DNA from: a virus
Reading direction: 5' to 3' (one strand)
IMG/VR virus record: IMGVR_UViG_3300044811_000121
Location: 1-45,297 of that record
DNA length: 45,297 nucleotides
Shown in pieces: positions 1-45,297 of the stretch. Below the pieces are notes generated by a model. That model did no database searches. It was not told the origin of the DNA and saw nothing but the letters and a program-made list of their open reading frames with translations. A program made the position numbers and the translations under genes. How positions within the stretch are numbered: position 1 is the stretch's first letter; the number at the start of each line of letters is the position of its first letter.

Positions 1-11
1 ATGGTTGAAGG

Positions 12-45
12 GGACACGTACTTTTTGGCCAAAAAGTACGTGTCC
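12..45. repeat. Perfect 34-bp palindrome
   Basis: The two 17-base arms are exact reverse complements with no loop, centred between 28 and 29 (half-site core ACACGTACTTTTTGG). It lies about 105 bases past the 3' end of the minus-strand secreted-protein gene. It could be extruded as a hairpin in that transcript, or be a REP-type dispersed element. Only one copy is in the window, so its repeat status cannot be judged here. A protein-binding site is also possible. Confidence 0.75.
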
Positions 46-150
46 GCATTTATCCAGCAAGCGGAGGTCCAGCCCCGCCGGCCCGGCAGATTGGCGCGCG
101 CACGCCCGCCCCTCTTTCTGCCCCCCAATTGGTGGAAAGCGGACGGTCGG

Positions 151-609
151 CTAATGCTGAGCGCGAAGTTCGCCGATGATCAAAAATCCGCCTTCAAGAA
201 CGAAATGACAGTAGCCAAAAGAGCCGGGCGGGAGAGTCTCGCAGGCTCCCACAAGCCCGGCCGCAGTCACCACCCTCGGCTCGCTGGGCTGTGATGCGAG
301 AGTCGAATTGTCCGCGTAGAGGCCTATCTGCACCCCGGTCCTGCGGACTGAGGCCAAACGCGCCGCCTCGTACGATTGATAGATCGCCCGCCCTTTTCTC
401 CATCCCTGTACGGCCACGCATTCGCCGCGCAAATTGGCATAGTCCCGGGCCAACCGAGCCAGGTCAATTCTCCTTGCCAATCCAACATTGCAAGAGGCGG
501 GATCGGTGGAGAGGCTGACGATCTCGGCTCCAGGATCTTCATCGTTCTCTGATTGGGCAAATGTCCCTGTCGCAAGTGACGTGGCAATGATCCAGCCCAG
601 CAGCATCAT
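151..609 (-). CDS. Putative secreted protein of unknown function
   Basis: The 152-residue product opens with a hydrophobic segment (about residues 2-18) ending in TFAQ-S, which looks like a signal peptide cleaved near residue 19. The mature part contains four cysteines (NVGL-type region, GECVAV, GACET, GYCHF), which would suit disulfides in the periplasm. No family is recognised. Two ATG codons sit in tandem at the start and no clear Shine-Dalgarno precedes them. The gene is outside the prophage and points away from NAD kinase. Base composition and the signal-peptide pattern make it more likely coding than the short plus-strand frames over it. Confidence 0.6.
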   Translation of the reverse strand: MMLLGWIIATSLATGTFAQSENDEDPGAEIVSLSTDPASCNVGLARRIDLARLARDYANLRGECVAVQGWRKGRAIYQSYEAARLASVRRTGVQIGLYADNSTLASQPSEPRVVTAAGLVGACETLPPGSFGYCHFVLEGGFLIIGELRAQH

Positions 610-839
610 CGGATGATACGCCGTGACCGCGATGTCGGCAATCGGTCGTTACCGGACGCTGCCGCTCGAACAAACCCACCCGACCGCCTCCAGCCCCTCG
701 CCATACCGAGCCAAATCCTCCGCGTGGGGAAAAATCCGGACCGCGCGGCGACCCGAAGGCGCGAACAAAGACGAAGACAAGCCGCACCGCCACCCCCCGC
801 CACATTGACGCGGGCACCCCCGCCCCTCTAGCTGGCGCG

Positions 840-1622
840 ATGGCGAGCCGTGGACTGATACCGATGGCGCTGGTCGCCTCGAACGCGGAGGCGGCGCAGG
901 CGGCCGATTTGATGCTGCGGGCGCGCTATCCGTTCGTGCCCGAGCCGGAGGCCGAATTGGTGGTCGCTTTGGGCGGCGACGGGTTCATGCTGCACACGCT
1001 CCACGAGATGCTGGCGCGGGGCAAGGTCTGCCCGGTGTTCGGGATGAACCGCGGCACGGTCGGCTTCCTGATGAACGAGTGGCGGATCGACGGGCTGGTC
1101 GAGCGGCTCGACCGGGCCAAGAGCTTTTCGGTCGCGCCGCTGCTGATGAAGGCGACGACGCTATCGGGCGAGACCGTCACCCACCATGCGATCAACGAGG
1201 TGTCCTTGCTGCGCGAGATGCGCGAGACGGCGTGGATCGAGGTTTCGGTCAACGGCCGCGTCGTCCTGCCCGAATTGATCTGCGACGGCGTGCTGGTGGC
1301 GACGCCGGCCGGCTCGAGCGCCTACAACCTCTCCGCCAACGGGCCGATCCTGCCGCTCGGATCGAGGCTGGTCGCCTTGACCCCGATCAGCCCGTTCCGG
1401 CCGCGGCGCTGGCGCGGGGCGGTGCTCGCCGAGGACCTCAAGATCTCGTTCCGGGTGCTCGATCCGGTCAAGCGGCCGGTCTCGGCGGTGGCCGACCAGG
1501 TCGAGGTGCGCGACGTCGCCACGGTCGAGGTGACCGTCGACCGCGAGCAGGTGCTCACCCTCTTGTTCGACCCCGAGCACGCGCTCGACGAGCGCATCGC
1601 GATGGAGCAGTTCGCGGTCTGA
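840..1622 (+). CDS. nadK: NAD kinase
   Basis: NAD kinase phosphorylates NAD to NADP in the cytosol using ATP (or polyphosphate in some members). The 260-residue product has the family motifs in order: GGDG at residues 45-48 with the catalytic Asp47, NRGTVGFL near residue 71, the NE pair at 119-120, and the glycine- and serine-rich block ATPAGSSAYNLSANGP from about 155. This is the short single-domain form common in sphingomonads. An alternative start is the ATG at 864, which would remove eight residues; the upstream Shine-Dalgarno is weak at both. It is a host housekeeping gene just before tRNA-Asn and marks the chromosomal side of the integration site. Confidence 0.95.
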   Translation: MASRGLIPMALVASNAEAAQAADLMLRARYPFVPEPEAELVVALGGDGFMLHTLHEMLARGKVCPVFGMNRGTVGFLMNEWRIDGLVERLDRAKSFSVAPLLMKATTLSGETVTHHAINEVSLLREMRETAWIEVSVNGRVVLPELICDGVLVATPAGSSAYNLSANGPILPLGSRLVALTPISPFRPRRWRGAVLAEDLKISFRVLDPVKRPVSAVADQVEVRDVATVEVTVDREQVLTLLFDPEHALDERIAMEQFAV

Positions 1623-1660
1623 ATAGCCTTTTGCGATGCCGTTTGTATCCGGACACACTC

Positions 1661-1751
1661 CCCGTTCGGGCTGAGCCCGTCGAAGCTCCTTCCTTCCCTT
1701 CAAAGCGTTAGAAAAGAAGGAAAGCCCTTCGACAGGCTCAGGGCGAACGGG
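1661..1751. repeat. REP-like inverted repeat between nadK and tRNA-Asn
   Basis: Arms 1661-1685 and 1727-1751 are 25-base inverted repeats with 22 matching positions; the right arm contains CTTCGACAGGCTCAGGGCG. Sequences of this kind are widely dispersed between genes in sphingomonads and other GC-rich Proteobacteria. The transcript would form a long hairpin that could end or stabilise the nadK message. Confidence 0.7.
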
Positions 1752-1827
1752 CTGGCTCCAAGCCCGCCCAAGCGCCTTGCATCCGCGGAAAAACCCCTGC
1801 TATAGGCGCGCCTCGCCGAAAGGCTGC

Positions 1828-1902
1828 TCCCCGGTAGCTCAGCGGTAGAGCAACCGGCTGTTAACCGGTTGGCCGATGGTTCGAATCCGTCCCGGGGAGC
1901 CA
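1828..1902 (+). tRNA. tRNA-Asn (GTT)
   Basis: The cloverleaf is complete: the acceptor arm 1828-1834 pairs with 1892-1898, followed by discriminator G and an encoded CCA. The anticodon loop is CTGTTAA with anticodon GTT, flanked by CCGG arms, and the T loop is TTCGAAT. A tyrosine integrase gene begins 159 bases downstream in the same direction. That makes the 3' end of this tRNA the likely attachment site for an integrated element. No second copy of the tRNA 3' end was found in the window, so the far attachment site must lie beyond 45297 or have been lost. Confidence 0.97.
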
Positions 1903-1972
1903 TACACCTTTCCCAGCCATGCTCAGGCAGGCTCAGAAAGGATTGGTTTTCAAAGCGCTTAGCCGCTAAACG

Positions 1973-2002
1973 GTTCCCAACTGTTCCCAACTGGTCCCAA
2001 CC
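1973..2002 (+). repeat. Three tandem 10-bp repeats upstream of integrase 1
   Basis: Two exact copies of GTTCCCAACT (1973-1982, 1983-1992) are followed by a variant GGTCCCAACC (1993-2002). The 10-bp period places each copy on the same face of the helix. They lie between the tRNA-Asn 3' end and the integrase start, where arm-type integrase or excisionase binding sites are expected. That function is an inference from position. Confidence 0.6.
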
Positions 2003-2061
2003 AAGCGCACGAGAAGAGGGGGCACCTTGGGGACACCGGCTCGGAAAAGTGGGGGCATCGT

Positions 2062-3321
2062 ATGTTGACCGAGATTCGTTGCCGATCGGCAAAGGCGAAG
2101 GCGAAGGCCTACAAGCTAGCAGACGAGCGAGGCCTGTACCTCTTCGTCACGCCGGCGGGCTTCAAGTCGTGGCGGTGGAAATACCGCTACGCGCGCAAGG
2201 AGAAGCGGCTGATCTTCGGCTCCTATCCGGAACTCAGCCTGGCCGCGGCGCGGGAGCGGCGAATCGATTCCGCGCGCCTTCTGCAGGAAGGAATCGATCC
2301 GAGCATCGATCGCAAGCAGCGAGCGGCGGTTGTAGAAGCCGAATCGCTCAACACCTTCGAGGCGCTCGGCCGGCGCTGGCACGAAACCCAGAAGGCAACC
2401 TGGACGTCCAAATATGCGGCGCTGGTGCTGACCAGCCTCGAGGACGAGGTCTTTCCCAGCTTCGGCTCAATGCCGATCAAGTCGATCACGCCGCCGCTCG
2501 TGCTGGACCGGTTGAAGGCGATCGAGAATCGCGGCGCGGTAGAGACGGCGCACCGGATCCGACAACGCATGTCGGCGATCTTCGTCTTCGGAATCGCGTC
2601 AGGCCTGGCCGACAACGATCCAGCGGCGATCGTGCAGCGGGCGTTGAAGCCGATTCGGAAAGGTCGTCGACCGGCGCTTCGGCGCGTCGACGTCGCCGGC
2701 GAACTGCTCGGCCTGGCCGAAGCGGCGAAGGCGCACCCCACCACCAAGCTCGCCTCTCGGCTGCTCGCCTTGACCGCGGTGCGGCCGGGCATGATCCGCT
2801 TTGCGGAGCCGGACGAATTCGAGGGGCTGGACACCGACGAGCCGATCTGGCGGATCCCCGCGGCCAAGATGAAGGGCGCCCTCGAGCAGAAGCAGGACGA
2901 CGCATTCGAGTTCCTGGTCCCGCTGTCGCGCCAGGCGGTCGACGTCGTCCTCGTCGCCAAGGCCTTCACCCGGGGCGGCCCCTTCCTTTTCCCCAACACC
3001 CACAACGCGCACCGGCCCATGAGCGAGAATTCGCTCAGCTATCTCTACGCGCGGCAGCCGGAGATCCGCGGCCGCTTGGTGCCGCACGGCTGGCGGTCGA
3101 CCTTTTCGACGGTCATGAACGAGCGCGCGATCGCGCTCGACCGGCCGGGCGATCGCGCCATCATCGACCTGATGCTGGCGCACAAGCCCGAAGGCGTGGA
3201 GGCGATCTACAACCGATCCGCCTACATGGGGCGCCGCCGGCAGCTCGCCCAGGAATGGGCAGACATGCTGCTGAAGGGATTGAAGCCGGCCGAGCAGCTG
3301 CTGATCGGCCCGCGCAAGTAG
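2062..3321 (+). CDS. Tyrosine integrase, P4 type (integrase 1)
   Basis: Site-specific tyrosine recombinase of the P4/DUF4102 class, 419 residues. An N-terminal arm-binding domain (about 1-85, with YKLADERGLYLFV) is followed by a core-binding helical domain and the catalytic domain. Catalytic residues visible are Arg241 (TAVRPG), His342 and Arg345 (HGWRSTFST), His374 and the nucleophile Tyr383 (EAIYNR), so it appears intact. It reads away from tRNA-Asn, the usual arrangement for integrases that use a tRNA 3' end. It shares domain layout and many residues with the second integrase at 5578-6804, so the two are paralogues. Which of them serves the prophage cannot be settled from this window. Confidence 0.95.
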   Translation: MLTEIRCRSAKAKAKAYKLADERGLYLFVTPAGFKSWRWKYRYARKEKRLIFGSYPELSLAAARERRIDSARLLQEGIDPSIDRKQRAAVVEAESLNTFEALGRRWHETQKATWTSKYAALVLTSLEDEVFPSFGSMPIKSITPPLVLDRLKAIENRGAVETAHRIRQRMSAIFVFGIASGLADNDPAAIVQRALKPIRKGRRPALRRVDVAGELLGLAEAAKAHPTTKLASRLLALTAVRPGMIRFAEPDEFEGLDTDEPIWRIPAAKMKGALEQKQDDAFEFLVPLSRQAVDVVLVAKAFTRGGPFLFPNTHNAHRPMSENSLSYLYARQPEIRGRLVPHGWRSTFSTVMNERAIALDRPGDRAIIDLMLAHKPEGVEAIYNRSAYMGRRRQLAQEWADMLLKGLKPAEQLLIGPRK

Positions 3322-3349
3322 CGGGCGAGCTCGGCCGGGAGGGGCGGTC

Positions 3350-4066
3350 ATGAGCGCGCCCGCTGGAGCCGCCTGGAGCGAGAGGCCGGGAAAGTTCATG
3401 GCGCGGCCTGACAGCGTGCCGATCGGGATAGTCGAGCACCGGCTCTGGAAGCCGTTCGGCCCCACTAAAAAGGACGCTTGGCGATTCGTCGATGCGGTGA
3501 AGCGCGCGGCCAAGCAGCTGGACTACGACACGAAGATGCCCGGCGACCGCATGGGCGAGTTCGGAGACTCCGGCATCAAGGTGCTCGAGGCGCTCTTCAG
3601 CTTCTCCGACCATATGAGCGGACGGATGGAGCCGTCGATCGCCGCGCTCGCCGCAAAGGCGAAGCTCGCCCGGGGCACCGTCTGGCGCGCGCTGAAGCGG
3701 CTCCAGGAGGGGGGTATTATCTCGTGGGTCCGGCGCAAGCAGTACCTCGACAACGATGGGGCCGGACCGCAGGTTCACCAGGCGACCAACGCCTACTTCT
3801 TCAAGCTCAGAGGCAGGGTCGCGGGCCTGGTGAGACTATGGCTCAACAAGTTCATACCTCCAGTGCCCGACGACGCTGTCGCCCGTGGTGAGCAGGACCG
3901 CGAGGCCACGGAAACCATGCTGGGCCAAGTCTTGCTCGAGGAGGCCGCCCGCTTCCTGGTGGGTCATACACCTCTGGGAGACGCGCTCGCCGCGCTCGGC
4001 CGCTCGATGGATAATAGCGCGAACTCAATTAAGGGGCGCAATCCCGAATCGTCAGGTAAAATATAA
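3350..4066 (+). CDS. Winged-helix protein, possible replication or regulatory protein
   Basis: The 238-residue product has a clear winged-helix region at about residues 88-125 (IAALAAKAKLARGTVWRAL followed by LQEGGIISW). The region before it (WKPFGPTKKDAWRF, IKVLEALFSF) resembles helix-turn-helix 'replication protein A' type proteins carried next to integrases on mobile elements. A purine-rich Shine-Dalgarno (GGGAGGGG) precedes the ATG. It starts 28 bases after integrase 1 in the same direction, so the two are probably co-transcribed. The tail (about 150-238) is not recognised. Function beyond DNA binding is an inference. Confidence 0.7.
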   Translation: MSAPAGAAWSERPGKFMARPDSVPIGIVEHRLWKPFGPTKKDAWRFVDAVKRAAKQLDYDTKMPGDRMGEFGDSGIKVLEALFSFSDHMSGRMEPSIAALAAKAKLARGTVWRALKRLQEGGIISWVRRKQYLDNDGAGPQVHQATNAYFFKLRGRVAGLVRLWLNKFIPPVPDDAVARGEQDREATETMLGQVLLEEAARFLVGHTPLGDALAALGRSMDNSANSIKGRNPESSGKI

Positions 4067-4307
4067 GCGGACGCGCTGCGCGCGGCGCCATTTGATGGCT
4101 GGATAACTCCCCGAAGCCCCACCAGGCTCCCAACGACGGATCGAACTCGACCGCCGAACGCGCCGGCTTACGCCGTCGCGAGGCTCCCCGAGCGGGAGCG
4201 GCGATTTCCTGCGGTGCGAAAAAGTCGAGGTCAGCGACCGCGATCGGCAGGATGGGCAGGCGAGGCCGCCGCGCGTGTTCAGGCGCCGGCGGCCAGCCCC
4301 TTAGGCT

Positions 4308-5240
4308 TCAGGCTCCGGCTGGAAATTGATGAGCAGCCTTGAGAACTGCCCACGCGAGCGCTGCAGCCAGGCTGCATACGCCGTTACCCGCGCCCCTGGT
4401 GCGGTCCAGTCGATCGGCCAACCCATGATCATCTCGTAGAATCGCGGGTTGGAGATCAGGCCGGCGAGCGAGGAGGCCCTCCCATGCGGATAGGTCACCC
4501 GGGCCGGGAGCGAAGAGGGGAAGCCCTTCATCGCCGATCGCCAGCCCTGCAGCTGCATCGATGTCCAGAATTGGGTCCAAACCTTCACCGAATTGCCGAG
4601 CGAGAATTGTCCCCCGCTCCCGCGGGAGATGTCGATCGGCGACACGATCCGGAGCCGGCCCTCCTGGATGACCAAGTCGGGGAAGTACCCCGCATCGCTC
4701 GCCGTTGGCGTGGCCCAGGAGGAAGAGGCGCCGCCGGCGGTGGCTTGCGCCCGCTTCTCGCGCCGTGAAGAGGCCCGCTTTTGTCGCGTAGCCCAGCCCT
4801 CGAAGGCTGGCGACGACGTCGGCGAATCCCAGGGACAGGTGTCCCTCGACGTTTTCGCAGAAGACCCAATCGGGGCGGACCTCGTCGACGACGCGGGCGA
4901 CGTCGGGCCAAAGGTGACGCGGATCCGCGTCGCCCGCGCGTTTGCCGGCGGTGCTGAAGGGCTGACAAGGGTAGCCGGCAGAGACGAGATGAACGCGGCC
5001 ACGCCACGGTCGGCCGTCGAAGGATCTAAGATCGCTCCAGACAGGCGCCGGTGCCAGGGCCTCGTCTTCCATCCGTGCCACGAGAGCGGCCGAAGGGTGG
5101 CTTTCCCGCTCAACGAAACAAACAGTCCGGTAGGCGAGCTCGGCGATGTGCAGGCCGAGATCGAGGCCGGCGTAGCCGGCGCAGAGGGAAATACCCCTGA
5201 AGTCTCCGGCCTCAGGCCGGAAGTTGGCAGATAGATCCAC
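4308..5240 (-). CDS. C5 cytosine-specific DNA methyltransferase (Dcm family)
   Basis: Transfers a methyl group from S-adenosylmethionine to carbon 5 of cytosine in DNA. The 310-residue product shows motif I (ISLCAGYAGLDLGL, 17-30), motif IV with nucleophile Cys92 in GYPCQPFS, motif VI ENV (129-131), motif VIII (HRRRRLFLLG, about 167-176) and motif X (GAGNGV near the C-terminus). The start is a GTG with AGGAG eight bases upstream, and it overlaps the end of the Com-like gene by 29 bases. No restriction endonuclease is next to it, so it is an orphan enzyme, probably protecting phage DNA from host restriction. The short target-recognition region gives no hint of the recognised sequence. Confidence 0.93.
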   Translation of the reverse strand: MDLSANFRPEAGDFRGISLCAGYAGLDLGLHIAELAYRTVCFVERESHPSAALVARMEDEALAPAPVWSDLRSFDGRPWRGRVHLVSAGYPCQPFSTAGKRAGDADPRHLWPDVARVVDEVRPDWVFCENVEGHLSLGFADVVASLRGLGYATKAGLFTAREAGASHRRRRLFLLGHANGERCGVLPRLGHPGGPAPDRVADRHLPRERGTILARQFGEGLDPILDIDAAAGLAIGDEGLPLFAPGPGDLSAWEGLLARRPDLQPAILRDDHGLADRLDRTRGAGNGVCSLAAALAWAVLKAAHQFPAGA

Positions 5241-5409
5241 AAGGTGAGCTCCTTTCGGCCGCTCGATCGGCGGTCACGGTAGGGCTCAGGGGCCTCATGG
5301 TGTTGAAGGCGCCGCAGCGCCGGCATTTGATCTCGATTACACCGGAGATCGCGGTGGCTGCGGCTTTGAACAAAAGCGCGCCACAGCATGCGCAGCGGAA
5401 TGACTCCAT
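5212..5409 (-). CDS. Com-like zinc-finger regulator
   Basis: This 65-residue protein has two CxxC pairs (Cys6/Cys9 and Cys29/Cys32) separated by about 20 residues, with LLFKA after the first pair. The pattern matches the Mu Com family. In phage Mu, Com is a zinc-binding protein that binds the mom mRNA and allows its translation, so that the DNA-modification enzyme is made late. Here the gene overlaps the methyltransferase start, which suggests by analogy that it gates methyltransferase translation. That role is inferred from family and position. Confidence 0.75.
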   Translation of the reverse strand: MESFRCACCGALLFKAAATAISGVIEIKCRRCGAFNTMRPLSPTVTADRAAERSSPCGSICQLPA

Positions 5410-5554
5410 CGATGGACTGACCTAGAATGTCTCCGCCGGTGCGCCCGGTGGGGAGACTGAGCGCGGCCCGGGCCGCGCAAGGTGCGGGGGTCATGCCCGC
5501 GGTTCGCGCTGTTGACGCAGCGCCGCCCTCCCCTTTTTCGTCGGGGCGGGAATT

Positions 5555-5578
5555 CTGGCTTTCTGGCTTTCTGGCTTT
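5555..5578. repeat. Three tandem 8-bp repeats at the 3' end of integrase 2
   Basis: CTGGCTTT occurs three times without interruption (5555-5562, 5563-5570, 5571-5578). The last copy runs into the first base of the integrase stop codon on the minus strand. Such short tandem repeats can come from slippage or can be protein-binding arms. Nothing decides between these. Confidence 0.6.
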
Positions 5579-6804
5579 CAGGTCGACGTCGCCGGCGCTG
5601 GCTCGAGCAGATCGGCCCAGCGCTGGAAAAGGTCGCGCATGCGCGCCTGGTGCTGCGCCCGGTTGTAGGCCGCCTCAACCTTGCCCTTGCCGGCATGGGC
5701 GAGCGCCTGGTCGATCAGCGCCTGGTCTTCGGGGAAGCGCTCGTTGAGAATCGTCGAGAAGGTCGCGCGCCAACCGTGCGGGACGTGCCGGCCGGCATAG
5801 CCGGCGCGCGCGTAGAGCTCGCCGATCGCGCCCTCGCCGATCGGCGAGCTGCCGCCGCGGCCGCGGAAGACGAGCTCGCCGTCGCCGGCGAGACGGCGGA
5901 GATCGCGCAGGATCCCGACAGCCTGCCTCGAGAGCGGCACCAGGTGGGCTGCGGCCGGGTCCGCTTTCTTGATCTTCGCCAGCTTCATGCGCGCCGGCGG
6001 GACGCGCCAGAGCGGCTCGGCCGGGACCGAAAATTGATCAGTCCAGTCAATCCCCTCGATCTCCGCCCATTCGGCGCCGCGCAGCGCGGCCAGGCGCACG
6101 CCGGTCAGCGCGAGGAATCGGGAAGCGAGCTTGACGACGATCGCGCCGTCGACGAGCTCGGCCGCGGCGAGGAGCTCGCGCGCCTGGTCGACTTCGAGGA
6201 GCGCCGGCTGCGGCCGCTGCAGCGGCCGCGGGCTGAGCTCGTCCCTGATCAGCGCCGCAGGATCCGCGCTGGCCAGCTTCAGCGATATGCCGAGCCGGAA
6301 GATGCCCGAGATCCGCTCGCGCAGGCGCCGCGCGGTTTCGACGCGCCCGCGGGTCTCAACCTCAAGGAGCAAGCTGAGCACCGCCGGCGCGTCGATCGCG
6401 CCGAGCTCGAGCGCGCCGATCGCGGGGAAGACATCGCGCTCGAGGCTGGCGAGGACGTCGCCGGCATGGTTGGTCGACCAGCGCGCCCGGCGCCGCTCGT
6501 GCCAGCGGCGCGCGATGATTTCGAATGTCGTCGCGCCTGCTGCGGCGCCGGCGCCGACGCCGGCCGGATCGACGTTGCGGCGCAGCTGCTCGCGCGCCTG
6601 GTCGCGGCGGGCCCGCGCTTCGCCCAGGCCGAGCTCGGGCCAGGGGCCGAAGGTCAGCAGCTTCTCGCGGCCGCGGAACCGGTACTTCATGCGGAAGCAC
6701 CTCGAGCCGTTCGGTCGGACGAAAAGGTACAGGCCGCCGGCGTCCGCCAGCTTGTACGGGCGCGCGGCCGCGGCCGCGGCCTTCACGGTCGCGTTGGTTA
6801 GCAT
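5578..6804 (-). CDS. Tyrosine integrase, P4 type (integrase 2)
   Basis: A second P4/DUF4102-type recombinase, 408 residues, on the opposite strand to integrase 1. The arm-binding domain (YKLADAGGLYLFV) is followed by a core-binding domain and a catalytic domain with Arg237 (TGVR), His343/Arg346 (HGWRATFS), His370 and Tyr380 (EAAYNR); all key residues are present. It faces the Com-methyltransferase pair. Its ATG lies only 14 bases from the start of the divergent gene at 6819, so any promoter must lie inside that neighbour. It may be the prophage integrase or a remnant of a second element. Confidence 0.95.
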   Translation of the reverse strand: MLTNATVKAAAAAARPYKLADAGGLYLFVRPNGSRCFRMKYRFRGREKLLTFGPWPELGLGEARARRDQAREQLRRNVDPAGVGAGAAAGATTFEIIARRWHERRRARWSTNHAGDVLASLERDVFPAIGALELGAIDAPAVLSLLLEVETRGRVETARRLRERISGIFRLGISLKLASADPAALIRDELSPRPLQRPQPALLEVDQARELLAAAELVDGAIVVKLASRFLALTGVRLAALRGAEWAEIEGIDWTDQFSVPAEPLWRVPPARMKLAKIKKADPAAAHLVPLSRQAVGILRDLRRLAGDGELVFRGRGGSSPIGEGAIGELYARAGYAGRHVPHGWRATFSTILNERFPEDQALIDQALAHAGKGKVEAAYNRAQHQARMRDLFQRWADLLEPAPATST

Positions 6805-6818
6805 TATGAACCTCGAGG

Positions 6819-7103
6819 GTGGGCGCTGAGAAATGCCAGAGATGCGGCGGTGACAATCCGGCCTGGGCGGCGCCGTCGCCGCTGTGGAATGCGGTCATGC
6901 GGGGTGGGTCGATCGATGGCGAGCCGATCTACGGCGACATGGTCTGCGCTACGTGCTTCACCGTAATCGCCGAGGCGAAAGGGATAGCCTCCCGCTGGCG
7001 CCTACAGCCTGACGTGTTGAACGTGGCGCTCGAGACCGTCACCCCCTCGGGCCGCACTTGGGACAGCGACCGCTGGCTTTGGGCTGACCCGGCAGGGCGA
7101 TGA
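6819..7103 (+). CDS. Small zinc-finger phage protein
   Basis: The 94-residue product carries two CxxC pairs (Cys6/Cys9, Cys43/Cys46) and reads like a small treble-clef or zinc-ribbon protein. The WNAVMRGG stretch and the tryptophan-rich tail (SDRWLWADP) resemble conserved hypothetical proteins of alphaproteobacterial phages. The start is a GTG; the next ATG (6897) would delete the first CxxC pair, so GTG is preferred. Its stop overlaps the next ATG in an ATGA, so the two are translationally coupled. Function unknown. Confidence 0.7.
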   Translation: MGAEKCQRCGGDNPAWAAPSPLWNAVMRGGSIDGEPIYGDMVCATCFTVIAEAKGIASRWRLQPDVLNVALETVTPSGRTWDSDRWLWADPAGR

Positions 7104-7507
7104 AGAAACCCGGGTTCAAGATCGGCGACGTCGTCACCCGCGAGGGCGACGATCGCCATCGCGTCATCGAGGTCGGCGGCTATAACGACATCACCGTCGA
7201 GTGCATCGTCGCGCCGGCGTCGGGCTTCTGCCAGGTCGGCGATCGCGAGCTCAACCTGGCCGGGCGGTATCAGCCCGCACCAGAATGCACCAAAATGCAC
7301 CACCACGATGCAAAAATGAGCGATCCTTCGACCGATGATCCTCAGCACTGGTCGCACCAGGGCGCCAATTACGACGGCTCGAGCTGCTCAAATTGCGGCC
7401 GTGAGCGGGTGCTTCACTACGAGAAAGTCGGCCGCCGGATCTGCGAGAAATGTAACTGGGATCAAGACGCCGGCGATTACGCTCAGGATCACGATCGAAT
7501 CGGTTAG
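7100..7507 (+). CDS. Small zinc-finger phage protein
   Basis: This 135-residue protein seems to have two parts. Residues 1-65 form a short beta-rich segment (FKIGDVVTREGDDRHRV) like KOW/SH3-type or DUF-like phage proteins. Residues 90-120 hold two CxxC pairs (Cys96/Cys99, Cys115/Cys118) that would bind zinc. A histidine-rich linker joins them. It begins within the stop codon of the previous gene. No specific family is recognised and the role is unknown. Confidence 0.65.
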   Translation: MKKPGFKIGDVVTREGDDRHRVIEVGGYNDITVECIVAPASGFCQVGDRELNLAGRYQPAPECTKMHHHDAKMSDPSTDDPQHWSHQGANYDGSSCSNCGRERVLHYEKVGRRICEKCNWDQDAGDYAQDHDRIG

Positions 7508-7510
7508 GCG

Positions 7511-7549
7511 CGCCGATCGCGGCGGAGACGTCCTCCGCCGCGATCGGCG
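7511..7549. repeat. Perfect 17-bp stem-loop
   Basis: Positions 7511-7527 pair exactly with 7533-7549 around a five-base loop, giving an extremely stable GC-rich hairpin just after the stop at 7507. No T-run follows on either strand, so it is not a standard intrinsic terminator; it may be a Rho-assisted stop or an mRNA end stabiliser. Confidence 0.75.
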
Positions 7550-7583
7550 TCGGAGATGGCGGAAGTCCACCGATTATGCCAAT

Positions 7584-7970
7584 ATGCCGGCGGGCCAGTA
7601 CCCCGACCCGTACCCCCGTTTGAAGCGAGCGGAATTGAGCGACACCTACACCTGCAGCGCTTGCCGCCAGACCTTGGACAAGGGCTGGGCGGACGAGGAG
7701 GCCGCAGCCGAGCTCGGCGCGACGTTTCCAGGCCACAGCGTCGCCGAATGCGACCTGGTGTGCGACGATTGCCACCGACAATTGATGGACCGCTACGCCG
7801 TCTACCGGGGCCTCGCCGAGATTTACCTCGGTGTCCAGCTCGCCAAATGGCAAGATGACACGATCAGGATGTTGGTCCGAGCCTCGCTCACCAAGATGCT
7901 CGTGATGACGCCTAAGGAGCTGACCGCGGCCGTCGAGGCCAGTGAGCCTGGCAACCTGGGCCACGCCTGA
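7584..7970 (+). CDS. Zinc-finger phage protein abutting tRNA-Arg
   Basis: Starting at the ATG at 7584 the product is 128 residues. It has CSAC (Cys24/Cys27) and VCDDC (Cys60/Cys63), consistent with one zinc site, then a helical C-terminal half. The frame is open further upstream, but the conserved-looking part starts here; a purine-rich stretch lies about 20 bases before the ATG, so the start is uncertain. It is the third zinc-finger protein in a row, and its stop codon ends two bases before the tRNA-Arg acceptor stem. Function unknown. Confidence 0.65.
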   Translation: MPAGQYPDPYPRLKRAELSDTYTCSACRQTLDKGWADEEAAAELGATFPGHSVAECDLVCDDCHRQLMDRYAVYRGLAEIYLGVQLAKWQDDTIRMLVRASLTKMLVMTPKELTAAVEASEPGNLGHA

Positions 7971-7972
7971 GA

Positions 7973-8049
7973 GCGCCCGTAGCTCAGCCGGATAGAGCGC
8001 CGGGTTCCGAACCCGGATGTCGCAGGTTCGAGTCCTGCCGGGCGCGCCA
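7973..8049 (+). tRNA. tRNA-Arg (CCG)
   Basis: A full cloverleaf: the acceptor GCGCCCG (7973-7979) pairs with 8039-8045, followed by discriminator G and CCA. The anticodon loop TTCCGAA gives CCG, which reads the Arg codon CGG, and the T loop is TTCGAGT. It sits between phage-like genes with no spacing on the left and is followed at once by a hairpin. It may be a phage-borne tRNA, or a chromosomal tRNA serving as an attachment site for the prophage to its right. Confidence 0.96.
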
Positions 8050-8051
8050 AA

Positions 8052-8069
8052 GTTGACTTTTAAGTCAAC
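8052..8069. terminator. Hairpin at the convergence of tRNA-Arg and the late operon
   Basis: GTTGACTT and AAGTCAAC form an 8-bp stem around TT directly after tRNA-Arg. The stem contains the stop codon of the minus-strand gene ending at 8060. It probably serves as a bidirectional stop where the two transcription units meet, though the U-tract is short. Confidence 0.5.
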
Positions 8070-8356
8070 GGCGGCCGCTCGAGGCCGAGCGCCAGATAGA
8101 TCGAGCGCAGCGCCTGGTCGGCATTGCTCTTGCGCAGCATGTGGACCATCGTCGGGTTGATCCCCTTGTCGCCGCCGCCGGTCACCGCCTTCCAGAAAGC
8201 GTCGAAGGCGGCGCGATCGGCGACGTCGTTGCCGAGATAGGCGAGCGCGAAGCGCAGGGCGGCCGACTGCTCGACTGCCTCCCGGCCGCTCCGGGTACAG
8301 GCCTCCTCGAGCGCCTGGAGCGCCTTGTCGCGCAGCTGCTCGGCCGAGAAACGCAT
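8060..8356 (-). CDS. Hypothetical phage protein, last gene of the late operon
   Basis: A 98-residue, mostly helical soluble protein starting MRFSAEQLRD. This start is chosen over an upstream one (8452) because the upstream extension is low-complexity and would overlap the spanin gene; a GTGGGG stretch lies just before the chosen ATG. The sequence (DAFWKAVTGGGDKG, MVHMLRKSNADQAL) has no family that I recognise. It lies downstream of the lysis cassette. Confidence 0.6.
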   Translation of the reverse strand: MRFSAEQLRDKALQALEEACTRSGREAVEQSAALRFALAYLGNDVADRAAFDAFWKAVTGGGDKGINPTMVHMLRKSNADQALRSIYLALGLERPPLT

Positions 8357-8405
8357 CGCCCCACTTGGAAGAGAGCGAGGATGGGCGCAAGCGCCCGCCT
8401 CGGGC

Positions 8406-8738
8406 CTAGCGTGGCGAGGCCGAATGGCCCTGGCAGACGGGCTCGAAGACACGCGAGGCAGGCGCCAAGCCGGCGCCGTGGTGGATCAGCACGTCGGCCC
8501 GATCGGCATAGCCGACATATTCGCAGAGCTTGGCAAGCGCGGCGTCGAGCGCCCCCGAGATCGTCGCCGGCCGGGGCCCCATCGGCGGGGGCGGCGCGGT
8601 GTCCCGGACCTGCTGCGCGGTGATCGCCTGCTCGACATGTGTCACGACGACGTCCTGCGTCTGAACCTCGCGCACCCGCGCGCCGGTGGTCGCGCAGGCC
8701 GTGGCGGCCAGTGCCGCCAGAATGATCAATCTCCTCAT
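8406..8738 (-). CDS. Outer-membrane spanin lipoprotein (Rz1-like)
   Basis: The 110-residue product has a lipoprotein-type signal: a short basic N-terminus, hydrophobic LIILAALAAT, then Cys15 as the likely lipidated residue. A proline-rich stretch (APPPPMGPRP) follows, as is typical of o-spanins. In two-component spanins the lipoprotein in the outer membrane meets the i-spanin across the periplasm and fuses the membranes in the last step of lysis. Its ATG overlaps the stop of the upstream i-spanin by four bases. It is longer than lambda Rz1 and not nested inside Rz. Confidence 0.7.
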   Translation of the reverse strand: MRRLIILAALAATACATTGARVREVQTQDVVVTHVEQAITAQQVRDTAPPPPMGPRPATISGALDAALAKLCEYVGYADRADVLIHHGAGLAPASRVFEPVCQGHSASPR

Positions 8739-9208
8739 CTCCAGATCTCCCTTACGGTTTCGGATGGCTCGCAGGCGGCGCCTGCGGGCCGCTCAGCGGC
8801 GGCGCTGGACCGGAGGCGCCCGACGAGGCCTTGGGTGGCCTGCGCACGCGCCTGGGCCGCTCTCAGCGCCTCCTGGGCGGCAATCTGGCGCCGGGCGTCG
8901 TTCTCGGCCGCGGCTCGCGCGGACGCGTTGCAGCGATTGAGACCGTCGCGGAGCGCGACGACGGATCGGCCGAGCGCCGCAATCTGCGCCGGCACATGCT
9001 CGGCCGCCAGCCGCGGATTGTCCGCGGCCTCGCGCGTCGTCGTGACGACGAGCGTCTTGAAGGCCTGCAGATTGTCTCGCTCCTCGGTCCGGCGCTCAAG
9101 CGTCGAGCGCGTGATCATCAGCGCGATCGTGAGGCCAATGAGCGGGATGACGTACCAGAATCGGCGAAGTAACTTGAGCGCGATCGCGCCCGCAGACATC
9201 GAGATCAT
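8735..9208 (-). CDS. Inner-membrane spanin (Rz-like)
   Basis: The 157-residue product has one N-terminal membrane segment (about 14-33, FWYVIPLIGLTIALMI) and then a long charged and alanine-rich helical region to about residue 135 that would form a periplasmic coiled coil. This is the i-spanin layout. It is directly followed by the lipoprotein partner with a four-base overlap. A Met at residue 4 is an alternative start. Assignment rests on topology and position in the lysis cassette rather than sequence identity. Confidence 0.7.
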   Translation of the reverse strand: MISMSAGAIALKLLRRFWYVIPLIGLTIALMITRSTLERRTEERDNLQAFKTLVVTTTREAADNPRLAAEHVPAQIAALGRSVVALRDGLNRCNASARAAAENDARRQIAAQEALRAAQARAQATQGLVGRLRSSAAAERPAGAACEPSETVREIWR

Positions 9209-9233
9209 CAGTCTTTCCTTCGTTGGGGGGAAA

Positions 9234-9416
9234 TCAGGCGAGTATCGACCAGGCCGCGGCGCCGAAGACGGCCAACCCTATGAGGGCGGCGAGGCACCCT
9301 TTCCGGCCTTCCGCTGCCTGCGGGGCGCTCGCATTTCCTGCCGCCAGCCAGTAGAGGAAGCCAAGGCCGACCAGGATGAAGCCCATCATCAGGCCCGCAA
9401 GCTGTGCCATCATCAT
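9234..9416 (-). CDS. Small two-helix membrane protein, holin candidate
   Basis: Sixty residues with two predicted membrane helices (about 6-26 and 42-58) joined by a short polar loop containing KGC. Small two-helix proteins in this position are often holins or pinholins, which permeabilise the inner membrane at a set time. The gene at 9441 is a competing candidate, and one may be an antiholin. Confidence 0.6.
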   Translation of the reverse strand: MMMAQLAGLMMGFILVGLGFLYWLAAGNASAPQAAEGRKGCLAALIGLAVFGAAAWSILA

Positions 9417-9440
9417 GTTATTGCTCCGTCTGAACGAGGG

Positions 9441-9641
9441 TTATTCCGGCTGCTTTTCCGGCGCCGGCTTGCCGTCCGGCAGCAGCGCGCCGACCAGCGT
9501 GAAAGCGACCAGCACGAGGAGCCAGCCCCGCGGGACATAGGTCCCGAGCGCGCCTGCCGCGCCGGCTGCGGACGCGAGGCAGGTGACGAGATGCGCATAG
9601 GTCGAGCGCTCGCACAGGCGCCGGCGGAGGAAGCCGATCAC
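9441..9641 (-). CDS. Small membrane protein, holin candidate
   Basis: A 66-residue product read from a GTG start that overlaps the endolysin stop by four bases (GTGA), which favours this start over the longer open frame. It has two hydrophobic segments (about 15-34 and 38-55) and a charged tail (DGKPAPEKQPE). The start VIGFLRRRL resembles small phage holins of alphaproteobacteria. It sits directly after the SAR endolysin, as a pinholin would. Confidence 0.65.
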   Translation of the reverse strand: MIGFLRRRLCERSTYAHLVTCLASAAGAAGALGTYVPRGWLLVLVAFTLVGALLPDGKPAPEKQPE

Positions 9642-10222
9642 GGCCGGCGCCCGGCCGGCGGCGTCAGGCCGATGAAGCAATAGTCGCGCTGCTCCCAGGC
9701 GCGCCGGAGCGCGAGTCCGCGAATCACGCGGCCGCCGGCCCGGTTGAACCTGCCGAAGGCCTCGCAACCGCCCCACCAATCGCCGGCGTTCCAGCGCCGC
9801 GCGACCGTGCTGTTGCGGAAAGCGCGCGGGCCGATGTTGTAGACCAGCGACCCCGCGGCGACGATCTGATTCGGGCGCCGGCAGTTTTCCGGACAGCCCT
9901 CCTGCAGCGAAGGGACGGCAGCGAAAGCCGCCTGCAGGTGCCGGACCGTCTCTACCTCGTTGAGGCTGTTGCACTCCGCCGGGGTGAAGCGCTGCCCGCG
10001 CCGAATCGGCGAGCCGTCGGCGTTGCGGATGACGCCGCGGCACGCCGTCTGGATGCCGATGCTGTCCGCATAGGCCGCCTTCCGGTTGCCTTCGCCGCGA
10101 TCCAGCGCGAGGTTGAGGGTGCCCGCGATCGCGACGCCGACGAGCGCCGCCAGCGCGCCTCCGCGGCGCGCACGATTGCTCCCGCCGCCGCCCGGAGGCG
10201 GGGCGCTAGGATTGCTTGCCAT
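9638..10222 (-). CDS. SAR endolysin (R21-like lysozyme, GH24)
   Basis: Muramidase that cleaves the glycan strands of peptidoglycan. The 194-residue product has the R21-type catalytic triad with exact spacing: Glu44, eight residues, Asp53, five residues, Thr59 (YADSIGIQT). An N-terminal hydrophobic segment (about 22-40), rich in Ala and Gly, fits a signal-anchor-release helix that first tethers the enzyme to the membrane and releases it on depolarisation. A proline- and glycine-rich leader (residues 5-14) precedes the anchor, which is unusual. Several cysteines in the mature domain could take part in activation. Confidence 0.88.
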   Translation of the reverse strand: MASNPSAPPPGGGGSNRARRGGALAALVGVAIAGTLNLALDRGEGNRKAAYADSIGIQTACRGVIRNADGSPIRRGQRFTPAECNSLNEVETVRHLQAAFAAVPSLQEGCPENCRRPNQIVAAGSLVYNIGPRAFRNSTVARRWNAGDWWGGCEAFGRFNRAGGRVIRGLALRRAWEQRDYCFIGLTPPAGRRP

Positions 10223-10232
10223 GATCTCTCCT

Positions 10233-10430
10233 CTATTTGGCCGAACTGGCCCGGGCAGTTGGCCGCTTCTCGATCTGGTGCATCCGCTCGATCAGCTCGC
10301 GCATGCGCCGATCGCCTTCGTCGCGGTCGCCCGAGAAGGCCATGCGCTGCGCGGCCCCGATGCCCGCGAGGACGTCGCTATCGTACCGCGTCGACCGCGG
10401 CCCGAAGATCTGTATTCCACGGCTAGCCAT
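10233..10430 (-). CDS. Hypothetical phage protein
   Basis: A 65-residue basic, helical protein beginning MASRGIQIFGPRS. It starts two bases after the stop of the upstream gene and ends ten bases before the endolysin start, so it belongs to the late operon. No family recognised. Confidence 0.6.
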   Translation of the reverse strand: MASRGIQIFGPRSTRYDSDVLAGIGAAQRMAFSGDRDEGDRRMRELIERMHQIEKRPTARASSAK

Positions 10431-10432
10431 GC

Positions 10433-10753
10433 TCAGCCTCCCTCGTCCTCGTCCCCATGCAGCAGCGCCGTTTCGAATAGCTGCCGGGCGCGGCGGATCG
10501 CCTGTCTCTGATCGCGCGTCAGCTCGGGTGGCATGACGATCAGCACGAGCTCAAAGCCGGTGGCGTAGGCATTTTCCCGCCGGCGCAGCCGGTCGATCGC
10601 CTTCCGCAGCATGCGGATCTCCGACCACTCCCACTCCTTGCTCCAGCGCAGCGCGCGGAACAGTCGGCGGGCAAACCAGCCTGCCACGGCGACGGCCGCG
10701 GTCCAGATCGCGAGCAACAGCTCGATCGGGATGCCCCGAAACTCACCCATCAT
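10433..10753 (-). CDS. Membrane-anchored hypothetical phage protein
   Basis: The 106-residue product has one N-terminal membrane helix (about 10-28), then a highly charged helical region (RMLRKAIDRLRRRENA) and an acidic tail (HGDEDEGG). It lies between the tailspike and the lysis genes. The topology is like some holin-accessory or lysis-linked proteins, but no family is clear. Confidence 0.6.
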   Translation of the reverse strand: MMGEFRGIPIELLLAIWTAAVAVAGWFARRLFRALRWSKEWEWSEIRMLRKAIDRLRRRENAYATGFELVLIVMPPELTRDQRQAIRRARQLFETALLHGDEDEGG

Positions 10754-10815
10754 CGGTCCGATACTCCCGCTATGGGCTGGGATTTATGCTGCCGCCGGCG
10801 GCCCCGCCTCAGAGA

Positions 10816-12687
10816 TCAGCCGCCGAAGTGGTAGCGGAGCCGAGGATCGCGGACGACCGCGAGGCCGAGCTCGGCGATATCGAGCGTGCCCGCTCCGTTC
10901 GCCTGCCCGTCGATCACCACCACCAGCTGCGGCGAGACAGACGTCGTGCCCTCGGGCACAAAGAACGGCGGGGTGACGATCCTGACCCGGGTGGACCCGG
11001 ACGTCGCCATCGAGTCGGTCGCGCTGAAGCTCGCATAGTCCATGCCGTCGACCACGCTTGCGCGCTTGATGACCTGCCGCCAGCCGGCCCAGGCCGAGAG
11101 CGTGACGTCCGCCCAAGCCTGCACCCAGGTCCCCGGCACGACCGTGACGGCGCCGACGTCGCGGCCGAAGAGGAATATCTCCGAATTTGTCCCGGAGGCC
11201 GTCGCGGTGATCACGAAGCGCTGGTGGCCGCCCGACTGCGATCCGACCGCGGTCGCGTGGGCGCCGCCGGTGCCGGTGGCGTTGGCGAAGGTCCAGCCCG
11301 TCGGCAGCGTGCCGGTGACGCCGGCGCCGGTCGTCCCCCCGGTGCCGGTCACTTCGCCGTTCGAATAGAGATTGTCGCCGGTCGGCAGCGCGCTCGCGTT
11401 GCTGTCGATGACCAGGTCGAGCGCCGTATTCAACGACGGACCGCCCGCCTTCCAGGCGCCGAGCCTGGAAGGGTGGATGCCGTCGTCGGTATAGCCGGTG
11501 ATCGGGACGCCGGCATTGTTGTAGGCGGTCCAGCGGTCCCAGAGCGTCACCCGCCTGGTTGCCGTGCAATAAGCCGCGACCAATGTGTTCACCGCGACCA
11601 AGGTGGCGCGCTTGGCATCGACCAGCGACCAGGTGCCGGCGCCTTCCGCATCGACCGCCACCGGGCTCGCATTCGCGATGATGACCTGAACGCCCAGCGC
11701 CAGGCCGGCGGCGGCGATCGCCGTGATGTTGGCCATCGTGGTGGCGGACGCGATGCTGTTGCGGACGTCGTTGAGGATGCAGTCGATGATCCAGATGTCG
11801 GCGCCGAAAGCCTTCAGCGCCTCGAGCCTGGCGAGCACCATCGTCGAGGTGTCGCCGGCGACGCCGAAATTGGCGCCGCGCCAATAGGTCGGCGCACCGG
11901 CATCCGGATCGGCCAAGACGATGAACTCGAAGCGCGGGTTCAGCGCCTGGGCGGTAACGATTTCGCCGGCGGCGTTCGACTGGATGTAGCTGCCGTCCGC
12001 GGGCGCCGTATTGTTGCGCTGCACGAAGCTGTGGCCGATCGCGGCGACCTTTGGCGTCGGCCAGCGATCCAGATCCTCGACGAGCTCGAGGCTGTAGCTG
12101 GCCAGCCCGCCGACCTCGGAGGTATTGGAGCCGGCGTCGTCGGAGGTCAGTCGGAAGATACCGGGGGGATTGCCGAAGATGGCCGCGTCGGGCCCGACGA
12201 AGCTTTCCAGCGGCGGCTCGAAATAGATTGTCGCCGCGCCGGATCCGTCGGCATTCGCGTCCCGCGTCACTAGGTGGGGGCGGCCGTCGCCCCCGATAAG
12301 ATCTCCCTCGAGCGCGACCTTCAGCGCGGACGCCGCGAACCCGGTGAGCACCATCGACGTCGCGCCAGCCGCGGCCGCTATGTTGGTCGCCGCCGCTGTC
12401 CAGCCCGCGCCGCGCATGGACTGCCGGCGGAAGTCGTAGACCAGGGAGCGATTCTCGCCGCCCTTCAGCATCGCGAGCTGGGCGTCGACGCGCGGGCCGA
12501 AGGCCGCCTCGCCACTCGTCCCGGCAGAGCCGCCGCGGAACTGCATCGAGCAGATCCAGCGCGGTGCGCTCAGCCCATAGGTCTTCTGCTGCCGCGTGAA
12601 CGGGCTCTCGCTGCGGCCGACATGCGGCTGCAGCCAGAATCCCTGGACGGCCGGCGGGAGGTCCGCCGGCCAGGCAAAGTCGGTCAT
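10816..12687 (-). CDS. Tailspike or tail fibre with SGNH/GDSL hydrolase domain
   Basis: The 623-residue product has three parts. Residues 1-90 resemble a tail-anchoring domain (PADLPPAVQGFWLQP, then QLAMLKGGENRSLVYDF). Residues about 210-415 carry the SGNH hydrolase blocks: GHS with nucleophile Ser220, Gly275/Gly278 (NFGVAGD), Asn306 (CILND) and the Asp402-His405 pair (DDGIHP). Residues about 430-620 look like a beta-sandwich carbohydrate-binding domain. SGNH enzymes remove acyl groups, often acetate, from sugars, so this protein likely de-esterifies host capsule or O-antigen during adsorption. It is last of the tail genes, a usual place for receptor-binding proteins. Substrate is unknown. 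Confidence 0.85.
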   Translation of the reverse strand: MTDFAWPADLPPAVQGFWLQPHVGRSESPFTRQQKTYGLSAPRWICSMQFRGGSAGTSGEAAFGPRVDAQLAMLKGGENRSLVYDFRRQSMRGAGWTAAATNIAAAAGATSMVLTGFAASALKVALEGDLIGGDGRPHLVTRDANADGSGAATIYFEPPLESFVGPDAAIFGNPPGIFRLTSDDAGSNTSEVGGLASYSLELVEDLDRWPTPKVAAIGHSFVQRNNTAPADGSYIQSNAAGEIVTAQALNPRFEFIVLADPDAGAPTYWRGANFGVAGDTSTMVLARLEALKAFGADIWIIDCILNDVRNSIASATTMANITAIAAAGLALGVQVIIANASPVAVDAEGAGTWSLVDAKRATLVAVNTLVAAYCTATRRVTLWDRWTAYNNAGVPITGYTDDGIHPSRLGAWKAGGPSLNTALDLVIDSNASALPTGDNLYSNGEVTGTGGTTGAGVTGTLPTGWTFANATGTGGAHATAVGSQSGGHQRFVITATASGTNSEIFLFGRDVGAVTVVPGTWVQAWADVTLSAWAGWRQVIKRASVVDGMDYASFSATDSMATSGSTRVRIVTPPFFVPEGTTSVSPQLVVVIDGQANGAGTLDIAELGLAVVRDPRLRYHFGG

Positions 12688-12704
12688 GCTGGTTTTTCCG
12701 TCCG

Positions 12705-14966
12705 TTAGAGCGGTGTCGGGAACCGCGCCTCGAGCGCGCTGATGCGCGCCTCCTGGCTGTCGAATTGTGCCTGCTGGCGTTGCGCCACAGAAAGTAGAAG
12801 CACGCTCAACCGCTCATACTGGACGCCCTCGGGCCTGAGCTTCGCCCGCTTGCGGAGGCGGCGTGTCTCGATCGGAAGGAAGATCGGCTTGCCGTCGGCG
12901 TCCTTGCCGACCTTCTGCCGCCGCCAGGTGCTGTAATAGTCCTCGTCGCGGTAGGCCCAATGCACCAGCCGAGGGTCGATCCTGGCGACCTCTTCGGCGA
13001 TCAGCCCCCACCAGCCCCATTCGGGATTGTCGGCCCCCGCCTTCGATCGGTACCAGACCGGGCGCAGTGACAGGATCGCATCGGCATGGACCGGGTCGAC
13101 GTCCTCGATGTCGCGCTTGTAATCCATGGACGAGGTTGACCGCAGCAGTACCGTCCCGCTGCCCGACTGATAGACGTTGGCCGCCGAGGCCGTCGTCGTG
13201 GATAGCGGCGCGATGCCGTTACTGTCGGTCCGGCAATATTCGGACCCGGCGAACGTGCGTAAATAGGTGATGCCGGCGTCGATATAGTTGCTGCCGCCAC
13301 CGGCGTTATCGATGATGATCCTGCCTGCAGGGCCGGTGGCCGACATCGGGGTGACGCCAGCGCCAGAGGTGAACGCCGCCGTGCCGCCAGTGATCGCCAC
13401 CGCGTTCGCAGCCTGCGACGCGATAGAGCCGAAGGTGATACCTCCAGACGGGAATGTAATAGTCGTGCCGTCGGTGCCCGCGAGCGTCAGCGAATTGCTG
13501 ACCGTCGCAACCTTGCCGGAGGCCGCGTTCACGCCGGCATAGAGCGCGCTCCAGTTCGCGGCGGTGGTAGGCGTGGCGACGACCGCAGTGAGCAGCGCGG
13601 ACGTGCCTGCCGCCAGAATGACGATCGTATTGGCGCCGGAGGACTGAACCGTGACCGCGCCCGTCGATTGGTTGACGATGAGATATTGCTGGCCCTGCAG
13701 GACCGACGTCGTCGGGAGCTTGACGGTCTGCGTCGTCGAGCCGGTGAAGACCTGGGTGAACGTGGCCGCGATGGTGAGCGTCGTCGTCCCGGCAGCCGTC
13801 GCCGTGGTGGTGAACCCCTCGACCAGATTGTTGACCGCGATGTTGCCGTTCGCATCGCGCGCGACGAGCGTCGAAGCGGTGGCCGCCGATGCCACGCCGG
13901 TCCCGGTCGGCAGGCCGTTGATGACTGGGGTGGCGAGCGTCGGAGACGTGCCGAAGACCAGTGCGCCGGCGCCGGTTTCGTCCGTCACGGCCGCGATGAG
14001 GTTGGCCGAGGACGGGGTCGCGAGGAAGGTCGCGACATTGGAGCCGAGGCCTGAAACCTCGCTGGAGATAGAGACCGAGGCCGCGCCGTTCTTGACCAGC
14101 TTGCCCGATGTGCCATCCCACCGGACGAAGCCATTGTCCGTCGCCGACGAGGGGCCAATCACCCCGCCGTCCATGTTCGTCTGAGCGATGCTCCAGCTGG
14201 ACCCGACCGTGGCCTGGTTGCCCGCCGAGGTGCCGTCCGTGAGGCAAAGCAGGAGGTCGCCGACCTCGACGTTGGCGCCGGATGCGCCGCCGATCTTGCC
14301 GGCGACGCTGACCCGATAGGTGTGGCCGCGATCGGCGGCAGGATAATTCGGGTTCGCCGAGCAGTCGATCACGCCCTTGAAGACCATCGCATCCTGCGCC
14401 GCGATGATCTGGTCGACGTAGGTCTTCGTCGCCTTTTGCGAGGCGACCTTGCTGTCGCTGTTCGCCGCCAAGGTGGCGTCCGTGTCGACGTCGCCGGCGT
14501 AGAAGAAATTCCCGTCGCTGCAGGCGGTGTCGAACTGGGCCTTGGTGCCGGCGATGCCGACGATCGACGTCTGGTCGCCGCTGTTGGTCCCGGTCAGGCC
14601 CAGGTCGGTCTTCAGCGTGGCGAGGGTCTGGACCTCCGGCGCGCCGGCCCCGGCCGTCTTGCGGTAGAAGACCGTCGCCGTCGCGACATCGGCCATCTTC
14701 GCAAGCGACACGGCCGCGGCGTCGATCGTCCAGACGCTGCCCGTCGACGAGACGACGATATCGCCCTTGTCGCCATCGGTCAGCGCCGCGGTCGCCATGA
14801 ACTCCCAGCCGGTCGCCGCGGCATCGACGCGCACTACCTTCAGGCCGTTGCCGACATAGGAAAGCGCGCCGAGATCGGCGACCAGCGGCAGCGGTACGGT
14901 CGGGGGGATGCCGAGCAGCTCAAGCGCTTCAGCGGCGCTGAGATTGCCGAATGCCTCCTCGCTCAC
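12705..14966 (-). CDS. Tail fibre with C-terminal S74 intramolecular chaperone
   Basis: A 753-residue fibre protein. The long middle is Gly/Ser/Thr/Ala-rich with recurring turns (GTNSGDQT, VVSSTGSVWTI, NGLPTGTG), typical of trimeric beta-structured fibres. From about residue 612 the sequence matches the peptidase S74 domain: SSMDYKRDI, then SLRPVWY, GLIAEEVA, and a final coiled coil. In this family the C-terminal domain guides trimer folding and cuts itself off at a Ser-Asp or similar site; Ser613 with Lys617 are the candidate residues. The start overlaps the upstream hub stop in an ATGA. Confidence 0.88.
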   Translation of the reverse strand: MSEEAFGNLSAAEALELLGIPPTVPLPLVADLGALSYVGNGLKVVRVDAAATGWEFMATAALTDGDKGDIVVSSTGSVWTIDAAAVSLAKMADVATATVFYRKTAGAGAPEVQTLATLKTDLGLTGTNSGDQTSIVGIAGTKAQFDTACSDGNFFYAGDVDTDATLAANSDSKVASQKATKTYVDQIIAAQDAMVFKGVIDCSANPNYPAADRGHTYRVSVAGKIGGASGANVEVGDLLLCLTDGTSAGNQATVGSSWSIAQTNMDGGVIGPSSATDNGFVRWDGTSGKLVKNGAASVSISSEVSGLGSNVATFLATPSSANLIAAVTDETGAGALVFGTSPTLATPVINGLPTGTGVASAATASTLVARDANGNIAVNNLVEGFTTTATAAGTTTLTIAATFTQVFTGSTTQTVKLPTTSVLQGQQYLIVNQSTGAVTVQSSGANTIVILAAGTSALLTAVVATPTTAANWSALYAGVNAASGKVATVSNSLTLAGTDGTTITFPSGGITFGSIASQAANAVAITGGTAAFTSGAGVTPMSATGPAGRIIIDNAGGGSNYIDAGITYLRTFAGSEYCRTDSNGIAPLSTTTASAANVYQSGSGTVLLRSTSSMDYKRDIEDVDPVHADAILSLRPVWYRSKAGADNPEWGWWGLIAEEVARIDPRLVHWAYRDEDYYSTWRRQKVGKDADGKPIFLPIETRRLRKRAKLRPEGVQYERLSVLLLSVAQRQQAQFDSQEARISALEARFPTPL

Positions 14967-16807
14967 TCGATTTCTCCACCGATGGAGGCGCCGGTCGGAT
15001 AGACGCCGCCGCCGACGAACGTGTCGCCGCTGCCGCTCTCCGGCGTCTTGATGCGGCCCAGGGCATGACGCCCGGGCTCGGCGCCGATCTGGGCGTCGGC
15101 GACGACGTTGGTCACCGCGATGGTCGGCGCCGTGTCGGTGCGGGTGATGTCGTCGTAATAAGGGACGTAGCCGGTGGCCGGATCAAGGCCGGTGAAGACG
15201 TCGCCGGTGATCGGGACCCTGAGCCCGTCCGGATAGACCCGGTCGTGGTCATCCACGGTGAGCGTCACCGAGCCCGCTGTTTCGACCACGGTCAGGACGC
15301 GCGTCGGCTCGGTCCAGCTGTTGGCGATCAGGACCGACATGTCGCGCGCCAGCACGATCGTCTCTGCGGCGGCGATCGCAGGCACCGTGTCGGACACGAC
15401 CGGCTCCGGATCCGCGTAGATCGCCTCATTCTCCTCGCGTACGCTCAAAGCGACGCCGGGCCCCTTGGTGGGATCGAAGGCCAGCCCCCAAGTTGTGACG
15501 ACCCAGGCGTAGTTCGAAAGCCCGTAGCGCTCCGTCCCCAGCTGCACCGTATCGAGCGCGCCGGTCCTTAGCCCCATGATGTTCATTGTCACGGAGACGC
15601 TCTTCTCTGCGTTGGCCCGTTTCAGCGCGATCGCACCGACCCGTTCGGACCGATATTTCGAAGTGATGAAGGCCAGGTCGAGTGCCACCTGCCGAACATC
15701 ATCGGCCTCGATTCTCTGCGTGGCCGCCGGCGCGCCCTGATAGCCCTGGTCGGGGTTGACGTAGGTGATCTGGACTTCGGTCGCGGCCTGATCGTTGGTA
15801 AGGAATGTTGAGACTTGGAGCGGCCCCGCGAAATCGCCCTCACTCAAGGTCTCGGTCGGCGGCACCCAATACCCGACCCGCATCAGATGCTTGCCTTCGC
15901 TGAAGGTGTAAGTCCCCGCACAGTTGAGAATGAACGCATCGCGGATCTCGCTCGGCGGCGCGCCGGTGGTGATCACCGCGTCGATTGCGTAGCGCTCCTC
16001 GCCCTCGATCTCTTCGTCGCTGACGTTGGCCTGGGCGCTGATCCAGTCATCGTCGGGGATCTCGTCCGGATAGGCGCCGAACCCACCTTCCTCCCGGGGG
16101 AGCGCCATCCAGTCGTAGAAGCAAAGCGGCGCGTTCCGGGAGTAGCCGGTGCTCGCATCGCGCGGGTCGAGAATGTCGTCCTTGCCGTCAATCACGGCGG
16201 TAATGTTCGGCATCCCCGCCTCGACCACGGCGTCGGTCATTTTGAACTTCGCGTAGATCGCCGCGGTGCCGTTGCCCTTGTGGTCGGCGGTCCACTTGCC
16301 ATCGCACTCGGCGACGAAAGCCGCGTTAGCGGTCTCGCTCGCGTCGCCGTGCTGGAACCAGAGCCAGGCAGCATCTGCATAGGCGCCCGACGTGACCTTG
16401 CCCGCGCCGTCGACCGTCACCTCTTCGTCGCCGAGCATCCAGGTCGGGTTGCCCTGGCAATGGTGGCCGGCGACAGCGATGACGAAATAGCGGTAGTGGG
16501 TCGAGCCCACCTTGCGGCTGTGGAAGAAGACCAACAGTCCGCCGACCCGCCGCCGACCGTAGACAATGAAGCTGTCCGAAATTGCTTGCCGGAACACGGT
16601 CGGCGCGCCGTTCGGCGTCGTCGGACCCCCATGCTTGGCGAAGGTCCGATAGAGGTCCGACCCGACCGCCGCGGCGATGACGAAGGGGTTTTGCGACAAA
16701 GCAGCCATGGTCAGAGGAAGCGATGCCATCGCGTTTTCCATGCCGCCCGTGGCAAAGCCCGGCAGTCCGCCCAGCGCCCGGCCGACGAATTTGACCACCT
16801 TGCCCAT
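14963..16807 (-). CDS. Tail-tip central hub protein (J-like)
   Basis: This 614-residue protein occupies the J position: after tape measure, a minor tail protein and a small NlpC-like protein, and before the fibres. The N-terminal 60 residues are small-residue rich (FVGRALGGLPGFATGG), followed by a beta-rich hub region (KDDILDPRDASTGYSRNAP is a pattern seen in tail-tip proteins) and C-terminal fibronectin-like strands (about 490-590). It would close the tail tube and carry the receptor-binding proteins. The specific Pfam match cannot be checked here. Confidence 0.75.
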   Translation of the reverse strand: MGKVVKFVGRALGGLPGFATGGMENAMASLPLTMAALSQNPFVIAAAVGSDLYRTFAKHGGPTTPNGAPTVFRQAISDSFIVYGRRRVGGLLVFFHSRKVGSTHYRYFVIAVAGHHCQGNPTWMLGDEEVTVDGAGKVTSGAYADAAWLWFQHGDASETANAAFVAECDGKWTADHKGNGTAAIYAKFKMTDAVVEAGMPNITAVIDGKDDILDPRDASTGYSRNAPLCFYDWMALPREEGGFGAYPDEIPDDDWISAQANVSDEEIEGEERYAIDAVITTGAPPSEIRDAFILNCAGTYTFSEGKHLMRVGYWVPPTETLSEGDFAGPLQVSTFLTNDQAATEVQITYVNPDQGYQGAPAATQRIEADDVRQVALDLAFITSKYRSERVGAIALKRANAEKSVSVTMNIMGLRTGALDTVQLGTERYGLSNYAWVVTTWGLAFDPTKGPGVALSVREENEAIYADPEPVVSDTVPAIAAAETIVLARDMSVLIANSWTEPTRVLTVVETAGSVTLTVDDHDRVYPDGLRVPITGDVFTGLDPATGYVPYYDDITRTDTAPTIAVTNVVADAQIGAEPGRHALGRIKTPESGSGDTFVGGGVYPTGASIGGEIE

Positions 16808-17146
16808 CTAGCTCCGCCCGCCCGCTTTCCAGGCGAGATCGACCTCACGCATCCTGACCACCGCCCCCAAGCATTCGGCCACCTCGCCCCGGCAGATGCC
16901 GAGCGCGCCGCGGAACATCACGATGTCACCTCGCACTGCTCGCTTTCTGTCGACCGGCGGGCCTAGGATGGCCGTCACGGCTTCGCGGAGCGTCCTGACG
17001 CCCAGCTGGCGGTAAAGCGCCGCCGCCTCGCGCCAGGAGCGCGGGCAGCCACCCAGGTCGGCCCAGACGTCCCGGCCGCATGCTTGGTAGACGGCGCGCG
17101 CCGCGAGCTCCGCGCAATGGCCCGTGCGCCAGTCTGGATCAGGCAC
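16808..17146 (-). CDS. Small NlpC/P60-like tail protein (DUF6950 type)
   Basis: A 112-residue protein with Cys11 in GHCAELAAR, the position of the catalytic cysteine in NlpC/P60-type folds, and the GDIVMF...LGICRG strand pair typical of DUF6950 phage proteins. Homologues at this position beside the tail hub are thought to act in tail-tip assembly or in cell-wall penetration. A full catalytic Cys-His pair is not obvious, so activity is uncertain. It overlaps the upstream gene by eight bases and ends one base before the hub start. Confidence 0.65.
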   Translation of the reverse strand: MPDPDWRTGHCAELAARAVYQACGRDVWADLGGCPRSWREAAALYRQLGVRTLREAVTAILGPPVDRKRAVRGDIVMFRGALGICRGEVAECLGAVVRMREVDLAWKAGGRS

Positions 17147-17804
17147 TGAACGACCGCGGTCCGGACCAGCCGCTGCCGCCGCTGCTGCCGCCGCTCGAGC
17201 CGCTCGAGGCCGTCACGGCCGCCGGCTCGGCCTTCGCCCAGAGGATGGAAAGCTCAACCATTTGCGGAACGAACTGGAAGAACAGATCGCCGGGATGATG
17301 GCGCTGCTGCCATTCGTCGGTGAAACGCTTGATCGACGGGCGCCGCTGGTCGATCGCGCGGCTCTCGCCAGTCACCTCGACGCTGATCTGCTCCCCGCCG
17401 TCGGTGATCCGGTAATCGTCCACGCGACCACGCCAGAGCATCTTCGTCGCCAGGACCGAATGCCACGAGCCGTCCAGCTCGAGCGCACCGGCATAAATCT
17501 CGAACAGCGCACCCCTGACGGCCTGGTCGGCGATATCGTCGCGGAATTGCTCCGGCGCGTTGAACAGGGTCACCTTGACCCCGGTCGCAGATCCGTCGGT
17601 AGATTCTCCGACCGTGTCGACCGCGCCGAGCTCACCAACCCCGGTCCACTCGCGCTCCGTCGCGCCATTGTCCTCGAAGACGATCGTGCCGATGCCGCTC
17701 CAGGCATAGACCGGGTCGGGCAACTCGATCCGCACGGCGACGAACGGTCTGACGACCCTCCCTTCGATCGCGTCAGCGAGCTCGGGCGGAAGGTCGCGGC
17801 TCAT
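17139..17804 (-). CDS. Minor tail protein, tail-tip hub component
   Basis: The 221-residue product is beta-rich (AVRIELPDPVYAWSGIG, EWTGVGELGAVD, SVEVTGESRAID) and ends in a Gly/Ser tail (SSGSSGGSSGGSG). In position and texture it matches the baseplate-hub proteins between tape measure and peptidase in siphovirus and gene-transfer-agent tails. The family name (DUF2163-like) is a guess from gene order. Confidence 0.65.
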   Translation of the reverse strand: MSRDLPPELADAIEGRVVRPFVAVRIELPDPVYAWSGIGTIVFEDNGATEREWTGVGELGAVDTVGESTDGSATGVKVTLFNAPEQFRDDIADQAVRGALFEIYAGALELDGSWHSVLATKMLWRGRVDDYRITDGGEQISVEVTGESRAIDQRRPSIKRFTDEWQQRHHPGDLFFQFVPQMVELSILWAKAEPAAVTASSGSSGGSSGGSGWSGPRSFSA

Positions 17805-17809
17805 CAGAC

Positions 17810-20029
17810 CTAGCGCCGCCGCTGCGCGTCACGAACGGCACGCACCGCGATCGGCGCGATCAAGTTGCCGAGCGCGATCGCGTCCTCCTTGGTCGCGAGA
17901 TTGCCGGTATAGTGGGCGTTGACGTGGACGTGAATGTCGCCGCCGCCGGCGCGGGCGCCGCGGTCGTTGGCGGGATCGATCCGGATATTCTCGCCGGTAT
18001 TGACGCGGGCGATGGCCCGATGGTTCAGGCTGAGCAGATTGCTGTCCACGCCCGCCATGCCGGCGACGCGGATGGTGCCGCCGCTGGCGAAGCGGGGCAG
18101 GTTTGCCACGCCTTCGCTATAGCCGGAGGCAAAGCTCGACCCGACGCCCGGGCTCCCGCCGCGGCCGAAGCCACCCATGAAACTGGACAGGGCATTGGAG
18201 AGCGGCCCGATAATGGAGCGCTGGATCTGGATGCGGAGCAGGTCCGCGATGATCGACTTGGCGACGTTCTTAAAGACATCGCCCAGGCTCTTGGCCTGCA
18301 TGATCGCGTCGACCAGGCCGTCGGTCAGCGACTGCAGTCCGTTTGCCGCGATCGCCTCGAGCGCCTCATTGGCCATCGCGGCGGTGCGCGGCAGCCGGGC
18401 AAGAAATTCCTCGAGAGGGCCGCGCGTGTTGCGCAGCACGCCGGCGCGGTCGCTGGCGCGGCTGGCGTTGAGCGCATTGAGCTCCTGCTGGGCGCGGTCG
18501 CGCTCGTGCCCGGAGGTGCGTTCGGCTAGAATGATCTCCTCGAGCTTGGCGCGCTGGTGACGATAGGTGAGATCGAGCAGTGCGAGTTCGGCCCGGCGGC
18601 GCTCCGCCGCCGTGTCGGCCGCGTCGGATTGCGATCGCAGCGCCGCCGCGGCGATATCGTAGCGCTGATCGGAGAGGTCGTTTTCCTCTTCCTGCAGCGT
18701 GCGGGACCGCTCGAGCGCGAGCGTGCCGCGCTCCTCCTCGTCTAGCGCGTGGTAAGCAGCGAGCAGCTGCCGCGCTCTCGGCTCGTCGAGGTCGTCTAGC
18801 GCAAGCTTGAGCGCGACGTCGGCCGCATATTGCTGATTCTCGATGTCGAGGATCGACTGCTGAAGATCGCCCCTGACGACCGTGTCGTTGGTTTGCTGCT
18901 GCTGCTCGCGCAGCTGGTCCATTCGGAAGCGACGGAGCTCAGACTCGAATTCGTGCTGATCGCGCAGCGCCTTCTTTCGGGCAGCCTCGGCGCGATTGGC
19001 GCCACCGTGATGGCCGTGCGGCGAAAGATCGAGATCCTGATTACCGGTATCTGGCAGGTCAGTGATCGGGATATCGACCGAGCCGGGCGGGCTCGGATTG
19101 GGCGCATCCGATCCGAATTCGCGCAGGATATTCCAGACAAGCGCCACGTAGGGGTTCACGATGGCTACCGGTGAGTCCGAGGAGCGCTCGAGCACGCGGC
19201 CCACTCTGGTGGTCTCGGTTTCCGGGTGGGGACCTGCCCGGCCGACACGGCTGAGCCAGAGAAGCGCGCTCGCCGCTGTCCGGATGAGCGTCCCCAGGCC
19301 CTTGACGACCTCCCCGATCGCCGGAAGACAGTCCAGCAGCGCGGACGCGAGATTGGTGCGAAGGGTGACTGCCAACAGCGCCAACTTGTCCGCCGCCTCG
19401 TCGGCGCGGCGCGCCTGTTCCTCGGTGATCAGACCCGCCTCACGCGCGGCTTCCGCGACGCGGTCGTAGCCTTCCGCGCCCTGGACCAGGAACGGGATCA
19501 TCTCCGCCGCGCCGCGGCCCATCAGCCGTTGCGCCGCCGCCGCCTGTTCCGATTCGGTAGCCAGGCGGTGGATCGAGTCCATGACGCGCGGCAGCACCTG
19601 GCCGGCGCTGGTGAACTGCTCCGGATCGATGCGCAGCGCGCGGAAGGCCTGGACCGCGGCCGGCACGCCGGCGCGCGCTTGGCCGAGCGTCCGGTTGAGG
19701 ATCGACATGGCGCGTTCCATGCCCTCGACGCTGGCACCGTTCTCGATCGCGGCGCGGCGCAGGATCTGCAGCTGCTCGACGGTGACCCCGATCGATCGCG
19801 AAGTTTCGCTGAGGCCGGCCGCGAATTGGAATGCTTCCCGCGCCTGCTGGATGAAGAAGCCCGCAACGAGGCCGCCGGCGATGCCGGCGACTACCGTCTT
19901 CATCTGCGTGAAGCTGGCGACGATCCCACGGTTGGCGGCGACCGTCCGCGTCTGCGCGCGGCGCAGGCCGCTCTCATAGGCGGCCGTGTCGATTCCCATC
20001 ACGACCCGGAGCGCGCCGATCACGGACAT
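17810..20029 (-). CDS. Tail tape measure protein
   Basis: This 739-residue protein begins MSVIGALRVVMGIDTAAYESGL, the common opening of phage tape-measure proteins, and is followed by long helices, a hydrophobic segment (about 45-65, VAGIAGGLVAGFF), a second membrane-like stretch in the middle, a charged coiled coil (about 370-500) and a Gly-rich C-terminus. Tape measures set tail length and may enter the host membrane during DNA injection; by the usual 0.15 nm per residue this would suggest a tail of roughly 110 nm. The ATG has AGGAG six bases upstream and overlaps the end of the frameshift extension by ten bases. Confidence 0.9.
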   Translation of the reverse strand: MSVIGALRVVMGIDTAAYESGLRRAQTRTVAANRGIVASFTQMKTVVAGIAGGLVAGFFIQQAREAFQFAAGLSETSRSIGVTVEQLQILRRAAIENGASVEGMERAMSILNRTLGQARAGVPAAVQAFRALRIDPEQFTSAGQVLPRVMDSIHRLATESEQAAAAQRLMGRGAAEMIPFLVQGAEGYDRVAEAAREAGLITEEQARRADEAADKLALLAVTLRTNLASALLDCLPAIGEVVKGLGTLIRTAASALLWLSRVGRAGPHPETETTRVGRVLERSSDSPVAIVNPYVALVWNILREFGSDAPNPSPPGSVDIPITDLPDTGNQDLDLSPHGHHGGANRAEAARKKALRDQHEFESELRRFRMDQLREQQQQTNDTVVRGDLQQSILDIENQQYAADVALKLALDDLDEPRARQLLAAYHALDEEERGTLALERSRTLQEEENDLSDQRYDIAAAALRSQSDAADTAAERRRAELALLDLTYRHQRAKLEEIILAERTSGHERDRAQQELNALNASRASDRAGVLRNTRGPLEEFLARLPRTAAMANEALEAIAANGLQSLTDGLVDAIMQAKSLGDVFKNVAKSIIADLLRIQIQRSIIGPLSNALSSFMGGFGRGGSPGVGSSFASGYSEGVANLPRFASGGTIRVAGMAGVDSNLLSLNHRAIARVNTGENIRIDPANDRGARAGGGDIHVHVNAHYTGNLATKEDAIALGNLIAPIAVRAVRDAQRRR

Positions 20030-20424
20030 GGCGGCTCCTTTCGTTTCGTCTTGGGCGGCGGGCTGGCGGCAGCGAGCGCCTCGTGCGGGTTGAGCACCGC
20101 GCGCCAGGCGCGCACGTTGGCGCCCATCTCGGCGAGGCTCTGCCGCTCTGGCGCTGCGGCCTTCTTCCGCCGCGCTTTCCTGCCGGTCAGCTTCTCGATC
20201 GAGGGGATCGCGTTCGGCTTGTGGTGGGCGAAGGCGGTGAGCTGCGCGGCGAGGCGCAGCGTCGCCAGATCGTGATCTAGTCGGTCCTCGAGGCCGCCCA
20301 GGGCCGCTTCAAATTCGCGGGGGCTGGTCTTCCAGAAGGACGCGACGTCGTAGCCGGCGCGGCACCACAGGCGGATCAGCGCGTCGCTGTCTACCTTTTG
20401 GGGCCTTTGGGCCGCGCCGGCGCT
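20020..20424 (-). CDS. Frameshift extension of the tail assembly chaperone (T part of G-T)
   Basis: This frame is open for 134 codons from the slippery site to a TGA at 20020-20022. It encodes a helical segment (ALIRLWCRAGYDVASFW) and a lysine-rich tail. It has no ATG, GTG or TTG near its beginning; the first Met is about 100 codons in. It lies in the -1 frame relative to the upstream chaperone. It is therefore best read as the C-terminal part of a fusion protein of about 256 residues made by -1 frameshifting, as with lambda gpG-T. The extension would recruit the tail tube protein while the G part binds the tape measure. Confidence 0.8.
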   Translation of the reverse strand, partial: SAGAAQRPQKVDSDALIRLWCRAGYDVASFWKTSPREFEAALGGLEDRLDHDLATLRLAAQLTAFAHHKPNAIPSIEKLTGRKARRKKAAAPERQSLAEMGANVRAWRAVLNPHEALAAASPPPKTKRKEPPCP

Positions 20425-20789
20425 TTTTTTGGGGTGCCGCCTTTCGCCGCCGGCAGGTCGTTCTGCTGCCCCGTGAAGATGAGGCGCAGCGCGCCCTCGA
20501 GGCCGAGCTCGTCCATGATCTCGGCCACGGCATCCCCGTCGAAGTCGGCCTCGATCTCGAGGCCGGCGGCGATCAGGGCGCTGAGGTGCGAGTGGCGCAG
20601 GCGCGCCGCGGCCAGCATCAGCCGCTCCGGCTGCTCGAGCATCTCCGGCGTGATGCCCGGAAGCATGTCGGCGAAGATCTCGCCGAGCGGTTTGTCATAC
20701 CGCTCCTCGAGGCGGCAGATTGCCGCCCAGCCGAACTTGAAGCGCCAGGTCCGGCCGAGCGCCTTGAAGGTGGTCGCATCGACAGCCAT
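20391..20789 (-). CDS. Tail assembly chaperone (G-like)
   Basis: A 132-residue protein between tail tube and tape measure, where tail chaperones are always found in long-tailed phages. The opening (TTFKALGRTWRFKFGWAAIC) and LEERYDKPLGEIFAD resemble the gene-transfer-agent gp10/tail chaperone group. Normal termination is at TAG 20391-20393. Near the end the message carries seven A residues read as Pro-Lys-Lys, the slip site for a longer product. The short form should be in excess over the fusion. Confidence 0.8.
   Translation of the reverse strand: MAVDATTFKALGRTWRFKFGWAAICRLEERYDKPLGEIFADMLPGITPEMLEQPERLMLAAARLRHSHLSALIAAGLEIEADFDGDAVAEIMDELGLEGALRLIFTGQQNDLPAAKGGTPKKAPARPKGPKR
20424..20430 (-). 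other. Programmed -1 ribosomal frameshift site
   Basis: On the coding strand the heptamer is A AAA AAA, phased exactly as the X XXY YYZ rule requires (codons CCA AAA AAA GCG). Slipping back one base leads into the open frame that runs to 20020. The zero frame meets its stop 11 codons later, so both products are possible. GC-rich sequence follows and could form a stimulatory stem. Confidence 0.8.
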
Positions 20790-20792
20790 GGC

Positions 20793-21224
20793 CTAGCTCG
20801 CGGCCTGCGTCGCCGAGCCCGAGACCTTGGCGGTGAACGTCGCCGTGCCGGCGGCGTCGGTGCCGAGCTCGCCGACCTCGTAGGAGAGCGGGATGCAGGT
20901 GCCGGTGACGTCCTGGGTGGTGCCGTCGGTCTCGACGACGACGAGCTTGAACGCGCGCGCGGTGCGGGCGGCGAGCGCGGCCAGGATCTTGGTGTCGGTC
21001 GTGCTGCCCGGGCTGTACCACAGCCCGATCTTGAGCTCGCCGGGATCCGCGAGGCCGGGGATGAAGGTGCGCACGCCGCCGACGGAGCCGTGATGGGTGC
21101 TCTCGAGCGAATCGACGGTAAGGTTCGGCCGGTTGACCGAAGTGACGCCGTCGAACTTGACCAGGCCGGAGCCATCGTGCAGGTAGAATTTCGCGCCAAA
21201 CGGCAGGACCGCTTCGTCGGCCAT
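20793..21224 (-). CDS. Major tail tube protein
   Basis: The 143-residue product is beta-rich (GAKFYLHDGSGLVKFDGV, GELKIGLWYSP, ATFTAKVSG) and fits tail tube proteins of siphoviruses, which stack as hexameric rings. It lies just before the tail chaperones, the standard place. The stop is three bases before the next ATG. A terminator-like hairpin lies in its leader at 21243-21270. Confidence 0.85.
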   Translation of the reverse strand: MADEAVLPFGAKFYLHDGSGLVKFDGVTSVNRPNLTVDSLESTHHGSVGGVRTFIPGLADPGELKIGLWYSPGSTTDTKILAALAARTARAFKLVVVETDGTTQDVTGTCIPLSYEVGELGTDAAGTATFTAKVSGSATQAAS

Positions 21225-21242
21225 GATCTAATCCCTTTCATG

Positions 21243-21270
21243 CAAAGAAAAAGGCGGCCGGCGGCCGCCT
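21243..21270 (-). terminator. Intrinsic terminator upstream of the tail tube gene
   Basis: AGGCGGCC and GGCCGCCT pair perfectly around a three-base loop (21252-21270). In the minus direction the stem is followed by TTTTTCTTT. It lies between the tail terminator gene and the tail tube gene, so it may partly separate head and tail transcription or set the 3' end of a processed message. Confidence 0.75.
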
Positions 21271-21294
21271 CAGCGTGGTTCAATTCTTGCGGAC

Positions 21295-21699
21295 TCAACT
21301 TGCCGGCTGGTGCCAGACCGTGAAGTCGCGGACCGCGCAGGGCACCAGCGTGCCGTCGCCCAGCTCGGCGGGTGCGAGATCCGTTTCCATCTCGAGGAAC
21401 GCGCCCTTGAACGCGGTTGTCCCGGTCGTGCCCTTGGCCTCGATCGCCGGGGTCAGCGCGTCGGCGACGTCGACCGCCGCCTCGAGCGTCTCACCCCAGC
21501 ATTTGAATCGCACCCGGGGACGGGCGAGGCCCATCGCGCCGCCGTGATGGTAGAGGCGCCCAGCGCCGAATATCTCGATCGTCACCGCCGGCAGCAGGCC
21601 ATCTCGCGGACGCTGCAGCCAGTGCACCCGCGCCGCGACGAGGGCGGCCAGATCTGAAGCGACGCGCAGCTTCGTCTTCAGGTCGGCCCGGAACGCCAT
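21295..21699 (-). CDS. Tail terminator or completion protein (DUF3168-like)
   Basis: A 134-residue protein with the small alpha/beta pattern of DUF3168 tail terminators: N-terminal helix (LKTKLRVASDLAALVAARV), LPAVTIEIFG, RVRFKCWGETLEAA and a final strand. These proteins cap the tail tube when it reaches full length and join it to the head. Its place between the gp10-like neck protein and the tube protein supports the call. Confidence 0.75.
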   Translation of the reverse strand: MAFRADLKTKLRVASDLAALVAARVHWLQRPRDGLLPAVTIEIFGAGRLYHHGGAMGLARPRVRFKCWGETLEAAVDVADALTPAIEAKGTTGTTAFKGAFLEMETDLAPAELGDGTLVPCAVRDFTVWHQPAS

Positions 21700-21702
21700 C
21701 GG

Positions 21703-22158
21703 TCAGCCCCTCGCTCCGCTGCCGCGCGCCAGGCTCTTGTCGATCGCCGCGGCGAGCTCGACCTTGATAACCTCTAGCGCCAAACCGCGCGTGCTCTCCC
21801 AGCCGCGCGTGAACCAGCCGGTGGTGCCGCGATTGTAGAATTCGGTCAGCGCCGCATACTGCGTGACGCCAGTCGTCCCGTCGGCCGCGATGCCGATATT
21901 GAGTTGCGCCGTGGATTTCACCGTGCCGGCGTCCTGGGCGGCCTGGTGCCTGGTCAGCTTCGTACCGGCGGCCGGGCTGGCGGCGAGGTGCCCGGTCAGG
22001 CCCCGCGGTGCATTGGCCCTCAGCACGTTGACGACCATTGGCGCCGCCTTGCGCAAGGTCCGCACCAGCACCGCCTTGCGGGTGCGGTTCGGCAGCTGAC
22101 GCAGCTTTTGCTCGAGCTCGCGGAATCCGAACGTCCGGACCGTGACAGTGCCGACCAT
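21703..22158 (-). CDS. HK97 gp10-like neck protein
   Basis: The 151-residue product (ELEQKLRQLPNRTRKAVLV, LRANAPRGLTGHLAAS, YAALTEFYNRGT) follows the HK97 gp10 family pattern: an N-terminal amphipathic helix, an 'AP.dTG.L..S' stretch and a C-terminal helix. These proteins act at the head-tail joint. The genes before and after it are also connector and tail-completion genes. Confidence 0.82.
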   Translation of the reverse strand: MVGTVTVRTFGFRELEQKLRQLPNRTRKAVLVRTLRKAAPMVVNVLRANAPRGLTGHLAASPAAGTKLTRHQAAQDAGTVKSTAQLNIGIAADGTTGVTQYAALTEFYNRGTTGWFTRGWESTRGLALEVIKVELAAAIDKSLARGSGARG

Positions 22159-22434
22159 CTACGGCGCCGCTCGCGCCCTGCGCCGCCTGCCCTTCAGCGA
22201 GCCGCCGCGGTGGCCGTCGCCGTCATGGTCGAGCGGGTCGGGCGCCGGCGCAAGGTGCGCCGGCATCGCGGCCTCGGCCAGGACGCGCGCCTCGATCAGC
22301 TGGTCGGGATCGGGGTGTTCGTAGACGTCGCGGATCCGCTTCGAATAAGTGGGCCCGGCGCGCGCTTCGCTGGCGCCGTCCGGATAAACGGGCCCGTAGG
22401 CGTTGCCGTGCTGCTTCAGCGTCAGCACCCACAT
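22159..22434 (-). CDS. Small hypothetical phage protein
   Basis: A 91-residue product beginning MWVLTLKQHGNAYGPV, with an acidic patch (PLDHDGDGHRGG) and a basic tail (KGRRRRARAAP). Its ATG overlaps the upstream stop (TGATG) and it ends exactly where the neck gene begins, so it is coupled to its neighbours. No family recognised. Confidence 0.6.
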   Translation of the reverse strand: MWVLTLKQHGNAYGPVYPDGASEARAGPTYSKRIRDVYEHPDPDQLIEARVLAEAAMPAHLAPAPDPLDHDGDGHRGGSLKGRRRRARAAP

Positions 22435-22943
22435 CAATTTTCTCCGATGATGACGACGCGGTAGGTGACGCCGGTGGTGCCGCCGCTGTTGGCGATCTTG
22501 AGGATGTCGCCGGTGTCGGCGGTTACCGCCAGCCCGGTGGCGCCGCGGCGCGTGACCAGGAAGACGTCGCCGGGCCCGAGGTTGATCTTGTCGGTCGCGT
22601 CGCCGAACGGGCCGGTGAAGGTGTTGGTGGCCGCGCCGCCGATCACGACATTGTTGGTGTTGCCGGCGTTGGCGACGATCAGGATCGCCTTGATCGCGGT
22701 GAAGGTGATCGTGCTGCCGAGCGCGTTGGTCAGCGAGGCGGCGAGATCGAGATTCTCGGTGGCGCTGGCCGCCAGCGTGCGCTCGTCGCAGAAGACGTTC
22801 TGCGCCTGGTCGGCGCCGGCGCCGTCGCTGAACAGCATCTCGAACGTCTCGATGAAGTCGTGCCTGGGCAGCGGCGTCATGTCGCTCGAGCCGATCAGCG
22901 AGCACGCGAGGCTCAGTTTCAGGGTGGCGGCAAGCGTGGTCAT
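22434..22943 (-). CDS. Hypothetical phage virion-associated protein
   Basis: The 169-residue product is beta-rich with repeated small-residue turns (AASLTNALGSTITFTAIKA, GNTNNVVIGGAATNTFTGPF, GDILKIANSGGT). It starts one base after the head-closure gene. Such genes between connector and neck genes often encode decoration or minor virion proteins, but this is only positional. A long upstream extension in the same frame was discarded because it overlaps the head-closure gene. Confidence 0.6.
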   Translation of the reverse strand: MTTLAATLKLSLACSLIGSSDMTPLPRHDFIETFEMLFSDGAGADQAQNVFCDERTLAASATENLDLAASLTNALGSTITFTAIKAILIVANAGNTNNVVIGGAATNTFTGPFGDATDKINLGPGDVFLVTRRGATGLAVTADTGDILKIANSGGTTGVTYRVVIIGEN

Positions 22944-22944
22944 C

Positions 22945-23301
22945 TCAGGGCTCCTTGAAATTGGTGACGGCGACGATCTCCCGGCCTTGGCGCCGGCCGA
23001 TCTCGGTGTTGCTGTGGATGTCCCAGATGACATCCTCGAAGACGATGCGGTGGGTAAGGGGCGCGATCGCGGCCGCTTCCGTCGACCATAGGATCGTGAA
23101 CGTCGCCGGCGCCGAAGCTTCGAGCCGCGCCGCCGCGGGGGCCTCGCCCGCGGGCCTTGCCCCGGGCGGCGCTGCGCGCGCGACCTTCGTCCAGCGGGTG
23201 ATATAAGGCAGCCAGCTCCCCACTTCCTCGCCGAGGGTGTTCTCAACCATCACTACGCGCTGAAACGCGACGCGACGGTCCAGCTCGCCCTTGCGGATCA
23301 C
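22945..23301 (-). CDS. Head closure (head-tail joining) protein
   Basis: A 118-residue protein with the opening IRKGELDRRVAFQR typical of phage head-tail joining proteins (HK97 gp7/SPP1 gp16 group), followed by WTKVARAAPPG and a C-terminal strand set (HRIVFEDVIWDI). It would plug the connector after DNA packaging. The start is a GTG one base after the upstream stop. An Ala/Pro-rich insert (PAGEAPAAARLEA) is an oddity within the fold. Confidence 0.8.
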   Translation of the reverse strand: MIRKGELDRRVAFQRVVMVENTLGEEVGSWLPYITRWTKVARAAPPGARPAGEAPAAARLEASAPATFTILWSTEAAAIAPLTHRIVFEDVIWDIHSNTEIGRRQGREIVAVTNFKEP

Positions 23302-23302
23302 G

Positions 23303-23902
23303 TCAGATCCCGACCGCGCGGTAGGGCGCGATCAACGCATCGACCGCCATCGGCAAATCATTGACGATGGTGCCGACGATCGTCGCCTCGCGATTCCCGT
23401 AGAGATGGCCGACGATCAGCTTGGCGGCGTGGATGATCGGCGCCGGCACGGCCCCGGCCGCGCCGTAGCCGCAGACCCAGGTGATCGTGACCGCGTCCGG
23501 CCTTATGTCCAAATTCGGCCAGGTCGAGCCGTCGTCGAGCACCACGCACGGGCCGATCGCGTCGGTGACCGCGCGATAGTTGGTCGAGGCGAAGGTCTGC
23601 GACGTGCCGGCGGTGTCGTAATATGTGACCGAGGAGACCGACTGCAGCGGCCCCAGCGGCAGCCGAAGCACCGGCCCGCACGGAAAGGCGTTGAACTTTC
23701 GCGACCAGGTCTGCGTGACTAGCGCCCGGCCGATGACGCCGGCGAAGCCGTCGAGGTGACCCTCCGCGGCCGCGACCAGGGCGGCGATGTAGGCATCGTT
23801 GTCGCTGTCGTCGACGCGCAGGTGCGTCTTCGCGTCGCCCGTGCTGAGCAGCGATTCGGCGGGCGCGACTGTCCGCACCGGCAGCAGGGCCGTCGGCGAC
23901 AT
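23303..23902 (-). CDS. Head-tail connector (gp6/gp8-like adaptor)
   Basis: The 199-residue product (SLLSTGDAKTHLRVDDSDND, YIAALVAAAEGHLDGF, VTYYDTAGT, NLDIRPDAVTITWVCGYG) matches the phiE125 gp8/HK97 gp6 type adaptor, which forms a ring under the portal. The helical N-terminal half followed by strands and the 'VTYYD..G' motif are characteristic. Lies in order between capsid-side genes and head closure. Confidence 0.85.
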   Translation of the reverse strand: MSPTALLPVRTVAPAESLLSTGDAKTHLRVDDSDNDAYIAALVAAAEGHLDGFAGVIGRALVTQTWSRKFNAFPCGPVLRLPLGPLQSVSSVTYYDTAGTSQTFASTNYRAVTDAIGPCVVLDDGSTWPNLDIRPDAVTITWVCGYGAAGAVPAPIIHAAKLIVGHLYGNREATIVGTIVNDLPMAVDALIAPYRAVGI

Positions 23903-23913
23903 GGGGCGCCCTC

Positions 23914-24288
23914 CTAGATCGTCGTGAAGTGGAAGGCGCCGGCCTTCGTATCGCCGCCGTCCGCCAGCACGATCTTGATCCGGCCATTGACCGCGATCAG
24001 GTCATTCACAGCCGTGCCGCCCGCCGCGTAGAGCGAGGCCACGCCGGCGGTCGAATGCGTCGCCTGCCTGGGCGCCCGGGTCGCCGAGGCGTTGACGTTC
24101 TGCTCCGCCCACAAGGTTTCGCCGGTGTCTTCCAACGTGATCGTGAAGTCGACGCCGTCAGTATAGCTGGCGGCGCCGGGCTTCACGTAGCGGATCTGGC
24201 TGAGCAGGCCGTTGACCTGGTCGGAATAGGCCGTGGCGCTGCCGTCGGCCGCGGTGGTCACCGTGACCGAATGGATCTCGACGTGCAT
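23914..24288 (-). CDS. Hypothetical phage structural protein
   Basis: A 124-residue beta-rich protein beginning MHVEIHSVTVTTAADGSAT, containing VNGLLSQIRYVKPG and VNGRIKIVLADGG. GGAA lies upstream of the ATG. The pattern resembles small capsid-accessory proteins found between capsid and connector genes in alphaproteobacterial phages. No firm family. Confidence 0.6.
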   Translation of the reverse strand: MHVEIHSVTVTTAADGSATAYSDQVNGLLSQIRYVKPGAASYTDGVDFTITLEDTGETLWAEQNVNASATRAPRQATHSTAGVASLYAAGGTAVNDLIAVNGRIKIVLADGGDTKAGAFHFTTI

Positions 24289-24311
24289 GGCCGTTCCTTC
24301 CCTGCGGCCGC

Positions 24312-24809
24312 CTAGCGGCTGATCAGCGCGACGAGGTGGATGGCGGGAGAGCCGCCCGCGCCGCCGCCGGTGACGGTGAACGCGATCGCCTGGCCGGCGG
24401 TGACGGTCCGCGCCGCGGTCGGCGTGGCGACGTCGACGTCGCCGGCGCCGGACGCCGCGGTGGCGATAGTCACGACGCCGTTGGTGACGCCGACGCCGCC
24501 GATGCTGGCGGTGATCGTGATGTCGGCGGTGGCGACCGCGCCGTCGATCACCGTGTAGATCTTGGCGATGTCGCCGGCGTGCGGCGCGATGGCGTAATAG
24601 ACCGCCTCGGCCGAGCCGTCGGCGATGTCGAGGCTGATCGGATAGGCGTTGAGCTCGGCCGCGGTGGCGGTGACGCCGTCGAGGATGTTGAGCTCGTTGA
24701 CGTCCGCGGTGATGCCCGCGAGCGCGTTCAGTTCGGCGGCCGTGGCGGTGACCGCGACGTCGTCGATGGTGAGGGCGCGGTCGCCCTGGCGGAATGCAGC
24801 AGCGCCCAT
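24312..24809 (-). CDS. Head fibre or decoration-like protein with ELN repeats
   Basis: The 165-residue product starts MGAAAFRQGDRALTID. It contains consecutive AAELNALAGIT / VNELNILDGVT / AAELN segments (about 22-52), a repeat typical of trimeric phage fibre stems. A beta-rich C-terminal domain follows. An AGGAGG Shine-Dalgarno sits just upstream of the ATG, among the strongest in the operon, which suggests high expression. Position next to the capsid gene suggests a head fibre or decoration protein. Confidence 0.7.
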   Translation of the reverse strand: MGAAAFRQGDRALTIDDVAVTATAAELNALAGITADVNELNILDGVTATAAELNAYPISLDIADGSAEAVYYAIAPHAGDIAKIYTVIDGAVATADITITASIGGVGVTNGVVTIATAASGAGDVDVATPTAARTVTAGQAIAFTVTGGGAGGSPAIHLVALISR

Positions 24810-24843
24810 GGCGGCCTCCTGGAAAATGAAAGGGGAGAAAGCG

Positions 24844-24878
24844 AGGGGCGGCGGCCGCGCGAGCGCGCCGCCGCCCCT
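24844..24878 (-). terminator. Terminator-like hairpin before the ELN-repeat gene
   Basis: A perfect 12-bp GC stem (24844-24855 with 24867-24878) is followed in the minus direction by a T-rich stretch (CGCTTTCTCCCCTTTC). It begins four bases past the stop of the upstream gene. It may cause partial termination or protect the 3' end of the capsid message. Confidence 0.6.
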
Positions 24879-24882
24879 ATGC

Positions 24883-25320
24883 TCAGACGTACGGCGCCAG
24901 CGTCGGCGGGTTGGCGGTCGGCTCGCGCGAGGGCTCGCCGAGCAGCCAGATGCCGGCCATGAACAGATTGCCGGTGTTGGCGGTGGTGTCGTCGACCGTG
25001 GCGCGCAGGTAGCGCTGGTTGCCGACATAGCCGATCTTGCGGCAGCCCGCGTCGGCGGCGAAGGTGAACCCCGCCAGCAGCTCGGTGCCGTTGAGATAGG
25101 CGTCGTCGACCGCGGTGAAGGTGGTGCCGTCGGGGCTGTCCTCGATCAGCACCGACCAGACGGCGTCGGCATCGGTGAGGGTGCCGAGGGCCAGCACCAG
25201 CATCGCGGCGCCGTAGCCGCGGCGGTCGAGGACCGCCGAGACCTGGGCGGTGCCGTCGGTGACGGCGGCCTTGGGCGGGAACGCGACGACCATGTCGAGT
25301 TCGCTCATCATATCGCGCAT
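24883..25320 (-). CDS. Hypothetical phage head protein
   Basis: A 145-residue beta-rich protein (SVLIEDSPDGTTFTAVDDA, CRKIGYVGNQRYLRATV, LFMAGIWLLGEP). The pattern 'W.v.iEDS.DGttFtaV' is common in small phage proteins encoded after the capsid and may indicate a galactose-binding-like or decoration fold. Several Met codons at the start (MRDMMSELDM) leave the exact start open. Confidence 0.65.
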   Translation of the reverse strand: MRDMMSELDMVVAFPPKAAVTDGTAQVSAVLDRRGYGAAMLVLALGTLTDADAVWSVLIEDSPDGTTFTAVDDAYLNGTELLAGFTFAADAGCRKIGYVGNQRYLRATVDDTTANTGNLFMAGIWLLGEPSREPTANPPTLAPYV

Positions 25321-25358
25321 GATGCGATTCCTTTTTCGATTGGGATGAAGAGGGAGGC

Positions 25359-25381
25359 GGCGGGCGGCCGGGCCGCCCGCC
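25359..25381. repeat. Strong 10-bp stem-loop downstream of the capsid gene
   Basis: GGCGGGCGGC pairs exactly with 25372-25381 around a CGG loop. It lies 15 bases past the capsid stop codon. No T-run follows in the minus direction, so it may be an mRNA stabiliser or a Rho-type signal rather than an intrinsic terminator. Confidence 0.65.
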
Positions 25382-25395
25382 GGTGGCGATCGCGC

Positions 25396-26730
25396 CTAGA
25401 TGAACTTCATCAGCTTGATCGCCTCGAAGTTGATCACCGCCCCGCCGGTGCGCTTGGTCGTGTAGAATTTGACGTAGGGCTTGGCGGTGTAGGGATCGCG
25501 GAGCACGCGGATGCCCTGACGGTCGACGATCTGATAGCCCTGCAGGAAGTCGCCGAAGGCGAGCGAGAGCGAGCTCGCGCCGAGCGCCGGCATGTCCTCG
25601 GCGCGGATCGCGCCGTGGCCGTAGATCGTCTCCGGCTGGCCGGCGACGAACGACGGCTGCCAGATGTAATTGCCCATGCCGTCCTTGAACTTGCGGATCT
25701 TGGTGATCACGGTCCGGCGGGTGACGAAGCGGGCGTTGGGCAGATAGTCGACCTTCAGCGCGCCCATCAGGTCGTGGATCTTGTCGACCGGGTTGGACGA
25801 CGGGAAGTCGCCCGACGTGCCGGTGGCGATGTGGCCGAGCGACCCCCAGGCCACGCCGGTGCCGGTGTCGGCCAACGTGGCGTAGCCGGTGAAGCCGCGG
25901 ATGCGCGCGGCGGCGCCGGTGACGAACTCGGCATTCTCGAACCGGCCGATCTTGCCCGACACCTTGTTGCCGAGCCACGCCTCGACGTCGACCGCGGCAT
26001 CGTCCAGCAGCTGCTGGGTGGCCTTGGGCTCGGTGTCGAGGATGTGGACGTCGATCCGCCATTTGCCGAGCTGGGCCGTGGACGAATCGCTGCCCTGGCT
26101 GTGCTCGCCGGCATAGCCGGCGCCGCCCTCGCCGAGATCCTCCATGCCCTCGAGCGCGTCGCTCGAGATGGGCTGGATCGAGGCGATCTGGCGGATCGGC
26201 GAGGTCTCGTAGACCTTGGTGACGATGCGGCCGGAAATGTCCGGGGTGACGAAATAGCCGCCGTCCGGATCGGAGCCGACGCTGAGCGTCTTCACCTCGT
26301 CGGGGGTCAGCACGCGATCGTCGCAGCGCAGGAACCTGCCGAACGCCGCCTTATATTCGTCGTAGCCGGCGTCCTCGATCGGCGTGAACGGACGCTTCCG
26401 CTCGGCCGCCACCGAGCCGAGGAGGATGTTGAATTCCTTCACCTCGAGCTCGCGCTTGGCGCCGTCGCCGTCGCCCTTGACGCCGAGCCGCTGCATGCGC
26501 AGCTCGAGATCCTCGCGCTCCTTGACCTCGGCCGCGATCTTCGCGTCGAGCGCGACCTTCGCCTCGAGCGCGTCGTCGAGCGACTTCTCGATCTTGCCGA
26601 TCTTGTCGGTCAGGAGCGGGTCGGCGGTGAGCTTGGCCTTGATCTCGGCCAGTTCCTTCGCATGCGTGGTCTTGAATTGCTCGAAGGCGGTGCCCTGATC
26701 TTCGATCAGCTTTTTGATTTCCACAGTCAT
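25396..26730 (-). CDS. Major capsid protein (HK97 fold)
   Basis: The 444-residue product begins with a charged coiled coil (about 1-100), which is the delta/scaffold domain normally cut off by the prohead protease. The HK97-type capsid domain follows (VGSDPDGGYFVTPDISGRIV, SPIRQIASIQPISSD, WRIDVHILDTEPKATQQLLDD, and the C-terminal KPYVKFYTTKRTGGAV). It would form the icosahedral shell. AGGAA lies six bases before the ATG. The protease and portal genes are directly upstream in the standard order. Confidence 0.95.
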   Translation of the reverse strand: MTVEIKKLIEDQGTAFEQFKTTHAKELAEIKAKLTADPLLTDKIGKIEKSLDDALEAKVALDAKIAAEVKEREDLELRMQRLGVKGDGDGAKRELEVKEFNILLGSVAAERKRPFTPIEDAGYDEYKAAFGRFLRCDDRVLTPDEVKTLSVGSDPDGGYFVTPDISGRIVTKVYETSPIRQIASIQPISSDALEGMEDLGEGGAGYAGEHSQGSDSSTAQLGKWRIDVHILDTEPKATQQLLDDAAVDVEAWLGNKVSGKIGRFENAEFVTGAAARIRGFTGYATLADTGTGVAWGSLGHIATGTSGDFPSSNPVDKIHDLMGALKVDYLPNARFVTRRTVITKIRKFKDGMGNYIWQPSFVAGQPETIYGHGAIRAEDMPALGASSLSLAFGDFLQGYQIVDRQGIRVLRDPYTAKPYVKFYTTKRTGGAVINFEAIKLMKFI

Positions 26731-26732
26731 GG

Positions 26733-27413
26733 TTATTTCCTCTCGGAGATGAGTCCAATATTGCGGCGCACGAGCGCCGCGATTTCGGCTTCGTCCTCAT
26801 CCCGAGGCTCCGATGCCTTGAAGCCGCCGGCGGCGATTGCCTTGGCGGCCGCGTTCGAGAAGCCGCCTGCGTCCCGCAGCCACTCCTCGAAATCTCTGAT
26901 TGTCTTGATCTCGCCGGCGGCCTTGATCGAATCGATCAGCGCCTGGTCGTTGGAGCCCTCGCCCAACAGCGAAACCTCGTAGAGCTTCACGGACTGGAGC
27001 AGGCGCTTGACGTCGCCGGAATTGCCCCGCTCGAACTTCACGGGCTTGTAGCCGATCGACAGCGCGTTCAGCGCGCCGTCGCTCATCAACTCGTAATTGT
27101 ACCGGCCCTCGTCGGTGTTGATGCCGGAGATCTTGCCCTTGACCGCCAGGCCCTTGGCGTCCTCGCTCATCGCGGTCCACACGCCGATCGGCTTGTCGGA
27201 ACCCGTGAAGGGGTTGATCGCGCTGCCGTGCATCATCTTCATCGCCGGGAGGCGCCCGCGGCCCTTCCACTCGGCGAGCGTGTCGGCGAACGCGCCGGGC
27301 GAGATCACGTCGCCGTGGCTGTCGACGTTGCCGAAGACGGCGCCGTAGCCGGAGAATTCGCCGGTCTTCGCATCGACGCCGTCGGCGGCGAATTTGAATT
27401 CGATCCGCTCCAT
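26733..27413 (-). CDS. Prohead maturation protease (HK97 family)
   Basis: Serine protease that removes the capsid delta domain and then degrades itself during head maturation. In the 226-residue product the family motifs are GYGAVFGNVDSHGDVI, His62 (MKMMHGS), Ser119 (LSIGYKP) and Glu146 (LYEVSLL), which line up with the His-Ser-Glu triad of HK97 gp4. The ATG at 27413 overlaps the stop of the small upstream gene in TGATG. A long upstream open extension in the same frame was not used. Confidence 0.92.
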   Translation of the reverse strand: MERIEFKFAADGVDAKTGEFSGYGAVFGNVDSHGDVISPGAFADTLAEWKGRGRLPAMKMMHGSAINPFTGSDKPIGVWTAMSEDAKGLAVKGKISGINTDEGRYNYELMSDGALNALSIGYKPVKFERGNSGDVKRLLQSVKLYEVSLLGEGSNDQALIDSIKAAGEIKTIRDFEEWLRDAGGFSNAAAKAIAAGGFKASEPRDEDEAEIAALVRRNIGLISERK

Positions 27414-27637
27414 CAGCAGCGCTCCTTGATTTCGATTATCCGGCTCAGGCCAAAGTCCTGGACGAGAGCCACGAGATCGCTGCCCGGCGCGATCGTGTCG
27501 CTCTCGACGGCGAGCGCGATCACGCCGCGGCCGAGACATTCCTTTGAGCCGACGATCCGCGCTCCGGACGGCAACATCGTGCCGATGCTCGGCAACAGCT
27601 CGATCGAGACGAGCAGGCGGCCGGTCGGCATGCTCAT
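27413..27637 (-). CDS. Small hypothetical protein between portal and protease
   Basis: A 74-residue product beginning MSMPTGRLLVSIELL. It overlaps the end of the portal gene by four bases and the start of the protease by one, so it is firmly inside the operon. It looks beta-rich (RLLVSIELLP, GVIALAVESDT) with no known family. Confidence 0.6.
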   Translation of the reverse strand: MSMPTGRLLVSIELLPSIGTMLPSGARIVGSKECLGRGVIALAVESDTIAPGSDLVALVQDFGLSRIIEIKERC

Positions 27638-28887
27638 GCTCCTCCCGCGTTCGGGTCGGCGTTGGCGTTGGGGTCGGGCGCCTGCGGGCCCATCGCGGCC
27701 TCGCCGAGCTCGTCGGCCCAGACCTCGTCGGCCTGGTCGAGCTCCTCGAGCCCGCGCACCTCGTTCTGTTTCATCCACGGCCTGCCGCCGCCGGTGCCGA
27801 GCGCCTTGGCGTAGTAGTCGGCCCGGTCCGTGGCGGCGCCGCGCATCAGCGCGTTGGGGTTGAGCTTCGTGTAATAACCCTCGGCGCGATCGCGATCGCT
27901 GAGCAGGGCGACGTCGGCCGACTGCTGGATGTTCTCGTACCAGGGCATAAGGGTGTGGACGACGTGGGCGAGGAACATCTGCTCCGCGCTCGCATAGGTC
28001 GCCGCCTTGTCGGCCTGGCCGACCATGATCGGCATCACCCGGAAGACCCGGCAGACCTCCTCGACCTGGTGCTTGCGCATCTCCAGCGTCTGCGCCTCGA
28101 CGCCGGTCATCTGGATCGGCTCGAACTTCGCGCCCATGTCGCCGATGATCGGCTTGCCGGCGCGGTCGCCGCCCTGGGTGTGACGCTCCAGCCACTTGTC
28201 GATTTGCTCGAACTTCTCCAGGCCCATCTTCTCCTGGACCGAATAGAGGCCGGAGATCCGCGCGCCGTTGCGGTGCGAGTCGGCCTGGCCGGCCTCGATC
28301 GCCATGGTCAGCCCGATCGCGTCGCGCGCGAGCTTGACCGCCTCCATGCCCATCCAGCCGTTCCAGCTCGGCCCGCGCAGATGCCAGATCGTCGCCGGGT
28401 CGTGCTCGACCGGCGCGCCGTTCTGCTTCTGCTCGAAATAGCGCAGGCGCCCGTCGGGCTCGCGCCGGACCGTCATCCGGCCGGGCTCGATCGGCTCGAG
28501 CGAGCGCAGCTCGCGCGCGCTGCCGACCATCCCCTTCCAGACGAAGGCATTGCCGGTCAGCAGGACGTGGAACAGGATCGTCTGGCGGAATTCGAAGCTG
28601 GTCTGCCAGCCGTTGGGCCGGCGGTAGAGCAGGTCGTAGGCGGCATGGTCGACCGCCGCGATCCGGCTCCCCGACATCTCGCGATGGACCCGCCACGGCA
28701 CCTGGGCGCAGCCGTCCGCGATCACCCGGCAACAGTCGAGCACCGTGGTGACCGCCAGCGCCGAGCTCCAGGTGACGACGGCGCCCGCCTGCGACAGGCG
28801 GCCGACGCTGCCCATCACCTGCTCCAGCTCGCGGCTGGTCATCTTCGCTTCGACGCCCGCGGTGAGCGTCCCGAACAGCCCTCCCAT
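27634..28887 (-). CDS. Portal protein (HK97 family)
   Basis: The 417-residue product forms the dodecameric DNA entry ring at one vertex. HK97-portal features are present: VTTVLDCCRVIADGCAQVPW near residues 46-65, NAFVWKG in the wing, FEPIQMTGVEAQTLEMRK, and the helical crown region (VFRVMPIMVG, AEQMFLAHVVHTLMPWYENI). A Pro/Asn-rich tail (PQAPDPNANADPNAGGA) ends it. The ATG shares a base with the stop of the preceding small gene. Confidence 0.94.
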   Translation of the reverse strand: MGGLFGTLTAGVEAKMTSRELEQVMGSVGRLSQAGAVVTWSSALAVTTVLDCCRVIADGCAQVPWRVHREMSGSRIAAVDHAAYDLLYRRPNGWQTSFEFRQTILFHVLLTGNAFVWKGMVGSARELRSLEPIEPGRMTVRREPDGRLRYFEQKQNGAPVEHDPATIWHLRGPSWNGWMGMEAVKLARDAIGLTMAIEAGQADSHRNGARISGLYSVQEKMGLEKFEQIDKWLERHTQGGDRAGKPIIGDMGAKFEPIQMTGVEAQTLEMRKHQVEEVCRVFRVMPIMVGQADKAATYASAEQMFLAHVVHTLMPWYENIQQSADVALLSDRDRAEGYYTKLNPNALMRGAATDRADYYAKALGTGGGRPWMKQNEVRGLEELDQADEVWADELGEAAMGPQAPDPNANADPNAGGA

Positions 28888-29048
28888 CAGGCGCGCTTGG
28901 CGCCGCGGGCGTGCAGCAGGGCGCCGGCGAGCAGCAGCAGCCCGGCGACGACGAACCCCGCCGGCGCATAGACCAGCCAGGCGCCGTAGGCGACGAGGCC
29001 GGCGCCGGCGAGGCCGGCGGCGTCGCGCACGAATTCGGAGCGCTTCAT
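28887..29048 (-). CDS. Small two-helix membrane protein between terminase and portal
   Basis: Only 53 residues: MKRSEFVRDA, then two hydrophobic segments (about 11-25 and 28-46), then a basic end (HARGAKRA). Overlaps terminase by four bases (ATGA) and portal by one base, so translation is coupled on both sides. A membrane protein in this spot is unusual for a packaging module. Function unknown. Confidence 0.6.
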   Translation of the reverse strand: MKRSEFVRDAAGLAGAGLVAYGAWLVYAPAGFVVAGLLLLAGALLHARGAKRA

Positions 29049-30760
29049 GCCGCCGTCTCCCAGAATGAGCGCACCTGTTCCTCGGCCGCCATCGACAGGC
29101 CGACGGCGCCGATCAGCGCCACGGGGCTGTCGATCTTCAGATGATGCTGGCCGTCGGGCTTGTTGGGGTAGACATTGTCTTTCCGGTCGAGCTTCGCGAC
29201 GACGTTCGAGACTTCCCACTCCATGACCTTGCAGCCGTTGTGCCGGATCCGGCGGGCCCGGATCAGCGCGTCGAGCTGCTTCATCGGCTCCGAATAGTTG
29301 AGCACCGTCTGCCGGTACTCGATCACCGGGACGTTCTTGGCCTGCAGCCGCGTCACCAGATAGGTTGCCTGGAACGGATCGTAGGCGACCTGGTCGACGT
29401 CGAAGATCTCGGTCGCCGTGATGATGGCGGCCTCGATCTCGGCATAGTCGATGATGTTGCCCGGCGTGACGTCGAGCAGCTGCTCGGCGTCCCAGCCGGT
29501 ATAGGCCTCGACGTTGGCGACCGTGTCGGCCGGCAGGAAGTAGCGGCCGATCCGGATGTACGGATCCTCGGCCGACGCCTCGCCGTCCAGCGGCTCGAAC
29601 AGATATTCGAGCGCGGCGATGTCGATCTTCGACGAAAGGTCCAGGCTGAGCTTGCAGCGCCGGCCCTGCAGGTGGGGCAGCGCCAGGCAGTCGACCGCCC
29701 GGGCCGGCATCGCCGGATCCGTGCAGCGCCGCCAGGCCTCGATGTCGAAATAGGCGGACCGCGCCGAGACCCAGAGGTTGAGGTGCTTCGTCTTGAAGAT
29801 GCCCGCCTTGCGCGGCGTCTGGACGGCGTCGCGCTGGCGGGACCTCAGGAAGTCCGAATTGACCGACACGCCCCAATTGGGGTTGGCCTTGATCAGGGCG
29901 GCTTCCGACTTCCAGTCGTCGCCCTTGTCGATCGTATATTCGAGGTAGAAGAGCTCGTCGTTCTGGCGGACGCCCTCGAGCACCTTCCGGTGATCCTGGA
30001 TGTCGGCGTAGCACGGGCCCGCGAGGTTATCGCCGGCGGTGGTGACGATGACCTGCAGCGGCTGCTCGCGCGCCGCCATGCCGGTCTCCATCGTGTTGAC
30101 CTGGTCGCGATCGGCGTGCTCGTGATATTCGTCGTGCAGCGCGCAGCTGGGCGATGCGCCGTCGCCGGGCTTGCCGATCACCGGCTCGAACCGGCTGCCG
30201 TCGCCGGCGATCTGCAGCGTGTTGGCGCCGACCTCGATCTCGAACCGATGCTTGAGTGGCGGCGTCCGCTGGATCATCAGGCGCGCCGGCCGGAAGATCT
30301 CCCAAGCCTGCTTCTCGTTGGTCGCGCCCGAATAGACCTCGGCGCCGAACTCGCCGTCGAAGCAGAACATGTAGACGCCGATCGCCGCGGCCAATGGCGA
30401 CTTGCCGTTCTTCCTCGGGATGACGAGAAAGGCGATGCGGAACCGCCTGAGCCCGCTCGCTTTCTTCACCCAGCCGAAGATGCTGGCGACGATGAACAAC
30501 TGCCACGGCTCGAGCCGGAGCAGGCTCTTCTGGGCCGCCCACTTGCCCTTGGTGTGGGGCAGCAGCTCGATGAACCTGCAGGCGCGCGCCGCCTTGCCGG
30601 CGTCGAACCGGAACGGATACGCCTTGCGCCGGCTCTTCCCTAGATCGCCGAGGTGCCTTTTGCAGGCCAGGCGCACCCACCTGCAGGCCGGTATCTTCCT
30701 GCCGACGACGTCGCGGGCATAGCCCTCGGCGATCGCCGCATAATCTCGCGCCGCAGACAC
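29045..30760 (-). CDS. Terminase large subunit
   Basis: The packaging motor ATPase and nuclease, 571 residues. Walker A is at 115-121 (PRKNGKS), Walker B near 207-211 (ALHDE), and the RNase H-like nuclease begins at LDLSSKIDIAAL (about 370). These match the HK97-type large terminase family, in which an HNH protein assists cos cleavage; an HNH gene is present upstream. The start is GTG at 30760, six bases after the upstream stop. Confidence 0.95.
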   Translation of the reverse strand: MSAARDYAAIAEGYARDVVGRKIPACRWVRLACKRHLGDLGKSRRKAYPFRFDAGKAARACRFIELLPHTKGKWAAQKSLLRLEPWQLFIVASIFGWVKKASGLRRFRIAFLVIPRKNGKSPLAAAIGVYMFCFDGEFGAEVYSGATNEKQAWEIFRPARLMIQRTPPLKHRFEIEVGANTLQIAGDGSRFEPVIGKPGDGASPSCALHDEYHEHADRDQVNTMETGMAAREQPLQVIVTTAGDNLAGPCYADIQDHRKVLEGVRQNDELFYLEYTIDKGDDWKSEAALIKANPNWGVSVNSDFLRSRQRDAVQTPRKAGIFKTKHLNLWVSARSAYFDIEAWRRCTDPAMPARAVDCLALPHLQGRRCKLSLDLSSKIDIAALEYLFEPLDGEASAEDPYIRIGRYFLPADTVANVEAYTGWDAEQLLDVTPGNIIDYAEIEAAIITATEIFDVDQVAYDPFQATYLVTRLQAKNVPVIEYRQTVLNYSEPMKQLDALIRARRIRHNGCKVMEWEVSNVVAKLDRKDNVYPNKPDGQHHLKIDSPVALIGAVGLSMAAEEQVRSFWETAA

Positions 30761-30766
30761 ATCAGC

Positions 30767-31114
30767 CTAGCCGGCCGCCGCCGGCCCGATGAAGAACGGG
30801 AGCACATAGAAAAACCCGGGAAGCGCGAGCTTGAGCCCGGCGGCGTTGAGCAGCTCGAGGAAGCGATCACGCTGCGCATTGTCCAGGTGCTCGAAGTAAA
30901 ACTTCTGCTGACCACGCTCCGCCGACCGAATGTAGACCTTGTACCGTTTGTCGGTTGGGATCAGCTCGGCGCCGGCTTCGACCTGCTCCATGAAGTCGTC
31001 TGGATGAAGCGACCCGCAATAGCTGCAAGTCCGGTCATCGCGCCAGTTCGCCGTGATACCCATACAGAACATCCGCGACGTCGGCGCGAGAGGGCAAGCA
31101 TGCGACATGGCCAC
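30767..31114 (-). CDS. Small zinc-binding phage protein
   Basis: The 115-residue product contains CSYCGSLHPDDFM, a single CxxC pair with a following histidine, and DKRYKVYIRS. Proteins with this CGSLHPDD motif recur near phage terminase genes and on mobile elements. It lies one base after the small terminase stop. Other cysteines near the N-terminus (HACPL, RMFCMG) may complete the metal site. No known activity. Confidence 0.65.
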   Translation of the reverse strand: MAMSHACPLAPTSRMFCMGITANWRDDRTCSYCGSLHPDDFMEQVEAGAELIPTDKRYKVYIRSAERGQQKFYFEHLDNAQRDRFLELLNAAGLKLALPGFFYVLPFFIGPAAAG

Positions 31115-31115
31115 C

Positions 31116-31655
31116 TCAGAAGTCGAAGGGGTTGGCGTCGGCCTTGCGGCCGCCGCCGAGCTTCAGCGCCGTCATGGGGCTGAGCATCAGCTCGCCGAGC
31201 AGCGATTGGGCGTGGCGCATCGCGTCGGCCCGCATGGCGACCGCAGGATGGGCTCGCTTCATCACCGTGATCACCGCCTTCTCGCCGGTGCCCTTAATTG
31301 ACTTCGATTCGCAGATGTCGCCGTCGATGCTGATCACCGCCGACAGCCGCTCGACGTCGGCCAAGCGCCGAGCCAGCAGGGTCACGACGAGCTCGTAATG
31401 CGGGCTCGGCCGCTTCTGCTCCTCGAGGATCCGGACGATGCCGCCGAAGTAGCGCAACTCATCGTCGCCCAGGTCGGCCGGCGCCACCATCGTGCCGATC
31501 GGCACGTTCGCGGGCAAACCCTCACCGGGCGCTAGGACCTGCCCGTCGATCGCGTCGGCCTTCGGGCCCTGGCCGAATTTAGTCCCGCGCTGCAGCCGAA
31601 GCGCCGGCAGCTTCGGCCTACGCCCCGCGCCGGGGCGCGAACCTCCGCTCGCCAT
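31116..31655 (-). CDS. Terminase small subunit (P27 family)
   Basis: DNA-recognition subunit of the packaging terminase, 179 residues. It begins MASGGSRPGAGRRPKLP, the usual opening of P27-type small terminases, and has LLARRLADVERL, HPAVAMRADAMRHAQSLLGEL and a final LSPMTALKL. The ATG at 31655 is chosen because the conserved motif starts there; an in-frame ATG at 31718 would add 21 residues. Confidence 0.82.
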   Translation of the reverse strand: MASGGSRPGAGRRPKLPALRLQRGTKFGQGPKADAIDGQVLAPGEGLPANVPIGTMVAPADLGDDELRYFGGIVRILEEQKRPSPHYELVVTLLARRLADVERLSAVISIDGDICESKSIKGTGEKAVITVMKRAHPAVAMRADAMRHAQSLLGELMLSPMTALKLGGGRKADANPFDF

Positions 31656-31811
31656 AGGTTCCAAGCCCCTCGAACTTTTTCCCTTTGAATTCGTCCATGT
31701 AAAAAGTGTCTCCCCCATGGCGGGGTCCAGCGTTTCGGCCCAGAGATTGACCCTCCCCCTCCCCTCTTCAGGGTCGGCGGAGGTCGAGATGTGGTGTGGT
31801 GGCACAGGCAG
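31656..31811. other. Terminase-proximal gap, possible cos region
   Basis: This 156-base gap between HNH and small terminase is locally AT-rich near 31670-31712, with an ACTTTTT/AAAAAGT inverted repeat. By analogy to HK97-like phages cos often lies near here. Nothing in the sequence fixes a cut site, and the AT-rich part could equally be a promoter. A 26-codon minus-strand frame (31618-31698) spans the left part and overlaps the terminase start. Confidence 0.3.
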
Positions 31812-32156
31812 TCAGTCGGCTGCATCGCCGACGCGGCCGGGCCGCGGCCGGCGCTCGGCGCGGCACTTCGCGACCATCTTCCGACGGTTGCACTCGCTGC
31901 ACAGGGCCTGCTTGTTCTCCCGCGCGTCCCACAGTGGGTCGGGCAGGTCCTCGTCGACGTGGTCGACCTCTTGACTTGCGACCGTCAGGCCGTTGGCCAG
32001 GCAGCGCCGGCACAGCGGCTCCTCGGCAAGGATGCGGCGGCGCTCGTCGACGCCGGCGCGGCCGCGTTTGCGGCGGTGGGCGTTCCTGCCCGGCGCGGAC
32101 CAAGGCCTGCGCGCCTGGGCTATGCCGGCGCGGAACCGTGGCGGCTGCGTCGGCAC
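31812..32156 (-). CDS. HNH endonuclease (packaging-associated)
   Basis: A 114-residue HNH protein: zinc-binding pairs Cys49/Cys52 and Cys86/Cys89, catalytic Asp65-His66 (VDHVDED), Asn81 (RENKQALC) and Asn90 (CNRRK). Small HNH proteins beside the terminase genes of cos phages are known partners of large terminase in cos cleavage. A 156-base gap separates it from the small terminase gene, and this gap could hold cos. Confidence 0.85.
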   Translation of the reverse strand: MPTQPPRFRAGIAQARRPWSAPGRNAHRRKRGRAGVDERRRILAEEPLCRRCLANGLTVASQEVDHVDEDLPDPLWDARENKQALCSECNRRKMVAKCRAERRPRPGRVGDAAD

Positions 32157-32158
32157 GA

Positions 32159-32686
32159 TCAGTGCGGCGCGATCGTGCCGGCCTGCTCGATCCGCGTCAG
32201 GAAGAAACTGTCGGCGCCCGCGTCGATCTTGAAGCCGAGCGCCTCGAGCGCCTTGCCCGTCTTGCCGCCCGCCTTCAGCAGCTTCAGCGTCGCTGCCCGG
32301 TCCAGGCTATGCTTCGTCTTGGTGGTGAGGTTGCCGAAGCGCGTGCCGCGCAGCGCCTCCACCGCCTTGTCGTCGTCGTCGAAGCCGTGCGCCAGCTTCG
32401 CGCCCGAGGCACGCGATCCGATCTCGCAACCGCCAAGCTCGATCGACTTGCGCTTCTCCGCCAAGGCGGCCCTGCCCTTGGCCGTCCACCAGCGCTCGGC
32501 CCTCGCCGCGATCGCGGCGAGCTCGGTGAGTAGCGGCGCCAGTTCGGCGTCGGCCTGGGCATTGGCGCTGGCTATCGCGGCGTTGCGGGTGGTCTCAATG
32601 AAGGCGGCTGCTTCGGCGAGCTCGCCATAATGTTCGAGCAGCGCCGTCGCCTCGGCGACGTTCCGCGGTGTCTTGGGCGCACTCAT
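32159..32686 (-). CDS. Host-nuclease inhibitor Gam-like protein
   Basis: The 175-residue product has the Mu Gam layout: a long N-terminal helical pair (EATALLEHYGELAEAAAFIE, then AELAPLLTELAAIAARAE), a central strand region (KSIELGGCEIGSR), and a C-terminal part (LKAGGKTGKALEALGFKID). Gam binds DNA ends and blocks host exonucleases; it is a relative of Ku. It overlaps the upstream gene by four bases. Being in the late operon rather than early is slightly unusual. Family call by pattern. Confidence 0.75.
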   Translation of the reverse strand: MSAPKTPRNVAEATALLEHYGELAEAAAFIETTRNAAIASANAQADAELAPLLTELAAIAARAERWWTAKGRAALAEKRKSIELGGCEIGSRASGAKLAHGFDDDDKAVEALRGTRFGNLTTKTKHSLDRAATLKLLKAGGKTGKALEALGFKIDAGADSFFLTRIEQAGTIAPH

Positions 32687-32889
32687 GCCCGCGCACCGGA
32701 TGCGAGCTGGTCGATAACGGCGCCCATGATACGGGCTTGAGCCAGCTGCGCGATCGCGGCGCGGCCGGCGCGGACCTCGCGCTCGACCTGCTCGAGGAAG
32801 CCGCGCGTGACGCCGACGCCGACGCCGGCGACGGGCGCGGCCGCGATCCTGCTCCGCAGCGCATCGAGGTCGAGTGGCTGCTCGCTCAC
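32683..32889 (-). CDS. Small hypothetical phage protein
   Basis: A 68-residue product from a GTG start that overlaps the upstream stop by four bases (GTGA) and ends over the Gam start by four bases (ATGA). It is helical (LDALRSRIAAAP, GFLEQVEREVRAGRAAIAQL). The coupling at both ends supports this start. No family recognised. Confidence 0.6.
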   Translation of the reverse strand: MSEQPLDLDALRSRIAAAPVAGVGVGVTRGFLEQVEREVRAGRAAIAQLAQARIMGAVIDQLASGARA

Positions 32890-33218
32890 CAGGCCCCTCG
32901 CGAGCGCCCGTCGGGCAAGAGCTCGATCTTGAGCGGCGCATTGACCGGACCTGTCGGCGTCGGCGCGCAAAAGACGGCTCGAAGGCCGTCGGCGATCGCC
33001 TCGGCCTCGGCGACCCGGGCCTCATACTCGCGGTGCGAGGTCGCGAAGCCGCTGCGGACGTCGCGGATTAGGACGTCGAGCCGGTCGCTCAGCCGCTCGA
33101 GGCGGTCGGGGGAATCGGTAGGGCGCCGCGACACCGGCTCTGACCGGAAAGGCGTGCGGGCGGCGGCGCCCTGGCAGGCGCCCGTGGCGCCCGCCCGGAG
33201 GGCGTGATGCGTGGACAT
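32886..33218 (-). CDS. Hypothetical phage protein, first gene of the late operon
   Basis: A 110-residue protein with a helical core (RLERLSDRLDVLIRDVRSGF, EARVAEAEAIADGLRAVF). GGAGG lies seven bases before the ATG. It is the first gene after the terminator at 33232-33265. No family recognised. Confidence 0.65.
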   Translation of the reverse strand: MSTHHALRAGATGACQGAAARTPFRSEPVSRRPTDSPDRLERLSDRLDVLIRDVRSGFATSHREYEARVAEAEAIADGLRAVFCAPTPTGPVNAPLKIELLPDGRSRGAW

Positions 33219-33231
33219 CGCGGCGCCTCCT

Positions 33232-33265
33232 GAAAATGAAAAAGCCCGCCTGGGGAGGGCGGGCT
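33232..33265 (-). terminator. Strong intrinsic terminator before the late operon
   Basis: AGCCCGCC and GGCGGGCT form an 8-bp stem (33243-33250 with 33258-33265). In the minus direction it is followed by TTTTT and then CATTTT. Transcripts coming from the repressor operon would stop here, keeping late genes silent in the lysogen unless antiterminated. Confidence 0.85.
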
Positions 33266-33319
33266 GGTTCAGCCTTGCTGCGCGGGCGCAGGTGTGGCGG
33301 GGTCGCTTTGCCCCTTGTT

Positions 33320-33349
33320 GAGATCGTTTGGCAGTCGCTTTTTTGTCAA
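33320..33349 (-). promoter_or_regulatory. Candidate late promoter
   Basis: A perfect TTGACA lies at 33349-33344 on the minus strand. The -10 region is weak: AACGAT at a spacing of 15, or CGATCT at 17. A start near 33315 would give a leader of about 95 bases that meets the terminator before the first late gene. The weak -10 keeps confidence low. Confidence 0.4.
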
Positions 33350-33383
33350 CGGGTGCAGTTTCGGGACGGAGCTAAATCCCCGC

Positions 33384-34052
33384 CTACGCCGCAGCCAGGC
33401 TGGCGTCGTCGACCTCGCGCCGGACATGGCCCAGGATCTTCCACCACAGGTTCAGCGCCTCGACCAGCAGCCGCTTAGCCCTGACGACGCCGATCCGGCG
33501 CCGGCGGGCGACGATCGTCACCCCCGCGTCCTCGACGATCATCTCGATCACGGCCACGGCCGAGCCGCCCAAGGCGGCCCGCCAGCGCGTGTAGGCTATT
33601 TCCCGCCGCACGTGCGCGACCCGCTCCTCGAAGTCGCCGCGGCGCCCGCCATCGATCCGCGTCTCGAGACTGGCCGTGCGGACCTTGACGTCGCTGGCGA
33701 TCCGCTCGGCCGCCTCGCGGATCTGCACGGAGGCGGCGAGCTGGTCCGCGTCGATGGCGCCGCTCTTCCACAGCCGCGCCAGCGCTCCCTGGCTTTGCCG
33801 GGACGCATGATCGCGTGTCTCCGCTGTGCCCTCGTGCTTATGATCCCAGCGTTCGAGCAGCTGGGCGCGCCCCTTGCGCAGGGTACGCTCGGCCGCGGCC
33901 TTTTCCGGATGGCGTCGGGCCCAGGCAATGTGCCGCGCCTCCTCCGCACGCGACAGCGCCGCCGCGGCCAACTTGCGAGCTCGCTTGCTGGGCCTGGCGC
34001 GCGCGATCGTCGCGCGCATGCTCGCGGCCTCAGCCGGTTTCATCTCCATCAT
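33384..34052 (-). CDS. Conserved phage protein, possible late regulator
   Basis: The 222-residue protein is very basic at its N-terminus (RARPSKRARKLAAAALS). The second half (LARLWKSGAIDADQLAAS, TASLETRID, REIAYTRWRAALGGSAVAVI, RRIGVVRAKRLLVEALNLW) resembles DUF6456-like proteins of alphaproteobacteria, which carry a C-terminal helix-turn-helix. It is the last gene before the terminator and candidate late promoter, the same place that Q occupies in lambda. A regulatory role is an inference from that place. Tandem ATG codons (MMEM) leave the start uncertain. Confidence 0.6.
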   Translation of the reverse strand: MMEMKPAEAASMRATIARARPSKRARKLAAAALSRAEEARHIAWARRHPEKAAAERTLRKGRAQLLERWDHKHEGTAETRDHASRQSQGALARLWKSGAIDADQLAASVQIREAAERIASDVKVRTASLETRIDGGRRGDFEERVAHVRREIAYTRWRAALGGSAVAVIEMIVEDAGVTIVARRRRIGVVRAKRLLVEALNLWWKILGHVRREVDDASLAAA

Positions 34053-34431
34053 GATTCCCCACCCCGACCTCGTCGGCCCGAGGATGGTCCAGGACGGGCA
34101 GCCCGGACAGTCTCCTTTCCGTCAACGCCCCCGGGTCGATCCGCCAGCCGAGCGCTGCCAGCCTGACCAGCAGCGAGGCCTCGCCGATCGCGCCGCCGGC
34201 GTCATCCGGCAGCGTGATGCCGCGCCCCTTACCCGCTGCCTTTCGGATCTGCGCCTCGCGGCTCAATTGGCCGACGAGCTTGGAGGCGCGCTGGCGGCTG
34301 ATGCCGAGCGCCGCGCCGATCTCGCTGAGGCTGGGCGACGCTCCCCATTGGGCGAAGTAGCCCTTGATGAAGTCGAGCGCCTGCAGCTTTCGGCTGCGCA
34401 TCGTCGGCGTAAGGCGGGACGGGCTCCCCAT
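34030..34431 (-). CDS. Winged-helix transcriptional regulator
   Basis: The 133-residue product has a clear LexA/MarR-like winged helix at residues 9-60 (QALDFIKGYFAQWGASPSL, SEIGAALGISRQRASKLV, AQIRK). The C-terminal half (LVRLAALGWRIDPGALTE) has no known domain and no LexA-type peptidase. It overlaps the next gene by 23 bases. It likely regulates phage genes by binding DNA. Confidence 0.75.
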   Translation of the reverse strand: MGSPSRLTPTMRSRKLQALDFIKGYFAQWGASPSLSEIGAALGISRQRASKLVGQLSREAQIRKAAGKGRGITLPDDAGGAIGEASLLVRLAALGWRIDPGALTERRLSGLPVLDHPRADEVGVGNHDGDETG

Positions 34432-34543
34432 GTCTGCGACAGTAACGCAGAACGGGTGTATGGAACATGGACGCCGGCGATGTAGGGCACGAGCGACGGC
34501 CGCCCAGTATTTCTGACATTTGTTAGTGGCGCGATCTCGGATG

Positions 34544-35050
34544 CTATTCGAAGGTCACCCCTAGGTCGCTGGCCATCGCAACACGGCGCCCGCTCCGATA
34601 GCCATAGGCGACGACGTAGTCGTTCAACCCGCTGGGCGCGCGACCGCGCAGATGTGAACAGAGGAAGAGCAGCATCAGGCCACGCTTGCCGTCGGCAGAC
34701 GCCATGGACCAGCTCGTATCTTCCACCTCGATCCGATTGCCTCTTTCGCGCCTGATCAGGCCGTCTGCGCGTGCGCGCGAGACGGCGGCATCGCATGGCC
34801 CAGGATCGCGTGCTGCTTCTGGGGCGGCCGCGGGCCCCATCGCCCCGTTTTCCGGTCCAGTCAGGCCGGCAATGACGATCAAGGCCACAGCGATGAGTAA
34901 GGACAGCCCGCACCCACTCATGGTCCGGCTGCGGTGAATCGGGGCGCCAGGGCGCGCCACGCTGAACTCATGCCCGCAAAAGCGACAGACGATGGCCTCT
35001 GCCTTGACCATTTCCGCGCACCGCGGGCACTTCTTTTCGAGACTGCTCAT
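34544..35050 (-). CDS. Zinc-ribbon membrane protein
   Basis: The 168-residue product has an N-terminal zinc ribbon (Cys8/Cys11 and Cys22/Cys25, CPRCAEMVKAEAIVCRFCGH), a single membrane helix (about 47-63, LSLLIAVALIVIAGL) and a periplasmic-side domain of about 100 residues with two cysteines. This architecture is common in small bacterial membrane proteins. Within a repressor operon it could be a lysogenic-conversion gene expressed in the host. No function can be named. Confidence 0.65.
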   Translation of the reverse strand: MSSLEKKCPRCAEMVKAEAIVCRFCGHEFSVARPGAPIHRSRTMSGCGLSLLIAVALIVIAGLTGPENGAMGPAAAPEAARDPGPCDAAVSRARADGLIRRERGNRIEVEDTSWSMASADGKRGLMLLFLCSHLRGRAPSGLNDYVVAYGYRSGRRVAMASDLGVTFE

Positions 35051-35140
35051 GCGCCGCCCCTGCTAACCCGTCGGTTCGGCCTCAATCTCCACTGGGCCAT
35101 AGTCGCGCCAGCTGGTCGACGAGGTCGGCCGCGCGGAGAA

Positions 35141-35350
35141 TTAGCGCTCCTCGCGAGGTGTTTCGCCTTGCGCAGTCTGTAACGCCCCTTCGGCGGCGCG
35201 CATCACCTGAGCCTTTGCGTCGGGCGGGAGCTTGCGGAATAGGGCTAACAACGCCTCCTCCTCCGTCGTCGGTGGGCCCGTCTGCAGGCCAACCTGGTCC
35301 TCGCCTGACGCCACTCCCACTCCTTCGCGGAAAGTCCCCGCAGGGGCCAC
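35141..35350 (-). CDS. Small protein resembling the repressor C-terminus
   Basis: A 69-residue protein from a GTG start. Residues 30-57 (EEEALLALFRKLPPDAKAQV) resemble the helical C-terminus of the CI-like protein next door (DEARLLSIYRQMPKGDRAAL). It has no DNA-binding domain. It may be a partner or competitor for repressor oligomerisation, or a remnant of a duplicated repressor. It is 39 bases downstream of the repressor gene in the same direction. Confidence 0.55.
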   Translation of the reverse strand: MAPAGTFREGVGVASGEDQVGLQTGPPTTEEEALLALFRKLPPDAKAQVMRAAEGALQTAQGETPREER

Positions 35351-35389
35351 GATACCGTAACAACCCCGTAATGACCATGGCGGTTCCGA

Positions 35390-35737
35390 TCACTTACCCG
35401 TGCCAGGCGTAGTGTCGGCGGCCATCCGTCGAATCAGGCGGGTCAGCGCCGCCCGATCGCCCTTCGGCATCTGACGGTAGATGCTGAGCAGCCGGGCCTC
35501 GTCCGAAGTTAGCTGATCTTCCGGCATCTCACCTTGCGGGTCGTCTGTCTCGCCCGCTAAGTAAGCTGCGGACACGCCGAGCGAGCGCGCGATCCGATGT
35601 AAGTGTTTGGAACTTTGGGAGTGGCCCCTAATTAGTGCGTTAATTGTCGACTGCCGGAGCTTGAGGCGCCTCGCTAGTTCGGCCTGCGAAATACCGCGGT
35701 CCAAAAGGAGACGTTCAATTCTTTCGCCGATGATCAC
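35390..35737 (-). CDS. CI-like repressor (XRE family)
   Basis: A lysogeny repressor of 115 residues with an XRE helix-turn-helix at about 14-40 (ISQAELARRLKLRQSTINAL) and a helical dimerisation tail (DEARLLSIYRQMPKGDRAAL). There is no LexA-like peptidase, so induction would not be by RecA self-cleavage. The GTG at 35737 is preferred: GGAAG lies just upstream, the protein then starts like other XRE repressors (IIGERIERLL), and the longer start (ATG 35776) would place operator O2 inside the gene. It is divergent from the Cro-like gene. Confidence 0.85.
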   Translation of the reverse strand: MIIGERIERLLLDRGISQAELARRLKLRQSTINALIRGHSQSSKHLHRIARSLGVSAAYLAGETDDPQGEMPEDQLTSDEARLLSIYRQMPKGDRAALTRLIRRMAADTTPGTGK

Positions 35738-35746
35738 GTTGGCTTC

Positions 35747-35766
35747 CCTACCGAATTGGCGATAGG
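35747..35766. promoter_or_regulatory. Operator O2 (probable repressor site)
   Basis: The sequence is CCTACCG, six bases, CGATAGG: an imperfect palindrome with the same half-sites and spacer length as O1. It sits 10 bases before the preferred repressor start, so binding would block repressor transcription. Confidence 0.7.
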
Positions 35767-35794
35767 CGCGCCCCATCGATTTTTCGATTGACGT

Positions 35795-35818
35795 AACCTA
35801 ACGGAATTCCGATAGGTT
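35795..35818. promoter_or_regulatory. Operator O1 (probable repressor/Cro site)
   Basis: A 24-bp near-perfect palindrome centred between 35806 and 35807, with one mismatched pair. The core is CCTAACG, GAATTC, CGATAGG. It ends six bases before the Cro-like ATG, so binding would block early transcription. Its centre is exactly 50 bp from that of O2, about five helical turns, which would let dimers contact each other. Confidence 0.78.
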
Positions 35819-35823
35819 GTCAT

Positions 35824-36174
35824 ATGAACGAATCAGCAGCATTCGCGTCGCCACTGGCCCGCGCCGTCCGCGTTGTCGGCGGGCAGTCGGCGTTCGGCCG
35901 GCTCATCGGCCGACCGCAGTCGATAATCTCCGATTGGCTGAGGTTGGGTAAGCCGCTTCAGGCCGAGTACGTTCTGAGGGTCGAAGCGGTGACCGGCGTT
36001 AGTCGTCACGAGCTTCGCCCCGATCTCTACCCCCATGCCGAGGCTCCTGATCCCGCCGCCCAGCTTTCGCATTCTCGGTCTACCGTCCCCGCAGGGCGCA
36101 CCTTAGCGGGAGGGCCGCCGGCCGACACGATCGATCGGCGGCCCAAATTGCGACTAGGCGAGGCAGCGCGTTGA
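35824..36174 (+). CDS. Cro-like regulator (YdaS-type HTH)
   Basis: The 116-residue protein opens with a YdaS/Cro-like helix-turn-helix (ARAVRVVGGQSAFGRLIG, RPQSIISDWLRLGKPL, EYVLRVEAVTGVSRHEL, about 12-66), then a disordered Pro/Ser tail. It is the first gene of the rightward early operon, opposite the CI-like gene, as expected for Cro. TAGG lies about seven bases before the ATG and overlaps operator O1. Confidence 0.83.
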   Translation: MNESAAFASPLARAVRVVGGQSAFGRLIGRPQSIISDWLRLGKPLQAEYVLRVEAVTGVSRHELRPDLYPHAEAPDPAAQLSHSRSTVPAGRTLAGGPPADTIDRRPKLRLGEAAR

Positions 36175-36461
36175 GCCGCCCCGGGGCCTCCCCGATCAGG
36201 GCGGCGACGCCCGCGCAGATCGACCTCCTTGTGGCGTCCGGCCGCGCGGTCCTCAGCAGTTTCCGCGCGAAGTTCGAGGCCGGCACCTTGCCGTCGGCGC
36301 AACACGCCCCGCTCCTCCTCCTCGAGGACGCCCTTATTCCCTTCGCCGGCTATCCGGGCGGGCAACCGCCACTTGGGGGTTCAGCCGACGAACGGCCGCC
36401 GGGCTCCGCCATTGGCCTGGCGGGTCCGGCGGCCGGCTCGAATCGAAGCGACGTCGCATGA
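36171..36461 (+). CDS. Hypothetical early phage protein
   Basis: A 96-residue product from a TTG start that overlaps the Cro-like stop (TTGA). Residues 15-62 are helical (PAQIDLLVASGRAVLSSF, HAPLLLLEDALIPF); the rest is low-complexity. Coupled start and coding-like texture support it. No family known. Confidence 0.5.
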   Translation: MSRPGASPIRAATPAQIDLLVASGRAVLSSFRAKFEAGTLPSAQHAPLLLLEDALIPFAGYPGGQPPLGGSADERPPGSAIGLAGPAAGSNRSDVA

Positions 36462-36553
36462 CCGGGGCCGGCGCCATCATCGTAGCCGTCGGCTTCGGTG
36501 GCTTCGCTCTCGGCTGGCTCGCTGGCTACTATGCTGGGAGGTCGCCCCGGTGA
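36458..36553 (+). CDS. Very small membrane protein (31 aa)
   Basis: The ATG overlaps the previous stop (ATGA). The product is a single hydrophobic helix with a glycine pattern (IIVAVGFGGFALGWLAG) and a short basic end. The next gene's GTG overlaps its stop. Coupling on both sides is the main support. Confidence 0.5.
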   Translation: MTGAGAIIVAVGFGGFALGWLAGYYAGRSPR

Positions 36554-36651
36554 CCACGGCGCTCGCATTTCTTGGCCTGGTCGCCTTCGCCTTCTCCGCT
36601 TTTATGGGCGTCCTCACTGGATATTCAGCGGGCGGGGGCTCGTTCCGATGA
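36550..36651 (+). CDS. Very small membrane protein (33 aa)
   Basis: Read from a GTG overlapping the upstream stop (GTGA). One membrane helix (LAFLGLVAFAFSAFMGVL) and a Gly/Ser tail. Its stop overlaps the next ATG. It may work with the adjacent 31-residue protein. Confidence 0.5.
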   Translation: MTTALAFLGLVAFAFSAFMGVLTGYSAGGGSFR

Positions 36652-36755
36652 GGAAGCTCCGCTCCGCCCTGACCTTCGAGCGCGCGTTCACCGAGCTCGC
36701 CCGCGCCCCGGAGGTGGCGCCGCCCGCTGCGGATGATGCTGCCGGCTGCGGCTGA
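36648..36755 (+). CDS. Very small soluble protein (35 aa)
   Basis: Starts in an ATGA overlap with the gene before. The first half is a basic amphipathic helix (RKLRSALTFERAFTELARA) and the end is Pro/Ala/Asp-rich. Third of three linked micro-genes. Function unknown. Confidence 0.45.
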   Translation: MRKLRSALTFERAFTELARAPEVAPPAADDAAGCG

Positions 36756-36813
36756 GCCGCGGCCGTCTGGAGCAAGGCCTCCCCGTTCAAGCGTCACCTG
36801 AACACCTCAGCCA

Positions 36814-36833
36814 CCCGCCGCCCTACCGGCGGG
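36814..36833 (+). terminator. Hairpin in the early operon, possible attenuator
   Basis: CCCGCCG and CGGCGGG pair around a six-base loop, followed by ACGGCCTTTCTG with a short T-run. It lies in the only sizeable gap (36756-36867) of the early operon, so it may be a weak terminator or an antitermination target. Confidence 0.45.
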
Positions 36834-36867
36834 ACGGCCTTTCTGTTGCCTGGAGAAAGGACCCCGG

Positions 36868-37317
36868 ATGACCGATATCCAAGCCGCGCCCGCGCCCGCC
36901 CAAGTGGCGATGACGCCGGGCCGATATCTGCGCCTTCGGCGCGAGGCCGCCGGCCTCACCCTCCAGCATGTCGCGATCATCCTGGTGCCGGCCGGCCGAA
37001 AGACGGCGGCCGAAGATCGAGCGATATTCCGGCGTGACGTAGCGAATCTCGAGGCGGACCAGCTGGGCGGCGGCAACCAGGTCGGCTTGGTCGACCTGCT
37101 CAGCTCGATCTTCTCGTTCGATTCGGCAATCTATTGGCTGCTCGTCGGCCGCGCCGCGGATCCGGACAGCGAGGTCCCGGTGCCGCAGATCTGCCGCGGC
37201 TGCGGCTGCACCTGGAACGACGCCTGCATTGATGGCGCCCGGGGCTGCGCCTGGTCGGCGGACGATCCGACCCTCTGCACCGTCTGCGAGCGCAAGGAGT
37301 CAGCCAATGAGGCATGA
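36868..37317 (+). CDS. HTH protein with cysteine-rich zinc module
   Basis: The 149-residue protein has an XRE-like region at about 15-60 (TPGRYLRLRREAAGLTLQ, HVAIILVP) and a C-terminal cysteine-rich module (CRGCGCTWNDACID, GCAWS, CTVC; about 109-142) that should bind zinc. This two-part layout recurs in early regions of sphingomonad and rhizobial phages. Probably a DNA-binding early regulator. Confidence 0.68.
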   Translation: MTDIQAAPAPAQVAMTPGRYLRLRREAAGLTLQHVAIILVPAGRKTAAEDRAIFRRDVANLEADQLGGGNQVGLVDLLSSIFSFDSAIYWLLVGRAADPDSEVPVPQICRGCGCTWNDACIDGARGCAWSADDPTLCTVCERKESANEA

Positions 37318-37483
37318 CCCTTCGCTCGCCCGCCTCGTCGCGCCGGGCCGGCGCCGGCTGGCTCTCGCTCGCCTCGATCGGCTGACCGGCGTCATAGCCT
37401 TGGCCGCGGCCGCGGCCGCTTTCGCGCTCGTCCCGGGCCGCCTCCTTTTCACGATAACCATGGGGAGCCTGATCAATGGCTGA
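37307..37483 (+). CDS. Small membrane protein
   Basis: A 58-residue product whose ATG overlaps the previous gene by 11 bases. It has an Arg-rich N-terminus (LARLVAPGRRRLALARL) and one membrane helix (GVIALAAAAAAFALV). It overlaps the next gene by eight bases. Confidence 0.5.
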   Translation: MRHDPSLARLVAPGRRRLALARLDRLTGVIALAAAAAAFALVPGRLLFTITMGSLING

Positions 37484-37703
37484 AGGAAGCAAGGCGGCCC
37501 GCCTGATCGCCGCCGCTCAGGATCACGCCGTGATTGGTTGGGCGATGTGCGTCGCTGCGGGGAGCTGGCGGCCGTTTGGCGACGGCCGCGGCGAATTCTG
37601 CCTCAACGGCCTCTGCTACGCGACCAGGCTCGACGAATTCGGGATCCCGATCGTGAACAGCTCGATCCGCTCCGCGATCCACAAGGCGAGGGGGCTCGCC
37701 TGA
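37476..37703 (+). CDS. Hypothetical early phage protein
   Basis: A 75-residue protein (AARLIAAAQDHAVIGWAMCV, FCLNGLCYATRLDEFG). The stop overlaps the next ATG (TGATG). Compact and likely folded, but no family recognised. Confidence 0.55.
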   Translation: MAEGSKAARLIAAAQDHAVIGWAMCVAAGSWRPFGDGRGEFCLNGLCYATRLDEFGIPIVNSSIRSAIHKARGLA

Positions 37704-37924
37704 TGGCCCGCTTCACGACGATCACGTCTGCCCTCGGGCTGAAGAGCAGACCGCCGACCCGGGCGCAGGTCACCGAGTACGTTCTGACCGAGCGCTCGCG
37801 GTCGCGCGCGCTGAGTGACGAGGAGAGCTTTGTGCTGGAAGCGGCGATCGTCGAGCAAGCCGAGCCGCGCTTCGGCAAGAATGGCCGCCGTCATCCTCGC
37901 CGGCACTCGGGAGCGTTCGCATGA
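37703..37924 (+). CDS. Hypothetical early phage protein
   Basis: A 73-residue helical protein. The segment SRALSDEESFVLEAAI resembles ARELTPAESYLLERSI in the last gene of the window, so the two may be distant paralogues. Coupled to neighbours by overlapping stop and start codons on both sides. Confidence 0.55.
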   Translation: MARFTTITSALGLKSRPPTRAQVTEYVLTERSRSRALSDEESFVLEAAIVEQAEPRFGKNGRRHPRRHSGAFA

Positions 37925-38202
37925 CCGCGCTCGAGCTTGCCACTTTGATCGAGACGCGCCTCGCCGCGATCGAGGCCTCGCAGCCCAGATGGGGAACCAA
38001 CGGCGAATCCTGGGCCGCATTCCACCAAGCCGGCCGCGATCTCGTGGAGGAGCTCGTTCACGAGCATGGCGCCCGTTACCGCGATGGCGGCACGATCGCG
38101 GCGCATCGACTCGCCCTCTCCGGCGTAACCTGCACTTCTACCGGCGGCGCCGTCGCCCTGCTCCGATCCTGGGCCGCCAAGGTGCGGAGGGCCTCGTCAT
38201 GA
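37921..38202 (+). CDS. Hypothetical early phage protein
   Basis: A 93-residue protein: helical first half (ALELATLIETRLAAIEASQ, AFHQAGRDLVEELVHEHG), then GTIAAHRLALSGVTCTSTGG. It begins and ends with ATGA overlaps. No family recognised. Confidence 0.55.
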   Translation: MTALELATLIETRLAAIEASQPRWGTNGESWAAFHQAGRDLVEELVHEHGARYRDGGTIAAHRLALSGVTCTSTGGAVALLRSWAAKVRRASS

Positions 38203-39968
38203 GCGCCGACGACAAGCTCCGTGTCAAAGCGGCCGTTGAGCGGTTCGTGGCGGACCCGGCCAACACGCGGGTAGCGCCTGGCGATCTCGCCGCTTTGGTG
38301 AAGGCGGAGATCGGGATCAGCTTCGGCGCGACCACGATCGCCCTCTACCTGGCCGGCTTTGGCTGGCACCGACGGCCGCGGCCGCAGGGCCCGGGCATCC
38401 ACTACGTTCGGCCGGGAAAAGGCGGGGCACGACGCTCGGCCGACGCCCCGCCTTCGAACTCCGAAGCGCCGTTGCCTGACGGCGTGAGCGAGCAAGCCGC
38501 CCGATCGAAGCGCGATCCTCGCGGCACCATTCCTACTGGCACCGGAGGTTTCGATATGAAGACGCACATCCCGCTAGATAAGCTGTTCCTCTCTCCGCGC
38601 AACGTCCGCAAGTCGAATGGCGAGGTCGACATCCCGGAGCTCGCCGACCTCATCCACAGCAAAGGCCTGCTGCAGAACCTGGTCGTGTCGGTGCGAGACG
38701 CCGCGCGCGGCACCTACGAGGTCGTCGCCGGCGGTCGCCGCTGGCGCGCCCTGAAGCTGCTGGTAAAGCAGGGGCGCCTCGCCCGCGATTGGCCGAGCCC
38801 GGCGCACGAGATCCCGGCTGAGGACGCGACAGCAGCGAGCCTGGCGGAGAATATCCGCGTGCCGCTCAACCCGGCGGACGAGGTTGTGGCCTACGGCGCC
38901 GTGATCGAATCCTATGCCGACGTGGAGCCGACGCTCGCCGCGCAGATCGCGCGTTGCGCGCGGCGCTTCGGGAAGGAGGTCCGCTACATCGAGGAGCGCC
39001 TGCGGCTCGCCTACCTGGCCCCCGATATCCTCGAGGCGTTGCGGCTCGACCAGATCTCGCTCGACGCGGCCAAGGCCTACGCCGCCTATCCCGACCAGGA
39101 GCTTCAGCAAAAGGTGTTCGTCGGCCAGGAAGCCATGCGGATGCGCGGCGCGAACAAGCACAGCGTGTCGGCGATCAAGGCCGCCCTGGCGGGCAAGATC
39201 TACCGCCGCGGCGATCGGCAGGTGCGATACGTCACGGTCGACGCCTATCTCGCCGCCGGCGGCCGCGTCGAGCTCGAGCTGTTCATGGGCCACGCGGACG
39301 AGGAGGTCCTGCTCGATACCGCACTGGTCGATCGCCTGGCGCGCGCCAAGGCGGAGCCCGAAGCGCGCCGTCTCGCTGAGGAGGCCGGCTATTTCGCCGG
39401 CGGTCTATGGGCTTGGGGCCCGCATGGCGGGTGGCCGAAGACGCCCGCGGGCTACGATCAATCGTACCAGGGCCTCGATCGCCTGACGGACGAGGAGAAG
39501 CCGACGGCGATCGCGATCTACTGGATCGCCGAAGACGGCAGCAGGCTCGAGCTGAGCCCCCATTGTTTTCGCAAGCGCCGCGAGCCCAAGGAGCAACGTC
39601 TCGCCGGCCTTCAGCCTGAATCGGAAATCGATCGCCTGTCGCGGATCCGGCGGGAGAAGATCGAAGAGCGGGCAATTCACCTCGCGACGCCGGTCTCGGC
39701 CTTTGCCGGCACCGCGCTCGAGGAGCGGGTCTTCTGGCCGCCGGACGACGTCTACCACGTCGAGAAGGTCCAGCGAGACGCCGACGGCAACTACGCCGTC
39801 GCCCTTCTGATCTTCGTCCCCAAGGAAGACGTCGAAGCCGTCATGGCCAACGCCGAGCGGCTCTTCGACGAGGATGAAGCCGCGGCGATCGCCGCCAAGG
39901 CGCAAGCGGCCGCCGGCGATCAGTCGCCGGCGCCGGCTGAGGCGCGGGTCGGGGAGGCGGTGTCATGA
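38199..39968 (+). CDS. ParB-like partition protein with N-terminal helical extension
   Basis: ParB/RepB-type protein, 589 residues from the first ATG. Residues 1-75 form a helical domain (KAAVERFVADPANTRVAP, TTIALYLAGFGWHR); 76-119 are a disordered linker. The ParB part starts at Met120: KLFLSPRNVRKSNGE, then YEVVAGGRRWRALKLL (box I, GGRR), SLAENIRVPLNPADEV (box II), a helix-turn-helix region, and a long C-terminal domain. ParB proteins bind centromere-like sites and slide on DNA as CTP switches. A strong GGAGG sits seven bases before Met120, so a 470-residue short form is likely also made. No ParA is seen in the window. Confidence 0.85.
   Translation: MSADDKLRVKAAVERFVADPANTRVAPGDLAALVKAEIGISFGATTIALYLAGFGWHRRPRPQGPGIHYVRPGKGGARRSADAPPSNSEAPLPDGVSEQAARSKRDPRGTIPTGTGGFDMKTHIPLDKLFLSPRNVRKSNGEVDIPELADLIHSKGLLQNLVVSVRDAARGTYEVVAGGRRWRALKLLVKQGRLARDWPSPAHEIPAEDATAASLAENIRVPLNPADEVVAYGAVIESYADVEPTLAAQIARCARRFGKEVRYIEERLRLAYLAPDILEALRLDQISLDAAKAYAAYPDQELQQKVFVGQEAMRMRGANKHSVSAIKAALAGKIYRRGDRQVRYVTVDAYLAAGGRVELELFMGHADEEVLLDTALVDRLARAKAEPEARRLAEEAGYFAGGLWAWGPHGGWPKTPAGYDQSYQGLDRLTDEEKPTAIAIYWIAEDGSRLELSPHCFRKRREPKEQRLAGLQPESEIDRLSRIRREKIEERAIHLATPVSAFAGTALEERVFWPPDDVYHVEKVQRDADGNYAVALLIFVPKEDVEAVMANAERLFDEDEAAAIAAKAQAAAGDQSPAPAEARVGEAVS
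38544..38558 (+). promoter_or_regulatory. Internal ribosome binding site within the parB-like gene
   Basis: GGAGG at 38544-38548 lies seven bases before an in-frame ATG at 38556, exactly where canonical ParB homology begins. It is a better initiation signal than the one at 38199. Two nested products, or only the short one, are possible. Confidence 0.65.
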
Positions 39969-40471
39969 ACCACGGCCGACTCCTTACCGAGCAGCAGCTC
40001 GACGAGATGGCGGAGTTGCGCGAGCTCGGCCGGACCGCGGGCAGCATTCAGCGCCACTTTGAGCGGCAAGGCGTAACCGTCAGTCGCGGCCTGATCGAGT
40101 GGCAATGCCTCCGCCTCGGCGCCGATCTCCCGCCTGAGCGCCGCCGGCCGAGCGCCCAGCTCAATCGGCCTTACGAGCGCAACGGCCGATTGGTGCGACC
40201 GTTCACGCCGGCGGAGGATCGGCAGCTTCTGGCGCTCGAGGCAGAGGGCAGGCCACTCAATGCCATTGCTCGTCAAATTGGCCGCGGGAACAACAGCGTC
40301 CGAGGGCGTCTCATGATCCTGGCGCGGCGCGAGGCGCGCGCCGAGGAGGCCGACGGCCGCGGCGAACCGGCAGTCGCGATGTGTGGCAAGTGCGAACGGG
40401 CCGCCTGCGACCAGGTCATCGGCTGCTGCTCGGATTCGTGCTGCCCCTTCGCCCGAAGGCTGGCGGCATGA
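39965..40471 (+). CDS. Double HTH/Myb-like DNA-binding protein with cysteine-rich tail
   Basis: The 168-residue product has two helix-turn-helix-like units: residues about 7-50 (LTEQQLDEMAELRELGRTAG) and about 78-120 (FTPAEDRQLLALEAEGRPLN, AIARQIGRGNNSVRGRL), the second like a SANT/Myb or sigma-region-4 type unit. The tail holds six cysteines (CGKCERAACD, GCCSDSCC) and may bind zinc. It resembles a shorter version of the protein at 42929-44338. Confidence 0.68.
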   Translation: MNHGRLLTEQQLDEMAELRELGRTAGSIQRHFERQGVTVSRGLIEWQCLRLGADLPPERRRPSAQLNRPYERNGRLVRPFTPAEDRQLLALEAEGRPLNAIARQIGRGNNSVRGRLMILARREARAEEADGRGEPAVAMCGKCERAACDQVIGCCSDSCCPFARRLAA

Positions 40472-40701
40472 GGGAGCGCATCGCAAAGGTCATCGACCCT
40501 GAGGCTTTCGCCGCCACCGGCGCCGGCGCGGGCCGGATTTACACTGCGGCCGAGCTCGAGCATCGGCGCGCGCTCGCCCTCGATAAGGCCGATCAGATCC
40601 TCGTCCTGGATTTCAGCTTCGAGGAGCTGCCGCCGGACCTGCAGGACACGGTTGACGTGCTCGAGGCCGCCGTCATCGCCAGTTGCAGGGGGAAGGCATG
40701 A
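40468..40701 (+). CDS. Hypothetical early phage protein
   Basis: A 77-residue acidic protein (AKVIDPEAFAATGAGAGR, FSFEELPPDLQDTVDVLEA). ATGA overlaps at both ends. No family recognised. Confidence 0.55.
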   Translation: MRERIAKVIDPEAFAATGAGAGRIYTAAELEHRRALALDKADQILVLDFSFEELPPDLQDTVDVLEAAVIASCRGKA

Positions 40702-40814
40702 GACGGCCGCCCAAGAAGCAGCCGCGCGCGACCTGGCGCGATCGCCGCGATCGCCTCGCGCGGATCCTCGCGCGCCGGGTGCGGATGCGGGGGGGGGGGC
40801 GCCGGCATGGCTAG
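40698..40814 (+). CDS. Very small arginine-rich protein (38 aa)
   Basis: Starts in an ATGA overlap. The product is extremely basic (PPKKQPRATWRDRRDRLAR) with three glycines from a G11 tract near its end. It overlaps the next gene by eight bases. Could bind nucleic acid, or simply provide translational coupling. Confidence 0.42.
   Translation: MRRPPKKQPRATWRDRRDRLARILARRVRMRGGGRRHG
40789..40799 (+). repeat. G11 homopolymer tract
   Basis: Eleven consecutive G residues, followed seven bases later by the ATG of the DnaA-domain gene. It sits at the place of a ribosome binding site. A tract of this length is prone to slippage. Confidence 0.7.
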
Positions 40815-41184
40815 GCTGCCGCCGACCATAGCTGCCGTTCAAGCCGCCGTCGCCACGGAGTTGGGCGTGTCCCTCGCCGTGATGACGAGCGAGACGCGGG
40901 TCTTCGGGCACGCTCATCCGCGACAGGCGGCGATGGCCATGGCCCTGGAGCTGACCGGGCGGTCTTCCGCGGTTGTCGCCGCCCGCTTCGGTGGTCGGGA
41001 CGACAGCACGATTCGCTATGCCCGCATTATCGTGAAGTCGCGCCGCGCGGCGGACCCCGAGCTCGATCGCCACCTGCGCAGGATCGAGGCGTTTTTCAGC
41101 GCCGCGGCGCCGGCGTTGCCGGAGGAGCTCCAGCCTGCCTTCTTCGACGGCCCGCTGTTCGACTTCGCGGGAGCGAGCGCATGA
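40807..41184 (+). CDS. Stand-alone DnaA domain IV-like protein
   Basis: The 125-residue product matches the DNA-binding domain IV of DnaA without its ATPase domains: VQAAVATELGVSLAVM, HPRQAAMAMALELTGRSS and FGGRDDSTIRYA (61-72), which corresponds to the DnaA signature. In DnaA the signature reads GGRDHTTV, and that His and Thr contact the DnaA box; here the His is Asp66, so a different target is likely. A C-terminal acidic tail follows. It may mark the phage origin or compete with host DnaA. Confidence 0.8.
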   Translation: MARLPPTIAAVQAAVATELGVSLAVMTSETRVFGHAHPRQAAMAMALELTGRSSAVVAARFGGRDDSTIRYARIIVKSRRAADPELDRHLRRIEAFFSAAAPALPEELQPAFFDGPLFDFAGASA

Positions 41185-42932
41185 CCGCGCTCGCCTATCT
41201 CGACGAGCACCGCGGCTATATCGGCTCCAGCGGCAGCGGGAAGAGCACGACCGCGCGCGTCGACGTCGAGCAGCTGCTCCGCGAGCTGCGCCATACCTGC
41301 GTGATCGATCTCACCGGCATCTGGTACGGGACCAGGTCGGATCGCGCCGGCACCGGACCGGGCTTCGACATTCCCATCTTCGGCGGCCGCCGCGGTGACG
41401 TGCCGATCGGCGCCGGCGACGGCGGGGCAATCGGCAAGATTGTCGGGGACGGTGTCTCGGCGATCGTGGATCTTTCGTCGCTGCGAACTGGCCGTGATCA
41501 GCGCCAATTCTTAGCCGATTTCATCGCCAGCATCCGCGCGAAGCCGCCCGGTCACTTCCAGTTGGTCTGCGACGAGGCCGACGAATACATTCCAGAGAAG
41601 GGTGGAATAAGGGATAGCGCCCACCAGCAGGTCGCCGAAGACATGATCTGGATCGCCAAGCGGGGCCGATCCGACGGTTACGTCCTTTCGATCATCACCC
41701 AGCGCCTTGCCGACGTCGCAAATGCGGCCTTCGGTCAGGTGCAGACGATCTTCGCGCACCAGCTCACCCAGCCCGACGATAAGGCCGCCTTCGGCAAATA
41801 CATCAAGGGCAAGGGCACTAAGGCGGAATTCACCGAGATCATGAGCGGCTTGGACGCCCTGCAAGTCGGGCAACGCTATCTCTACCGTCCGCGACTTCAC
41901 ATCCTCGAACTCGGCACGACACCTCTCCCGACAACCTTCGATAGCAGCCGCACCCCGGGACCAGGCGAAGCGCGCCGGGAACCGAAGCTGCTCAGCCAGA
42001 TCGACGTTCGCGCGATCGCCAAGCTACTCGAGAAGCCAAAGATCGAGACGGCGATCGCCGCCTACGAGGCCGGCTCCGAAGTGGGCGAGCTGCTCGCAGC
42101 AAAGGCTCTGCGAATTCGCGAGCTCACCGATAAGGTCGGCGACCTCGAGGTCGAACGCGACCAATTGCTGGCGCATGTCCGCGGCGAGTTCCTCGAGCTC
42201 GAGCAGTCCCGCGCTCGGCTTGGCATCTATGAGAACCTGATCGTCAACCTCGGGCTCGCGATCGATGATGCGCAGATTGAGATCGGCCGGCAGGCCACCA
42301 CTGCCGGGCCCACCAAAACCGCCGACGATGAACGGGAGGAAAGCCACTCCTCTGATCCCGTTCTCCCCCACGTCGGCGGGGGGGAGGCGCCGAAGGCTTC
42401 GGCCAATAGAAGGCCTCGTAGTGCCTCCCCCGCCCCAAAGCCAAGCGGCGATGATCAGAACCTTCGCCGCGGCCGCAAGGCCCTCCTGCCTCTGGCCAAG
42501 ATCTATCCGGCTAGGCTCAGCGAAGCGCAGTGGGCGACCCTAGCCGGCTTCTCGAAGACCGGCGGGACTTGGGGCACCTACAAGGGTGCGCTGCGCGTCG
42601 CCGGCTACATCGACCAAGACGGCGACAAATGGGGCGCCACGCGAGCCGGTGTGCAGGCCAGCGGGATCGATCCCGAACCGCTGCCGGCGCCCGGGGCGCA
42701 GCTCGCCGTCTTTTGGGGGTCTCGCATTCCTGGTGCCCGTCGGATGGTCGACGTCCTGGTCAAGCGCAGCCCCCACTTCACCACGCGTGACGCGCTCGCC
42801 GCGGATCTCGGTATGTCGGCCGCCGGCGGCACCTTTGGGACTTATCTCGGCCGTCTACGCACTAACGGGCTCCTCGAGGAGAACGGGAAGAAGGTCCGCC
42901 TCTCCGCCGCGATCATGGGGCTAGTCGGATGA
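41181..42932 (+). CDS. HerA-like ATPase with tandem winged-helix tail
   Basis: The 583-residue product has a HerA/FtsK-type ATPase domain (about 1-260): Walker A GSSGSGKST (15-23), Walker B LVCDEAD (128-134) and the sensor ITQRLADVANAAFGQV. A helical linker (about 275-370, with coiled coil near VGDLEVERDQLLAHVRGEFL), a disordered stretch, and two winged-helix repeats follow (ARLSEAQWATLAGFSKTGGT and FTTRDALAADLGMSAAGGT, each followed by GTY). HerA ATPases are hexameric DNA translocases; pairing with DNA-binding modules suggests a pump or remodeller loaded at specific sites. No NurA nuclease partner is visible. Confidence 0.82.
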   Translation: MTALAYLDEHRGYIGSSGSGKSTTARVDVEQLLRELRHTCVIDLTGIWYGTRSDRAGTGPGFDIPIFGGRRGDVPIGAGDGGAIGKIVGDGVSAIVDLSSLRTGRDQRQFLADFIASIRAKPPGHFQLVCDEADEYIPEKGGIRDSAHQQVAEDMIWIAKRGRSDGYVLSIITQRLADVANAAFGQVQTIFAHQLTQPDDKAAFGKYIKGKGTKAEFTEIMSGLDALQVGQRYLYRPRLHILELGTTPLPTTFDSSRTPGPGEARREPKLLSQIDVRAIAKLLEKPKIETAIAAYEAGSEVGELLAAKALRIRELTDKVGDLEVERDQLLAHVRGEFLELEQSRARLGIYENLIVNLGLAIDDAQIEIGRQATTAGPTKTADDEREESHSSDPVLPHVGGGEAPKASANRRPRSASPAPKPSGDDQNLRRGRKALLPLAKIYPARLSEAQWATLAGFSKTGGTWGTYKGALRVAGYIDQDGDKWGATRAGVQASGIDPEPLPAPGAQLAVFWGSRIPGARRMVDVLVKRSPHFTTRDALAADLGMSAAGGTFGTYLGRLRTNGLLEENGKKVRLSAAIMGLVG

Positions 42933-44338
42933 GCGGCAATGGCAGGCGCCCGCCACACCCCCGCTGGCCGGCGGAAGACCTAGACACGGTTCGGCAATGG
43001 TATCCGCTCGAGGGAGGCGTCGGCGTGGCGAAGCGAATGCCGCACCGGTCGAAAGTGGCAATCACCGCAAAAGCGAACGGCATGGGCCTGCGCGGGCCGA
43101 AAAACTGGCGAAACGCCGCCGCCGGCAATTGCTCGGGCGAGCAGCTCGAGCGCGCGATCGAGCTCTACGAGCGCGGCAACATCGCTTGGACGGATATCGG
43201 CGCCGCGGCCGGCTGCAGCGCGACGTCGGCGCAAAATGCCGTGCTGATCGCCCTGTGCGAGCGCCGCGGCTTCGCGCCGGCCGAGCGCACCGAGCGCGGA
43301 TCGATCACGCCGGCGGGCATTGAACGGCTGCGCGAGCTGATGCGTCAGGGAAAAAAGGGGGTCGAGATCCAGCTGGAGGCGGGCGTCACGGCAAGCGTGG
43401 CGAGCCGCGAGCGTCGAGCCTACGAGCGCGAGCTCGCGGTCGCCGGTGCTGAGCCCCTGCCGGCGCGCAATGACGGTCAGCCCTATTCCGGCGTCCGCCT
43501 GACGACCGAGCATCGCCGCAATGTGGAGAGCCTGCTCTTGCAGGGCTTCGGGATCATCCTGGCAGGACGAAAGTCGGGCGTCGGCCAGCAGAGCGTCCGG
43601 ATCATCCGCGCCGACCTGGTGCGACGGCTCAAATCGGTCGGCGTCGCTATGCCCGGCTGCGATCTCGACGGGAACCGCCTCGAGACGATTTCAGCTCACC
43701 CGCTGAAGAAGAGCGACGAGGAGATCGCCAAGCTGCGCGCGCTGCTGGTCGACCAGCGGTTGCCGGTCAAGGACGCTGCCCCTCTGGCGGGCATGAGCAC
43801 TGCGGTCGCCTACAAGTATGCGCGTGCGATCGCGGATGTGCTGGCGGCCGACGGGCAAGAAATGCCGAAGCCGATCCGCGCCTCGCCGAAGCGCGCAGCT
43901 CGCCCGGCGATCGCGGTCGCGGCGGTACCCCGCCCCGAGCCCAAGCCGGCGCCGGTCGCACCTCCGCGTCCCGCACCGCCAGCGCTGACGCCCTTGGTGG
44001 TGGCGAAACCGGCCGAACCTCCGCCCGTGCCTTCGGCGACCGCGAGGCGTGCAACAAACCTGGTGCTGCGCCCTCCCCCGCCGGCGCCGGCGCCCGCAAG
44101 GGCTCGCGACCCCCAAGAGAACGAGGTGCTCGTCCGCCACGGCGCGCTGCCGCGGCCGCCCGATCCGCTCGCGAAGCGCGGCACGCGACCGCGGGAAGTG
44201 AATGTCCTCGCGTTCTCGGAAGAGTTCCTCGAGCAGCTGCGCAGGGTCGCGGCGGGCCAGGGGATTGTCGAGGTCCGCCCGATCACCAGGCCGGCGCCGG
44301 AATTTTCCGGCTGCGGCTCAAGCCTGGCGGGGATCTGA
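42929..44338 (+). CDS. Multi-HTH DNA-binding protein
   Basis: The 469-residue protein carries about five consecutive helix-turn-helix-like units of roughly 60 residues: about 13-55 (SANT-like, WPAEDLDTVRQWYPLEGG), 70-115 (AWTDIGAAAGCSATSAQNAV), 125-170, 190-235 (GFGIILAGRKSGVGQQSVRI) and 258-310 (PVKDAAPLAGMSTAVAYKY). A proline-rich linker (about 320-400) and a small C-terminal domain follow. It is coupled to the ATPase by a four-base overlap. It could bind an array of sites such as an origin. No named family. Confidence 0.65.
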   Translation: MSGNGRRPPHPRWPAEDLDTVRQWYPLEGGVGVAKRMPHRSKVAITAKANGMGLRGPKNWRNAAAGNCSGEQLERAIELYERGNIAWTDIGAAAGCSATSAQNAVLIALCERRGFAPAERTERGSITPAGIERLRELMRQGKKGVEIQLEAGVTASVASRERRAYERELAVAGAEPLPARNDGQPYSGVRLTTEHRRNVESLLLQGFGIILAGRKSGVGQQSVRIIRADLVRRLKSVGVAMPGCDLDGNRLETISAHPLKKSDEEIAKLRALLVDQRLPVKDAAPLAGMSTAVAYKYARAIADVLAADGQEMPKPIRASPKRAARPAIAVAAVPRPEPKPAPVAPPRPAPPALTPLVVAKPAEPPPVPSATARRATNLVLRPPPPAPAPARARDPQENEVLVRHGALPRPPDPLAKRGTRPREVNVLAFSEEFLEQLRRVAAGQGIVEVRPITRPAPEFSGCGSSLAGI

Positions 44339-44586
44339 TGGCCGGCAACCCTCGATCAGTCCGCTTCAAACCTTCGATCCCAGAATCGATCGTCTTGAAG
44401 AAACTAGCTGCCGGCCCTGTTTGGGTCCGCTCCCTAGGGCCTTGGAAAGTTCTTGCCGACCAGCTCGTGACCGCGGGCCTCGTGAAGCGTGTGTCCCCGC
44501 AAAACGGTCGCGGCCGAAACATGATGACGCTCACCGACACCGGGAGATCGGTGGTCTATCGCATGGAAGGGCCGATCGAATGTTGA
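44338..44586 (+). CDS. Small winged-helix protein
   Basis: An 82-residue protein with a MarR-like winged helix (LKKLAAGPVWVRSLGPWKVL, QLVTAGLVKRV, MMTLTDTGRSVVYRM), covering nearly its whole length. It starts one base into the upstream stop (TGATG). Likely a small DNA-binding regulator. Confidence 0.62.
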   Translation: MAGNPRSVRFKPSIPESIVLKKLAAGPVWVRSLGPWKVLADQLVTAGLVKRVSPQNGRGRNMMTLTDTGRSVVYRMEGPIEC

Positions 44587-44768
44587 GCTGGCGCGAGGTT
44601 TGGGCCCGCGACCATGTCCGCGCCGCCGCGATCGCCGCCGGCGCCGCGCGCCTGCCGCCCGTTGTTCGGATCTGGCTCGAGGCGGAGCGCCGCGGCACCG
44701 CTCACCCAAGCGCGCCCGAGGTCTGTCTTCCCGTCATCGTATCCCTGCCGAGGAGCACCAACCTATGA
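44580..44768 (+). CDS. Hypothetical early phage protein
   Basis: A 62-residue product (SWREVWARDHVRAAAIAAGA, VVRIWLEAERRG). The ATG overlaps the upstream gene by seven bases and its stop overlaps the next ATG. No family recognised. Confidence 0.5.
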   Translation: MLSWREVWARDHVRAAAIAAGAARLPPVVRIWLEAERRGTAHPSAPEVCLPVIVSLPRSTNL

Positions 44769-45043
44769 GGTACGCCATGCCCGAGCTCGTGCACGTCGGG
44801 ACGCTCGGCTTCGCCGCTCAGCTTGCGGCCAACGTGGCCCGCGACCCCAACCGCTTCGATCAGATACCGATCGAGGCGTACAGCGTCGCGAGCGTCATCG
44901 CCCGAGAAATCTGCGATGTCGCTGGCCTCCAATACCCGGATATGCGCGGCCGTCCCGAGCTGTCGATCCCACTGTTCGGGCCGTGGAACGCGAGTCAGCG
45001 CGTCACGATCCGCCGCCTTCGCCATCTCTACGGGCTGGCATGA
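44765..45043 (+). CDS. Hypothetical early phage protein
   Basis: A 92-residue product beginning MRYAMPELVHVGTLGF (LAANVARDPNRFDQIPIEAY, SQRVTIRRLRHLYGLA). ATGA overlaps at both ends. No family recognised. Confidence 0.55.
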   Translation: MRYAMPELVHVGTLGFAAQLAANVARDPNRFDQIPIEAYSVASVIAREICDVAGLQYPDMRGRPELSIPLFGPWNASQRVTIRRLRHLYGLA

Positions 45044-45297
45044 TGGACGTGAACGTCCTCGATCGTGCGGCGGCGACGCGCGCGCAATATGAACTCGATC
45101 GCCTGACCGAGATCGGCCGCGCCCGCGAGCTCACCCCCGCCGAAAGCTATCTCCTGGAGCGGAGCATCTGTGGCTTAGACGGCAAGCGGTATCCCCGCGG
45201 CCTCACGAGAGCGCTCGCCCGTCACGGGATCAAGCGAGATATGAGCCGCTACCTGTCGAGGCCGAGCTGCGCCGGCGGGCTCGAGGAGCGGCCATGA
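45040..45297 (+). CDS. Hypothetical early phage protein at the window edge
   Basis: An 85-residue product with tandem Met at the start; its stop codon is the last triplet of the window, so it is complete. The central motif ARELTPAESYLLERSI resembles SRALSDEESFVLEAAI in the gene at 37703. The operon pattern (overlapping starts) suggests it continues past the window. Confidence 0.55.
   Translation: MMDVNVLDRAAATRAQYELDRLTEIGRARELTPAESYLLERSICGLDGKRYPRGLTRALARHGIKRDMSRYLSRPSCAGGLEERP

Follow-up and report, generated by a model that had tools for sequence, protein, structure and literature searches.

Does the stretch that separates the tail tube gene of this virus from its tape-measure gene hold a second tail chaperone product, reached by a change of reading frame? 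The DNA analysed here, hereafter the window, covers positions 1 to 45,297 of the IMG/VR virus record IMGVR_UViG_3300044811_000121 (45,297 nucleotides, 68% GC), and the locus lies on its minus strand. The first-pass annotation had proposed that a short chaperone, G, is extended through a programmed −1 frameshift into a downstream frame, T, as in the G/G-T arrangement of phage lambda. PHROG and Pfam matches of the neighbouring genes confirm that the pair is set between tail tube and tape measure, in an otherwise ordinary HK97-type head-tail module of protease, capsid, connector, head completion and tail terminator genes (Table 1). A protein of about 169 residues with a match to PHROG 22694 (E 2.3e-53; unknown function) is also encoded in this module on the minus strand, at 22434-22943, as an insertion that separates the head-completion gene from the gene upstream of the tail terminator (21703-22158).

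The slippery heptamer and the open −1 frame

The A_AAA_AAA heptamer claimed for positions 20430-20424 was correct to the base when the strand was read and the coordinates were re-derived: the codons are CCA AAA AAA GCG, so that two C residues precede the A7 tract, its first A is codon position 3 of the 132-aa ORF and the heptamer stands in slippery phase, 10 codons from the G stop and hence near the 3′ end of G. The window has no other A7, whether on this strand or on the opposite one; a first-order model predicts about 0.25 occurrences on the minus strand of the whole window, and about 9e-5 in-phase occurrences within the last 16 codon slots before the G stop. Both codons that make up the site are rare choices in the 12 structural ORFs, where of the 149 Pro codons 5 are CCA and of the 115 Lys codons 19 are AAA. 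A second in-phase heptamer, C_CCA_AAA, overlaps A7 and was treated as part of the slippery site.

From the heptamer onwards the −1 frame is open for 134 codons. It ends at a TGA (20022-20020), and as the tape-measure ATG is at 20029 the two genes overlap by 10 nt; the predicted G-T fusion is 256 aa long. These values, re-derived here, agree with those of the first-pass annotation, as does the lack of an early start: the first ATG of the T frame is at 20127, followed by GTG codons at 20115 and 20097, and no ATG, GTG or TTG is found near the N-terminus of the extension, the first of them being already past the conserved core of T. By itself, the open frame is weak evidence for coding in such GC-rich DNA (the probability that 134 codons stay open is about 0.10, given 1.7% off-frame stops). 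The GC content of T by codon position, however, is 0.70/0.54/0.89, as compared with 0.66/0.49/0.86 for the structural genes, a profile not matched by any other frame on the minus strand; because of this profile, and of homologs in the same frame (see below), the extension is convincingly coding.

Table 1. Positions in the window of the chaperone locus, its signals and its neighbours
Feature	Position	Strand	Evidence
Tail tube (major tail) protein, upstream neighbour	20793..21224	−	PHROG 158 major tail protein, 1.8e-10; Phage_TTP_11 5e-5, below cut-off
Short tail assembly chaperone G (product of the zero frame, 132 aa)	20391..20789	−	ORF; PHROG 2115; Pfam matches of relatives; AF2 model
Slippery heptamer A_AAA_AAA	20424..20430	−	Sequence; only A7 in window; C_CCA_AAA_AAG in L005
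Possible 3′ stimulatory stem-loop, long, GC	20353..20421	−	94-nt fold
T, −1 frame extension, 134 codons and stop	20020..20424	−	Open frame; −1 frame of L005; PHROG 19318; weak Phage_TAC_6
Conserved core of T, W..AG....FW.TSPRE....GG	20293..20394	−	Alignment of 29 sequences
Tail tape-measure protein, lambda-type, downstream neighbour	17810..20029	−	PHROG 8462 tape measure, 1.9e-28; Tape_meas_lam_C above cut-off

A stem-loop that may stimulate the shift begins 2 nt after A7, and both the stop codon of G and the beginning of the T domain lie within it. The 94-nt fold has a predicted energy of −47.7 kcal/mol (z −3.2), which none of 200 shuffles equalled, and its z score beats 99% of 272 windows in the region; because four windows were tried, we regard it as suggestive only. 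A conserved downstream stem is not general across the relatives (mean z −1.27 at their sites versus −0.61 for the background), and the same test gave no strong stem in the nearest relative (z −0.9).

Relatives and family membership of G and T

When phages, viral contigs and genome contigs were searched directly with G, T and the fusion, no close relatives came up. Relatives were found mainly via the neighbouring tail protein (28 in number), and profiles made from a few of them located both G and T in 29 loci, the window included (22 clusters when grouped at 60% T identity). In all 29 the two frames overlap and the step from G to T is −1, and no start codon is found close to the start of the T domain in any of the 28 relatives. 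The pairs of Agrobacterium phage Rivra, Caulobacter phage Kronos and Paracoccus phages Psul1 and Pben1, four named phages from outside this set, likewise show the −1 relation, which is thus kept in 32 of 32 relatives (the 28 and the four named phages). The nearest G-T relative, L005 (IMG/VR contig 3300031229_000022), shares 40% identity in G and, in its own −1 frame, 46% in T; the alignment with relatives that had been put forward as a check thus supports the extension. Loss of the open frame or of the A7 tract in close relatives had been named as evidence that would speak against it: the frame is kept throughout, and A-runs are present at the junctions of L005 and of Paracoccus phage Shpa (A_AAA_AAG), but A7 itself is not family-wide.

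The protein families point the same way. G of the window matches PHROG 2115, annotated "tail protein" (E 7.6e-6), and T matches PHROG 19318, of unknown function, significantly (E 1.3e-10, profile positions 2-88 of 105). In Pfam, G of the window has no match and so does not reach the Phage_TAC_11 cut-off, T reaches 14.1 bits against a cut-off of 23.4 for Phage_TAC_6 (E 0.065), and the window's record, when searched for Phage_TAC_6, yielded nothing at E 0.001. Among the 29 aligned sequences of each half, however, 18 G sequences match Phage_TAC_11 (GTA-gp10) and 17 T sequences match Phage_TAC_6, at E values up to 0.01. Both are tail-chaperone families, and because the relatives match them we place both halves there; for G of the window, the assignment to Phage_TAC_11 is thus one by homology through its relatives. 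AlphaFold2 models of G (pLDDT 83) and T (pLDDT 84), built from the relatives' alignments, were compared with the predicted viral structures of BFVD. The best matches of the G model are tail assembly chaperones, the G protein of Kronos included, and one viral protein, A0A0K1LMC7 (247 aa), is hit by the G and the T model alike; these fold matches are modest, with best E values of about 2e-3 for G and 2e-2 for T. A PDB fold search with the G model found nothing convincing, and a PDB sequence search no credible relative. A TAL effector chain, which gave a lone low E-value with the G profile in PDB, was dropped, as no stretch of it passes by itself.

In Shpa (gp13/gp14; L004), Kronos (L047), Rivra (L046), Psul1 (L048) and Pben1 (L049), the deposited annotation has G and T as independent hypothetical proteins, with T starts that cut into the conserved T domain. 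Since the frame of T is −1 relative to G in these five alphaproteobacterial phages, the fusion is missing from their annotation, and what stand there as two unrelated hypothetical proteins are revealed as the same pair. In the window, the T domain supplies a missing gene product in a stretch that gene finders would leave empty.

The proposed ribosomal slippage, its rivals and the candidate sites of relatives

The unique, in-phase A7, the startless T, its coding-type GC profile, the −1 relation in the relatives, the family assignments and the gene order together support the lambda-type reading, namely that two tail assembly chaperone products come from the locus through programmed −1 ribosomal frameshifting. 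We put the probability of this reading at about 0.93. In the host, most ribosomes would stop at 20391 and release the 132-aa G, whereas a minority would slip back one base, with two lysine tRNAs on A_AAA_AAA, and read the −1 frame to 20020, giving a G-T fusion of 256 aa. On the model of lambda, the G part may bind the tape-measure protein and the T part recruit tail-tube subunits. Counting against this reading are the absence of a Pfam match for the window's G and the score of its T below the cut-off, the lack of conservation of A7 across the family, a stem that is not consistently kept and the modest fold matches.

The junctions of the relatives show how variable the site is. L005 has C_CCA_AAA_AAG at the same position as A7 in the window, the Shpa site is in phase as well, and L008 has A_AAA_AAC. 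Such A-run sites are a minority: other relatives carry G_GGA_AAG or G_GGA_AAC, A_AAC_CCT (L006:4240, L011:3363, L020, L021, L027, L032) or G_GGC_CCT (L002:2529, L015, L029, L030, L033, L037) in place of A7, which is therefore one variant of a conserved −1 shift. At the junctions of L013, L018, L024, L028 and L031 the sequence is a degenerate NNC_CCT, in the forms G_CGC_CCT, G_GAC_CCT and C_GGC_CCT; at these five junctions slippage could involve the proline codon alone, because the tRNA in the P site, on the codon before it, cannot re-pair. An in-phase C|CCT is found near the junction of 21 of the 29 loci, compared with about 0.02 expected per junction (from 3 occurrences in 3156 codons elsewhere in G), and is absent from the window itself. 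We tentatively suggest, at somewhat less than an even chance, that most relatives shift at the in-phase C_CCT, where a single proline tRNA would slip by −1 from its CCU codon onto CCC; such a signal would be typical of these phages and would not follow the two-tRNA X_XXY_YYZ rule. In this chaperone family, the in-phase C_CCT may be an under-described recoding signal.

The same fusion could be made without ribosomal slippage if RNA polymerase slipped on the A7 tract, leaving both frames in the mRNA pool. Homopolymeric A tracts do support polymerase slippage (see the discussion of poly-A in PMC3711429), but seven A residues are short for it, the runs cited there being longer than 7, and the relatives with the non-homopolymeric sites G_GGA_AAG, A_AAC_CCT and G_GGC_CCT have the same −1 arrangement, which fits ribosomal rather than polymerase slippage; we consider a transcriptional origin very unlikely. 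Less credible still is a T protein made on its own from a rare start codon (e.g. CTG at 20379 or ATC at 20376) by coupling to the G stop. An AAAAGG stretch does lie about 12 nt before that CTG, and the annotators of related phages gave T its own gene; their starts, however, fall inside the conserved domain, no ATG, GTG or TTG precedes the T domain in the window or stands close to its start in the 28 relatives, and with a separately started T the in-phase slippery sites would have no reason to persist. That the frame break is an indel in a decayed or mis-sequenced gene, G and T having once been, or really being, one ORF, we rate as next to negligible: an A7 tract does invite sequencing errors, yet the same −1 break recurs in 32 other records with differing sequences at the break, and conservation is at the protein level in both frames. 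Ribosomal frameshifting thus stays our preferred reading of the locus.

Comparison with known chaperone pairs

In phage lambda, the slippery site of the G/G-T pair is G_GGA_AAG. The window resembles lambda in the place of the pair between tail tube and tape measure, in the short product with a −1 extended fusion (here predicted from sequence), in a slippery heptamer close to the 3′ terminus of G and in a T without its own start. It differs from lambda in its site, A_AAA_AAA, and in its families, the TAC_11/TAC_6 pair seen in alphaproteobacterial phages, to which the relatives of both halves belong by direct matches whereas the window's own proteins score below the cut-offs. The gp13/gp14 pair of Shpa shares with the window a T in the −1 frame of G and an A-run site in phase, there A_AAA_AAG; L005, too, has A6G instead of A7. 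The lambda frameshift is described in work by Levin, Hendrix and Casjens (1993) and Xu, Hendrix and Duda (2004), as cited in PMC5009743, which also reports G-T frameshifting to be widely conserved among long-tailed dsDNA phages; the PRFect paper is a further source on it (PMC10885494), and the shift is described as the usual case in phages of Rhodobacter capsulatus, RcZahn being an exception (PMC8601537). With a cassette from a different gene, a reporter showed about 10% shifting on A_AAA_AAA itself (PMC3711429). Thus, the device is well known from lambda, and the locus in the window is very probably a further case of it, ordinary in kind.
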